In this document: in pieces, positions 1 to 45,516 of the stretch
How positions within the stretch are numbered: the first letter of the stretch is position 1
Layout: the number at the start of each line of letters is the position of its first letter
From: Acidobacteriota bacterium
GTDB taxonomy: Bacteria; Acidobacteriota; Vicinamibacteria; Vicinamibacterales; UBA2999
Direction of reading: 5' to 3'
Assembly (NCBI GenBank): GCA_021730945.1
Contig: JAKFYH010000015.1
Coordinates: 1 to 45,516 of the forward strand
Length of the DNA stretch: 45,516 nucleotides
Made by a program: the position numbers and the translations under genes
Notes under the pieces: generated by a model
What the model was told of the DNA's origin: nothing
What the model saw: only the letters and a program-made list of their open reading frames with translations
The model's database searches: none

Positions 1-122
1 CTGGTCGGGAGGGCCACTCTGGTCGGGAAGGCGCGCGCCTCTTGTCGGGGGGGCTGCTGGTCGGGAAAACAGGAAATCCCGACCAGTAGTGCCCTCCCGA
101 CCAGTGGTTCCCTCCCGACCGG
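1..122. repeat. Nested inverted-repeat array of a 10-base unit
   Basis: The unit CTGGTCGGGA occurs at 1-10, 19-28 and 57-66, with a variant CTTGTCGGGG at 41-50. Its reverse complement TCCCGACCAG occurs at 77-86 and 95-104, with variant TCCCGACCGG at 113-122. The copies are nearly symmetric about base 71, so 57-66 pairs with 77-86 around a 10-base loop, and 41-50/95-104 and 19-28/113-122 can extend the hairpin. It lies just downstream of the hsp20 stop on the minus strand, so it could act as a terminator or an mRNA-stabilising hairpin. The array may continue beyond the left edge. Confidence 0.8.
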
Positions 123-155
123 GAGCGTCCTCCCGGCAGGTTCGGTCAACGGCCG

Positions 156-539
156 CTAGGCCGCGACCTCCACGTTGATCGTCCGCGGCCGGGTTTCTTC
201 GCGGAACGGCAGCTTCACCGTGAGCACGCCGTTCTTGTACTCGGCGGCGATGCGGCTGGCATCGACGCTCGACGGCAGCGAGAACGACCGGCTGAACGTG
301 CCATACGCACGCTCAACACGGTGGAACTGCTCCTGCTTCACCTCGGTGGCGAACTTGCGTTCGCCCTTCAGCGTGAGCGTGTTGTTCTCGAACACCACCG
401 CGATATCTTCGCGCTTCATGTCCGGCAACTCCGCCTTGAGTACCAGCTCCTGCTGGCCGTTCTCGAAGATGTCGACCGCAGGCACCCAACGGCCGTTGGT
501 CAGGAGGTCAGCGAACGGATCGAATCGAACAATGGACAT
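156..539 (-). CDS. Small heat-shock protein, Hsp20/alpha-crystallin family
   Basis: This is a 127-residue ATP-independent holdase chaperone of the cytoplasm that binds unfolding proteins. The alpha-crystallin domain fills residues from about 15 to 120, with the sHSP signature GVLTVKLP near the C-terminal end and the typical FSRSFSLP segment before it. Two in-frame ATGs follow an AAGGAG ribosome site. I chose the inner one at 539, which gives 9 bases of spacing; the outer one at 545 gives only 3 bases and adds two residues. It lies 54 bases downstream of dnaK on the same strand and is probably co-transcribed with it, so sHSP and Hsp70 would be made together for capture and refolding. Confidence 0.93.
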   Translation of the reverse strand: MSIVRFDPFADLLTNGRWVPAVDIFENGQQELVLKAELPDMKREDIAVVFENNTLTLKGERKFATEVKQEQFHRVERAYGTFSRSFSLPSSVDASRIAAEYKNGVLTVKLPFREETRPRTINVEVAA

Positions 540-598
540 GGTCATGTGCTCCTTAAACGGGGGCAGGACTACTAGTCGTGCCCTTCTGGTAATTCTTG

Positions 599-2329
599 TT
601 ACCGCGTTTCGGCGAACTCTGCGTCAACGACCTCGCCGTCCTTGACGGCGTCGGCCGGGTTCTCCTGTGCCGGCGCCTGCTCGGCCTGCCTGGCCGCCTC
701 GGCTGCCTGGTGCGCCTCGGCCTCGGCCTTGTTGCGGGCCTCGACTTCCTCGCGCTTGCGCGCATCGTCGGCCGCGTGCGCCTCGGCGTCCTTCACCATG
801 CGATTGACTTCGTCCTGGTTGAGGCCGCTGGCACCACTGATGGTGATGGTCTGCTCCTTGCCGGTCGCCTTGTCCTTCGCCGCCACGTTGACAATGCCGT
901 TGGCGTCGATGTCGAACGTGACTTCAACCTGCGGAAGCCCGCGGCGCGCCGGCGGCAATCCGGTCAGGTGGAAACGCCCCAGGGTCCGGTTGTCTCCGGC
1001 CAGCGAACGCTCGCCCTGCACCACGTGCACCTCCACGCTGGTCTGGTTGTCGGCCGCCGTCGAGAAGATTTCGCTCTTCTTCGACGGGATGGTGGTGTTG
1101 CGCGGAATCAGCACGGTCATCACGCCACCGAGCGTCTCGATCCCGAGCGACAGCGGCGTCACGTCGAGCAGCAGCAGGTCCTTGACGTCGCCGGCCAGGA
1201 CACCGCCCTGCACCGCCGCGCCAATGGCGACCACTTCGTCAGGGTTCACGCCCTTGTGAGGTTCCTTGCCGAAGTACTCCTTCACCACCTGCTGCACCCG
1301 CGGCATGCGGGTGGAGCCGCCCACCAGCACAACCTCGTCCACGTCGGCCGGCTTGAGGCCGGCGTCGGCCAGCGCCTGCTTGAGCGGCCCTATCGTCCGC
1401 TGCACTAGGCCTTCGACCAGCGACTCGAGCTTGGCCCGCGACAGCTTCATCGCCATGTGCTTGGGACCCGAGGCGTCGGCGGTAATGAACGGCAGATTGA
1501 TCTCGGTTTCCATCACCGATGACAACTCGATCTTGGCCTTTTCCGCGGCCTCTTTCAGGCGCTGCAGGGCCATGCGGTCCTTGCTCAGGTCGATGCCGTC
1601 CGACTTCTTGAACTCGGCCGCCATCCACTCGACCACGAGCTGGTCGAAGTCGTCGCCACCGAGGTGGGTGTCGCCGTTGGTGGACTTCACCTCCACCACG
1701 CCCTCGCCCACTTCGAGCACGGAGATGTCAAAGGTGCCGCCGCCCAGGTCGAACACGGCAATGGTCTCGTCCTTCTTCTGGTCGAGGCCATACGCCAGCG
1801 CAGCCGCGGTCGGCTCGTTGACGATGCGCAGCACGTTCAGGCCGGCGATTTGACCGGCGTCCTTGGTGGCCTGGCGCTGCGAGTCGTTAAAGTAAGCCGG
1901 TACGGTGATCACGGCATCGGTGACCTTGTCACCGAGATAGTCTTCCGCGGCCTGCTTCAACTTTTGCAGGATCATCGCCGAGATTTCCGGCGGTGAGTAC
2001 TGCTTGCCGCGCACCGTGATGCGGGCGTCGGCGGCCGGTGTCTGCGTCACCGCGTAGGGCACACGCTTGGTCTCAGCCGTCACTTCGCTGAACTTCCGGC
2101 CCATGAATCGCTTGACCGAGAACACGGTGTTCTCGGGGTTGGTCACGGCCTGGCGCTTGGCAACCTGGCCCACGAGCCGCTCGCCGTCCTTGCCAAAGCC
2201 GACCACTGATGGGGTCGTGCGCGCGCCCTCCTGGTTGACGATGACGGTGGGCTGGCCGTTCTCCATGACCGACACCACTGAATTGGTGGTGCCCAGGTCG
2301 ATGCCAATCACTCTGCCTTTGCTTGCCAT
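599..2329 (-). CDS. dnaK: Hsp70 chaperone DnaK with shortened C-terminal lid
   Basis: This is an Hsp70 chaperone of 576 residues. The nucleotide-binding domain is complete: the phosphate-1 motif IDLGTTNS near residue 9, the phosphate-2 motif DLGGGTFD, and the adenosine motif [10 protein letters not shown]. The beta-sandwich substrate domain is present through the [14 protein letters not shown] segment. After helix A and the start of helix B the protein passes directly into an Ala/Glu-rich tail ending in the conserved DVVDAEF-like motif (here EVVDAEF). The roughly 60 residues forming lid helices B to E in E. coli DnaK (638 residues) are therefore absent. The start at 2329 was chosen because the product begins MASKGRVIG and follows a GGGAGG site; the longer reading adds 8 residues. 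No grpE or dnaJ is next to it, so it may be a paralogue rather than the main DnaK. Confidence 0.95.
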
Positions 2330-2356
2330 TTCTTGAGTCCTCCCTCGGACCAAACC

Positions 2357-2385
2357 AGTATGCCGTTTACATGAGTGTCTGTCAA
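2357..2385 (-). promoter_or_regulatory. Sigma-70-type promoter for dnaK-hsp20
   Basis: On the minus strand TTGACA (2385-2380) is followed by a 17-base spacer and CATACT (2362-2357). This places transcription start about 20 bases before the dnaK ATG. No CIRCE element and no sigma-32-like pair were seen. Confidence 0.6.
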
Positions 2386-2469
2386 TAACTTAATCTTAGT
2401 CTTATACACTCACTTATCTCAGACGCCACGGGACCACGAAAGGTTTCCGGACCGCGCTAGAATCGAGGC

Positions 2470-2949
2470 GTGGCGGCCTTTTCCTCTTCGTCGATGGACC
2501 TCGACCCGGCCGACCTGGCCCCCGACGTCCATCGCCTGTTCGACGATTTGGCGCGCCGCCGGCCCGATCGCCGCCACGTCGTCGCCGGCGAATGCATGCC
2601 GGTCGTCGACGTCTTCGAGACCGACAAGGCGGTGGAAATCGTGCTGGACCTGCCGGGCGTGTCTGCCGACGCCGTGCGCATTCTCGTCAAGGCCGGCATC
2701 GTGTTGATCGTGGGTGAGAAGGAACGCACCGGGCTGCCGCAGGATCCGCCCGCCAGCTTCCACCTGGTGGAGCGCGACTTCGGCCGCTTCGCTCGCGCGG
2801 TTCGCGTCGGCGGCGCCGTGGAAGCCAGCCAGGCGCACGCGAGCCTGGCCCAGGGCGAGCTGCGCATCGTGCTGCCCCGCCGCGAGGACCGCCGCGGCCA
2901 GGGCCTCCTTATCGCCATCGAAACCGCCGCGCCAGCGGCCGCCGAATGA
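2470..2949 (+). CDS. Second small heat-shock protein, Hsp20 family
   Basis: This 159-residue protein has an alpha-crystallin-like domain from about residue 42 to 145, with the segment MPVVDVFETDKAVEIVLDLP typical of Hsp20 proteins. The C-terminal part of the domain is more divergent than in the other Hsp20 of this window. It is divergent from dnaK and starts with GTG at 2470; an ATG at 2494 is an alternative, and neither has a strong ribosome site. Its stop overlaps the ATG of the next gene by four bases, so it leads the plus-strand operon. This links a heat-shock protein to housekeeping genes, and the shared 140-base spacer with dnaK may drive both directions. Confidence 0.85.
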   Translation: MAAFSSSSMDLDPADLAPDVHRLFDDLARRRPDRRHVVAGECMPVVDVFETDKAVEIVLDLPGVSADAVRILVKAGIVLIVGEKERTGLPQDPPASFHLVERDFGRFARAVRVGGAVEASQAHASLAQGELRIVLPRREDRRGQGLLIAIETAAPAAAE

Positions 2950-3779
2950 AGCTCCTGTTCATCGGCGACATCGTCGGCCGGCCGGGCCGTGACCTGCTCC
3001 GCAAGCACTTGAAGGCCCTGACCGCCACCTACGCGGTCGACCTGGTGATCGCCAATGGCGAAAACGCGGCGGGCGGCGCCGGTATCACGCGCGACAACGC
3101 GGTGGAGATCCTCGGCGCCGGCGTCGACGTGATCACGACCGGCAACCATGTCTGGGACAAGCGCGAAGCGCTGGAGTTCATTGCGACCGAACCGCGCCTG
3201 GTCCGCCCTGCCAACTACCCGCCCGGCACGCCGGGACTGGGCTCGCACGTCGCGCTCAGCCGCTCCGGCGTGCGCGTCGGCGTCGTCAATGTGATGGGCC
3301 GCGTCTTCCTGCATGCCATCGACGATCCATTCCGCGCCGCCGATCGGGAAATCGCCCGCGTCAAGGCGGCCGGTGCACAAGTGGTCTTCGTCGACATGCA
3401 TGCCGAGACCACGTCAGAAAAGGTCGCCCTCGGCTGGTATCTCGACGGCCAGGTGGCGGCGGTGGTCGGCACCCACACGCATGTGCAAACCGCCGACGAG
3501 CGCATTCTGCCCGGCGGCACCGCCTGCCTCACGGATGTCGGCATGACCGGTCCCCACGACGGCGTGATCGGCATGGACAAGACCGCCGTGCTCGCGCGCT
3601 TCCTCACCGGCCTGCCGGCGCGCTTCGAGCCAGCCAGTGGCGACTTCCGGCTGCACGGCGTTACCGTCACCACCGATCCGGCTTCCGGCCGCGCCACCGC
3701 GATCGAACGCGTTGCGCTGACCGACACCGAGCTCCAGGCGCTGACCGACGCCGCGTCGGCGGCAGTGGCGGCCCGATGA
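2946..3779 (+). CDS. YmdB-family metallophosphoesterase (TIGR00282)
   Basis: This 277-residue protein belongs to the YmdB/DR1281 family of binuclear-metal phosphoesterases; characterised members hydrolyse 2',3'- or 3',5'-cyclic nucleotides. The family metal and substrate motifs are visible in order: FIGDIVGRPGR at the N-terminus, NGENAAGG, TTGNHVWD, DMHAETTSEK, and GTHTHVQTAD. The length equals the family norm. The ATG overlaps the upstream hsp20 stop, and its own stop overlaps xseA (ATGA), so translation is probably coupled through this run. YmdB genes commonly sit near rny; here the neighbour is xseA. The physiological substrate cannot be told from sequence. Confidence 0.93.
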   Translation: MKLLFIGDIVGRPGRDLLRKHLKALTATYAVDLVIANGENAAGGAGITRDNAVEILGAGVDVITTGNHVWDKREALEFIATEPRLVRPANYPPGTPGLGSHVALSRSGVRVGVVNVMGRVFLHAIDDPFRAADREIARVKAAGAQVVFVDMHAETTSEKVALGWYLDGQVAAVVGTHTHVQTADERILPGGTACLTDVGMTGPHDGVIGMDKTAVLARFLTGLPARFEPASGDFRLHGVTVTTDPASGRATAIERVALTDTELQALTDAASAAVAAR

Positions 3780-5293
3780 GCAAGCTGCCGTTCGACGACG
3801 ACCCGCCGGCACCTGCGGCACCGACGGCACCAGCAGCAACAGCGGTGCCGACGGTGCGTACGGTGCCTCAGGTGTCCGCCTCCGCGGCCAAGGGCCGCTT
3901 CGGCGAGACCTCGCCGAAGGCCGCGCCAGCGGCATCCGCGGGCGAAGGCGGGCCTGTGCGACAAGTGCTCACGGTCAGCGAACTGTCGGCGACCATCCGC
4001 GACGCACTCGAGACCCGGTTCCAGCAAGTCTGGGTGGAAGGTGAAATTTCCAACGCCCGGCTCTGGAATACCGGGCACCTCTACTTCACGCTCAAGGACA
4101 GTGCGTCACAGATCAAGTGCGTGATCTTTCGCGGTTCGTTGCGCTATCTCAAGTTCAAGCCTGAAGACGGCCTGCGCGTGGTGGCGCGTGGCAAGGTCAG
4201 CGTCTATGACGTCAAGGGCGAGTACCAACTCGTCTGCGAACACCTGGAACCGCAGGGCTATGGCCCGCTCCAGGTCGCCTTCGAGCAACTCAAGAAGAAA
4301 CTGGCCGCCGAGGGCTTGTTTGAAACCGCGCGCAAACGGCCGCTGCCGGCCCTGCCGCGCCGCATTGGCCTGGTCACCTCGATCGACGGCGCGGCGTTGC
4401 GCGACATGGTGCGGGTGTTGCGACGGCGCTATCCCAACGCACACCTGGTAATCTCGCCAACACGGGTGCAAGGCGAGGGCGCCGCCGCGGAGGTGGCGCG
4501 GGCCCTGAAGCTCGTGGCGCGTGTCCCCCACGTCGACGTGATCATCGTTGCCCGCGGCGGTGGTTCGCTCGAAGACTTGTGGGCCTTCAACGAGGAAGTG
4601 GTGGCGCGTGCCATCGCCGCCGCGCCGGTGCCGGTGATTTCCGGCGTCGGTCACGAGACCGATGTCACGATTGCCGACTTTGTCGCCGACCTGCGCGCGG
4701 CGACGCCGTCGGCGGCGGCGGAGATGGTGGTCGGCCGCAAGGACCAGTTCTTCGCGCACATCGATCGCATCGGCGAACGGCTGGACGCTGCTATGGGCAA
4801 TCGCCTGCGGCGGATGGAGTCGCGGCTGCACCTGCTCGAAGCGCGCCCCGGCTACTCCGGGTTCCCGGGGCGGCTCGCCTTCCGCGGACGCCACGTGTCG
4901 GAGCTGGCGGCGGCCTTGCGCCAGGGCGCCGGACAGGTGATCGGGCGGCGCGCCCGCAAGCACGAGCTGTTGCGCCGGGCCCTGGACCAGTTCGACCCGC
5001 GGCATCGGCTGGGCGCCATCCGCACCCGGCTGGTCGCGCGCGACGGACGACTGGCGGCCGCGGCCCGGCGACGTGTCACCCAGTCGCAGAGCCGGCTCGG
5101 CAGCCTGGCCGCCCGTCTCGACGGCCTCAGCCCGTTGGCGGTACTTGGTCGCGGCTACGCGGTCACCTGGGACGCCGCGCGGACGCGTATCATTCGCGAT
5201 GCGGCCACGTTGCGAGCCGGGGACGCAGTCAGCGTGACGCTGCAACGCGGCGGATTCGCCGCCACCGTGACACAGGTCACCAACGACGAGTGA
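3776..5293 (+). CDS. xseA: Exodeoxyribonuclease VII large subunit
   Basis: This is the catalytic large subunit of ExoVII, a metal-independent single-strand exonuclease acting with XseB in mismatch and damage repair. The N-terminal OB fold starts near residue 63 (TVSELSATIRD) and contains WVEGEISN and GHLYFTLKD. The catalytic domain follows with LVTSIDGAALRDM, IIVARGGGSLEDLWAFN and PVISGVGHETDVTIADFVAD, then the long coiled coil and the C-terminal LGRGYAVT segment. At 505 residues it is longer than usual because of about 60 Pro/Ala-rich residues before the OB fold. The ATGA overlap with the upstream gene supports the upstream start, so the extension is probably real. xseB follows after 35 bases. 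Confidence 0.95.
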   Translation: MSKLPFDDDPPAPAAPTAPAATAVPTVRTVPQVSASAAKGRFGETSPKAAPAASAGEGGPVRQVLTVSELSATIRDALETRFQQVWVEGEISNARLWNTGHLYFTLKDSASQIKCVIFRGSLRYLKFKPEDGLRVVARGKVSVYDVKGEYQLVCEHLEPQGYGPLQVAFEQLKKKLAAEGLFETARKRPLPALPRRIGLVTSIDGAALRDMVRVLRRRYPNAHLVISPTRVQGEGAAAEVARALKLVARVPHVDVIIVARGGGSLEDLWAFNEEVVARAIAAAPVPVISGVGHETDVTIADFVADLRAATPSAAAEMVVGRKDQFFAHIDRIGERLDAAMGNRLRRMESRLHLLEARPGYSGFPGRLAFRGRHVSELAAALRQGAGQVIGRRARKHELLRRALDQFDPRHRLGAIRTRLVARDGRLAAAARRRVTQSQSRLGSLAARLDGLSPLAVLGRGYAVTWDAARTRIIRDAATLRAGDAVSVTLQRGGFAATVTQVTNDE

Positions 5294-5328
5294 ATTAGCA
5301 CTCCTGACCTCCTGTAACCAGGACATCA

Positions 5329-5577
5329 ATGGATCCAACGATCAAAGACTTCGAAGCCGCCATCGCGGAACTGGAAACCATCGTCAAGAAGCTCGAAGAG
5401 GGCGATCTGGCGCTCGAGAAGTCGCTCGAGCTCTACGAGCGTGGCGTGCAGCTGTCGCGCTTCTGTCATTCGCGCCTGGAAGAAGCCGAGAAGCGAATCG
5501 AGATCGTCAACGAGCGGGGCGAACTCAAGCCGGCGCCGGCGTCGCTGCGCCTGCCCGATGGCGACGACGAGCCGTGA
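5329..5577 (+). CDS. xseB: Exodeoxyribonuclease VII small subunit
   Basis: This 82-residue protein is the small ExoVII subunit that binds along the XseA coiled coil. The family signature is clear: FEAAIAELETIVKKLEEGDL followed by ALEKSLELYERGV. The C-terminal 20 residues are variable. It starts at ATG 5329 after an AGGA sequence. Its TGA overlaps the GTG of ispA, the xseA-xseB-ispA order being common in bacteria. Confidence 0.95.
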   Translation: MDPTIKDFEAAIAELETIVKKLEEGDLALEKSLELYERGVQLSRFCHSRLEEAEKRIEIVNERGELKPAPASLRLPDGDDEP

Positions 5578-6515
5578 CGTTCGCGCAGTATCTGGACGCA
5601 CGGCGGGCCGAGATCGAGGCGGCGCTGACGCGGCATCTCCCGGCGGCACCCGCGGTACCGGCCGTGGTTGCCGAGGCCATGCGCTACAGCCTGATGGCCG
5701 GCGGCAAGCGGTTGCGGCCGGTGCTGGTCCTCGCCGGCGCTGAAGGCGTCGCGCAAGCCGTGGGCAGTTCCGAGGCCGCCGCACGCGACGCCGCCATGCC
5801 CGCCGCGTGCGCGCTCGAGATGATCCACACCTATTCGCTCATCCACGACGACCTGCCGGCGATGGACGACGATGAGCTGCGGCGCGGACGACCGACATCA
5901 CACATGGTCTACGGCGAGGGCCAGGCGATTCTGGCCGGCGACGGCTTGCAGGCCGAAGCGTTCGGCCTGCTGGCGCGCGAGCCGCAGGGCTATCACCCGA
6001 CGCTGATGACCAGGAAGCTGCGCGTGATCGCTCTCATCGCTAACGCCGCCGGCCCGGCCGGCATGGTGGGCGGACAGGCCATCGATCTCGCCGCGGCGGG
6101 TTCACAAGGAAAGGCATCATCGGCGACCCCCCTGGATCCCGCCGGCCTGCAGGCCATGCACATGCGCAAGACCGGCGCGCTGATTCGCGCTTCGGTCGTG
6201 GCCGGCGCGCTCATGGCGGGCGGCGACGAACACCTGATCGCCGCGGTCGATCAGTACGGACAGGAGATCGGACTCGCCTTCCAGATTGTCGACGACATTC
6301 TCGACGTCGAAGGCGCGGCCGGCACGCTGGGCAAGACCGCCGGCAAGGACGAAGCCGCCGGCAAGCCCACCTACCCGGCATTCTTCGGCCTCGAGCAGGC
6401 GCGCACACTCGCAGCCGGCTGCCACACCCGTGCCCGCGAGGCGCTCGATCGCGCCGGATTGCTCGATTCGCGGCTGGACGACATCGCGACGTGGATCATC
6501 CAGCGCCGAAGCTAG
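5574..6515 (+). CDS. ispA: Polyprenyl (farnesyl/geranylgeranyl) diphosphate synthase
   Basis: This is a 313-residue trans-prenyltransferase that condenses IPP with allylic diphosphates. The first aspartate-rich motif is DDLPAMDDDELRRG near residue 90 and the second is DDILD near residue 240. MAGGKRLRPVL near residue 40 binds IPP, and MVGGQAIDL and KTGALIRAS are also family motifs. A short extra loop lies between AIDLAAAG and the KTG motif. The chain length of the product cannot be settled from sequence, though the residues before the first motif (AYSLIHDD-like, here TYSLIHDD) suit a short-chain enzyme. It begins with GTG overlapping the xseB stop, so it is probably coupled to xseB. Confidence 0.92.
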   Translation: MTFAQYLDARRAEIEAALTRHLPAAPAVPAVVAEAMRYSLMAGGKRLRPVLVLAGAEGVAQAVGSSEAAARDAAMPAACALEMIHTYSLIHDDLPAMDDDELRRGRPTSHMVYGEGQAILAGDGLQAEAFGLLAREPQGYHPTLMTRKLRVIALIANAAGPAGMVGGQAIDLAAAGSQGKASSATPLDPAGLQAMHMRKTGALIRASVVAGALMAGGDEHLIAAVDQYGQEIGLAFQIVDDILDVEGAAGTLGKTAGKDEAAGKPTYPAFFGLEQARTLAAGCHTRAREALDRAGLLDSRLDDIATWIIQRRS

Positions 6516-6595
6516 AGGTCGTCCCTGGCCGCGCGGGCCTCCACGCGCCGAAACTCCGCGCCCGTCAACTGCAGCAAGGCGTCTGGGCGGTGCGG

Positions 6596-6601
6596 TACAA
6601 T
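6596..6601 (+). promoter_or_regulatory. Candidate -10 box upstream of tlyA
   Basis: TACAAT lies 17 bases before the tlyA ATG in a 103-base gap. No convincing -35 was found, so this is weak support for a separate tlyA-nadK promoter. Confidence 0.3.
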
Positions 6602-6618
6602 TCACCCGCGTCCCGGCT

Positions 6619-7371
6619 ATGAGTACCCCCGCCAAAGTCCGCCTCGATGCCCTGCTGGTCCAACGGGGGCTAGTGGAATCGCGCGAGAAGGCCCGCGCGT
6701 TGATCATGGCAGGGCAGGTCGATGTCGATGGCCACGGCGCGGCCAAGGCCGGCACCATGGTCGCCGTCGACGCGGACGTGCGCGTCATTGGCCCCGACCA
6801 TCCGTGGGTCAGCCGCGGCGGCATCAAGCTGGCCCACGCGCTCGACACGTTTGGCATCGACGCCGCCGGCCAGGTGGCGTTCGACATCGGTGCCTCGACC
6901 GGCGGTTTCACCGACGTCTGGCTGACGCACGGCGCGGTCCGCGTGATTGCCCTCGATGTCGGCCATAGCCAACTGCACTGGAAGATTCGCAGCGATCCTC
7001 GCGTCGCAGTGATCGAGCATGTCAACGCGCGCCACCTCAAGTCCGGAGATCTGCCGGATGTGGGCGCGCCGATTACCCGCGTCAGCATCGATGTGTCGTT
7101 CATTTCGCTGCGCCACATCTTCCCCGTGCTGCCGGGGTTGGTCGCGCCAGGCGCCGAAATCGTCGCGCTGGTGAAGCCGCAGTTCGAGGCCGGGCGGAAG
7201 GATGTGGGACGTGGCGGATTGGTGAAGGATCCAGCCGTGCACGACCGTGTCGTGGCCGAGGTGACCGCCGCCGCCGCTGAAGTAGGATTGACCCGCGCGG
7301 GGCTGATCGAGTCGCCGATCACCGGCGCCCATGGCAACCAGGAATTCCTGATGCACCTCCGATGCGCATAG
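6619..7371 (+). CDS. tlyA: TlyA-family rRNA 2'-O-methyltransferase / hemolysin-like protein
   Basis: This 250-residue protein has an N-terminal S4 RNA-binding domain (RLDALLVQRGLVESREKAR, residues 6-65) and a C-terminal FtsJ-type methyltransferase domain. The SAM-binding motif is DIGASTGGFTDVWL. TlyA of mycobacteria methylates 16S and 23S rRNA; other members are only called hemolysin-like. The product begins MSTPAKVRLDAL at an ATG in a frame that stays open further upstream; the S4 domain start fixes it. It overlaps the start of nadK by 10 bases, a frequent pairing in bacteria. Confidence 0.93.
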   Translation: MSTPAKVRLDALLVQRGLVESREKARALIMAGQVDVDGHGAAKAGTMVAVDADVRVIGPDHPWVSRGGIKLAHALDTFGIDAAGQVAFDIGASTGGFTDVWLTHGAVRVIALDVGHSQLHWKIRSDPRVAVIEHVNARHLKSGDLPDVGAPITRVSIDVSFISLRHIFPVLPGLVAPGAEIVALVKPQFEAGRKDVGRGGLVKDPAVHDRVVAEVTAAAAEVGLTRAGLIESPITGAHGNQEFLMHLRCA

Positions 7372-8225
7372 GTATCGCCGTCAAGCCGGGCCTGGTCGAG
7401 GCTCGCGACACGCTCGTGGGCGTCGAGCGATGGCTGCGTGACCATGCCGTCGAGGCGGTGTGGACCGAGGAGGCAGCCGACTTGCTGCCGCCTGGCCCGC
7501 GCACGGTGGTCACCCGCGCCACCTTGCCCGGTGACCTGGGCGTGTTGCTCGTGCTCGGCGGCGACGGGACGCTGCTCGCGCTGGCGAAAGCCATCGCCGA
7601 AGCCGGTTCGAACGTGCCATTGTTGGCCGTCAATTTCGGCTCGCTCGGCTTTCTCACCGAGATCACGCGGCCCGAGATCTTCGCCTCACTGGAGGCGGTC
7701 ATTGAAGGCCGCGCCACTCACGACGAGCGCATGATGCTGCGCGCGGTGGCCACCCGGCGTGAGGCGGTAACCACGCACCTGGCGCTGAACGACATCGTCT
7801 TCACGCGCACGGCGCTCTCCCGCATGATTGACCTCGATGTCTCGGTCGGCGATCAGTTCGTGACGTCGGTCAAGGCCGACGGCTTGATCGTGGCCAGTCC
7901 GACCGGTTCGACGGCCTACAACCTGGCGGCCGGCGGCCCGATCGTGCATCCGGCGATGGACGCGCTGGTACTCACGCCGATTGCCTCGCACACGCTCACC
8001 AACCGGCCGATCGTCATCCCGGCGGAGCGCGAGGTGCGCGTGAAATCCACCGGCACCAACGCCGGCAATGTCTATGTGACGTTCGATGGCCAGACCGGAT
8101 TCGAAATGCAGGAAGGCGACGAGGTCGCCATCTCGCGCGCACCACGGCCTCTGCGCCTGGTCCGCGCGTCGGCGCGCAGCTACTTCGAGGTGTTACGACA
8201 GAAGTTGAAGTGGAACGAGAGATAG
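7362..8225 (+). CDS. nadK: NAD kinase
   Basis: This 287-residue cytoplasmic kinase makes NADP from NAD and ATP. The GGDGT motif (VLGGDGTLLALAK), the NFGSLGFLTEI segment, the SPTGSTAYNLAAGGPIVHP nucleotide site and the C-terminal VTFDGQTGFEM stretch are all present. Length and motif order match the family. The ATG lies inside the last codons of tlyA. The gene ends 65 bases before the convergent mltG. Confidence 0.96.
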   Translation: MRIGIAVKPGLVEARDTLVGVERWLRDHAVEAVWTEEAADLLPPGPRTVVTRATLPGDLGVLLVLGGDGTLLALAKAIAEAGSNVPLLAVNFGSLGFLTEITRPEIFASLEAVIEGRATHDERMMLRAVATRREAVTTHLALNDIVFTRTALSRMIDLDVSVGDQFVTSVKADGLIVASPTGSTAYNLAAGGPIVHPAMDALVLTPIASHTLTNRPIVIPAEREVRVKSTGTNAGNVYVTFDGQTGFEMQEGDEVAISRAPRPLRLVRASARSYFEVLRQKLKWNER

Positions 8226-8229
8226 ATAG

Positions 8230-8280
8230 GAGATTAGGAGTTCAGGCGTTAAAGAAGAATTGGTCTTCTCCTGCTCTCCT
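8230..8280. terminator. Candidate bidirectional terminator between nadK and mltG
   Basis: Between the two convergent stops, GGAGATTAGGAG (8230-8241) pairs with CTCCTGCTCTCC (8269-8280), with an inner pair AGAAGA/TCTTCT (8254-8259/8265-8270). There is no long T run. Confidence 0.45.
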
Positions 8281-8289
8281 CCCCTCCTG

Positions 8290-9330
8290 TTACTTCTTGA
8301 GGCGCTTGTCCCGGAAGTACTGCACCTGCCAGGTAAACACGTTCTTGTTGTGCTCCGCCAGCGTTGACGAGAAGACATGTGTGCCGTCGTTGCGGCTGAC
8401 GAAATAGAGATAGTTGACCGCGGCAGGTCTCACCACGGCCTCGAGCGAGGCGCGGCCAGGCGCGGCGATCGGGCCCGGCGGCAATCCCGCGTAGCGATAG
8501 GTGTTGTAGGGCGAGTCGAACCGCAGGTCTTCCTTCGACAGGTTGCCGTCGTACCGCCCCGCTTTCTGCAACGCATAGATCACGGTGGGATCGGCCTGCA
8601 TCCCCATCTTGATCTTCATCCGATTGCGATAGACGGCGGCCACCAATGGTCGCTCGTGGCCGGCCGCGGTCTCCTTTTCGACCAGCGACGCGAGCGTCGT
8701 GACCTGGCGAACGTTCAGGCCTTCGGCCGCCGCCGCCAATCGCAGGTCTTCACCAAAGGCCGTCTTGAAGCCGGCCACCATCTGGCGCACCACTTCCGCC
8801 GCCGGTGTGTGGCGAGGCAGCGCGTAGGTCTCCGGGAACAGGTAGCCCTCGAGATCGCGCGCGGCGGGATCGAGATCGGCAATCAGGGCGGCGTCTTGTG
8901 CCGCGGCCGCAAAGTCCGCAGCGGCCCCGAAGCCCCTGGCCTCGAACACCTGCGCCATCTCGGTGATGGTCAGGCCTTCGCGAAACGTGAGCAGCCGCTT
9001 GTAGACATCGCCGCGCGCGATCTTGTCGACCACCGCCAGGGGGGTCATCGGCGCGTCAAAGCGGTACTCGCCGGCTTTCAACTCGCGGGCGCGTCCGCTC
9101 CATTGCACCGCGAGGCGAAAGGTCCAGGCGTCAGCCACCACGCCCGCGTCGACCAGTCGAGCACCAATGCCGATGGGGCCGGTGCCGGCCGGAATCTCGA
9201 CGAACGTCTCATCCGCAGTCGCGCCGCGATACGGGGTCTGCACCCGGCCGTAGACCCACCAGGCACCACCGCCGGCCACGGCCGCCAGCACCACCAGCAG
9301 AATCGCCATTCGTCCGATCCAGCGCATCAT
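8290..9330 (-). CDS. mltG: Endolytic murein transglycosylase MltG (YceG-like)
   Basis: This 346-residue inner-membrane lytic transglycosylase cleaves nascent glycan strands and is thought to set chain length. One N-terminal membrane helix (residues 8-28) is followed by a LysM-like part and the YceG catalytic domain. Visible motifs are LEGYLFPETY, ASLVEKET with the catalytic Glu at about 218, MGMQADPTVIYAL and YNTYRYAGLPPGPIAAPG, ending in FSSTLAEHNKNV. The start is the ATG at 9330; a second ATG lies one codon in. It lies 3 bases downstream of ruvX, and the ruvX-mltG pair is widespread. Confidence 0.95.
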   Translation of the reverse strand: MMRWIGRMAILLVVLAAVAGGGAWWVYGRVQTPYRGATADETFVEIPAGTGPIGIGARLVDAGVVADAWTFRLAVQWSGRARELKAGEYRFDAPMTPLAVVDKIARGDVYKRLLTFREGLTITEMAQVFEARGFGAAADFAAAAQDAALIADLDPAARDLEGYLFPETYALPRHTPAAEVVRQMVAGFKTAFGEDLRLAAAAEGLNVRQVTTLASLVEKETAAGHERPLVAAVYRNRMKIKMGMQADPTVIYALQKAGRYDGNLSKEDLRFDSPYNTYRYAGLPPGPIAAPGRASLEAVVRPAAVNYLYFVSRNDGTHVFSSTLAEHNKNVFTWQVQYFRDKRLKK

Positions 9331-9333
9331 GAT

Positions 9334-9783
9334 CTAGAGGTCGCCGGCGGCGGCGCGAGGCCGGCCATCGAGGTAGTCCTGCAAGATGATCGCCGCGGCG
9401 GCGGCATCGAGCTTGGCCTTGCGCTTGCGCCAGTCCTTCTCGTCCAGGGCCAGGCGCGATTCCGCTTCGACACTCGACAGGCGCTCGTCCTGCAGGACCA
9501 CCGGCACGGTCACCTTCGACTCGAGCGCGCGCGCGAAGGTCTCCACGATGGGCGTCTGTTGATTGGGCGAACCGTCGAGCCGGCGGGGCCACCCGACCAC
9601 CACCGCCTCCAGCCCATCATCGTCCTGAATCAAGGCCGCGACCTCGGCCACAACCAGGCGAAGTGTCTCGGCATCGGAGGGGGGGCGTTGCAGCAAGCGC
9701 CAGGGCGAGGCCAGTGTGGCGGTAGCGTCGCTCAGCGCCAGGCCAATGCGACGCGCGCCGTAGTCGATGCCCAGGACACGCAC
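9334..9783 (-). CDS. ruvX: Holliday junction resolvase-like RNase H-fold protein (YqgF)
   Basis: This 149-residue RNase H-fold protein is a putative Holliday junction resolvase also tied to 5'-end processing of pre-16S rRNA. The first acidic motif is VLGIDYGARRIGLALSD. VVGWPRRLDGS and VVLQDERLSSVEAE carry the other conserved residues. The C-terminal KLDAAAAAIILQDYL segment is also typical. It starts with ATG 25 bases from the divergent EnvC-like gene and precedes mltG with a 3-base gap. Confidence 0.93.
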   Translation of the reverse strand: MRVLGIDYGARRIGLALSDATATLASPWRLLQRPPSDAETLRLVVAEVAALIQDDDGLEAVVVGWPRRLDGSPNQQTPIVETFARALESKVTVPVVLQDERLSSVEAESRLALDEKDWRKRKAKLDAAAAAIILQDYLDGRPRAAAGDL

Positions 9784-9791
9784 GCGGCCAG

Positions 9792-9797
9792 TATAAT
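9792..9797 (+). promoter_or_regulatory. Candidate -10 box for the EnvC-like gene
   Basis: TATAAT is a perfect -10 hexamer in the short gap between ruvX and the EnvC-like gene, but there is no clear -35. If used, transcription would begin at about 9804, only a few bases before ATG 9808, which bears on the start choice. Confidence 0.4.
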
Positions 9798-9807
9798 TCG
9801 CAAACGA

Positions 9808-10959
9808 ATGGGTCTAGGGTGCTGGGGTGCTGGGGTGCTGAGGTCCTTGGGTGCGATGGTGCTTGCGACTGGCGTCGTCGCGCTGGCCGCGCAATCGCCC
9901 GCCGACGAGGCACGGGCGCGGGCCGCGGCGCGGATCAAGACGCTGCAGATCGAAGCCGATCGCCTGGCCGCGCAGGCGCGCACCGTGTTTGGCGACCTGC
10001 GCCGGCTCGAAGTGCAGCGCGAGATTTCCCGACAGCAGTTCGCCCAGGCCCAGGCCGAGGTGGTGCGCGTCACCGCGGCACGCGATCAGGCGGCGGCCCG
10101 CTTGAAGACGCTCGAGGCCACGCGCGTGGCGCAGACCCCCGGCATCACCGAGCGGCTGGTTGAGCTCTCCAAGCGCGGACGAGGCGGCTATCTCCAGTTG
10201 CTGCTCGCCAGCGACGACATCCGCGATGTCGGCCGCCTCAGCCGCGGCGTGGCCGCCGTGGCCGAGCTCGATCGCGTCAGGCTCGACACCCATCGCCGCA
10301 CCCTGGCCAGTGAACGCGAGGCGCTGGCGGCGGTCAACCGCGAACGCGAGGCGGTGACCGCGTCGGAAATGGAAGCCCGGCGGGCGCGGACCGCCCTCGA
10401 CGCCGCGGTCGCGGCCCGCAATCGCCTGATCGACAACCTCGATCAGCAACGCGACCTGGCAGCGCAGTACGTCAGCGAGCTGCAGGCGGCCCAGAGGCAG
10501 ATCGAACGCACGATCGCCACCGCCGGCCCGGCGGCGGGGGCCGTCCCGCTGCCGATCCGCCCCTTCCGCGGCGACCTGGCCTGGCCGGTGACCGGCCCGC
10601 TCGTCTCCGGCTTCGGCCGGGCCCCCGCCGGCCGTTTTGGTACCGCCGTCGTCCGAAACGGTATCGAGGTGGGCGCGGCCGAGGGGACGCCGGCCCGGGC
10701 GGTGCACGAAGGCACGGTGGCCTTCGCCGCGCCATTCACGGGTTTCGGCCAGTTGGTGATCGTCGACCACGGCCACGAAGCCTTCACGCTATATGGCCAC
10801 CTGTCGGAGGTCACGGTGACCACCGGCACCCCCGTGAAGGCCGGCGATGTGGTCGGCCAGGTCGGGCTGGCGCCGGCGGGCGAAGCGGCGCTGTACTTCG
10901 AAGTGCGCATCGACGGCCGCCCGGTCGATCCCGTACAATGGCTCAGGAGATCACGATGA
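9808..10959 (+). CDS. EnvC-like periplasmic protein, coiled coil plus degenerate LytM (M23) domain
   Basis: This exported protein of up to 383 residues has a long coiled coil (about residues 35-230) and a C-terminal LytM/peptidase M23 domain. The zinc ligands are not kept: the usual HxGID motif reads RNGIEV, and the final HLHFE is LYFEV, although DHG and YGHL remain. Non-catalytic LytM proteins such as EnvC activate cell-wall amidases at the septum, so that is the likely role. The start is uncertain. ATG 9808 gives a signal-like N-terminus but passes through a GGTGCTGG tandem repeat; ATG 9856 is the alternative. The stop overlaps the next gene (ATGA), matching the common envC-ctpA order. Confidence 0.88.
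   Translation: MGLGCWGAGVLRSLGAMVLATGVVALAAQSPADEARARAAARIKTLQIEADRLAAQARTVFGDLRRLEVQREISRQQFAQAQAEVVRVTAARDQAAARLKTLEATRVAQTPGITERLVELSKRGRGGYLQLLLASDDIRDVGRLSRGVAAVAELDRVRLDTHRRTLASEREALAAVNREREAVTASEMEARRARTALDAAVAARNRLIDNLDQQRDLAAQYVSELQAAQRQIERTIATAGPAAGAVPLPIRPFRGDLAWPVTGPLVSGFGRAPAGRFGTAVVRNGIEVGAAEGTPARAVHEGTVAFAAPFTGFGQLVIVDHGHEAFTLYGHLSEVTVTTGTPVKAGDVVGQVGLAPAGEAALYFEVRIDGRPVDPVQWLRRSR
9818..9841 (+). repeat. Three tandem copies of an 8-base unit
   Basis: GGTGCTGG, GGTGCTGG and GGTGCTGA follow each other directly at or near the start of the EnvC-like gene. They would encode part of its signal-like N-terminus if ATG 9808 is used. Confidence 0.8.
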
Positions 10960-12125
10960 AGATTCGCGGCCGGGTTCTCGTGCTGGCGGTGTCGGTGCCA
11001 GTGATCGCATTTGCCGTCGTCGGCGGCCTGCTGGGCAACAGCGCGCTGGCTCGCGAAGACAGCTATCAGTATCTCCGCATCTTCGAGGATGTCGTCTCGC
11101 TCATCGCCAATAACTATGTCGAGGAGGTCAACCTCGACAAGGTGATGCACGGCGCCATGCACGGCCTGGCCGATGGCCTCGACGCCGACAGCGCCTACCT
11201 GGATGTCGCGCAAGTCAAGGTGCTCGACAAGGGTGATGCCGGCGGCTCCGCGCAGACCGGGCTCGAGATCACTCGGCAGTATTACCTCCGCGTGATCGCC
11301 GCGCGCGACGGCTCGCCCGCCGCGCGCGCCGGTCTGCTGCCCGGCGACTACATCCGCGCCATCGACGGCCAGTCGACTCGCGACACCACGGTGTACGAGG
11401 GGCAGCGCCTGCTGCGCGGCAAGGCCGGCACCAAGGTGCGCCTCACCGTGCTTCGTGGCAACGCCGCCGAGCCGCACGACATCGAGCTGGCGCGCGAAGA
11501 TCTGGCGGCGGCCGCGGTCAAATCCAGGATGGCGGCTCCGGGTGTCGGCTACCTTCGCATCGCCGAATTCACCAAGACCACGCCTGACCAGATGAAGGCG
11601 GAAGTGGCGTCGCTCACCAAGGCCGGCGCGACCCAGGTCGTGGTCGACCTGCGCGGAACCGCGTTCGGCGATACCGATGCCGGACTGGCGGCGGCTCGCC
11701 TGTTCGTCAAGACCGGCGTCCTGGCCTACCGCCAGGACCGCGGCAAGGACAAGGAAGCGGTGTCGGCCGCAACTGGCGACGGCGGCATTGCCCTGACGAC
11801 GGCGGTCTTGACTGACGCCGGGACGTCGGGCGCCGCGGAAGTGTTCGCCGCCGCCCTGGCGGGGAACAAGCGGGCGACGCTGGTCGGCGAACGCACATTT
11901 GGACGGGCCGCGCGGCAGAAGCTGGTGCGATTGCCCGACGGCAGCGCCTTGATGCTGACGCACCTCATCTACCTCACGCCGGCGAGTGTGGCGATCCACG
12001 AGAAGGGCCTCGTCCCCGACGTGGCGGTTGACCAGCCCGACCTGGAGTTCGGCCAGGCACCGCCGGCCAAGGACGCCATGCTCGACAAGGCGATCGAATC
12101 GCTGACGGTCAAAGCCGCGGCCTGA
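10956..12125 (+). CDS. S41-family (CtpA-like) protein, probably catalytically dead
   Basis: This 389-residue exported protein has an N-terminal hydrophobic signal or anchor (residues 7-27), a PDZ domain (about 100-170) and an S41 tail-specific-protease fold. In active CtpA/Prc the nucleophilic Ser and the general-base Lys lie 25 residues apart, in GSASASE and TFGKG. Here the equivalent segments are GTSGAAE and TFGRAA, which puts Gly292 at the Ser position and Arg317 at the Lys position; Gln321 is kept. The substrate-site DLRNNPGG is also altered (DLRGTAFGD). I infer a pseudoprotease, perhaps a scaffold working with the EnvC-like neighbour. ATG 10956 follows AGGAG and overlaps the upstream stop; its own stop overlaps the HU start. 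Confidence 0.9.
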   Translation: MKIRGRVLVLAVSVPVIAFAVVGGLLGNSALAREDSYQYLRIFEDVVSLIANNYVEEVNLDKVMHGAMHGLADGLDADSAYLDVAQVKVLDKGDAGGSAQTGLEITRQYYLRVIAARDGSPAARAGLLPGDYIRAIDGQSTRDTTVYEGQRLLRGKAGTKVRLTVLRGNAAEPHDIELAREDLAAAAVKSRMAAPGVGYLRIAEFTKTTPDQMKAEVASLTKAGATQVVVDLRGTAFGDTDAGLAAARLFVKTGVLAYRQDRGKDKEAVSAATGDGGIALTTAVLTDAGTSGAAEVFAAALAGNKRATLVGERTFGRAARQKLVRLPDGSALMLTHLIYLTPASVAIHEKGLVPDVAVDQPDLEFGQAPPAKDAMLDKAIESLTVKAAA

Positions 12126-12397
12126 TGAACAAGCAGGACCTGATCGGCAAAATCGTCAAGGACACGGGCGCGACCAAAGCCCAGGCCTCGCGCATCGTGG
12201 CCGTCTTCCTCTCGACGGTGACCAAGGCGCTGAAGAAGGGCGATGCCGTCACATTTGTCGGCTTCGGCACCTTCAAGACCGCCGTTCGCAAGGCCCGCAA
12301 GGGTCGCAATCCCCTCACCGGCGCCGCCCTTCGCATCCCCAAACGAAAGGCTGTGCGCTTCACTGCCGGCAAGGCGCTGAAAAAAGCCGTCAACTGA
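12125..12397 (+). CDS. HU/IHF-family DNA-binding protein
   Basis: This 90-residue histone-like protein binds and bends DNA as a dimer. The family signature FVGFGTFKTAVRKARKGRNP lies at residues 44-63, with the DNA-arm residues RNPLTG following and a C-terminal helix KAVRFTAGKALKKAV. The length is the family norm. It overlaps the S41 gene by one base (TGATG), so it may be co-translated, although a house promoter inside the S41 gene cannot be excluded. Confidence 0.96.
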   Translation: MNKQDLIGKIVKDTGATKAQASRIVAVFLSTVTKALKKGDAVTFVGFGTFKTAVRKARKGRNPLTGAALRIPKRKAVRFTAGKALKKAVN

Positions 12398-12403
12398 TTG
12401 GAT

Positions 12404-12417
12404 GGCACTAAAGTGCC
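12404..12417. repeat. Short palindrome of the GGCACT..AGTGCC family
   Basis: GGCACTAAAGTGCC followed by GCCCTTCCGG lies just after the HU stop. It matches copies at 15294 and 29270 and could act as the HU terminator hairpin. Confidence 0.75.
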
Positions 12418-12439
12418 GCCCTTCCGGCGCAGCCTCTGC

Positions 12440-12445
12440 TATAAT
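12440..12445 (+). promoter_or_regulatory. -10 box of tRNA-Val
   Basis: TATAAT lies 35 bases before the tRNA 5' end, after the HU gene. No clear -35 partner was found at 17 bases. Confidence 0.5.
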
Positions 12446-12479
12446 TTCCGTTCGGCATTGGTCGAAATTCGCACGAGAT

Positions 12480-12556
12480 AGGCGCGTAGCTCAGTTGGTT
12501 AGAGCGCCTCCCTGACACGGAGGAGGTCGATAGTTCGAATCTATTCGCGCCTACCA
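12480..12556 (+). tRNA. tRNA-Val (anticodon GAC)
   Basis: All four arms can be folded. The acceptor AGGCGCG pairs with CGCGCCT before an A discriminator and an encoded CCA. The D arm is GCTC/GAGC, the anticodon stem CCTCC/GGAGG holds loop CTGACAC with anticodon GAC, and the T loop is TTCGAAT. Length is 77 bases. It stands alone upstream of thrS. Confidence 0.97.
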
Positions 12557-12665
12557 GCCTTCGCTCACGCTTGAATAAGCGACGTGAGCTTCGGCTGGGC
12601 AAGCCAGTGTAAACGGCAAGCCCAAGACCCGGCGAGCGTCGCTTCAAGCAAGCCAGGCGAAGGCT
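12556..12665. repeat. Imperfect inverted repeat in the thrS leader
   Basis: The left arm (12556-12584) and right arm (12633-12665) share AGCCTTCGC/GCGAAGGCT ends and an inner GCTTGAA..GCGACG / CGTCGCTTCAAGC pairing. An internal hairpin GCTCACG/CGTGAGC lies at 12563-12589. It resembles a mobile palindromic repeat directly after the tRNA; a role as a thrS leader structure is possible but not shown. Confidence 0.6.
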
Positions 12666-12707
12666 GTCCCGCCGAAGCAGCAAAGCTGCGAAGCTGCGAA
12701 GGCGGAC
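12666..12707. repeat. GTCCCGCC..GGCGGAC palindromic repeat before thrS
   Basis: GTCCCGCC at the left pairs with GGCGGAC at the right, around CGAAGCAGC/GCTGCGAAG sequences. A related unit occurs inside pheT at 18324. It ends 10 bases before the thrS ATG and may carry its weak ribosome site. Confidence 0.6.
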
Positions 12708-12717
12708 AAACATCTCA

Positions 12718-14649
12718 ATGAACCCAGTCACAGTCACCCTTCCCGACGGATCGACGAAACAAGTCGAGTCCGGCGCGCCCGTCAGGGCGGTCGCCGAGGC
12801 CATCTCGCCACGCCTGGCCGATGCCGCGCTGGCGGCCTTTGTCGGCGACAAGATGGTCGACCTCACCTTTCCGCTGTCGGCGGATGCCGCCGTCCGCATC
12901 GTGACCAACAAGAGCCCCGAGGCGCTGGAACTCTATCGCCATTCGACGGCCCACCTGCTGGCCGCCGCCGTCACGCAGTTGTTCCCCAAGGTGCAGTGCG
13001 GCATTGGTCCGCCGATCGACGAGGGCTTCTTCTACGACTTCGTGGTGGAGCGGCCGTTTGTTCAGGAAGACCTCGAAGCGATCGAAGCCAAGATGAAGGA
13101 CCTGGCGGCGCAGGATCTCGCCTACGAGCGCCAGAGCTGGCCGCGGCAGGAAGCCATCGACTTCTTCACCAGGCGCGGCGAGCCGCTCAAGGTGCAGTTA
13201 ATCGAGGAGAAGACCGCCGGGCAGTCACACGTCTCGGTCTACACCATCAAGGACAAAGAGACGTTCCTCGACTTCTGCGTCGGGCCTCACGTCCCGTCGA
13301 CCGGCCGGCTCAAGGCGTTCAAGTTGACCACGACGAGCAATGCCTACTGGAAGGGCGACGCCGCCAACCAGCCAATGCAGCGCGTCTACGGCACGGCGTT
13401 CTTCACGCAGAAGGAACTGGACGAACACATCACGCGCCTCGAGGAAGCCAAGAAGCGCGACCACCGCAAGGTGGGCAGGGAACTCGGCCTGTTTGCGTTC
13501 CACCCGTGGGCGCCGGGCGCCGGCTTCTGGCTGGGCAAGGGCACCACGCTGTACAACACGCTCGCCGACTACATGCGCGGCCGCCTGTTCCCCGCCGGGT
13601 ACGACGAAGTCAAGACGCCGATCGTCTACAACAAGCAGTTGTGGGAACTGTCGGGCCATTGGTCGCACTACCGCGAGAACATGTTCCTGGTGAAGTCGGC
13701 CGACGGCGACGAAATGGGCCTGAAGGCAATGAATTGCCCCGGGCACTACCTGCTGTACGCGACCGAGAAGCACAGCTACAAGGAACTGCCGATTCGCTTT
13801 CACGAGCAGACGCCGTTGCACCGCAACGAGGCGTCGGGAGTGCTCGGTGGGCTCACCCGCGTGCGCCAGTTCTCACAGGACGATGCGCACTGCTTCGTGA
13901 TGGAGTCGCAGATCGCCAGCGAAGTGGAGGCGCTGTTGAAGCTCATCCAGGGCATCTACGGCGACTTCGGCCTGAGCTACACGGCCAAGCTGTCGACGCG
14001 GCCCGAAAAATTCATCGGCGAGATCGCCCTGTGGGATCGCGCCGAGGGCGCGCTCAAAGAAGCGCTCGAGAAGGCCGGCCAGGCCTACACGGTCAACGCC
14101 GGTGATGGCGCCTTCTACGGCCCGAAGATCGACTTCGACATCACCGATGCGATTGGCCGCAAGTGGCAGTGCGGCACGATCCAGCTCGATTACGTGGCGC
14201 CCGAGCGCTTCGACCTGAAATACACCGGGGCCGACAATTCCGACCATCGGCCGGTGGTCATCCACCGCGCCATTTTCGGCAGCTTTGAGCGGTTCATTGC
14301 CATCCTGATCGAGCACTTTGCCGGGGCCTTCCCGCTCTGGCTGGCCCCCCTTCAGGTCATCGTCATGCCCATTGCCGACCGTCATAACCAGTTCGCCGGT
14401 GAGGTGGTCGCCCTGCTGCAGGAGGCCGGGCTCAAGGTGCGGTGCGACGACCGGGTGGAAAAGCTCAATTACAAGATTCGCGAGGCCGAGCTCCAAAAAG
14501 TGCCCTATATGCTGGTGATTGGCGACCGCGAGGCGGCCGAACGGGCCGTTTCCGTCCGCAGCAAGGCCAAAGGGGACCTGGGCTCCCGTCCTGTCGACCA
14601 GTTCCTGACCGACGCGCTTGCCGAGGTTAGGTCTAAAGCGCTATCCTAG
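12718..14649 (+). CDS. thrS: Threonyl-tRNA synthetase
   Basis: This 643-residue class II synthetase charges tRNA-Thr. The N-terminal TGS domain covers residues 1-62. The editing domain has the HSTAHLL motif (HxxxH) near 78 and the distal CVGPH cysteine motif near 187. The catalytic core shows motif 2 around FHEQTPLHRNEASG, the zinc Cys in MNCPGH and motif 3 near the DNSDHRPVVIHRAIFGS stretch. The C-terminal anticodon domain starts near 545. Length is normal and no domain is missing. It leads thrS-infC-rpmI-rplT-pheS-pheT, the classic translation block. Confidence 0.97.
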   Translation: MNPVTVTLPDGSTKQVESGAPVRAVAEAISPRLADAALAAFVGDKMVDLTFPLSADAAVRIVTNKSPEALELYRHSTAHLLAAAVTQLFPKVQCGIGPPIDEGFFYDFVVERPFVQEDLEAIEAKMKDLAAQDLAYERQSWPRQEAIDFFTRRGEPLKVQLIEEKTAGQSHVSVYTIKDKETFLDFCVGPHVPSTGRLKAFKLTTTSNAYWKGDAANQPMQRVYGTAFFTQKELDEHITRLEEAKKRDHRKVGRELGLFAFHPWAPGAGFWLGKGTTLYNTLADYMRGRLFPAGYDEVKTPIVYNKQLWELSGHWSHYRENMFLVKSADGDEMGLKAMNCPGHYLLYATEKHSYKELPIRFHEQTPLHRNEASGVLGGLTRVRQFSQDDAHCFVMESQIASEVEALLKLIQGIYGDFGLSYTAKLSTRPEKFIGEIALWDRAEGALKEALEKAGQAYTVNAGDGAFYGPKIDFDITDAIGRKWQCGTIQLDYVAPERFDLKYTGADNSDHRPVVIHRAIFGSFERFIAILIEHFAGAFPLWLAPLQVIVMPIADRHNQFAGEVVALLQEAGLKVRCDDRVEKLNYKIREAELQKVPYMLVIGDREAAERAVSVRSKAKGDLGSRPVDQFLTDALAEVRSKALS

Positions 14650-14663
14650 TAATCTTTGTCGCT

Positions 14664-14677
14664 GGAGGAACCTTATC
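14664..14677 (+). promoter_or_regulatory. Ribosome site and AUC start codon of infC
   Basis: GGAGG (14664-14668) is followed after six bases by ATC (14675-14677) in the infC frame. No ATG, GTG or TTG lies at a suitable position, and the protein alignment begins here. Confidence 0.8.
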
Positions 14678-15277
14678 GCCTTCGATAGATCTCGCCCGAC
14701 CCGTCGTGACGACCGTCTCCGCATCAACGAGCGGATCCGTGTTCGTGAAATTCGCGTAATTGACGACGCGGGGCAGCAGCTGGGCATCATGCCGCCGCCC
14801 CAGGCCCTGATTCTTGCCCGACAGAAAGGCCTCGACCTGGTGGAGATCTCCCCCACGGCCGTGCCGCCGGTCTGCCGGATCATGGACTACGGCAAGTATC
14901 AGTACCAGGAGCAGAAGCGCGCCCGCGAGGCCAAGCGGCACCAGAAGGTGATTGAGGTCAAGGAAATCAAGTTCCGTCCCAAGGTGGACGAGCATGACTA
15001 CCAGTTCAAGAAGCACCACATTGAGCGCTTCATTGAAGACGGCGACAAGGTGAAGGCGACGATCTTCTTCCGTGGGCGCGAAATGGCGCACCCGGAGATT
15101 GGTCACCGGATCCTGATGCGTCTCATCAAGGACCTCGAAGAGGTGGCAATGGCCGAGACCATGCCGCGTCAGGAAGGCAACCAGATGCACACGATTCTGA
15201 CGGGCAAGAAGGGCGCCCCGAAGCCCGCGGTGAAGAAGCCGGAAGTGGCCGAGACGGCCGCCAAAGGCGCAGAGTAA
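14675..15277 (+). CDS. infC: Translation initiation factor IF-3
   Basis: This roughly 200-residue factor binds the 30S subunit and checks start-codon pairing. The N-terminal domain has RINERIRVREIRVIDDAGQQ and LVEISPTAVPPVCRIMDYGK, and the C-terminal domain has EIKFRPKVDEHDYQFK and KVKATIFFRGREM. A tail of about 25 Lys/Ala-rich residues extends past the normal end. I set the start at ATC 14675, because GGAGG lies six bases upstream and the aligned protein begins here. infC of E. coli starts with the near-cognate AUU and is autoregulated through it, so the same feedback is likely here. It starts 25 bases after thrS. Confidence 0.93.
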   Translation: MAFDRSRPTRRDDRLRINERIRVREIRVIDDAGQQLGIMPPPQALILARQKGLDLVEISPTAVPPVCRIMDYGKYQYQEQKRAREAKRHQKVIEVKEIKFRPKVDEHDYQFKKHHIERFIEDGDKVKATIFFRGREMAHPEIGHRILMRLIKDLEEVAMAETMPRQEGNQMHTILTGKKGAPKPAVKKPEVAETAAKGAE

Positions 15278-15293
15278 CGAGCGTTGCCAGGAG

Positions 15294-15313
15294 GGCAGCA
15301 CTTTAGTGCTGCC
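15294..15313. repeat. Perfect 9-base palindrome between infC and rpmI
   Basis: GGCAGCACT (15294-15302) and AGTGCTGCC (15305-15313) flank TT. The flank CCAGGAGG before it matches, in reverse, the GCCCTCC flank of the copies at 12404 and 29270. It lies just before the rpmI ATG. Confidence 0.85.
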
Positions 15314-15328
15314 GAAGCAGAAGAGATC

Positions 15329-15535
15329 ATGGCCAAGAAGCTGAAGTTGAAGACGCACCGCGGGGCAGCCAAGCGGTTCAAGAAGACCGGCACGGGCAAG
15401 GTGGTGCGCAGTGCGGCGTTCAAGCGCCACATTCTGACCAGCAAGACGACCAAGTCGAAGCGGCATGCGCGCGGTTCGAAGGTGGTGACGCCGGGCGACG
15501 CCCGGAAGATCAACCTGATGCTGCCGTATAAGTAG
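15329..15535 (+). CDS. rpmI: 50S ribosomal protein L35 (bL35)
   Basis: This 68-residue basic protein starts [20 protein letters not shown], the family signature, and ends with [15 protein letters not shown]. The frame is open 45 bases upstream, but the conserved N-terminus fixes ATG 15329. It lies between infC and rplT as usual, with a palindromic repeat in its 5' leader. Confidence 0.96.
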
Positions 15536-15541
15536 GTCCTG

Positions 15542-15600
15542 AGGCTTGAGTCCTGAGGCTTGGGGAGTTCAACCCCAGGACTCAAGTCCCAAGACCCAAG
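15542..15600. repeat. Inverted and direct repeats in the rpmI-rplT spacer
   Basis: Two TCCTGAGGCTTG copies are followed by CCCC, then AGGACTCAAGTCC and AAGACCC repeats. CTTGAGTCCT can pair with AGGACTCAAG. It is a dispersed-repeat-like insertion that widens the rpmI-rplT gap to about 220 bases. Confidence 0.65.
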
Positions 15601-15659
15601 ACCCGTAGGTTCGGCGCGTCGCGGCAGCGGTTTTGGGGCATTTTCGCTGCGACACAAAT

Positions 15660-15680
15660 GGCTCCCCGTAGAGGGGAGCC
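15660..15680. repeat. GGCTCCCC/GGGGAGCC hairpin upstream of rplT
   Basis: Arms 15660-15667 and 15673-15680 pair perfectly around a five-base loop, 78 bases before the rplT start. It could be a leader hairpin or part of a dispersed repeat. No T run follows, so I do not call a terminator. Confidence 0.6.
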
Positions 15681-15758
15681 CTACAGCGCCTGCCGGGACA
15701 TATAGTCCTGGCTCAAGTCCGGTAAATTACCGGCCCCCAACTTCGCAGCAGGACAGTC

Positions 15759-16118
15759 ATGCCTCGCGTCAAACGCGGTACCGTACGTCGTCAGAAGCGC
15801 AAGAAGCTTTCGAAGATCACCAAGGGCTTCTTCCAGAACAAGAGCAAGCTCTACAAGTTCATGAAAGAGGCCGCCGAGAAGGCGGGCGTCTATGCCTACG
15901 TCGGGCGTAAGCGCAAGAAGCGCGATTACCGCGGCCTCTGGATCATCCGCATCAACGCGGCGGCGCGCGAGAACGGCCTCTCCTACAGCGTGTTCATGCG
16001 CGGCCTGAAGGCGGCGGGGATCGAACTCGACCGCAAGAGCCTCGCCGAACTCGCGGCCCGTGAACCGGCGGCCTTTACCAAGCTCGTCGACCAGGCCAAA
16101 GCCGCGATTCCGGCGTAA
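15759..16118 (+). CDS. rplT: 50S ribosomal protein L20 (bL20)
   Basis: This 119-residue protein binds 23S rRNA early in 50S assembly and in other bacteria represses its own operon. It begins [19 protein letters not shown] and carries the [14 protein letters not shown] and [19 protein letters not shown] signatures. Length and start are standard. A 220-base repeat-rich gap separates it from rpmI, and its stop codon merges into a 102-base inverted repeat before pheS. Confidence 0.97.
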
Positions 16119-16219
16119 CGGTGTCAGACACCACGGCAGATATTGCGATCTGCCGTGGCCGCCTGCGCCGGTTCAAGAGCGCCTCAGATCGTAAAATCTG
16201 CCGTGGTGTCTGACACCGT
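16118..16219. repeat. 102-base element with perfect 24-base terminal inverted repeats
   Basis: The arms at 16118-16141 and 16196-16219 are perfect reverse complements beginning ACGGTGTCAGACACC. An inner hairpin CCACGGCAGAT/ATCTGCCGTGG lies at the left. The element begins at the last base of the rplT stop and ends one base before the pheS ATG. Confidence 0.92.
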
Positions 16220-17326
16220 ATGACCATCGACCCCTCCATCGGCCCAGACAAGGCGCGGGAACTCTTCCGCGCCGAACTGGCCGATGTCCGTACCGATGCG
16301 GAGCTGCAGGCGCTGCGCACGCGCTGGGTCGGCCGCAAGGGCAGCTGGGTCTCCGCCTTCATGGAGGCGCTCGCCACCGCGACGCCCGAACAGAAGAAGG
16401 CGTTCGGCCGCGGCGCCAATGAACTGAAGAAGGAAGTGGAAGCGGCGATCGCCGAGCGCGAGGCCGCGCTGGCGGCGACCCGCCGTCCGGCCGACGCCGT
16501 GGACATCACGCTCCCCGGCCGGCCGCCCCGCCTGGGCCACCGCCACCCGCTCAGCCTGATTCGCGACGAAGTCGGCGCCATCTTCACGCGCCTGGGCTAC
16601 CAGGTGCTCGAGGGCCCCGAGATCGAGGACGACTACCACAACTTCGAAGCGCTCAACATGCCGGAGGAACATCCGGCGCGCGACATGCAGGACACGTTCT
16701 ACCTGCAGACGCCGTTGATGCCGGCTGCGCACGCAGCGACGGCTGAAGCCATCGCTCTGCGAACGCCTGCGCTTCGACCTCCACAACCCCTCACGTTGCT
16801 GCGCACGCACACCAGTGCCATGCAGATCCGGCACATGGAGATGAACGCGCCGCCCGTGCGGCTGGTGGCGATCGGTCCCGTGTACCGCAAGGACGCGCTC
16901 GACCTCACGCACACCCCGATGTTCCACCAGGTCGAAGGCCTGGTCGTCGGCAAGGGCGTCACGCTCGCCGACCTCAAGGGCACGCTCGCCGCCATGGCCG
17001 AAGCGCTGTTTGGTCCGGGCACGGGCGTTCGGTTCCGTCCGAGCTTCTTCCCCTACACGGAGCCGAGCGCCGAAGTCGACATTCAGTGCATCAAGTGCAA
17101 GGGCGCCGGCTGCGCCATGTGCAAGCGCACCGGCTGGATCGAGATTCTGGGCAGCGGCATGGTGCACCCGGCCGTGTTCGAGGCGGTGGGCTACGACCCC
17201 AACGAGGTCACCGGCTTTGCCTTCGGCATGGGCGTCGAGCGCGTTGCCCTGCTCAAGTGGGGCGTCGAAGACATCCGCCTGTTCTATGAGAACGACCTGC
17301 GCTTCCTGGAGCAGTTCGGGCTATGA
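16220..17326 (+). CDS. pheS: Phenylalanyl-tRNA synthetase alpha subunit
   Basis: This 368-residue class II catalytic subunit pairs with PheT to charge tRNA-Phe. The N-terminal coiled coil is followed by the core: RLGHRHPLSLIRDE, EIEDDYHNFEALNMP, HPARDMQDTFYL, LRTHTSAMQIRHM, and the C-terminal GFAFGMGVERVALLKWG. A CxxC-like cluster (CIKCKGAGCAMCKRTGW) lies before motif 3. Between DTFYL and LRTHTS is an extra Ala-rich loop encoded by a palindromic repeat (16733-16765). The ATG at 16220 directly follows the 102-base inverted repeat and no ribosome site is visible. The stop overlaps the pheT start. Confidence 0.95.
   Translation: MTIDPSIGPDKARELFRAELADVRTDAELQALRTRWVGRKGSWVSAFMEALATATPEQKKAFGRGANELKKEVEAAIAEREAALAATRRPADAVDITLPGRPPRLGHRHPLSLIRDEVGAIFTRLGYQVLEGPEIEDDYHNFEALNMPEEHPARDMQDTFYLQTPLMPAAHAATAEAIALRTPALRPPQPLTLLRTHTSAMQIRHMEMNAPPVRLVAIGPVYRKDALDLTHTPMFHQVEGLVVGKGVTLADLKGTLAAMAEALFGPGTGVRFRPSFFPYTEPSAEVDIQCIKCKGAGCAMCKRTGWIEILGSGMVHPAVFEAVGYDPNEVTGFAFGMGVERVALLKWGVEDIRLFYENDLRFLEQFGL
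16733..16765 (+). repeat. 33-base repeat inside pheS, half of the pheT element
   Basis: These 33 bases match pheT 17578-17610 at 29 positions. They encode residues 172-182, AATAEAIALRT, in the same frame as AATAKAVALRT of PheT. Confidence 0.85.
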
Positions 17327-19404
17327 AGGTCCTGCTCTCCTGGATTCGCGAGTTCGTGGACGTGCCCGAGTCGCCCGAGGACATCGGCAAGCTGCTGTCG
17401 GTGCGCGGCCTCGCGCTCGAAGGACTCGAGCCGCATGGGGACGACGTGGTGATGGACTTTGACGTCACGGCGAACCGGCCTGACTGCCTGTCGATGATCG
17501 GCATCGCGCGCGAGATCGCGACGGCGTACAACCGGCCCCTTCGTTCGGAGGGCGATGGCTTCAGCCATCGCCACACCGCAGCGACGGCCAAAGCCGTCGC
17601 TCTCCGAACGTCCACGGACGGTCTTCCCATCACGATCGAAGCGCCGGATCTGTGCCCGCGGTACGCCGGCGCCGTGGCCGACGTGACCGTGGGCCCGTCG
17701 CCGCAATGGCTGCAAGATCGCCTCACGGCCTGCGGCATCCGCTCGATCAGCAACGTCGTCGACATCACCAACTACGTGCTGCTGGAACTGGGCCAGCCGA
17801 TGCACGCGTTCGACCTGGCCAAGCTGGGTGGCGGCGCCATCGTCGTGCGTCGCGCCAAGCCGGGCGAATCGATCAAGACGCTGGACGGCAAACTGCGATC
17901 ACTCTCGCCGGGCATGCTGGTGATTGCTGACGCCGCCCGCGCCCAGGCCATCGGCGGCGTGATGGGCGGTGCCGACTCGGAAGTGACGGCGGCAACCACG
18001 CGGATCGTCTTCGAAGCGGCATATTTCAATCCGTCGTCGGTCAGGGCGACCAGCAAGGCCCTGGGCCTGAAGACCGATGCCTCGACGCGCTTCGAGCGCG
18101 GCATGGACCTTACGGCGCCGGCGCGCGCCATGGCCCGCGCCTGCGCGCTGCTGGAACAGATCGGCGCCGGCAAGGCAACGGGCACCATCGTTGACGTCTT
18201 CCCGCAACCGCCCACGCCGCGGCCGGTCGGACTGGAGCGGGCGAGTATCAGCGGCCTGCTGGGCATGGAGGTGCCCGATGCCGGCGTGGAGCGCATTCTC
18301 AGGTCGCTTGGGTTTGACGTGAAGTCCGCCTCCGCCAAGGCTACGGCGGGACACGCCGGCTGGAGCATCACAGCGCCGGCGTGGCGGGTTGACATCAAGC
18401 GGCCGGTGGATCTGATCGAGGAAGTCGGACGCCATCACGGCTTCGAGCACTTGCCGTCCACGTTTCCCGGTGTCCAGCAGGCGCCCGCCGCCTCGGACCC
18501 GCGCATCGTCCGCGACCGCCGCGTCCGCACGGCGTTACTGGGCATGGGTTTTTCCGAGGCCATCACCTTCGCCTTCATCGAGGCCACGGCAGCGGAGCCG
18601 TTCCTGGCCGGACTCGATCCGATCGCGCTGGCCAACCCGCTCTCGGAAAAGTTCGCCGTCATGCGGCCCAGCCTGCTGCCGGGCCTGATCGATGCGGTCA
18701 GCCACAACCGTCGCCACGGCCGGCGCGACGTGCAACTGCTGGAAATTGGCACCCGTTTCTCGCCGCGCGGCGAAACCCGCGGCGCCGCCTTCGCCTGGAC
18801 CGGGCTGGCGACGGCCGACCACTGGAGCGGCGCGCGCCGCGAGGTGGACTTCTTTGACCTCAAGGGTGTGATCGAACAACTCGCGGCCGTAAGCCTGGTC
18901 GCGGTGACCTTTGCCGACGCCGACCAAGCCTACCTGGTCAAGGGGCGCTCGGCGAAGATCGCAGTCGGCGGCACCACGGTGGGTGTCTTCGGCCTGCTCG
19001 ACGGGGCGGTCGCCGCTCGGCGAGACCTGCCGCCGGGCGACGCGGTCTACATCGCTGAGATCAACCTCGACGCGCTCACTGCCGCCGCCTCACTCGAGAC
19101 TCTCAGGGCGGCGCCGCTGCCGCGCTACCCCTGGGTCGTGCGCGACATCTCGATCCTGGTGGACGATACCTTGTCTGCCGGGGCGGTTCGTGGCACCATT
19201 CGTTCGGCTGCGCCTGGGTTTCTGATCGATGTTCGCGAGTTCGATCGTTACCAGGGCAAGGGCATTCCCGACGGCAAGGTCAGCTTGTCGTTCCGCCTGA
19301 CCTTCCAGTCGTTTGAGCGCACGCTCACCGACGAGGAGGTGCAGGCGGGCATGCAGCACATCATCGACGCGCTGACGCGCGACTTACAGGCAATGCAGAG
19401 GTAA
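17323..19404 (+). CDS. pheT: Phenylalanyl-tRNA synthetase beta subunit, lacking the OB-fold domain
   Basis: This 693-residue subunit carries the B3/B4 editing domain (LPITIEAPDLCPRYAG, VVDITNYVLLELGQPMHAFD), the B5 domain, the inactive catalytic-like domain (DFFDLKGVIEQL) and the C-terminal anticodon-binding FDX-ACB fold (RYPWVVRDISILVDD). E. coli PheT has about 795 residues. Here the EMAP/OB tRNA-binding domain (B2) is gone: the text runs from LALEGLEPHGDD straight to MDFDVTANRPDCLS. Two inserted stretches, residues 74-96 and about 334-344, are encoded by palindromic repeats. It begins in an ATGA overlap with pheS. Confidence 0.95.
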   Translation: MKVLLSWIREFVDVPESPEDIGKLLSVRGLALEGLEPHGDDVVMDFDVTANRPDCLSMIGIAREIATAYNRPLRSEGDGFSHRHTAATAKAVALRTSTDGLPITIEAPDLCPRYAGAVADVTVGPSPQWLQDRLTACGIRSISNVVDITNYVLLELGQPMHAFDLAKLGGGAIVVRRAKPGESIKTLDGKLRSLSPGMLVIADAARAQAIGGVMGGADSEVTAATTRIVFEAAYFNPSSVRATSKALGLKTDASTRFERGMDLTAPARAMARACALLEQIGAGKATGTIVDVFPQPPTPRPVGLERASISGLLGMEVPDAGVERILRSLGFDVKSASAKATAGHAGWSITAPAWRVDIKRPVDLIEEVGRHHGFEHLPSTFPGVQQAPAASDPRIVRDRRVRTALLGMGFSEAITFAFIEATAAEPFLAGLDPIALANPLSEKFAVMRPSLLPGLIDAVSHNRRHGRRDVQLLEIGTRFSPRGETRGAAFAWTGLATADHWSGARREVDFFDLKGVIEQLAAVSLVAVTFADADQAYLVKGRSAKIAVGGTTVGVFGLLDGAVAARRDLPPGDAVYIAEINLDALTAAASLETLRAAPLPRYPWVVRDISILVDDTLSAGAVRGTIRSAAPGFLIDVREFDRYQGKGIPDGKVSLSFRLTFQSFERTLTDEEVQAGMQHIIDALTRDLQAMQR
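17542..17610. repeat. 69-base palindromic element inside pheT, read as 23 codons
   Basis: The element starts CGTTCGGAG and ends CTCCGAACG, so its ends are inverted repeats. Two inner hairpins, GGCGATGGCTTCAGCCATCGCC and GCGACGG..CCGTCGC, are also palindromic. It encodes residues 74-96 exactly in phase, between the AYNRPL and TDGLPIT segments that abut in other PheT proteins. Confidence 0.9.
18324..18352. repeat. GTCCGCC..GGCGGGAC repeat inside pheT
   Basis: GTCCGCCTCCGCC is followed by AAGGCTAC and GGCGGGAC, giving a palindrome related to the one before thrS at 12666. It encodes a SASAKATAGHAG stretch not expected in PheT. Confidence 0.7.
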
Positions 19405-19407
19405 CGG

Positions 19408-19683
19408 ATGGCGACCAAGACGACGACCCCGGGGCTGGAATCGATCGACCGGCTCGAAGAGAAGATCAAGCTGCTCGTGAACACGATCGTCCGTATCAAG
19501 GGCGAGCAGACCCGGGTGACCGATGACAACGCCAGGCTGAAGGGCGAAGTCGAGGCCCTGAAGGCGCGGATTGCCTCCGCTGAGAGCGCCGGCGCCGAGG
19601 TCACGACCCTGCGCGAGGAACGCGACCTGATCAAGAGCCGCGTCACCGAAATGCTGCAGCAGTTGGACGGCCTCAACCTCTGA
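19408..19683 (+). CDS. Small coiled-coil protein, ZapB-like
   Basis: This 91-residue protein is almost entirely a coiled coil, with heptad-like Leu/Ile/Val spacing from residue 10 to 85. It has no membrane segment. It lies 3 bases before zapA and 3 bases after pheT. Small coiled-coil proteins of this size next to zapA are often annotated as ZapB, which links ZapA to the Z-ring, but sequence similarity of coiled coils is weak evidence. I call it ZapB-like on position and shape. Confidence 0.8.
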   Translation: MATKTTTPGLESIDRLEEKIKLLVNTIVRIKGEQTRVTDDNARLKGEVEALKARIASAESAGAEVTTLREERDLIKSRVTEMLQQLDGLNL

Positions 19684-19685
19684 GC

Positions 19686-19982
19686 ATGGCGGACTCACCG
19701 GTCGTTCACGTGGAAGTCTACGGGCAGAAATACCCGATTCGGACCAACCTCGACCCCCGCTATGTCGAGCAATTGGCGACCTTTGTCGAGTCGCGCATGG
19801 AACTGGCGGCCAAGACCTCGCCCTCGAGCGATGCAGTTGGCCTGGCCGTCCTGGCGGCCCTCAACATCACGGATGAGTTCTTTCGGACCCGGTCGTCGCT
19901 GACCGACAACTCCGGCACCCTCACGGCGCGGGCGGAGGCGCTGGAAAAGATGGTGGATCAGGCGCTCGCCCTTGCCGAGTAA
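19686..19982 (+). CDS. zapA: Cell division protein ZapA
   Basis: This 98-residue protein promotes FtsZ filament bundling at the septum. It begins with the ZapA pattern VHVEVYGQKYPIRTNLDPRYVEQLA and has VAVLAALNITDE-like central text (here GLAVLAALNITDEFF) before a C-terminal coiled coil. It lies directly after the coiled-coil gene and about 105 bases before 6S RNA, as in many other bacteria. Confidence 0.92.
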   Translation: MADSPVVHVEVYGQKYPIRTNLDPRYVEQLATFVESRMELAAKTSPSSDAVGLAVLAALNITDEFFRTRSSLTDNSGTLTARAEALEKMVDQALALAE

Positions 19983-20053
19983 TAGTTCTTGCCTTTTCGT
20001 TTCTCTGCGCGTTTTCGCTCCCACCTGCTTTCGCCGTATTTTCGCCAACTTGC

Positions 20054-20082
20054 TTGACCCCGGCCGCCGGGAAGCCTAAGAT
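20054..20082 (+). promoter_or_regulatory. Promoter of 6S RNA
   Basis: TTGACC (20054-20059), a 17-base spacer and TAAGAT (20077-20082) form a sigma-70-type promoter. Transcription would begin near 20088, matching the 5' end predicted from the RNA fold. Confidence 0.6.
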
Positions 20083-20087
20083 CGAAA

Positions 20088-20268
20088 CTCCTGCTTTGCC
20101 CGTGATGGTTCGGGGGCTTGTCTGAGCCGATGTTTTTAACCAAGCGAGTTGCGAAGCCATGTGGTGTGCATGCCTCCGCGGAGAGGAAGCCTAAAACGTG
20201 GTTACTACAGCGACTCCACCTGCTAAGCAGGTTCAGCAATCCTCCCCACACGGCAAAGCGGGTTTTCG
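20088..20268 (+). ncRNA. ssrS: 6S RNA
   Basis: 6S RNA binds housekeeping RNA polymerase and mimics an open promoter. The sequence CTGAGCCGAT at 20122-20131 matches the E. coli 6S text, as does GAAGCCTAAAAC near 20188 (GAAGCCTTAAAAC in E. coli). The ends can pair: TGCTTTGCC..CGTG at the left with CACACGGCAAAGCGGG at the right, leaving a large central bubble. The start is placed by the promoter and by the E. coli spacing; both ends are approximate by a few bases. The position directly after zapA is the classic location of ssrS. The next gene is thiL rather than a folate cyclo-ligase. Confidence 0.93.
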
Positions 20269-20278
20269 ATGTACCAGC

Positions 20279-20301
20279 AGGGGCCTCCGTTGTCGGCCCC
20301 T
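20279..20301 (+). terminator. Hairpin after 6S RNA
   Basis: AGGGGCC (20279-20285) pairs with GGCCCCT (20295-20301) around a nine-base loop just downstream of 6S RNA. It lacks a clear T run, so termination strength is unclear. Confidence 0.5.
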
Positions 20302-20337
20302 CTGGAGCGTGAAGCGTAGCCTGGTCCCGGATCAGCT

Positions 20338-21339
20338 TTGACCGTTTCAGACCTGGGCGAGCACGCCCTTCTAGCACGTCTGCTGGCGCGGCTTCCCCGC
20401 CCATCGGCCCAAGTGCTGGTCGGGCCGGGTGACGACGCGGCGGTGCTGGCGCCGGTCAGGAACGAACGCCTGGTGGTGACCACCGACGCCGTCGTCGAAG
20501 GGGTGCATTTTTCCCGGGCGTCCTTCGCGCCGGCCGACATTGGCCACAAGGCGCTGGCGGTCAACCTGAGCGATCTGGCCGCCATGGCGGCCACGCCCCA
20601 ATGGGCGTTACTGTCGCTGCAACTGCCGGCCGATTGGCCAGTGGCCGCAGTCGAAGAAATCGTGGACGGCGTGACCGCTCTGGCGGTCCGGTTTGGCGTG
20701 TCGGTGGTCGGCGGCAACATCACGCGAACCCCTGGCCCCCTGGCGGTGGATATCACCCTGGGCGGAACGGTGGCATCGCGGCGATGGCTGACCCGAAGCG
20801 GCGCCGTCGCGGGCGACGAGATCTGGGTGAGCGGCACCCTGGGCGGCGCGAAGGCAGGCCTGGAAATGATGACGGCTCCCGGCTCCCCGAGCCCGGATCC
20901 CGTCTGTGCAGCGAGGCAGCGAAGACCCGAGCCGCGGGTCAGGCTCGGCGTGGCCATGGGCCGGGCGCGGGCGGCACGGGCGGCGATGGATTTGAGCGAT
21001 GGCCTGGCCGATGCGGTGCGGCAAGTGGCCCAGGCCAGCGGATGCGGCGCCCGGCTTGATGCCTCGGCGCTGCCGATTGAGCCGGACGCGCAGTCGTGGT
21101 GGCAGGCACAGGGTGTGGATCCGGTGACCGCCGCGATCGTGGGCGGCGAGGATTACGAGTTGCTGTTTGCCGTGCCCAAGCGAGGCGGCGGGCGGCTGCG
21201 AAACGCCCGGCGGCACGTGGCCGACCCGGCGCTCACGCGAATCGGGGTTTTCGTCAAGGACCCTGGCGTGCTGGTGGTGGATCGGGGCGGTCGTGAAGAC
21301 GCCCTGCCGGCGGGATACGAACATTTTGAGAATCGCTGA
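20338..21339 (+). CDS. thiL: Thiamine-monophosphate kinase
   Basis: This 333-residue enzyme makes thiamine diphosphate from thiamine monophosphate and ATP. Family motifs are LVGPGDDAAVL, VVTTDAVVEGVHFS, IGHKALAVNLSDLAAMAATP, SVVGGNITRTPGPLAVDITLGG, AMDLSDGL and IVGGEDYELLFAVP. The best start in frame is TTG at 20338; the protein alignment needs residues from DLGEHALLARL onward, so an internal ATG would be too late. It lies shortly after 6S RNA and overlaps the 3D-domain gene by 14 bases. Confidence 0.93.
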   Translation: MTVSDLGEHALLARLLARLPRPSAQVLVGPGDDAAVLAPVRNERLVVTTDAVVEGVHFSRASFAPADIGHKALAVNLSDLAAMAATPQWALLSLQLPADWPVAAVEEIVDGVTALAVRFGVSVVGGNITRTPGPLAVDITLGGTVASRRWLTRSGAVAGDEIWVSGTLGGAKAGLEMMTAPGSPSPDPVCAARQRRPEPRVRLGVAMGRARAARAAMDLSDGLADAVRQVAQASGCGARLDASALPIEPDAQSWWQAQGVDPVTAAIVGGEDYELLFAVPKRGGGRLRNARRHVADPALTRIGVFVKDPGVLVVDRGGREDALPAGYEHFENR

Positions 21340-21910
21340 ATCGAACTGGCGCAAGGCAATCGCGACCATTGGGGTCGTGGCGGCCTTCGTGTCTCTCTAC
21401 CAGACCACGACGCGCGACTCGCGGACCTCGGCCGACGAGTCCTCCCTGGTCGAAGCGACCGTGCTGCCGCAGGCCGGATCGCGCCTGCAGTTCACCGCCA
21501 CGGCGTACTGCAAGGGTGAAACGACCGCCTCTGGCGTCGGCGTGCGAACCGGCGTGGCCGCGGCTGACCCGGCCCTGCTCCCGGTCGGAAGCGTGGTGCG
21601 GCTGGAAACGCCCAATCCACGTTACAGCGGCGTCTGGACAGTGATGGATACCGGACCGGCCGTTCGCGGCCGCACGGTCGACTTGTATCTGTGGAGCTGC
21701 AAGGAAGCGCTGGTGTTTGGCCGCCGCCCCATTCATCTGACGGTGCTTCGGCTCGGCTGGAATCCGCAGAACAGCATTCCCGGGATGGTGGATTCGCTGT
21801 TCCGCAAGCGCGAGGCCGATTCGAAGCATCCGGCGGCCCCTGTGACCGCGCCCGCCCCCTCTACGTCGACGACGACCGTGCCGTCGACTGACGGCCTCGG
21901 ACAGCACTAG
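21326..21910 (+). CDS. 3D-domain (double-psi beta-barrel) murein-acting protein
   Basis: This 194-residue protein has one N-terminal hydrophobic segment (about residues 10-25) and a 3D domain from about residue 48 to 140. The domain shows FTATAYCKGETTASG, AAADPALLPVGSVV, VMDTGPAVRG and TVDLYLWSCKEALVFG, which carry the three conserved aspartates that give the family its name. The domain occurs in MltA and in resuscitation-promoting-type enzymes, so a role in cleaving or remodelling peptidoglycan is likely. The tail is Pro/Thr/Ser-rich. TTG 21326 is the plausible start; the frame is open further upstream inside thiL, but that would give a longer non-homologous head. Confidence 0.82.
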   Translation: MRIAESNWRKAIATIGVVAAFVSLYQTTTRDSRTSADESSLVEATVLPQAGSRLQFTATAYCKGETTASGVGVRTGVAAADPALLPVGSVVRLETPNPRYSGVWTVMDTGPAVRGRTVDLYLWSCKEALVFGRRPIHLTVLRLGWNPQNSIPGMVDSLFRKREADSKHPAAPVTAPAPSTSTTTVPSTDGLGQH

Positions 21911-21940
21911 CCCGGATTCGGTCTTCGGGACTCGCCAACG

Positions 21941-21956
21941 TCGGGCATATGCCCGA
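21941..21956. terminator. Perfect 16-base palindrome between the 3D gene and cstA
   Basis: TCGGGCATATGCCCGA is followed by TTAAATTACAAT. It may be a weak terminator of the thiL operon or an operator for cstA. Confidence 0.45.
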
Positions 21957-22014
21957 TTAAATTACAATCTCTGACGCGCCGTGCCAGCGGCCATGCTGAT
22001 ATTATCCGTCCCCT

Positions 22015-23853
<1,839 letters not shown>

Positions 23854-23870
23854 ACCGAAGGAATCAGGGG

Positions 23871-23894
23871 TGGGGCGCTGACGGCGGCGCCCCA
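23871..23894 (+). terminator. Hairpin after cstA
   Basis: TGGGGCGC (23871-23878) pairs with GCGCCCCA (23887-23894) 18 bases after the cstA stop. No strong T run follows. Confidence 0.55.
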
Positions 23895-24017
23895 ACCTGC
23901 TATCATCGGTAGCGTCTGCTCTCCCAAGCGGATGCTTGTCGTCCTCCCCCAGGGCGAGCCCGTCTCGGCGGGAACTGTAGTTACACGTCCATGCACCACT
24001 TCCGGATTGGGATCGCC

Positions 24018-24848
24018 ATGCGAATGTCTGTCTGCCGTGCGTTTATCGTGATGGGCCTGGGAATGCTCGGACTGTGTGGAGCGGCGGCTGACGCCGCCGC
24101 CCAGTACCGTCCGCCGTCCTCCGCCGTCGTCGGGGAGAATTACCACATCGAGGCCTCGTACGGGTGGTGGGATGCTCAGCCCTCGCTGATCGTCAACTCC
24201 GAGTCGCTGGCCATCCTCGGCACCGACGTCGACCTGATCGCGGACCTGGGCATCATGAAGAAGCGGCTGGGCAAGCTCGACCTGGTCCTGCGGCCGGCCA
24301 AGAAGCATCGGTTCCGCTTCCAGCGCCTGCCGATTCATTACGAGGCCGACGACACCGTGAAGCGCTCGTTCATCTTCAACGGACAGAGCTTCAACGTCGG
24401 CCTGCCGGTGCAGACGACGGCCAACTTCGACACCTACCGGATTGGCTACGAGTACGACTTCCTGTATTTCGCGAAGGGCTTCGTCGGCGCGATGCTCGAC
24501 GTCAAGTACACCAACGTGAACGTCGAGCTGCGCAGCCCGATCGGGTCGGAGTTCACCAAGGCGTTCGCGCCGATTCCCACGCTGGGCTTCATTGCCCGCG
24601 GCTACCCGATTCCGAGCCTGGCGCTGACCAGCGAAGTGTCCTTCTTCCGCGTGCCCGACAGCCTGGCCGAGCAGTTGAAGGGCGACGGCAGCTATACCGA
24701 CTTCGACGTCAACGCGACCTACAACTTCAACCGCTACATCGGCGCGCAGATGGGCTATCGGCGGGTGAACATTTTCTACGACGTCGACCTCGACAGCGGA
24801 ACCTTGAAGTTCACCGGGCTCTACTTCGGCGGCGTCCTCCGCTACTAG
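24018..24848 (+). CDS. Predicted outer-membrane beta-barrel protein of unknown function
   Basis: This exported protein of 276 residues has a signal peptide ending at about ADAAAQ (residue 28). The rest shows alternating hydrophobic and polar residues with many Tyr/Phe, Gly-Tyr turns and an end in RY after a run of aromatic beta-strand-like text, consistent with a small barrel whose C-terminus is an aromatic residue. I cannot assign a family. ATG 24018 was chosen over ATG 23991 because it follows GGGA and gives a normal signal peptide; the longer form adds nine residues. It stands alone between cstA and a convergent membrane-protein gene. Confidence 0.75.
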   Translation: MRMSVCRAFIVMGLGMLGLCGAAADAAAQYRPPSSAVVGENYHIEASYGWWDAQPSLIVNSESLAILGTDVDLIADLGIMKKRLGKLDLVLRPAKKHRFRFQRLPIHYEADDTVKRSFIFNGQSFNVGLPVQTTANFDTYRIGYEYDFLYFAKGFVGAMLDVKYTNVNVELRSPIGSEFTKAFAPIPTLGFIARGYPIPSLALTSEVSFFRVPDSLAEQLKGDGSYTDFDVNATYNFNRYIGAQMGYRRVNIFYDVDLDSGTLKFTGLYFGGVLRY

Positions 24849-24856
24849 GGCGCGCG

Positions 24857-27490
24857 CTACGGAATATCGACCCACACGCCGAGGTGCCGGTAGTCTCCGT
24901 TACCGGTCTCGTGCTGGGCGGGCAGGAACATCGATCGGGTCGCGATGGTCACCACCTGATCGCGCGACGCGGCAGCGGGTAACGTCAGCGTCTGATGTTG
25001 CTGCGGCCCGAGAGTCAGCAGGCGGCTCCAGCCCTCGCCGGTGACCTGGACGGTGGTGTCAACCGGCCCGGACCGCAAGCGCAGCGTCAGGGCGGCGGCC
25101 GGCCCGTCATCGGCGTCGAACACGACGGACGTGGTCGCACCGCCAACCGTCCAGAAGCCGGCCGGCTCGACGTAAGCGCGGTCGTCCAGGAAGAACGCCC
25201 GCAGTTGGCCGAAGCGAGCGGTACGGACCGCGGGCGGCAGGTCCGGCCGGGCTCGCTGGTCAAATCCGCGCACCTGCAGGCTCACCTTCCTGATTCCCGA
25301 CAACGCGGCGGCATCACCCACCAAGGCCATCCGGCGAACGGCGACCGGCAGCCGCAGGCGCAGTGGTTGCTGATCAGTACCCGCCTCGCCGAGGCGCCAG
25401 CGTTCGAGTGGCAGGTCGGTGTCGCCCACCCGCACCTGGATTTCACCGGCCGGCCCGGCCTCGCGCTCGAGCACAACCTCGTACTCAGCCGCGCCAATGC
25501 GCGGTGCGGCATAGGCCGCCGCGATGCCGGTCTGGGGCGACGGCTGGCGTAGCGCCGGCACGTCGAGCCGACGCACGAGCTGGCTCGGCGTCGCGCGGTA
25601 CGGCGGTCGCCACTGCAGTCCGAGCGGCTGCCAGTCGCGAGACCAGTCGGCCACGAATGCGAACTGCGATTTCGCCGGCGCGAGCGCGTCGCTGCCAGTC
25701 AACGCCCAGGTCGCCGAGGCGGCGCTCATCACGACCGCGGCCGCCGCCAGCGACGTGGTCGTGAACAGGGCGCCCGGCCCCTGGCTCCGCCATCGTCCAG
25801 TCAGTGCCACGACCACGCCGGCCATCGCGGCGCACCCGGTCCACGCTGCGGCGCTCTGCCACGGGTGCTCGCCCCGTAGACTCGGCAGCGCAACCGGCAA
25901 GGCGACACTACGGGCCAACCAGTCGAGCCACGGATCGGCGCCAAAGGTCTCGGCGTAGGCCATCGCCCCGCGGTCGACCGTCACTCGGCTCACAAGCATC
26001 GCGGCGCTGAGGACGAGCAGCAGCAACGAAGCCGAGCGCATCGCTGGTCCGCCACGCGACCAGGCCCAGGCCAGCGGCACGATGCCAAGCGGCAACGCCG
26101 CGATCAGAAAACGCGCGGGTCCGCCAAATCCACCCCACCACATGTCATACGCGGTCACCGCGGCCAGGTATGGCACGGCGATGGCAATCAGCTCGATCGC
26201 GAGCCGGCGGTGCCCGCCAGACACCACCAGACCGGCGAGGGCGATGACCAGGACCGGCGCCGCCGGCCACAGGCCGTACTGCTGATCGAGTAACACGCCC
26301 AGCAAGCCCTGCGAGATGTTGCCCAAGTGCATGCTGATCACCTGGCCGTACGGCGCCGATGGATTGACGGTGCCCCAGATGGTCCAGAAGAAGGCGAACC
26401 AGGCCGCGGCGAGCACGACCGGTGCCGCAAGAAACGTGGCCGCGCGACTGAACCGATCCGGCGACCGCTCCATCACGAGCCGCAACGCGATGACGGCGCC
26501 AAGCGCCCCAGCCAGGATCGCAAATCTCGTGTGGAGCCATGGCAGGCAGCCCAGGGCCAACCCGGCCAGCGCCAACCAGTGGCGCCGCGGGCGCGCGCCG
26601 GTTTCGAGCCCCACAAGCAACCACAGGCCGGCGACGACGCAGGCGGCGCCGGGGCCGTCTGGAAACACGGTGAACGCGTGCAGGAAGAACGGTGCGGTCA
26701 GGAAAATCGCCACGGTCGCAAACCACGCGGCGCCCGCACTGGCGGTGAGCAGCCAGGCGACACGCCAGCCGGCACCGGCCGCGCCGGCCGCCAACAGCGC
26801 GAGCATCGTGCTGGCGCCGCTGTAGCCGGCCAGCGCGAACCCCGGGCTGACGAAGGCCGCCACGCCAGGGGCGTGCACGGAGTACATCTGGCCATTAAGT
26901 CCGCGCGCCACGTAGTGCGGCGCCAACTGGTTGCCATAGAACGGCACGTAGTCGGCTTGTTCGTGATTGTTCTGAATCTGGAGATCGCCGTCCCGAAGCA
27001 GGCTCTCTGTGATGATCAAGTAGTGGGGTTCGTCGCCATTTGGCAGCCGGTCGCTCAGCAGCCTGGCACCCGCGAGATAGGCTAGTGCGGCGACCATCAC
27101 GGCAAGCCAGGGCGCCAGGCGCGGCTCGCTCACCACCCGCGAGGCCGGCGTTTGGGACCAGGCGCCCCGAAGCATGCCGACCACCACCACGGTCCAGACC
27201 AACCCCTCAACCGGGCCTTGCCAGATCAGGAATGCCGGCGGAATCGAGCCCGGCACGAACGGCAGCCACACCAGCAGTGAGATCAGCAGCGGCCAGGCGC
27301 GAGCGCGGGTCAACCGCAACCACCAGGCGGCCGCCACGCCGGCCAGCATCAGGATTGCCAACACCCATAGCGGCGGCAGCGCCACGATGCGAAAGCGCGA
27401 ATCGACCTGGGTGACGGCGAGAGTGCCGAGCGAGAACCACACCGACGCCCCCGCCAGGGCGGCGACCATCAGCGGAACCCCGGCAGCCAT
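24857..27490 (-). CDS. Large polytopic membrane protein, GT-C glycosyltransferase-like
   Basis: This 877-residue protein has about 13 membrane helices over the first 600 residues and a soluble C-terminal part of about 250 residues that looks beta-rich. The first periplasmic loop carries NGDEPHYL (Asp153-Glu154), the acidic pair typical of lipid-sugar-dependent GT-C transferases such as ArnT/PMT relatives. The substrate is unknown. The stop is 9 bases from the stop of the outer-membrane gene on the other strand. It is 10 bases downstream of the methyltransferase on the same strand, so the two are probably one operon. Confidence 0.78.
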   Translation of the reverse strand: MAAGVPLMVAALAGASVWFSLGTLAVTQVDSRFRIVALPPLWVLAILMLAGVAAAWWLRLTRARAWPLLISLLVWLPFVPGSIPPAFLIWQGPVEGLVWTVVVVGMLRGAWSQTPASRVVSEPRLAPWLAVMVAALAYLAGARLLSDRLPNGDEPHYLIITESLLRDGDLQIQNNHEQADYVPFYGNQLAPHYVARGLNGQMYSVHAPGVAAFVSPGFALAGYSGASTMLALLAAGAAGAGWRVAWLLTASAGAAWFATVAIFLTAPFFLHAFTVFPDGPGAACVVAGLWLLVGLETGARPRRHWLALAGLALGCLPWLHTRFAILAGALGAVIALRLVMERSPDRFSRAATFLAAPVVLAAAWFAFFWTIWGTVNPSAPYGQVISMHLGNISQGLLGVLLDQQYGLWPAAPVLVIALAGLVVSGGHRRLAIELIAIAVPYLAAVTAYDMWWGGFGGPARFLIAALPLGIVPLAWAWSRGGPAMRSASLLLLVLSAAMLVSRVTVDRGAMAYAETFGADPWLDWLARSVALPVALPSLRGEHPWQSAAAWTGCAAMAGVVVALTGRWRSQGPGALFTTTSLAAAAVVMSAASATWALTGSDALAPAKSQFAFVADWSRDWQPLGLQWRPPYRATPSQLVRRLDVPALRQPSPQTGIAAAYAAPRIGAAEYEVVLEREAGPAGEIQVRVGDTDLPLERWRLGEAGTDQQPLRLRLPVAVRRMALVGDAAALSGIRKVSLQVRGFDQRARPDLPPAVRTARFGQLRAFFLDDRAYVEPAGFWTVGGATTSVVFDADDGPAAALTLRLRSGPVDTTVQVTGEGWSRLLTLGPQQHQTLTLPAAASRDQVVTIATRSMFLPAQHETGNGDYRHLGVWVDIP

Positions 27491-27499
27491 CCGCGAATC

Positions 27500-28279
27500 C
27501 TACCCGGGTTTTTGCGCCAGACACATCAGCGAACCGCCGATGGGCATATTGACGGCGCGCAGGGCCAGCGCCTCGAGCGAGACCAGTGCGGTGAGCGCTG
27601 CGTTGATCGGGGCGGCCGGCACCGTGATCTCTCCTTCGCCGGCTGGCACCTCGCCGTCACCGGCCGTGAAGCGGTGCCACATCCTGACCGGCAGCATGAT
27701 TGGCAGCAGGCTGGCGTGGTCAAAGGTGAGCCGCTCGATGCGAAAGCCGCCGCGCTCGACAATCATGCGCAGGCGCGCCGGCGTGTAGCGGCGGACCTCT
27801 TCCGAGAGCACGGAATGCCGGCCGTGGAGGATCTCAAGCGCGGACACGTGCAGCAATAGCCAGCCGCCTGGCTTGAGCACGCGCGCCATCTCGGCGATCG
27901 CCTCCCGCTCAACCGGATCGGGCAGGCACTGAAACACGTCGAAGGAGGTCACCAGGTCGAACGTGGCCGTCGTGAAGGGAATCTGCGCGATGCTGGCTTG
28001 TGCCACGCGATGGCCGTGCGCGTGGGCGAACGCGGGGCCGATCCCGGTGAGGTCGAAGCCGGCCGCCCGTCCGAAGGGCCGCAGCATCTCGAGGTTGGTT
28101 CCTGTCCCGCAACCGCAATCAAGGATCAGCGGCGATGTGGTTCCACGCGTGGCGCGCGCCAGGGCCGGCCGCATGTACTGCCGGAAGCCGCGGAACCAGA
28201 AGTGCGATTGCTCCGCGCGATAGGTGAGCTCGAGTAAGCGATCCACAGGGAAAAGTAGGCGGTGACGCCATGCTACCAT
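27500..28279 (-). CDS. SAM-dependent class I methyltransferase
   Basis: This 259-residue protein begins MVAWRHRLLFPVDRLLEL and contains FWFRGFRQYM, then the Rossmann SAM site ILDCGCGTGTNLEML and the later FDLVTSFDVFQCLPD and LKPGGWLLLHVSA segments of UbiE/BioC-like enzymes. The C-terminal 80 residues contain a hydrophobic segment near RIERLTFDHASLLPIML. The methyl acceptor is unknown, but the FWFRG opening occurs in methyltransferases located with cell-surface glycan genes. ATG 28279 was chosen; a longer frame exists but overlaps the divergent gene. Confidence 0.88.
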   Translation of the reverse strand: MVAWRHRLLFPVDRLLELTYRAEQSHFWFRGFRQYMRPALARATRGTTSPLILDCGCGTGTNLEMLRPFGRAAGFDLTGIGPAFAHAHGHRVAQASIAQIPFTTATFDLVTSFDVFQCLPDPVEREAIAEMARVLKPGGWLLLHVSALEILHGRHSVLSEEVRRYTPARLRMIVERGGFRIERLTFDHASLLPIMLPVRMWHRFTAGDGEVPAGEGEITVPAAPINAALTALVSLEALALRAVNMPIGGSLMCLAQKPG

Positions 28280-28288
28280 AGCGAACTC

Positions 28289-30040
28289 ATGCGCCTGCGT
28301 GGAGCGTCTGAGGCGGCAGCGGTGTGGTGCGCCGCCATCCTGCTGGCGTGCGTTTTCACCTACCCGTACGTGTTCCAGTTCGGCAATGCCGGCCGGCTCG
28401 ACACCAACGATGGCCGCTGGAGCATCTGGGTCGTCACCTGGGTGGCCCACGCCCTCACCTCGAACCCGTTGGCGGTGTTCGACGCCAACATCTTCTACCC
28501 GCATCGCGACGCGCTGGCCTTCTCGGAGGGCAACCTCGTGGGCGGCGCCATGGGCGTGCCGGCCTGGTTACTGACCGGCAATGCCTACGCGACCCACAAC
28601 TTCGTCTTCATCCTGTCGTTCGTCGTGTCGCTGGTGGCCACCTTCTACCTGGTGCGGCACCTGACCGGCAATTGGCGCGCGGCCGCAGTGGCGGCCGTAT
28701 TGTTCGCGTTCTGCCCGTTCGCGTTCGCCCGGCAGGCGCACAGCCAGTTGCTGCTGGTCGGCTTCCTGCCATGGTCGCTGCTCGCCTTTCATCGCTTCGT
28801 CGATCGCGTGTCGGTGGCGCGTGCCGTCGAGTTGGGCGTGGTGCTGTGGCTGACCGGCCTGGCCTGCGCGTACTACGGGCTGTTCGCCGGCGGCATGGTT
28901 GCCTACGGTGCGGTACTCCTGGCGGTAACGCGTGGGCGGTGGCGCGACATCTCCTACTGGGCCTGGCTGGGGTTGGCGGCCGCCGTCTGCATCGGGCTGA
29001 CCCTGCCTTTGTTCCTGCCGTATGCCCGAATGCAGGATGCCACCGGCTTCACCCGCACGCTTGACGACGCGCGCATCTACTCCGCCAATCTCGGCGCCTG
29101 GCTGGCGTCCTCGTCGTGGAGCCATCGCTGGCTGGTGCCGTACCTGCAACAGCCCTACATGGAGGACTTCAGCGAGGTGCTGTTCCCGGGCGTGCTGGCG
29201 GTGACGCTGGGGCTGTGGGGGGCGTGGCTCGGCGTGCGCGGCGGCCGCGACGGCGGCACGGGCGGCAGAGGCGGCACTGAAGTGCCGCCCTCCGGGCACC
29301 ATCTCGGGCCGCCCTCCGGGAACCAATACGGGCCGGCCTCCGGACGGACCATGCCGCGTGACATCGCGTGGCTCTACCTGTCGATTGCGATCATCGCCTT
29401 CTGGACCACGTTTGGTCCCAAGGCCGGCCTCTACACGCTGCTCTACGACACCGTGCCGGTGTTCTCGTTCCTGCGCGCGCCGTCGCGCACGGGCATCGTG
29501 GTGACGCTGTGCCTGGTGATCCTCGCCGCGCCCGCCCTGGTCAAGCTAATGAGCGGACGAGGTGGCCGGCTCGCGTTTGGTGTGCTGCTCGTCCTGGCGA
29601 CTGCTGACCAGTATCGCGCGCCGCTCAGGATGCGGGAAGCGCCGCCGCTGCCCCATGCCTATCAGACGCTGGCGCAGCTGCCGCGCGGGCCGGTGATCGA
29701 ACTCCCCTACTGGTCGGAGCGCCCGGACTATCCCCGCCACGCCGAGTACATGTTGTCGTCAACGGCGCACTGGCAGCCGCTCATCAACGGCTACAGCGAC
29801 CACATTCCGCAGGATTTCCGCGACACCGCGGCGCCCCTCAGTACGTTCCCGAGCCGCGAGTCATTCAGCATCCTCGAACGCCTGGGTGCGCGGTATGCTG
29901 TGTTTCACCTCAACCTGACGAGCGCGGGCGCGCGGCAGGCGCTGGTCGAGCGCATCGAGGTGGACTACCGGGAGTACCTGCGCCCGATCGAAAAGGACGG
30001 CGAAGTCTGGCTCTTCGAAATCGTTGGCTGGCCCCGTTAG
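28289..30040 (+). CDS. Polytopic membrane protein, GT-C-like, first of a tandem pair
   Basis: This 583-residue protein has 11 or so predicted membrane helices in the first 430 residues and a soluble C-terminal part of about 150 residues. The first loop carries LDTNDGRWSIWVVTWVAHAL, with an Asp in the place expected for GT-C proteins. It is paralogous to the next gene: both share an NGYS motif (LINGYSDHI / LVNGYSGFQ), a FPS segment and an A-V-x-H strand near the C-terminus. A Gly/Pro-rich loop from about residue 318 to 352 is encoded by repeats. ATG 28289 is 9 bases from the divergent methyltransferase. Function beyond membrane glycan or lipid work is unknown. Confidence 0.75.
   Translation: MRLRGASEAAAVWCAAILLACVFTYPYVFQFGNAGRLDTNDGRWSIWVVTWVAHALTSNPLAVFDANIFYPHRDALAFSEGNLVGGAMGVPAWLLTGNAYATHNFVFILSFVVSLVATFYLVRHLTGNWRAAAVAAVLFAFCPFAFARQAHSQLLLVGFLPWSLLAFHRFVDRVSVARAVELGVVLWLTGLACAYYGLFAGGMVAYGAVLLAVTRGRWRDISYWAWLGLAAAVCIGLTLPLFLPYARMQDATGFTRTLDDARIYSANLGAWLASSSWSHRWLVPYLQQPYMEDFSEVLFPGVLAVTLGLWGAWLGVRGGRDGGTGGRGGTEVPPSGHHLGPPSGNQYGPASGRTMPRDIAWLYLSIAIIAFWTTFGPKAGLYTLLYDTVPVFSFLRAPSRTGIVVTLCLVILAAPALVKLMSGRGGRLAFGVLLVLATADQYRAPLRMREAPPLPHAYQTLAQLPRGPVIELPYWSERPDYPRHAEYMLSSTAHWQPLINGYSDHIPQDFRDTAAPLSTFPSRESFSILERLGARYAVFHLNLTSAGARQALVERIEVDYREYLRPIEKDGEVWLFEIVGWPR
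29270..29289. repeat. Perfect 9-base palindrome inside the first tandem membrane gene
   Basis: GGCGGCACT (29270-29278) and AGTGCCGCC (29281-29289) flank GA. It is the coding-region copy of the family seen at 12404 and 15294 and is read as GGTEVPP. Confidence 0.88.
29284..29355 (+). repeat. Three tandem 24-base repeats coding for PPSG units
   Basis: Units begin at 29284, 29308 and 29332, each about GCCGCCCTCCGGG followed by a variable part. They encode PPSGHHLG, PPSGNQYG and PASGRTMP in a loop between membrane segments. Confidence 0.85.
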
Positions 30041-30060
30041 TCTTCTTTGCCGCCCTCGCG

Positions 30061-31650
30061 GTGCTGCACTCGTGGCCGCTGGCGAGCGACGTGTCACACC
30101 TGTCGCGCTTCGACAACGACGATGCCGAACTGAATACGTGGGCGATCGCCTGGGTGGCCCACATCCTGCCGCGGGCGCCGCTGCAACTGTTCGAAGCGCC
30201 AATCTTTTATCCTGACGCCCACACGCTGGCCTACTCCGAGCACCTGCTCGTACCGGCGCTGCTCGGGGCGCCTCTGTTGTGGATGGGAGTCTCGCCGCCG
30301 GCGGTTCACAACGTCCTGATCATTCTTGGCCTGGCTCTGTCGGGATGGGCGATGTGCCTGGTGATGCAACGCTGGACCGGCAGCACCGCCGCCGGCGTGA
30401 TCGCCGGCCTGCTGTATGCCTTCAACGCGCATGTCCTCACCAGGTTCCCGCACCTGCAGGCGCAGCATGTCGAGTTTTTTCCCTTGCTGCTCTATGCGCT
30501 CGACCGGGTCCTGGCGCCCGGCAGGCGGCGCGATGCGGCCTGGCTGGCGGGGGCATTCGTGCTCCAGGCGCTCTGCTCGAACTATCTGCTGGTCTTCATC
30601 ACGTTTGCCGCGGTCGTGGCCGCGGCGGTGAGACCGGCGGATTGGTGGGGCGCCGGACGCCGCGAGGTCCAACTGGGCTTGTTGATGGCGGCCGCCATCG
30701 CCGCGGTCGTGCTGGCGCCATTCCTGTGGCCGTACTACGTGCTCAGCCGCGACCAGGGCATGGTCCGCTCGATCGAGGAAGTGGCCGCCTACTCCGCCGG
30801 CTGGCGTGACTACCTGGTGACGGCCGGGCGCCTGCACTACGCGTGGTGGAGCCACAACTTCTACGAATCGCGCACGGCGCTGTTTCCCGGCGTCGCCGCC
30901 ATCACGTTGGCCGGCGGTGCGCTCGTCTCCGGCACGGCGTTTCGTGATCCTCGCGCGCGGATGGCGCTGGCGATCGGCGCGCTCGGTGTCGCGTTGTCAT
31001 TTGGGCCGGGCCTGCCTGGATATACGTGGCTGCACCAGCACCTGCCGCTGCTGTCGGGCATTCGCAACGCCGCGCGCTGGGGTTGGCTGGGGCTGGCGTC
31101 GGTCTCGATGTTGGCGGGCTACGGCGTCGCTGGCCTCGAGCGCGTGTGGTTCCGCTCCACCGCCGTCGCCGATCGGCCGCGCCGCTCGCGCACCTGGCTG
31201 GCGGTGTGCCTCGTCCTCGGGCTCATGGCCACCGCCGAAGCCATCCGCACGCCGGTCGGCTTCACGCCGTTCACGCGGATCGCGCCGATCTACGACCGCC
31301 TGGCAGCCGAACCGGACGTCGTCCTGGCCGAGTTTCCGTTCTACTCCGGAAATACGTTCAATCAGAACGGCCGCTACGTTCTCAACAACACGCGGTCGTT
31401 CCGGCCCCTCGTCAACGGCTACAGCGGGTTTCAGTCATCGGCCTACCGGCAACGCGCGCGGACACTGGGGAGTTTTCCGAGCGCCGAGGCGATGGCCGAG
31501 CTCAAGGCGATCGGCGTGACCCACGCCGTGGTGCACGTCGACGACATGGTGAAATGGGCGGGTCGTGACGGGCTGGCGCGCATCGAACAGGTGGCTGACC
31601 TGGAACTGGTGACCGAAGAGGATGGGATCCGGCTGTACCGGGTTCGCTAG
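30061..31650 (+). CDS. Polytopic membrane protein, GT-C-like, second of a tandem pair
   Basis: This protein of at least 529 residues has about 10 membrane helices and a soluble C-terminal part. It resembles the upstream gene in order and in motifs: FDNDDAELNTWAIAWVAHIL in the first loop, PLVNGYSGFQ, a GSFPS segment and HAVVHVDD near the end. The first usable start codon is GTG 30061, but the frame is open upstream and would add a hydrophobic helix (WLAPLVFFAALA) from about 30025, so the true start may be a rare CTG. It overlaps the convergent aminotransferase stop by 4 bases. Confidence 0.75.
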   Translation: MLHSWPLASDVSHLSRFDNDDAELNTWAIAWVAHILPRAPLQLFEAPIFYPDAHTLAYSEHLLVPALLGAPLLWMGVSPPAVHNVLIILGLALSGWAMCLVMQRWTGSTAAGVIAGLLYAFNAHVLTRFPHLQAQHVEFFPLLLYALDRVLAPGRRRDAAWLAGAFVLQALCSNYLLVFITFAAVVAAAVRPADWWGAGRREVQLGLLMAAAIAAVVLAPFLWPYYVLSRDQGMVRSIEEVAAYSAGWRDYLVTAGRLHYAWWSHNFYESRTALFPGVAAITLAGGALVSGTAFRDPRARMALAIGALGVALSFGPGLPGYTWLHQHLPLLSGIRNAARWGWLGLASVSMLAGYGVAGLERVWFRSTAVADRPRRSRTWLAVCLVLGLMATAEAIRTPVGFTPFTRIAPIYDRLAAEPDVVLAEFPFYSGNTFNQNGRYVLNNTRSFRPLVNGYSGFQSSAYRQRARTLGSFPSAEAMAELKAIGVTHAVVHVDDMVKWAGRDGLARIEQVADLELVTEEDGIRLYRVR

Positions 31651-32810
31651 GTGGCCAACCGCTCCAGGCGCCGATCGGCCTCCATCAGGGTCTCGGTGCG
31701 CTTCGAGAAACAGAACCGCACGGTCTTCGGCGCCGATGCGGGATCGAAGTAGAAGCTGCTCCCGGGCACGGTGGCCACGCCGACGTCCTTGACGAGATAC
31801 TGCGCAAACTCGGTGTCGGTCGCAAACCCGAACTTCTCGACATCAGCAATCACGTAGTAGGCCCCACCGGGCCGATAAGCAGTGAACCCGTGGCGATCGA
31901 GGATGTCCAACATCAAGTCGCGCTTGGCCTGGTAGTCGGCCGCCAACGCCGTATAGGACTCGGGCGGCATCGACAACGCCACCACGCCGGCGTCCATGAA
32001 CGGCGTGGGCGCCGCCACGGTCATGAAGTCGTGGATCTTCCGGATGCCGCCGGTCAGCGCCCTCGGCGAGATGGCCCAGCCGATCCGCCATCCGGTAACG
32101 CTGTAGGTCTTCGACAGCCCTCCGGTGATCACCGTCCGCTCCGCCATTCCCGGCAGTGAGGCGATCGACACATGCGGCCGGCCGTCGAACACGATGCGAT
32201 CGTAGATTTCGTCAGAAATGGCCAGCACGTCCCACTGCAGACAGAGGCTGGCAATCACCTCCAGCTCGGCGCGCGTGAACACCTTGCCGGTGGGGTTGTT
32301 GGGGGAATTAATGACGATGGCGCGAGTTCGGTTTGAGAAGGCGCGCTTCAGTTCGTCGGGATCAAAGGTCCAGTCCGGCGCCCGCAGCCGCACGAATTTC
32401 GGCTCCGCCCCGGCCATCACCGCGTCGGGACCGTAGTTCTCGTAGAACGGCTCGAACACGATGACTTCATCGCCCGGGTCGATGCTGCTCATCATCACCG
32501 CCATCATCGCCTCGGTCGAGCCGCAGCACACCGTGACCTGCTCATCGGCATCAATCGCCATGCCGTGGCGGGCGGCAAAATCGCCGGCAATGGCTTCGCG
32601 GAGCGCCTTGGTGCCGTACGGCGGCGCATACTGGTTGTGCTCGTCGCGAATCGCGGCGCAGGCCGCGTCCTTCACCGCCGCCGGGGCATCGAAGTCGGGA
32701 AAGCCTTGCGACAGGTTGACGGCATTGTGGAGCCGCGCCAGGCGGGTCATCTCGCCAAACACCGAGTCTGCAAATGAAGTGACCCGCTTTGCGCTGCGTA
32801 CTCTGGACAT
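31647..32810 (-). CDS. PLP-dependent aminotransferase, class I/II (YbdL/KAT-like)
   Basis: This 387-residue cytoplasmic enzyme transfers amino groups using pyridoxal phosphate. Visible fold-type I residues are Tyr in NQYAPPYG, Asn171 in INSPNNPTGKVF, Asp200 in ISDEIYDRI and the Schiff-base Lys234 in TGGLSKTYSVTGWRIGW, with the substrate Arg near the end in KTVRFCFSK. The opening VNLSQGFPDFDAP is typical of the YbdL/kynurenine aminotransferase branch, which acts on methionine, glutamine or aromatic amino acids. ATG 32810 was chosen as the first codon giving a family-like N-terminus. Confidence 0.92.
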   Translation of the reverse strand: MSRVRSAKRVTSFADSVFGEMTRLARLHNAVNLSQGFPDFDAPAAVKDAACAAIRDEHNQYAPPYGTKALREAIAGDFAARHGMAIDADEQVTVCCGSTEAMMAVMMSSIDPGDEVIVFEPFYENYGPDAVMAGAEPKFVRLRAPDWTFDPDELKRAFSNRTRAIVINSPNNPTGKVFTRAELEVIASLCLQWDVLAISDEIYDRIVFDGRPHVSIASLPGMAERTVITGGLSKTYSVTGWRIGWAISPRALTGGIRKIHDFMTVAAPTPFMDAGVVALSMPPESYTALAADYQAKRDLMLDILDRHGFTAYRPGGAYYVIADVEKFGFATDTEFAQYLVKDVGVATVPGSSFYFDPASAPKTVRFCFSKRTETLMEADRRLERLAT

Positions 32811-32828
32811 TGGCAAAATCATATCAGG

Positions 32829-32940
32829 GCCACAGATGACGCAGATGACGCAGAGCAAATATTCTCACAACGCCAAGGCCCTCATCGAAGGCCGTGGCCT
32901 TTCGAGAGTATGTCTCTGCGTCCTCGGTGTCCTCTGTGGC
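32829..32940. repeat. Imperfect inverted repeat of the CCACAGAGGAC type
   Basis: Left arm 32829-32855 begins GCCACAGATGACGCAG and right arm 32914-32940 ends TGTCCTCTGTGGC; they pair with a few mismatches. Inner AAGGCC/GGCCTT hairpins lie between. It fills the space between slt and the aminotransferase and ends in the slt stop codon. Confidence 0.8.
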
Positions 32941-35030
32941 TAATTCTTGCCGTAGAGAAAGCGGTAGTCCTCGGCTGTACCGAGAATGCGCTTCACGTAG
33001 TTCTGGGTCTCGGGGAACGGGATGTCGTCGATGAACTCGTCTTGCGGCAGGCCGGGCCGCTCGCGCTGCCATTTCGCCACGCGGCTGTCGCCGGCGTTGT
33101 AGGCGGCCAGGGCGAAGTGCACGCCGCCAAAACGGCGGATCGAATCGGCGAAAAACTGCGTGCCGAGGCGCACGTTCAGCTCGGCTTCAGTCAGGCGCCT
33201 GGTCGAAAATGGCCGGACGCCCAGCTTGCGGGCCAGGCTGCGACCGGTGGCTGGCATCACCTGCATCAGGCCGTAGGCGTTGGCATGGGACACCACGACG
33301 GGATCGAAATTGGACTCCTGGGCGACGAGCGCCGCCACCAGGAACGGATCGAGGCCTCGCTGCGCCGAGTACTTCTGCAGCAAAGCCCAATAGTCGAGCG
33401 GGAAGATGACCTGCAGGATTTCGTTCGGCAGCGTCTCGCCGCCGGCGGCCAGATACTGGGGATAGGCGCGCTTCATGGCGTTGATGCCGGCGCGCACGTT
33501 GCCGAGCCGCCGGTGCGTGAGGGCAATCGTCGCCTGTAACTGCGGTGAATCGCCCCACACGCGCTGGGCGTACTGCAATTCGCTCATCGCTTCCCGGTTC
33601 AGACCGGTGGCCAGTAACAAGGCGATCCGCTGCGACGTTGGCACACTGGCGGGCACCGGCTGGCGCTGCAATAGCGGCACGATCGGCTCGCCGCGGCGGT
33701 TGGCCAGCAGCTTCACGGCCAGGCGGCCGTAGTACGAGTTGTGATAGTCGGTGGCGGCCAGTCTCAGGCGGGCCAGTCCGGTGTCAGGGTTGCCCGACTG
33801 TAACGAGGCGCGCCCGCTCCAATACAGCCACGATGGCCGATAATCGGAGCGCGGAAACTGGGCGGCGCCGCGATCGAAGAAGGCCACAGCCTCCGCGAAC
33901 TGCCCCTGCCGGTAGGCCCGCCACCCCGCCTTCCACGCCGCCCGCTCGGCGAAGCGCCCGGCCGGATACTTCTGCACCACTTCGCGGAACACCGCGTCGG
34001 CGTGGTCGTCTTCGTTGTCGACGATGTGGTACGACGCCAGTTGATTCAAGACTTCATCGGCAAACGGGCCGGTTGGATAGCGTGTGACGAAGGCCCGCGA
34101 CAACTTGATGTAGTCGTCTTTCAGCTTGAGCCCGCGGGCAGCCGCCACCTGATGAAACGCTGCCTCTTCGCCGGAAGGCCCCACAAGCAGGGGCGTCAGC
34201 CGGTCTCGTGCTTCGCGGTAGCGGCCCAGGCCAACATCGCAGGCCGCCAGTCGGACCTCGACTGTGGCTCGTTCGTCACCAGTCACAAACGGACGCACGG
34301 CTTCGTATGATGCGCGCGCGTGGGTCCAGCGCCGCACCTGATAAAGCGCGTTGGCGCGGGCCAGTTCCTTCGCCGCCAGCGAGGCATCGGCCTTGATGTC
34401 CTGCTTGGAGAGTTCAGACGCCGCCGTATCGGCCTCGGCACTGGTGGGATAGTCGTAGTAGACCCGCCGCAGCGCCTCGACCGAGCGCAAGGGCAAGCCG
34501 GCGCGGTCGGCCGCCAGGCCGAGCTTGAGCCACGCCACGTGCGGGCGGGCCAGCAGGTTCCTGGCGACGAGGGCTTCGTAGCTGGCGACGGCGCGCGTGA
34601 AGTCTTTCTGGGCCTCGCGGACTTCTGCCTGACGAAACCCCGCGTCTTCGGGAAGATGGCCATCAATGGTCTTGGCCGCCAACTCGCCAAACACCGCATC
34701 GGCCGCCTCGTAGCGGGCGAGGTTCATCAGGGCCAACCCGGAGTAGTAGCGGGCGTAGTCGGCGAGCGGTGTCGTTGCCAGCGCACTGGCGCTCACCAGC
34801 GGCAGAGCCGCGGCCGCGTTGTTGCTGTCTTCGAGCAAGCGGACGCCCTTGACAAAATTGGTGAGCGCCGGCGCCATCGCCGAGCTTGCCGTGGTCGCGA
34901 ACCACATCGACGACAGGTCGGGAGGGACCGGCGGATGCGCGGTGGGCGCCAGGCGCTGCTGCGCGACCAGGCTAACGCCCGAGGCCACGACCACCGCCAG
35001 GATTAACGGCCGCGGTGTCGTTGGCATCAT
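32940..35030 (-). CDS. Soluble lytic murein transglycosylase, Slt-type
   Basis: This 696-residue exported enzyme cleaves peptidoglycan to 1,6-anhydro products. A signal peptide (residues 1-25, PRPLILAVVVASGVSLVA) is followed by about 500 residues of helical repeats like the Slt70 superhelix, with TPR-like repeat text. The C-terminal lysozyme-like domain holds LVAQESNFDP with the catalytic Glu near 572, then ANAYGLMQVMPATGRSLA and FALAAYNAGDSRV. Two adjacent ATGs lie at 35030 and 35027; the first follows the GAF-like gene stop by four bases. A palindromic repeat abuts its stop. Confidence 0.93.
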   Translation of the reverse strand: MMPTTPRPLILAVVVASGVSLVAQQRLAPTAHPPVPPDLSSMWFATTASSAMAPALTNFVKGVRLLEDSNNAAAALPLVSASALATTPLADYARYYSGLALMNLARYEAADAVFGELAAKTIDGHLPEDAGFRQAEVREAQKDFTRAVASYEALVARNLLARPHVAWLKLGLAADRAGLPLRSVEALRRVYYDYPTSAEADTAASELSKQDIKADASLAAKELARANALYQVRRWTHARASYEAVRPFVTGDERATVEVRLAACDVGLGRYREARDRLTPLLVGPSGEEAAFHQVAAARGLKLKDDYIKLSRAFVTRYPTGPFADEVLNQLASYHIVDNEDDHADAVFREVVQKYPAGRFAERAAWKAGWRAYRQGQFAEAVAFFDRGAAQFPRSDYRPSWLYWSGRASLQSGNPDTGLARLRLAATDYHNSYYGRLAVKLLANRRGEPIVPLLQRQPVPASVPTSQRIALLLATGLNREAMSELQYAQRVWGDSPQLQATIALTHRRLGNVRAGINAMKRAYPQYLAAGGETLPNEILQVIFPLDYWALLQKYSAQRGLDPFLVAALVAQESNFDPVVVSHANAYGLMQVMPATGRSLARKLGVRPFSTRRLTEAELNVRLGTQFFADSIRRFGGVHFALAAYNAGDSRVAKWQRERPGLPQDEFIDDIPFPETQNYVKRILGTAEDYRFLYGKN

Positions 35031-35034
35031 CGGC

Positions 35035-36303
35035 TTACGCCAGGTCTCCGAGCAAGGCCGCATCGCCGCCGGCCAGCGTGCGAACCAGTTCCTGCTGGAA
35101 GAAATCGGTCTGGCGGCGCACGCCCGCAGGCACTTGTGCGTCGTAGGATTGCCGCGCCTTGGCGATCTCGGGCGCGAGCCGCGTCAGCAAATCGCCGTCC
35201 TTGCGTCCCTGGTGCACGGCGGGCTCATGGAAGAGGCGGATCTCCGACACCAACAGGCGGGCCGTGCGCCTGGCGGCTTCGGCCACGGCGTCGGTGATCT
35301 GGCTCATCGCACCTGGTGGGGTGACACCCGAAGTGGGACTCGCCCCAGGCTCAGAAACCTCAGGCGCCGGCCGCGCCTGGATGCGAGGCGGCGCAGCCGC
35401 CGCTCGTTGCGTCGTCAGCGCCTCGAGGCACCGGCCGGCATGACGCGCGAGGACCTCGATCACCTCGGGCCAACCACTGGGCACCTGACGCTGGTGCCCT
35501 TCGATCGACACGCCGTCGGCATAGACCACGGCGACCACCCGGCCACCCACGGTGACCGGGACGGCCAGGCCCATGCGATCGGCCGGCAGCGGTTCGAAGC
35601 CCGGACCAGCCGCCGCGCTCTGCGAATCCCGCGTCGTCACCACGCGGGCCGCGCCGACCGCCATGCCGATCACGCCCGACTCGCCCAGTGGGAGATCGAT
35701 CGACTTGGGCTGTGCGTCACGCGGGCCAAAGCCCGACATCTTCCAGCCCTGGATGCGATCGGCGCGCAACACGACGACGGCGGCGCGCGCGGCCTCGCGA
35801 GCCGAGGCCAGTGCCAGCGCGTCCAGCACTTCGCTGAGCGAGGTGGCGCCGTCCAGTCCGCGAATGCTTTCGAGCAGACGCGTGACGCCGGCCATTTCGA
35901 CATCGCGTTCGCGCTGCCGTGCCGTCGACACGGCCGCGTTCAGCGCCTCCGAGGCGCGGGCTTCGGCATCGGCCAGGACCAGTTTCATGCGGGTCTCGTT
36001 GGTGGCCAGGGCGTCGGCCATCTTCTGCTCGACCTCAGCTTCGACCTGCTTGCGGATCTCGCGGGCGGCGATCTCGCGATCCTCGGCGCGGGCCGCGGCG
36101 ATCGCCTCATCCATGGTGGCGCGGACGCGGGCCTCGGCTTCGGCGACGCGCGCCTGGGCTGCCGGCTCCGCTTCGGCGCGTGCCGCGTCACGAGCGGCGG
36201 CCGCGGCGGCGTCGCGTTCTTCGGCGGCCTGATCGACCACTTGCTGGACGAGCGTGCTGATCGCCTGATCGACGGAGGACCGAATCCGATCTTCGAACGA
36301 CAT
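35035..36303 (-). CDS. Coiled-coil protein with a GAF-like sensor domain
   Basis: This 422-residue protein has a charged Ala/Glu-rich coiled coil from residue 10 to about 130, then a GAF-like domain (about 130-290: SIRGLDGATSLSEVLDALA through VPVTVGGRVVAVVYADG). A Pro/Ala-rich linker and a C-terminal helical part of about 110 residues follow. It has no signal peptide or membrane segment, so it is likely cytoplasmic. GAF domains bind small molecules or sense redox state; no output domain is visible. It is 4 bases upstream of slt on the same strand and so probably in one operon. Function is unknown. Confidence 0.8.
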   Translation of the reverse strand: MSFEDRIRSSVDQAISTLVQQVVDQAAEERDAAAAAARDAARAEAEPAAQARVAEAEARVRATMDEAIAAARAEDREIAAREIRKQVEAEVEQKMADALATNETRMKLVLADAEARASEALNAAVSTARQRERDVEMAGVTRLLESIRGLDGATSLSEVLDALALASAREAARAAVVVLRADRIQGWKMSGFGPRDAQPKSIDLPLGESGVIGMAVGAARVVTTRDSQSAAAGPGFEPLPADRMGLAVPVTVGGRVVAVVYADGVSIEGHQRQVPSGWPEVIEVLARHAGRCLEALTTQRAAAAPPRIQARPAPEVSEPGASPTSGVTPPGAMSQITDAVAEAARRTARLLVSEIRLFHEPAVHQGRKDGDLLTRLAPEIAKARQSYDAQVPAGVRRQTDFFQQELVRTLAGGDAALLGDLA

Positions 36304-36460
36304 CTATTTTCCCGACCCGGGGTGGGCGCTTGGGGACGCAGGCAGCGGCTGGGATTCGCGCGAAACGTCCGTGTCTGGGCATTATGCGGAGCCGCGAGGG
36401 GCGAAGTCAAGGTGAACCAACCCGTGGAAAGCATTGAGCCGACTGAGGAAACAGGCGATC

Positions 36461-37147
36461 ATGCTCTGCTTGAAACCCTGGGAGCTGCTGGCCGAGGCGC
36501 GCACGCCGGATGGGACGCTGCTCGCGCTCACGCGGCGTGACACCGAGCTCGTGATCATGGCGGGCGGCAAGATCCTGATGTCGAGCCGCATGCACGGCTC
36601 GGAAGAAGCCATGGCCGAGATGGCGCTCAAGCGCCTGCCCTCGCTCTCGGGCGTGTGTGTGCTGATCGGCGGTCTTGGCCTTGGCTACACCTTGCGCGCG
36701 ACGCTCGACTTGTTGCCAGACGATGCCACGGTGGTCGTCTCGGAGTTGATCCCCGCGATCGTCGAGTGGCATCGCGGTCCGCTGGCGGCGCTGGCGGAGA
36801 AGCCAACTGCCGACCCGCGCGTCACCATCGAGATCAAGGATGTCGTCGTCACCTTGCGCTCAAGTCCCGGCCGCTTCGATGCGATCCTGCTCGACATCGA
36901 CAACGGCCCCGAGGCGTTCACCGAGTCGAGCAATGCCAGTCTCTACAACGACCGTGGCATTGCGAGCATACGCACCGCGCTCAAGCCGGGCGGTGTGTTG
37001 GCGGTGTGGTCGGCATGGGAGGATCGGCGGTTCGAGCAGCGGCTGAAGTATGCCGGGTTCAAGGTGGAGGTTGAGCGGGTCCGCGCGCGGCTGAAGAAGG
37101 GCGGGCCGCGCCACACTATTTTTCTGGGGCGGGCGCCGTCGCTGTAA
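36461..37147 (+). CDS. Spermidine-synthase-like SAM-binding protein
   Basis: This 228-residue protein has a Rossmann fold like SpeE: VLIGGLGLGYTLRATLD matches the GGGDG-type nucleotide loop, and FDAILLDIDNGPEAF matches the D-DxxD region that holds the aminopropyl donor. The N-terminal domain is short, and the catalytic signatures of true spermidine synthases are not all present, so the substrate is uncertain. ATG 36461 was chosen; a TTG at 36434 would add nine residues. It is divergent from the GAF-like gene and convergent with vapC. Confidence 0.8.
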   Translation: MLCLKPWELLAEARTPDGTLLALTRRDTELVIMAGGKILMSSRMHGSEEAMAEMALKRLPSLSGVCVLIGGLGLGYTLRATLDLLPDDATVVVSELIPAIVEWHRGPLAALAEKPTADPRVTIEIKDVVVTLRSSPGRFDAILLDIDNGPEAFTESSNASLYNDRGIASIRTALKPGGVLAVWSAWEDRRFEQRLKYAGFKVEVERVRARLKKGGPRHTIFLGRAPSL

Positions 37148-37155
37148 CCGATCGA

Positions 37156-37551
37156 CTACGGGTGCACCACCTTCAACCGCAGCAGTTCCTCGAACACATC
37201 AAAGTCGCGATCGCGATGCAGTAGGGTGTGGTGCTCTTCGATGCAGAAGGTGGCGATCAGGACGTCGATCGTCTTGCGCACTGTCTTGCCGCGGCGGCGC
37301 AGCGCGCGATAGTTGGCGGCCGCTTTGACGGCCAATGGCACGCTTGACGCCTCGAAGATGTGGAACTGTCGAAGTTCGGCGGCGACCAGTACCGCTGTCT
37401 TCTCGCCGGTCAAGCCCTGCAGAATCTCGGAAAGAATGATCGTGGTGAGGCCCATGCGATCCTGGTCGAGATGCAACTCGAGCCAGTTGGTCTCTGGATT
37501 GTCGTGGCCGTTGAAGTAGTCGATCCAGACCGAGGTGTCGACGATCACCAT
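37156..37551 (-). CDS. vapC: VapC-type PIN-domain ribonuclease toxin
   Basis: This 131-residue toxin cleaves RNA with a metal-dependent PIN domain. The acidic residues are seen in IVDTSVWIDYF (Asp4), ILSEILQGL (Glu near 42), TIDVLIATFC (Asp near 96) and LHRDRDFDVF (Asp near 116). The antitoxin gene lies 6 bases upstream on the same strand. It is next to the tmRNA/integrase island but on the core side. Confidence 0.93.
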   Translation of the reverse strand: MVIVDTSVWIDYFNGHDNPETNWLELHLDQDRMGLTTIILSEILQGLTGEKTAVLVAAELRQFHIFEASSVPLAVKAAANYRALRRRGKTVRKTIDVLIATFCIEEHHTLLHRDRDFDVFEELLRLKVVHP

Positions 37552-37557
37552 CGCGGT

Positions 37558-37761
37558 CTACCTGGCGCTGCGCTCGGCCCGGGATGCGTCGAGGTCGCCG
37601 TTCCAGGCGACCTTGCCCCGCAAACGGCGGATGCGGCCCTGGCCGCGGGTTTGGATCAGTAAGCGCAAGGCCTCTTCGACCACGCCGCGCTTGGTGGTGG
37701 CCTCGCTGCTTTGCATCGCCTGCCGCATCAAGTCGTCATCGATGTCGATGTTGGTTCGCAT
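37558..37761 (-). CDS. vapB: VapB-type antitoxin
   Basis: This 67-residue antitoxin starts MRTNIDIDDDLMRQAMQ, the opening of the VapB family with ribbon-helix-helix fold (DUF2191 type), and has TTKRGVVEEALRLLIQ as the second helix. Its tail should wrap the VapC active site. ATG 37761 was chosen over upstream codons because it begins the conserved domain. Such antitoxins usually repress their own promoter, but no operator was identified. Confidence 0.92.
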   Translation of the reverse strand: MRTNIDIDDDLMRQAMQSSEATTKRGVVEEALRLLIQTRGQGRIRRLRGKVAWNGDLDASRAERSAR

Positions 37762-37885
37762 GGCTATGTGTATGATTTCATATTTCATGTGTAAGGTCAA
37801 AACCCGACGCCGGCTTTCTCGTCCTTTCGCTTTGCCGGCGAAAGGCGTAGACTGGATCTTGTAGTTAGCGGTTCTTCTCTCTCCT

Positions 37886-38237
37886 GGGGGCGATCTGGCT
37901 TCGACGGGGGTGCGGGATCGCGGAACGCGTGCCGAGGCCCATGCACCTCGTAAATCCCGTGGAAAAACAACGTAACTGCGAACGCAGACTACGCTCTCGC
38001 TGCTTAATACCAGCGAGCGATCAACTTGAGAGCGCCTACGGCTCGGGATTGATCGTCATTTAAGTAGGCTGGCCGCCACGTTCCGTCCTGAGGCGTGGTG
38101 GCGAGACACATCGGGAATGGCGGCCGGGGCACTTGGCTCCGTTTCTAACCGGCTGCGACACGAGAATGGAGACACGCACGTAGTGATCTGCGACGACGTG
38201 TTCTCGGACGCGGGTTCAACTCCCGCCGCCTCCACCA
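37886..38237 (+). ncRNA. ssrA: tmRNA
   Basis: tmRNA with SmpB rescues stalled ribosomes. The acceptor 5' end GGGGGCG pairs with CGCCTCC before ACCA, followed by the diagnostic CTGGCTTCGACGGGG, and the T arm GGGTTCAACTCCC is near the 3' end. The tag frame begins GCG at 37978 and ends TAA at 38005, giving the tag ANADYALAA, with the expected YALAA end. Pseudoknot segments such as GAGACACATCGGGAATGG lie after the tag. An integrase gene begins 88 bases downstream, so the 3' end is the likely attachment site. Confidence 0.97.
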
Positions 38238-38324
38238 TATTTAAGTTGTTGATATTAAAAGACTTACAATATCAACAACTTCTCGTGTCCCTGATTTGTA
38301 CCAAACTGGCGGTAGACTACCGCC

Positions 38325-39431
38325 ATGCCCCTTGCCATCTACCGGCGGCATTCCACGAGCTGCAAGTTCTACGGGCGCGTGCGCCGCGACTCCCGCAGCC
38401 AGAAGTGCGACTGCACCATCTGGGTGCAGGGCTCGCTCGGCAGTGAGTACATCAGGCGCACCCTCGACCTGACGTCCTGGCAGGCCGCGCAGGATCTCGT
38501 CCGCGGCTGGGAGGCCTCCGGCGAGGTCGGCGTCACCCAGGCCGAGATTCCCGAAATCCCCGACGCCGTCGAGCGGTTCTTCGACGACATCAAGGCGCGC
38601 GGGCTCTCGCTGGCGACCATCGGCAAACAGAACGTCCTGCTGCGCAAGCAGTTCGTGCCGTGGTGCCGATCGCGCGGCTTCCGCTACCTGAAGCAGATCG
38701 GGGTCGACGAGATCACCCAGTTCCGCACGACGTGGGCCGACGGGCCGCTCTCGAAGTCGAAGAAACAGGAACGCCTGAAGGGGTTCTTCCATTTCTGCGT
38801 CGTGCGCGAGTGGACGCGCACGAACCCCGTCCACGGGATGAAGCCGGTCAAGGTCCCGCCCTCGCAGACGCTGCCCTTCGACGAGGACCAGGTCGCGACG
38901 CTCCTCGAGACGTGCGACCGCTACCCGATCAAAGGCATCTACACGACCGAGAACCGGACGCGCATGAAGGCGCTCACGCTGTTGCTGCGCTACTCCGGTC
39001 TGCGCATTCGCGATGCTGTGACCTGCGAGCGCGCGCGCCTCGTGGACGGCAAGCTGTTTCTGTATCAGGCGAAGACCGGGACGCCGGTCTACTGCCCGTT
39101 GCCGCCCAGCGTCGTCGAGGCCCTGCAGGTGGTCAAGAGTCCCAACAAGAAGTACTTCTTCTGGACCGGCAACGGCGACCCGAAGTCTGCCGTCGCGGAT
39201 GCTCAGCGGTCGTTCCGCAAGCTCTTCAAGCTCGCCGACGTCGTCGGTCATCCCCACATGTTCCGCGACACGTTCGCAGTGGAATTGCTGAAGCGCGGCG
39301 TGCCCATTGAGACGGTGTCGATGCTGCTTGGCCACGCGTCGATCAAGGTAACGGAGAAACACTACAAGCCCTGGGTTAAGACACTGCAGGACAAGCTCGA
39401 AGCCGACGCGATGAAGGGCTGGCCGTCCTAG
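38325..39431 (+). CDS. Tyrosine recombinase (integrase) of an ssrA-inserted island
   Basis: This 368-residue site-specific recombinase has the catalytic residues of the family in order: Arg227 in RYSGLRIRD, Lys250, His311 and Arg314 in HPHMFRDTFA, His337 in LLGHASIKVTEKHY, and the nucleophile Tyr347. The core-binding domain lies at about residues 75-165. The N-terminal 50 residues have Cys13, Cys28 and Cys30 in an arm-type domain. It begins 88 bases after tmRNA, so it probably integrates into the ssrA 3' end. A perfect 16-base palindrome starts at its stop codon. Confidence 0.95.
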   Translation: MPLAIYRRHSTSCKFYGRVRRDSRSQKCDCTIWVQGSLGSEYIRRTLDLTSWQAAQDLVRGWEASGEVGVTQAEIPEIPDAVERFFDDIKARGLSLATIGKQNVLLRKQFVPWCRSRGFRYLKQIGVDEITQFRTTWADGPLSKSKKQERLKGFFHFCVVREWTRTNPVHGMKPVKVPPSQTLPFDEDQVATLLETCDRYPIKGIYTTENRTRMKALTLLLRYSGLRIRDAVTCERARLVDGKLFLYQAKTGTPVYCPLPPSVVEALQVVKSPNKKYFFWTGNGDPKSAVADAQRSFRKLFKLADVVGHPHMFRDTFAVELLKRGVPIETVSMLLGHASIKVTEKHYKPWVKTLQDKLEADAMKGWPS

Positions 39432-39446
39432 ACTTCCCGGGAAGTC
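39431..39446. repeat. Perfect 16-base palindrome at the integrase stop
   Basis: GACTTCCCGGGAAGTC begins at the last base of the integrase TAG. No T run follows, so it may be an operator, a Xis/Int site or a stable hairpin. Confidence 0.6.
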
Positions 39447-39750
39447 GAGCAAAGGCGCCGGCATCTACCTCCTGCTACCGCCGGAGGTGAGTGGGGGCGA
39501 GTTCGGCAGCGGTGGCAGCGGTCGGCACACGGCTCCGAGTCCCGATTCTCAGACTGGCGCGGCGCGCTTGTCGGGCCGGGATCACTCAGAGACCCTCCCG
39601 CGGCGCTCAGATGCCTCCCTGACGGCTCGCCGCCGGAGTCCCACAGGCAGGCAAATCTCCCTGATATCGCCGCAAGAGACTGATAGCATGCTGGTTGCAC
39701 GCGTCTGGTGCCGGTTTCTGGGGTTCTGAAGTCCTCCGCAGAGCGTTCGC
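39447..39750. other. 304-base gap without a supported gene
   Basis: Only short frames with no homology-like text occur here. The gap presumably holds the promoter of the following cargo operon. A TGA in frame at 39727 shows that the first possible start of the next gene is ATG 39751. No clear promoter pair was identified. Confidence 0.5.
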
Positions 39751-40692
39751 ATGTCCACCGCTGAGTTGTGGGAAAATCAGCCGGCAGTGTCGCGTGCGAC
39801 ACCTGCATCGCTCGACGAAGGCAGCAGGTGTTCCTTGTCCAACTACGTTGTTTCGAGCGAGGCAATTCGAGAGGACGGGCTTGAGCAGATCGGCCGCAAG
39901 GCCCTCGGGCTGTGGCGTGTCTCCCAGGGTGGCTTCAACGTGCCAGAGTTTTTTGTCGTTGGGACCCCAGCGTGGGACTCGGTCTGCCTTCCGATCGTCG
40001 CTCGGCACAGTGCAGACCTCGATCAAGCGCCGCGCCTTGGCGACGCACGGCTGAACGAGTTGGCCGAAACCCTGGCCAGCGCCATCACGCGGATTGAAAT
40101 GCCTCCAGGACTTGTTCGGGAGTGCCGGGACGCGATGCGGTCGCGAGGATTGACGCGCGTGGCTGTACGAAGTTCTGCGGTTGCCGAAGATGAGGCAACT
40201 AGGAGCTTCGCAGGAATCTACGACTCCTTCCTGAATGTGGCCGCGGAGTCCGTCAGCGCAACAATCGCTCGTTGTTGGGCGTCCGCTTTTTCACGACGCT
40301 CATTGAAGTATCGCGACACCCTCGGAGATATCTCGCAATTCAGGATGGCGGTGATCGTCCAACGAATGGTGGACTGCGACGTCGCCGCAGTTGTATTCAC
40401 TGTCGACCCTGTCAAGCGACGCCACGTTCTCGTTGAATCGATAGCCTCGCAAACTCCGGAAGCAATCGTGCACGGGACGCGGACTCCCACTAGGTTCCTC
40501 TTCAGTCGACAGCTCGATCTCATCGAACGATCACCTGATGGCGATGAGACTCCGGTTTCCGTCGGAAGGACTCTGGCTGCACTTGGTCTCAAGATCGAGC
40601 AGGCGCTCGGCTCACCGCAGGATATCGAATGCGGCCTCGCGAATGGCGCTGAGGTGGTTTTCCAGTCTCGTCCTATCAGTACTCTGACGTAG
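39751..40692 (+). CDS. PPDK_N / PEP-synthase-type ATP-binding protein (ATP-grasp half)
   Basis: This 313-residue protein is a complete nucleotide-binding half of a pyruvate phosphate dikinase, PEP synthase or rifampin phosphotransferase. Residues visible are Lys50 (GRKALGLWRV), RSSAVAED (140-147), SFAGIYDSFLNV (152-163), RCWASAFSRRSLKYRD, MAVIVQRMV, VFTVDP, SPQDIE (288-293) and FQSRPIS (304-310). The fold would use ATP to phosphorylate the His of a partner swivel domain, and that domain is in the next gene, 32 bases downstream. The first 30 residues are variable. Function is inferred from the split-enzyme context; it could instead be a stand-alone relic, but all ATP motifs are intact. GC is lower than in the core genome. 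Confidence 0.9.
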   Translation: MSTAELWENQPAVSRATPASLDEGSRCSLSNYVVSSEAIREDGLEQIGRKALGLWRVSQGGFNVPEFFVVGTPAWDSVCLPIVARHSADLDQAPRLGDARLNELAETLASAITRIEMPPGLVRECRDAMRSRGLTRVAVRSSAVAEDEATRSFAGIYDSFLNVAAESVSATIARCWASAFSRRSLKYRDTLGDISQFRMAVIVQRMVDCDVAAVVFTVDPVKRRHVLVESIASQTPEAIVHGTRTPTRFLFSRQLDLIERSPDGDETPVSVGRTLAALGLKIEQALGSPQDIECGLANGAEVVFQSRPISTLT

Positions 40693-40724
40693 GGAATACA
40701 GCCTTGAGTATCGCTTCATAAATC

Positions 40725-42752
40725 ATGACCATTCAAAACTGGGTAACTGAGGTCCGTCGTCGTGGTTCACCCCTCGGAATGCACTACCTTTGCTACGGGC
40801 TGAACAAGTATGTTCCGTACCTCTTTGGGATACCCTTCCAGTACAGCAACGTCGTATATGTCGACTCGCGACTTCGCAAACTAAAGGAAGAGGACGAGCT
40901 GCTGAAGCAGCTCTTACGCGACGCCTTCGAACGTGACAACCGCTACTTCCTGAATGTTGCCAGCCGCATCCGCATTGATGCACAGATCCTAGGGTCATTC
41001 GTAACGCACTCCTTAAGTGAAGCAGCCGTCCGCGACACCGAAGAGCGTCATTTACCACGGCTCCTCACATCGTACGTGAGCCTCATGAGTCACTTTGGCG
41101 CATATTTTCGGCTCATGGAGCCAGCGGTATCGACACTTGAGACGATGATGAGCGCGCTCCTGCACACGCACTTGGCGTCGGAAAAGGAGGTGCAATCTGC
41201 GTTGCTCACTCTGTGCGTGTCGCCAGAACTGGACTACGTTAAGCGAGAGCGGCGTGCCCTTCTCGCGATTGCGGTCAATGCGGACAAGATGCTCGGCGAA
41301 ACCGCCAGAGACACCCTCCCAGCAGCAGAGTACGCAGAGCGCTGTGAACGGTGTCCCGAACTCTTCAGGGAGCTCGTATCACATGCACATGTCTTCGGTT
41401 GGATGGGCACCGCCGACCACCTCGGAGCGCAATTTTCAGCCGCCGCTTATGCCGTTCAGATTCACGATCTGAAGCTCGACCCAGCGATGGAGCTCGCGAC
41501 TCTTGAGCAAGTCGATCAACGACAACTTCGAACGTCGGAAAAGGTAATCACGCAGATCGTCGACGGCGAGCGCTCGAAGGCACTGGTACAGTCCGCGCGT
41601 GAATACGACTACATCAACGCTTTCGTTAAGGAAACAGTTCTTTCGAATCAACAGGGGGCGGAGTACCTACTCGAGCGAATCGCGCGTGCTCTTGAAATCG
41701 ATAGAGATACGCTAATCATGTTTACCTTCGAAGAGATCCTGGGCGCCCTGGCGGCCGACGGGCCGCTCGACTCTGGGCTGCGACGGCTCGCTGCTGAAAG
41801 ACGGGATGATTGGGCGATGCAGATCGTCGACGGCGACATCTCATTGCACTCAGGTGATGCTCTCCAGAGCTTTAGGGGCCATTTCGAGGAACCGACTTAT
41901 AGCAATCTTGATTCAGTCCGAGGGGTGCCAGCGAGCCTCGGAACAGTCACTGCGACCGTTCGCGTAGTGGACTCCATCAACGAATTCGCGATCCTTCAAC
42001 GTGGCGACATCATCGTCGCATCAATGACCACGCCCGAATACAACTCCATAATGGATCGCATCACAGGAATCATCACAGATGAAGGTGGCGTCACAAGTCA
42101 TGCTGGGAGCCTCGCGCGAGAGAGGCGAATCCCGTGCATCGTCGGTACCAAGATAGCCACAAGGGTGTTCGCTGACAACGATGTTGTCGAACTCGACGCA
42201 GACAAAGGCGTCGCCACTCGACTCAGTAGTGGCCGCATTCCAGACGAAGCGCCGTCCGGCACTCACCACGTCGCTCCTGAAAAGCGGAGCCCCTCACCTG
42301 GCCTGGCGCCGATTCTACTGGTCGAGGATCAGACTGAGTGGCAACGCGACCTCCGCGATGCGCTCCGAAAGGAGCAGTTCCCTCCTGATCTCATTAGCGC
42401 TGTGCCGGACGACTTGCAGGCTCGCAGCGTATTTCGGTCCTTGAAGAAGGTTGGGACGCCGCCAGCGCTTGTTGTATCTGACCTCTTTCTTCGCGGATAC
42501 AAGCTTGCTGGCGTTGAGCTCGTAGAGCATCTCGTGGGCAAAGAAGATTACTCGCCGACGCAGGTTATCGTCTATTCTCGGCTGACTTGGAAAGAGAGCG
42601 TTTTGGCGGACGTTCGGGAGGAAGCACTCGCCCGTCTGTTGGAGTGCGGTGTGTCTCAGAAATTGGGCAACTTGTTTGCGAAGCAAGAGACGACTGCCAC
42701 TCAACTGGCAGCTCATCTCATAGCCATTCTTAGACGACGGGGACAACTATGA
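40725..42752 (+). CDS. Helical domain, phosphohistidine swivel domain and C-terminal receiver domain fusion
   Basis: This 675-residue protein has three parts. Residues 1-400 are mainly helical; the stretch EYDYINAFVKETVLSN to TLIMFTFEEILGAL resembles the central linker of PEP-utilising enzymes. Residues 400-500 form the mobile swivel domain: GDIIVASMTTPEYN, TDEGGVTSHAGSLARERRIP with His459, and the Gly/Val-rich end VELDADKGVATRL. Residues 528-670 form a receiver (REC) domain with Glu534-Asp535, phosphoacceptor Asp586 in VVSDLFL, Ser618 in VIVYSRL and Lys646 in GVSQKL. The C-terminal PEP/pyruvate barrel is missing. Together with the upstream ATP-binding protein it has the AP-RP-His order of rifampin phosphotransferase, with REC added. 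Its stop overlaps the start of the channel gene. The substrate is unknown. Confidence 0.85.
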   Translation: MTIQNWVTEVRRRGSPLGMHYLCYGLNKYVPYLFGIPFQYSNVVYVDSRLRKLKEEDELLKQLLRDAFERDNRYFLNVASRIRIDAQILGSFVTHSLSEAAVRDTEERHLPRLLTSYVSLMSHFGAYFRLMEPAVSTLETMMSALLHTHLASEKEVQSALLTLCVSPELDYVKRERRALLAIAVNADKMLGETARDTLPAAEYAERCERCPELFRELVSHAHVFGWMGTADHLGAQFSAAAYAVQIHDLKLDPAMELATLEQVDQRQLRTSEKVITQIVDGERSKALVQSAREYDYINAFVKETVLSNQQGAEYLLERIARALEIDRDTLIMFTFEEILGALAADGPLDSGLRRLAAERRDDWAMQIVDGDISLHSGDALQSFRGHFEEPTYSNLDSVRGVPASLGTVTATVRVVDSINEFAILQRGDIIVASMTTPEYNSIMDRITGIITDEGGVTSHAGSLARERRIPCIVGTKIATRVFADNDVVELDADKGVATRLSSGRIPDEAPSGTHHVAPEKRSPSPGLAPILLVEDQTEWQRDLRDALRKEQFPPDLISAVPDDLQARSVFRSLKKVGTPPALVVSDLFLRGYKLAGVELVEHLVGKEDYSPTQVIVYSRLTWKESVLADVREEALARLLECGVSQKLGNLFAKQETTATQLAAHLIAILRRRGQL

Positions 42753-43591
42753 GCGTCGAAGGCGTCGTTAACTGGGCTCGCGTGCGGTATCGGAGAGCGG
42801 CAGCGGGCGCAGGCAAAGTTATTAGACGCCTTCGTGGCACACGTGCGACAGATGTTGTCCGACGAGGCCATCTCTATTATCGGAGATACAGCCTGGCTAT
42901 CTTCTGCGCGCTGCTGGGCGTGGTCCCGCTGACAGGCGTGTTGCTGTTTTCGTCAGACACATGGAACTTGGCTACGACTGTCGGCTTGTCGCTGCTGCCG
43001 CTGTCCGTTGCTTTGCTGTTCTTGAACGTCATTGGCTACGACCTTATGCCCGCCGTGACACCAACTGATGTTCTGGAAGATCTTCAAGCAGATCGCGACA
43101 TGAAAGGCAAGATTTCAGACATCCAGACGCAGCGTGACCAACTCGTACAGAAAGACGCCGGCAAAGAAGATATGCGCGCGGCGCTCAAACCGCTAATGCT
43201 GAATTTCCTCGACGAGTACCGAGACGCTGCGAGGCTGGTCTTTATGGGGAGGATGCTGCGTTACATGCTGGTCCTTTTCTTGATGCTGACGATCTTCGCG
43301 TGCATCAGCAGGGTTCTCGTCTTGACGGACGGGTCGCATTACAAGGATGCATCGCTTGCAGCCTCTTCGGATTTCGTCGACCATCTGTATTTCGCAGTCG
43401 TGACGCTTGCAACAATCGGGTACGGAGACATATCACCAACCTCCTGGGAGGGACGACTGGCCTGCATTCTTGAAGGGCTGATGGTGATCTTCAGTGTGTC
43501 CGTTCTACTGAACTACATCATGGCGCACGAGGGCAAGCGTGACGAGCGTCTGCGGGAGGCGTTGACGCGACATTTCGACGTCGCGATCTGA
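42749..43591 (+). CDS. Two-plus-two-helix potassium channel protein
   Basis: This 280-residue membrane protein has two N-terminal helices (about 48-67 and 73-97), a cytoplasmic charged linker of about 70 residues (100-165), a third helix (170-192), a pore loop with selectivity filter TLATIGYGD (219-227), and a final helix (237-259). The filter is the K+ channel signature, so tetrameric K+ conduction is likely. There is no RCK/TrkA-N nucleotide domain, so gating must come from elsewhere, perhaps from the linker or from the partner protein. The ATG overlaps the upstream stop (ATGA), strong evidence of translational coupling with the swivel/REC gene. Confidence 0.9.
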   Translation: MSVEGVVNWARVRYRRAAAGAGKVIRRLRGTRATDVVRRGHLYYRRYSLAIFCALLGVVPLTGVLLFSSDTWNLATTVGLSLLPLSVALLFLNVIGYDLMPAVTPTDVLEDLQADRDMKGKISDIQTQRDQLVQKDAGKEDMRAALKPLMLNFLDEYRDAARLVFMGRMLRYMLVLFLMLTIFACISRVLVLTDGSHYKDASLAASSDFVDHLYFAVVTLATIGYGDISPTSWEGRLACILEGLMVIFSVSVLLNYIMAHEGKRDERLREALTRHFDVAI

Positions 43592-43680
43592 CGGACACCA
43601 CGCGTGGACATTCGCGCCAACCAGACAGCAGGCGCCGGACCTAAGTTTCACTCGTAAACCTACCCTCGTGGAATGAGACC

Positions 43681-44988
43681 ATGCTTGACGCACTAGAGCG
43701 GCACTTCGAGTTCTCGAAATACCAAACGTCGTTCCGCCGGGAAGTACTTGCGGGCGTCACGACCTTTGTGGCGCTGGCATACATCTTTGCGGTCAATCCG
43801 GCCATTCTCAGCGCTGCGGGCATCCCGTTCGATGCGGTGCTGTTCGCCACCGCGTTCTGTTCGGCGTTTGCAACAGCATTGATGGGTTTCTGGGCAAACA
43901 AGCCGTTCTCTCTCGCGCCCGGAATGGGCATGAACGCGTACGTGGCGCAGTACGTCGTTCAAGTGCTCGGCATACCGTGGCCAGTAGCACTGGGCATCGT
44001 GTTTTGGTCGGGCGTCCTGAACGTGGCTTTGTCCGTGAGCCCGATCCGCGATCGCATTATTCGTTCCATACCGGAGTCGCTGAAGAACGGTATCGCAGTT
44101 GGAGTAGGCGTCTTTATTGCGCTGATCGGGCTTCGGACTGCTGGGGTCCTGCAGTACAGCGGCGTTCAGATTCAGGGGTTCGGCGATCTCGGTGCCACGC
44201 CTGTTTTGCTCACTGGCGCGGGCGTCGTCCTGATGTCCCTGCTCCACTTCGGAAAAGTCACAGGCTCCATTCTGATTGGCATGATCGCTCTCACCGTGGT
44301 GGGCGTTGTCTTCGGCCTTTCGCAGGCGCCCACTGCTCTCGTCGCGGTGCCGCGAGGAGCCTTCGACGCTTTCTTTGCCCTCGACCTTATTGGCGCGTTG
44401 GCGCCTTCGACGTGGACCATTCTCATCGCGCTGTTCTTGATCGACTTTTTTTCAAGCGTGGGAACCTTTATCGGCGTGTCACTCTCAACCAACCTTCTGG
44501 ATAAGAACGGTGAGATGCCACAGATGCGTGAGGCGCTGATAGCGGACAGCCTTGCGACGCCGGTTGGCGCGATCTTTGGAACAACCAGTATCACGACGTA
44601 CATCGAGACGGCCGCCGGCGTACAAGCTGGCGGGCGAACTGGATTCACTGCGTTAGTAGTCGCAGCGCTGATGCTTCCGATGCTGTTCTTCTCGCCGATC
44701 GTGAGCGTGATTCCTGGATTCGCAACTGCGCCAGCTTTGATCTTTGTCGGCGTTCTGATGATGACGCCCATTCGGTCGGTGAGAGAGTACGATCTGGCCG
44801 GCCAGATTGGCTTCGTGGTCCTTGTCTTGGGCACCCTGGCGACGTTTGCGATTGATCAAGGAATGCTTTACGGGTTTTCAGCTTTCATCATTCTCAAATG
44901 GCTGACCAGGCGCCAGCAGGAGATCAGTGGTTTTCTGTATGTCACTACCCTGGTATTGATTGTTGGAAAGCTCATCTCCCTGCTGTAG
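43681..44988 (+). CDS. NCS2-family permease, AzgA/PbuG-type purine transporter
   Basis: This 435-residue transporter has 12 or more hydrophobic segments. Family motifs of the AzgA branch are FVALAYIFAVNPAILSAAG, APGMGMNAYVAQYVV, ISLGVSLSTNLL-like text (here FIGVSLSTNLLDKNGEMP) and TSITTYIETAAGVQAGGRTG. Members import adenine, hypoxanthine or guanine by proton symport. It starts 89 bases after the channel gene, so it may be a separate transcription unit. No purine riboswitch was seen in that gap. GC and codon use resemble the island cargo rather than the core. Confidence 0.93.
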   Translation: MLDALERHFEFSKYQTSFRREVLAGVTTFVALAYIFAVNPAILSAAGIPFDAVLFATAFCSAFATALMGFWANKPFSLAPGMGMNAYVAQYVVQVLGIPWPVALGIVFWSGVLNVALSVSPIRDRIIRSIPESLKNGIAVGVGVFIALIGLRTAGVLQYSGVQIQGFGDLGATPVLLTGAGVVLMSLLHFGKVTGSILIGMIALTVVGVVFGLSQAPTALVAVPRGAFDAFFALDLIGALAPSTWTILIALFLIDFFSSVGTFIGVSLSTNLLDKNGEMPQMREALIADSLATPVGAIFGTTSITTYIETAAGVQAGGRTGFTALVVAALMLPMLFFSPIVSVIPGFATAPALIFVGVLMMTPIRSVREYDLAGQIGFVVLVLGTLATFAIDQGMLYGFSAFIILKWLTRRQQEISGFLYVTTLVLIVGKLISLL

Positions 44989-44992
44989 GTGT

Positions 44993-45014
44993 GTTCGGCG
45001 AATCTGGACCGAAC
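44993..45014 (+). terminator. Hairpin after the NCS2 permease
   Basis: GTTCGG (44993-44998) pairs with CCGAAC (45009-45014) just after the permease stop, between two convergent genes. There is no strong T run. Confidence 0.4.
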
Positions 45015-45040
45015 GTTAATCCCCTTCGGGAGGTTCTGAT

Positions 45041-45274
45041 TCAGGCCACTTTGACGAACCGAGTAAGGACGCGCTCGTAGACGTGCTCGGGAATGCGCAG
45101 CGTACGGTAGACCCGTCTGCCCTTGCGCGGATGGCAGAGGATGATTGCGCCTGGCTCGTTCATGAACAGCCGGCGGACGGTCTCGGCGTTCACCTTCAGC
45201 CGCTCGGCGACCTCCTCCACGGTAAGGAGGGTATCCGTCACGTCGACCCGAGAGGCGGCAGCCTCGTTGTGCAT
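45041..45274 (-). CDS. Excisionase-like helix-turn-helix DNA-binding protein
   Basis: This 77-residue protein has an HTH_17/MerR-like winged helix motif: LLTVEEVAERLKVNAETVRRLF, followed by a basic wing CHPRKGRRVYRTLRIPE. Proteins of this kind act as recombination directionality factors or small regulators in integrative elements. ATG 45274 was chosen; the frame is open upstream and could start at 45340. It points toward the island cargo and may belong to the same element as the integrase, which lies about 6 kb away. Confidence 0.78.
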   Translation of the reverse strand: MHNEAAASRVDVTDTLLTVEEVAERLKVNAETVRRLFMNEPGAIILCHPRKGRRVYRTLRIPEHVYERVLTRFVKVA

Positions 45275-45394
45275 GCCCCCTTCTGAGGCAGACCCCGTGC
45301 CAGTGTTCTCATCGCGTCGTGCGATGTCCGGCGCGAACAATCAGGCGAGGTGCGCCGCTCGGAAATCATGGGTGTGCGTCATGGCGAAGTGAGC

Positions 45395-45516
45395 TTGACC
45401 CGATTTCGTGGACACCTTCCGAAAGGTGGATACGATGGCACGTATGGGATCAAGCAAGGCCGGCCGACGAGTCCGGCGGCAGTTCAGTGACGAGTTTCGA
45501 GCCGGCGCCGTTCGGC
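45395..45516 (+). mobile_element. Left end of an IS3-family insertion sequence (partial)
   Basis: TGACCCGATTTCGTGGACACC at 45395 resembles the terminal inverted repeat of IS3-family elements, and a transposase frame begins 40 bases inside. The element runs off the right edge, so its right end, target duplication and length cannot be seen. Confidence 0.7.
45435..45516 (+). CDS. IS3-family transposase OrfA, N-terminal fragment
   Basis: The frame from ATG 45435 gives MARMGSSKAGRRVRRQFS and then DEFRAGAVR, the opening of IS3/IS911-type OrfA proteins, which bind the terminal repeats by an HTH. The window ends after 27 codons. The full gene would normally be about 100 codons and frameshift into orfB. 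Confidence 0.75.
   Translation, partial: MARMGSSKAGRRVRRQFSDEFRAGAVR

Follow-up and report, generated by a model that had tools for sequence, protein, structure and literature searches.

A conserved S41 pseudoprotease encoded next to envC in Acidobacteriota also occurs in genomes without EnvC and FtsX

Introduction

CTPs are regarded as proteases that restrain cell-wall hydrolases. What, then, is the role of a CtpA-like gene that directly follows an envC-like gene and seems to have lost its catalytic residues? Such a gene lies in the window, by which we mean the whole stretch of 45,516 nucleotides analysed here (contig JAKFYH010000015.1 of assembly GCA_021730945.1, an Acidobacteriota bacterium of the class Vicinamibacteria, hereafter the class). 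A first, sequence-only reading had called its product a pseudoprotease. Here we ask whether the catalytic residues are truly missing, whether this state is shared by relatives, and which of the possible roles agrees best with the distribution of the gene.

Results

The S41 gene and its neighbours

The S41 gene begins within the end of the envC-like gene, its ATG at 10956 overlapping the envC stop codon (10957–10959) in a 4-bp overlap (ATGA), and an AGGAG was seen by eye six bases before this ATG. An alternative in-frame ATG at 10938 would give a product of 395 aa. A promoter-like site lies at 10910–10939. Pfam assigns Peptidase_S41 (7e-34) and PDZ_6 to the product, while the NCBIfam prc model TIGR00225 gives it 201 bits, below the cut-off of 218.6 bits. 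The downstream HU/IHF-type gene also adjoins the S41 gene in relatives. The features of the locus are collected in Table 1.

Table 1. Genes and protein features at the S41 locus, in window coordinates
Feature	Position	Strand	Basis and remarks
MltG, endolytic transglycosylase, divergent neighbour	8290..9330	-	TIGR00247, 222.5 bits (cut-off 103.4)
RuvX/YqgF, divergent neighbour	9334..9783	-	TIGR00250, 90.4 bits (cut-off 43.25)
EnvC-like protein, coiled coil and degenerate LytM/M23	9808..10959	+	start ATG 9808 assumed
Pseudo-S41, CtpA-type fold without catalytic dyad, 389 aa	10956..12125	+	ORF, Pfam, alignments, model
N-terminal hydrophobic segment, about residues 7–27, probable membrane anchor	10974..11036	+	
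PDZ domain, residues 98–185, best conserved of the class set	11247..11510	+	
Phe237 in place of the first Gly of NPGG (PaCtpA G246, P1 pocket)	11664..11666	+	alignment
Gly292 (GGC), catalytic Ser position	11829..11831	+	P. aeruginosa CtpA alignment, multiple alignments
Arg317 (CGG), catalytic Lys position, 25 residues after Gly292	11904..11906	+	alignments
Gln321, third residue kept	11916..11918	+	multiple alignment
HU/IHF-type DNA-binding protein	12125..12397	+	1-bp overlap of its start with the S41 stop; scores 82 bits with the HU-beta model against a cut-off of 157

The catalytic dyad and the fold

The first reading had placed Gly292 and Arg317 at the positions of the catalytic Ser and Lys, with Gln321 kept, and this placement was borne out by alignment with P. 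aeruginosa CtpA (PaCtpA) and by multiple alignments. Of the marks of an S41A CTP, the Ser and Lys set 25 residues apart and the NPGG motif with its P1 glycine are both missing; the window protein reads TAFG where active enzymes have NPGG, and its Asp78 aligns with PaCtpA His84. According to the accessible part of a mutational study of PaCtpA (PMC11021448), activity is abolished by S302A and by K327A, affected slightly on one substrate and more obviously on a second by Q331A, and affected moderately by H84A; the loss of activity in G246M is nearly equal to that in S302A, perhaps through a block of the P1 site. Together with the alignment, these mutants indicate that the window protein is without both essential residues and keeps the non-essential Gln. 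Judged by these residues, it cannot use the mechanism by which CTP proteases are known to work.

The fold is retained. An AF2 model (63 sequences) reached a pLDDT of 86 and a pTM of 0.82, with low confidence for residues 1–39, and it keeps both the N-terminal domain and the C-terminal helix. Its best match is H. pylori CtpA (Z 38.0, rmsd 3.3, 340 aligned), followed by PaCtpA (8sxe, Z 36.5), D1P and CtpB (Z about 35) and, further off, IRBP (7jti, Z 18.9). Pfam and the model thus agree on the CtpA/CtpB/D1P fold with a PDZ domain that is expected of an S41A CTP.

Loss of the dyad among homologues

Residues were counted in 76 class-level proteins, the window's included (a 77th, L023, was excluded as truncated), and in 40 matches from other classes. 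These 40 loci come from the better-scoring part of 220 matches among 395 phylum genomes and are hence not a random sample; the other 175 of the 395 gave no match at E 1e-42, so the gene may not be universal in the phylum. The named loci L103–L182, the best 80 of 465 relatives, were left out of the residue counts, as the pattern used to find them already included the Gly motif.

The Ser–Lys dyad is absent from all 76 class-level proteins and from 38 of the 40 others. Among the 114 dead proteins so defined, 96 have Gly at the Ser position; the others have Ser (5), Asn or Cys (4 each), Arg or Gln (2 each) or Ala (1). None has Lys at the Lys position, and 105 retain the Gln. NPGG has its first Gly replaced in 92 and kept in 22, as against 29 of 29 rows with an intact dyad (these include two rows of family f40, two other S41 types and one gene counted twice). 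Outside the class, at least 32 families have dead proteins, as counted by hand from family codes. By sequence, this is an S41 lineage that lacks the dyad and mostly also the P1-site glycine, keeps the CtpA fold, the PDZ and N-terminal domains and a conserved hydrophobic helix at the N-terminus, and spans many families of the phylum, in many of which its gene stands immediately after envC. In a literature search on S41 pseudoenzymes, no CTP paper could be recognized by title among the matches listed.

Relation to EnvC and FtsX

The amidase activator EnvC normally has a degenerate LytM domain devoid of zinc ligands. The upstream protein of the window is without the M23 ligands (Asn, Glu, and Ala-x-Tyr for His-x-His) but retains the His of YGHL. 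Degeneration is similar in its relatives: among 120 aligned EnvC rows, in which some genomes appear twice, the first position is Asn in 85, Glu replaces Asp in 97 and Tyr stands at the last His in 112, and 46 rows, the window's among them, still have the His of YGHL. The model of the protein (pLDDT 90) matches V. cholerae EnvC in the FtsEX complex (8tzl, Z 24.0) and the LytM domain of E. coli EnvC (4bh5, Z 22.7, rmsd 1.6 over 129), with the coiled coil and ligand-free LytM fold of an EnvC. The NCBIfam EnvC equivalog PRK11637, the best of the 14 models listed, scores 85.3 bits against a cut-off of 270, so "EnvC-like" is the strict wording. The earlier description of two degenerate hydrolases in one operon was correct in that the zinc ligands are absent upstream. 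It was overstated as to the second hydrolase, since a ligand-free LytM domain is normal for EnvC and the window protein models as one; the upstream degeneracy is therefore no second surprise.

The first reading had further proposed that the pair forms a structural or allosteric complex for amidase control at the septum, which would make the S41 protein an accessory of EnvC and FtsEX. The translational overlap in the window speaks for such a link, and so does gene order. EnvC was found upstream in 57 of the 76 class S41 loci, some of them remnants. It is present in 46 of 50 further genomes of other classes, where an S41 gene adjoins EnvC in 25 of the 30 loci read and no S41 was found beside EnvC in the other 5. 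Of these 25 S41 genes, 20 lack Ser or Lys, 4 (all of f40) have S-K-Q, and the remaining one (L297), which aligns only in part, carries Gly in the place of the Ser; 4 of the 25 loci (G180, G196, G351 and G369) come from genomes also in the homologue set.

EnvC itself co-occurs with FtsX. Using profile A4 with E up to 1e-40 for EnvC in 152 class genomes, we found EnvC in 99 and the FtsX extracellular domain in 100, with both in 95, neither in 48, EnvC only in 4 and FtsX only in 5 (Fisher p 6e-29, a value that ignores relatedness). In four of the five FtsX-only genomes the S41 match is also missing, so that a gap in the assembly is suspected at this locus. Genome G004 is an ambiguous case, with an EnvC end at a contig edge. 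Among ten genomes from several classes, EnvC and FtsX are both present in 5 and both absent in 5, and Amidase_3 occurs in all ten, a point in favour of amidase control.

Against an accessory role, the dead S41 persists where EnvC and FtsX are both missing: it was found in 94 of the 95 genomes that have both and in 40 of the 48 that have neither. Of the eight misses in the latter group, five belong to family f18, in which S41 scores near the threshold, and one genome (G058) passes a looser limit. The joint absences fall in the window's own genus (G002), in g24 (G038), g28 (G069) and g34 (G077), in families f12 and f18 and in part of f13, f14 and f15; such scatter over several separate groups probably reflects several separate losses, a count that assumes the family codes and the mostly draft genomes to be sound. 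In the congener G002 (locus L104), envC residues 53–79 are fused in frame to residues 357–378, an 831-bp deletion as seen in one MAG assembly, and an intact S41 gene, whose product is 87% identical to the window's, stands next to it. In four pairs from EnvC-less genomes, the dead S41 gene has dN/dS of 0.09–0.25. An obligate EnvC–amidase complex is hence not supported, and EnvC cannot be the only partner. We consider an accessory role unlikely, and as a conserved role the septal amidase-control complex is not supported; the protein may still have a joint role with EnvC in genomes that have EnvC.

An intact CtpA paralogue

Each of 16 genomes searched with Pfam S41 gave at least two S41 matches. 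A long CtpA-type paralogue is present in 15, with S-K-Q intact in all 15, and none was found for G089 (86% complete); the dyad is intact in all 16 CtpA paralogue genes read. Across the class, the paralogue occurs in 146 of 152 genomes. This would allow the dead protein to act as a pseudo-subunit or decoy of intact CtpA that joins its oligomers, or competes for adaptors or substrates, and so tunes proteolysis. Its retained N-terminal domain and C-terminal helix are consistent with such a function, as are the dimers and hexamers of PaCtpA described in the accessible part of PMC11021448. However, both proteins are near-universal in the class, so their co-occurrence is uninformative; in the window's own genome, the intact gene lies on a separate contig (C31); and the paralogues are only 27–33% identical to the dead S41, which makes mixed oligomers less likely. 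On balance, a pseudo-subunit or decoy of CtpA seems improbable to us.

Conservation and selection

The first reading would have fallen had another alignment given an intact dyad, for example Ser291 with a nearby Lys. This pairing was rejected, as only 54% of the class set have Ser at position 291, where 71% of the other-class set have Ala. Within residues 226–345, no Lys, His or Cys is strongly conserved in either set, the most frequent being K322 (58% in the class, 53% in other classes) and K305 (40% and 61%). A cryptic enzyme that uses other residues could be suspected from the conservation of Thr290 (93% and 95%) and Gln321 (99% and 89%); it is very improbable, given this lack of a strongly conserved Lys, His or Cys near the site, the variable Ser291 and the frequent replacement of the P1-site glycine. 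The view that the gene is decaying or a sequencing artefact, which the loss of two catalytic residues might invite, is refuted by more than 100 homologues with open frames and by dN/dS well below 1 in all 14 pairs tested.

These 14 pairs of dead S41 genes gave dN/dS of 0.077–0.245 (Nei–Gojobori), compared to 0.107 for intact CtpA in one pair of the same genus and 0.203–0.299 for EnvC in three pairs; with synonymous differences of 0.20–0.52 per site, dS is rough. Conservation was then compared by domain. In the class set, no domain is better conserved than the PDZ (0.684 versus 0.598 for the S41 core), while intact paralogues show the opposite order (core 0.687, PDZ 0.611). In the other-class dead set, none stands out (PDZ 0.511, core 0.530, N-terminal domain 0.539), so the shift towards the PDZ holds only for the class. 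Positions fixed in active proteins and changed here (71, 100, 236, 237, 284, 291, 292, 296, 299, 317 and 320) lie mostly in active-site segments. Position 100 is a PDZ-loop glycine, the loss of which may alter classical binding of C-terminal tails. In the N-terminal hydrophobic segment, S13 is conserved in 92% of the class set and 97% of the other-class set, and G23 in 100% and 87%. This exceeds what a simple signal peptide needs and suggests that the segment is a membrane anchor that packs against a partner.

The absence of the dyad from all 76 class-level proteins, the purifying selection, the intact fold, the altered P1 site and an intact paralogue in the same genome together give strong support to the term pseudoprotease, and we are highly confident that the gene encodes a conserved one: the catalytic residues are lost across homologues while fold and selection are retained.

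Origin of the dead lineage and family f40

In a first tree (104 rows), 79 dead rows lie on one side of one branch (SH-aLRT 99), with no active f40 protein sampled. In a second tree (97 rows), from which active-site columns were removed, the EnvC-linked and dead lineage forms one group of 78 rows (100/99), and the CtpA paralogues (100/99) and eight outgroup rows fall outside it. Four f40 proteins with S-K-Q (G186, G196, G369 and G468) are nested in the dead clade, adjoined by G-K-Q (G389), G-R-Q (G351) and G-K-R (G215, f51). A single-origin loss, with 74 dead rows held together, was rejected (p-AU 5e-14). Allowing return in a two-state model improves the fit over loss only (-lnL 11.8 versus 21.9), and parsimony needs 2 changes, compared to about 9 parallel losses if only loss is allowed (hand count on the 97-row tree). 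Ser is encoded by TCN in f40 and Gly by GGN in the nearest relatives, which means two steps in whichever direction. The S-K-Q of f40 is thus either a regain or the remainder of many parallel losses.

In nearly all lineages of the phylum that were read, the operon S41 is catalytically dead by its residues, and a second, dyad-intact CtpA remains. One full history would be an ancient, phylum-wide pseudoprotease that came from a dead envC-linked CtpA, is now independent of FtsEX and EnvC, and regained Ser–Lys–Gln in f40; we regard this sequence of events as possible, though doubtful.

Neighbouring genes and candidate partners

Among 77 loci with flanks of 1.5–2.5 kb, RuvX was detected in 34, MltG in 30, EnvC in 27, ThrS in 26 and HU in 18. 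In the 50 loci without detected EnvC, searched with one query per gene, RuvX was found in 27 and MltG in 24; RuvX was not detected in 23 of these short-flanked loci. The mltG gene is on the same strand as the S41 gene in loci of two lineages, following it in L070–L073 and preceding it in L088. This recurrent neighbourhood makes MltG the best candidate partner, a tentative choice that we do not expect to be right with any great probability, and the ruvX–mltG synteny may be neutral or passive. As candidates, MltG is favoured and the intact CtpA paralogue comes second.

Discussion

Our data are best accounted for by a non-proteolytic adaptor or scaffold for cell-wall enzymes, a reading in which we place moderate confidence. 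The relatives are dead and nevertheless kept by selection, so the protein probably binds cell-wall proteins and does no cutting, and the retained PDZ, N-terminal domain and hydrophobic helix point in the same direction. In such a mechanism, the pseudo-S41 would be anchored in the inner membrane by its N-terminal helix, its PDZ and N-terminal domains would hold C-terminal tails or partner proteins, and this hold would control a cell-wall enzyme without proteolysis. The protein would have originated in the same envC–ctpA operon that has an active CtpA in Pseudomonadota, and its present job would be free of EnvC and FtsX.

A dead CTP beside a live one, outlasting the loss of EnvC and FtsX, would show a separate, non-proteolytic role of CTP and PDZ proteins in the envelope. 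Close relatives that repeatedly lack EnvC and FtsX, even within one genus, provide natural knock-outs for its study, and the intact triad of f40 makes loss versus regain testable. Annotation pipelines are expected to label these proteins S41 family peptidases, which would mislead.

Compared to known systems, the closest is the envC–ctpA–PA5135 operon of P. aeruginosa, which has the same order of envC before S41 (as given in the accessible part of PMC12569750) and encodes a CtpA of the same fold. Unlike the window protein, with Gly, Arg and Phe at these places, PaCtpA has S302, K327 and G246, and it degrades endopeptidases together with LbcA. In operons of S. meliloti and Ruegeria, an EnvC (or M23) gene stands directly before the S41 gene as in the window, but these S41 proteins keep S-K-Q, and in S. 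meliloti a polysaccharide deacetylase gene comes next. Eight S41 proteins from plasmid records (8 of 72 matching records) also keep S-K-Q. IRBP, or retinol-binding protein 3, is a non-protease. It shares the S41-like fold, but is a distant, eukaryotic retinoid carrier with no link to EnvC. Finally, the EnvC proteins of E. coli and V. cholerae resemble the window's upstream protein in the coiled coil, the ligand-less LytM domain and the co-occurrence with FtsX, whereas the window gene scores below the NCBIfam EnvC cut-off and its activation of amidases is putative.

Joint absence of EnvC and FtsX

Among the 152 class genomes searched, several lineages lack both EnvC and the extracellular domain of FtsX, in contrast to Amidase_3, which was found in all 10 of the genomes searched for it. 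In a congener of the window's organism (genome G002), a remnant of envC with an 831-bp in-frame internal deletion that removes residues 80–356 lies at 3843–3986 of locus L104, with an intact pseudo-S41 gene immediately 3′ of it, and a search of this genome for FtsX gave no match.

Active-site variants and record titles

In family f40, the EnvC-linked S41 proteins of four loci (L266, L267, L282, and L286) have an intact S-K-Q active site and are nested within the dyad-less clade, and G-K-Q and G-R-Q relatives also occur in this family. In family f18 (loci L070–L073), S41 carries Cys, Arg, and Pro at the Ser, Lys, and Gln positions, respectively, and mltG is immediately downstream on the same strand. 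Pseudo-S41 homologues of 47–83% identity also appear at L106, L107, L139, L142, L167, and L177 under record titles of Cyanobacteria, Acidimicrobiia, Bifidobacterium breve, or Woeseiaceae; these records are probably mislabelled MAGs.

A promoter-like site within envC

RNA genes and promoter-like match in the window
Feature	Position	Remarks
Promoter-like match TCGACG-18-TACAAT	10910–10939	Inside envC 3′ end; 1 found versus 0.2 expected
tRNA-Val(gac)	12480–12556	Between HU-type gene and thrS
tmRNA gene	37886–38237	Tag ANADYALAA

By eye, the promoter-like site is seen in L104 too. In P. aeruginosa, a promoter of ctpA is located within envC (PMC12569750).
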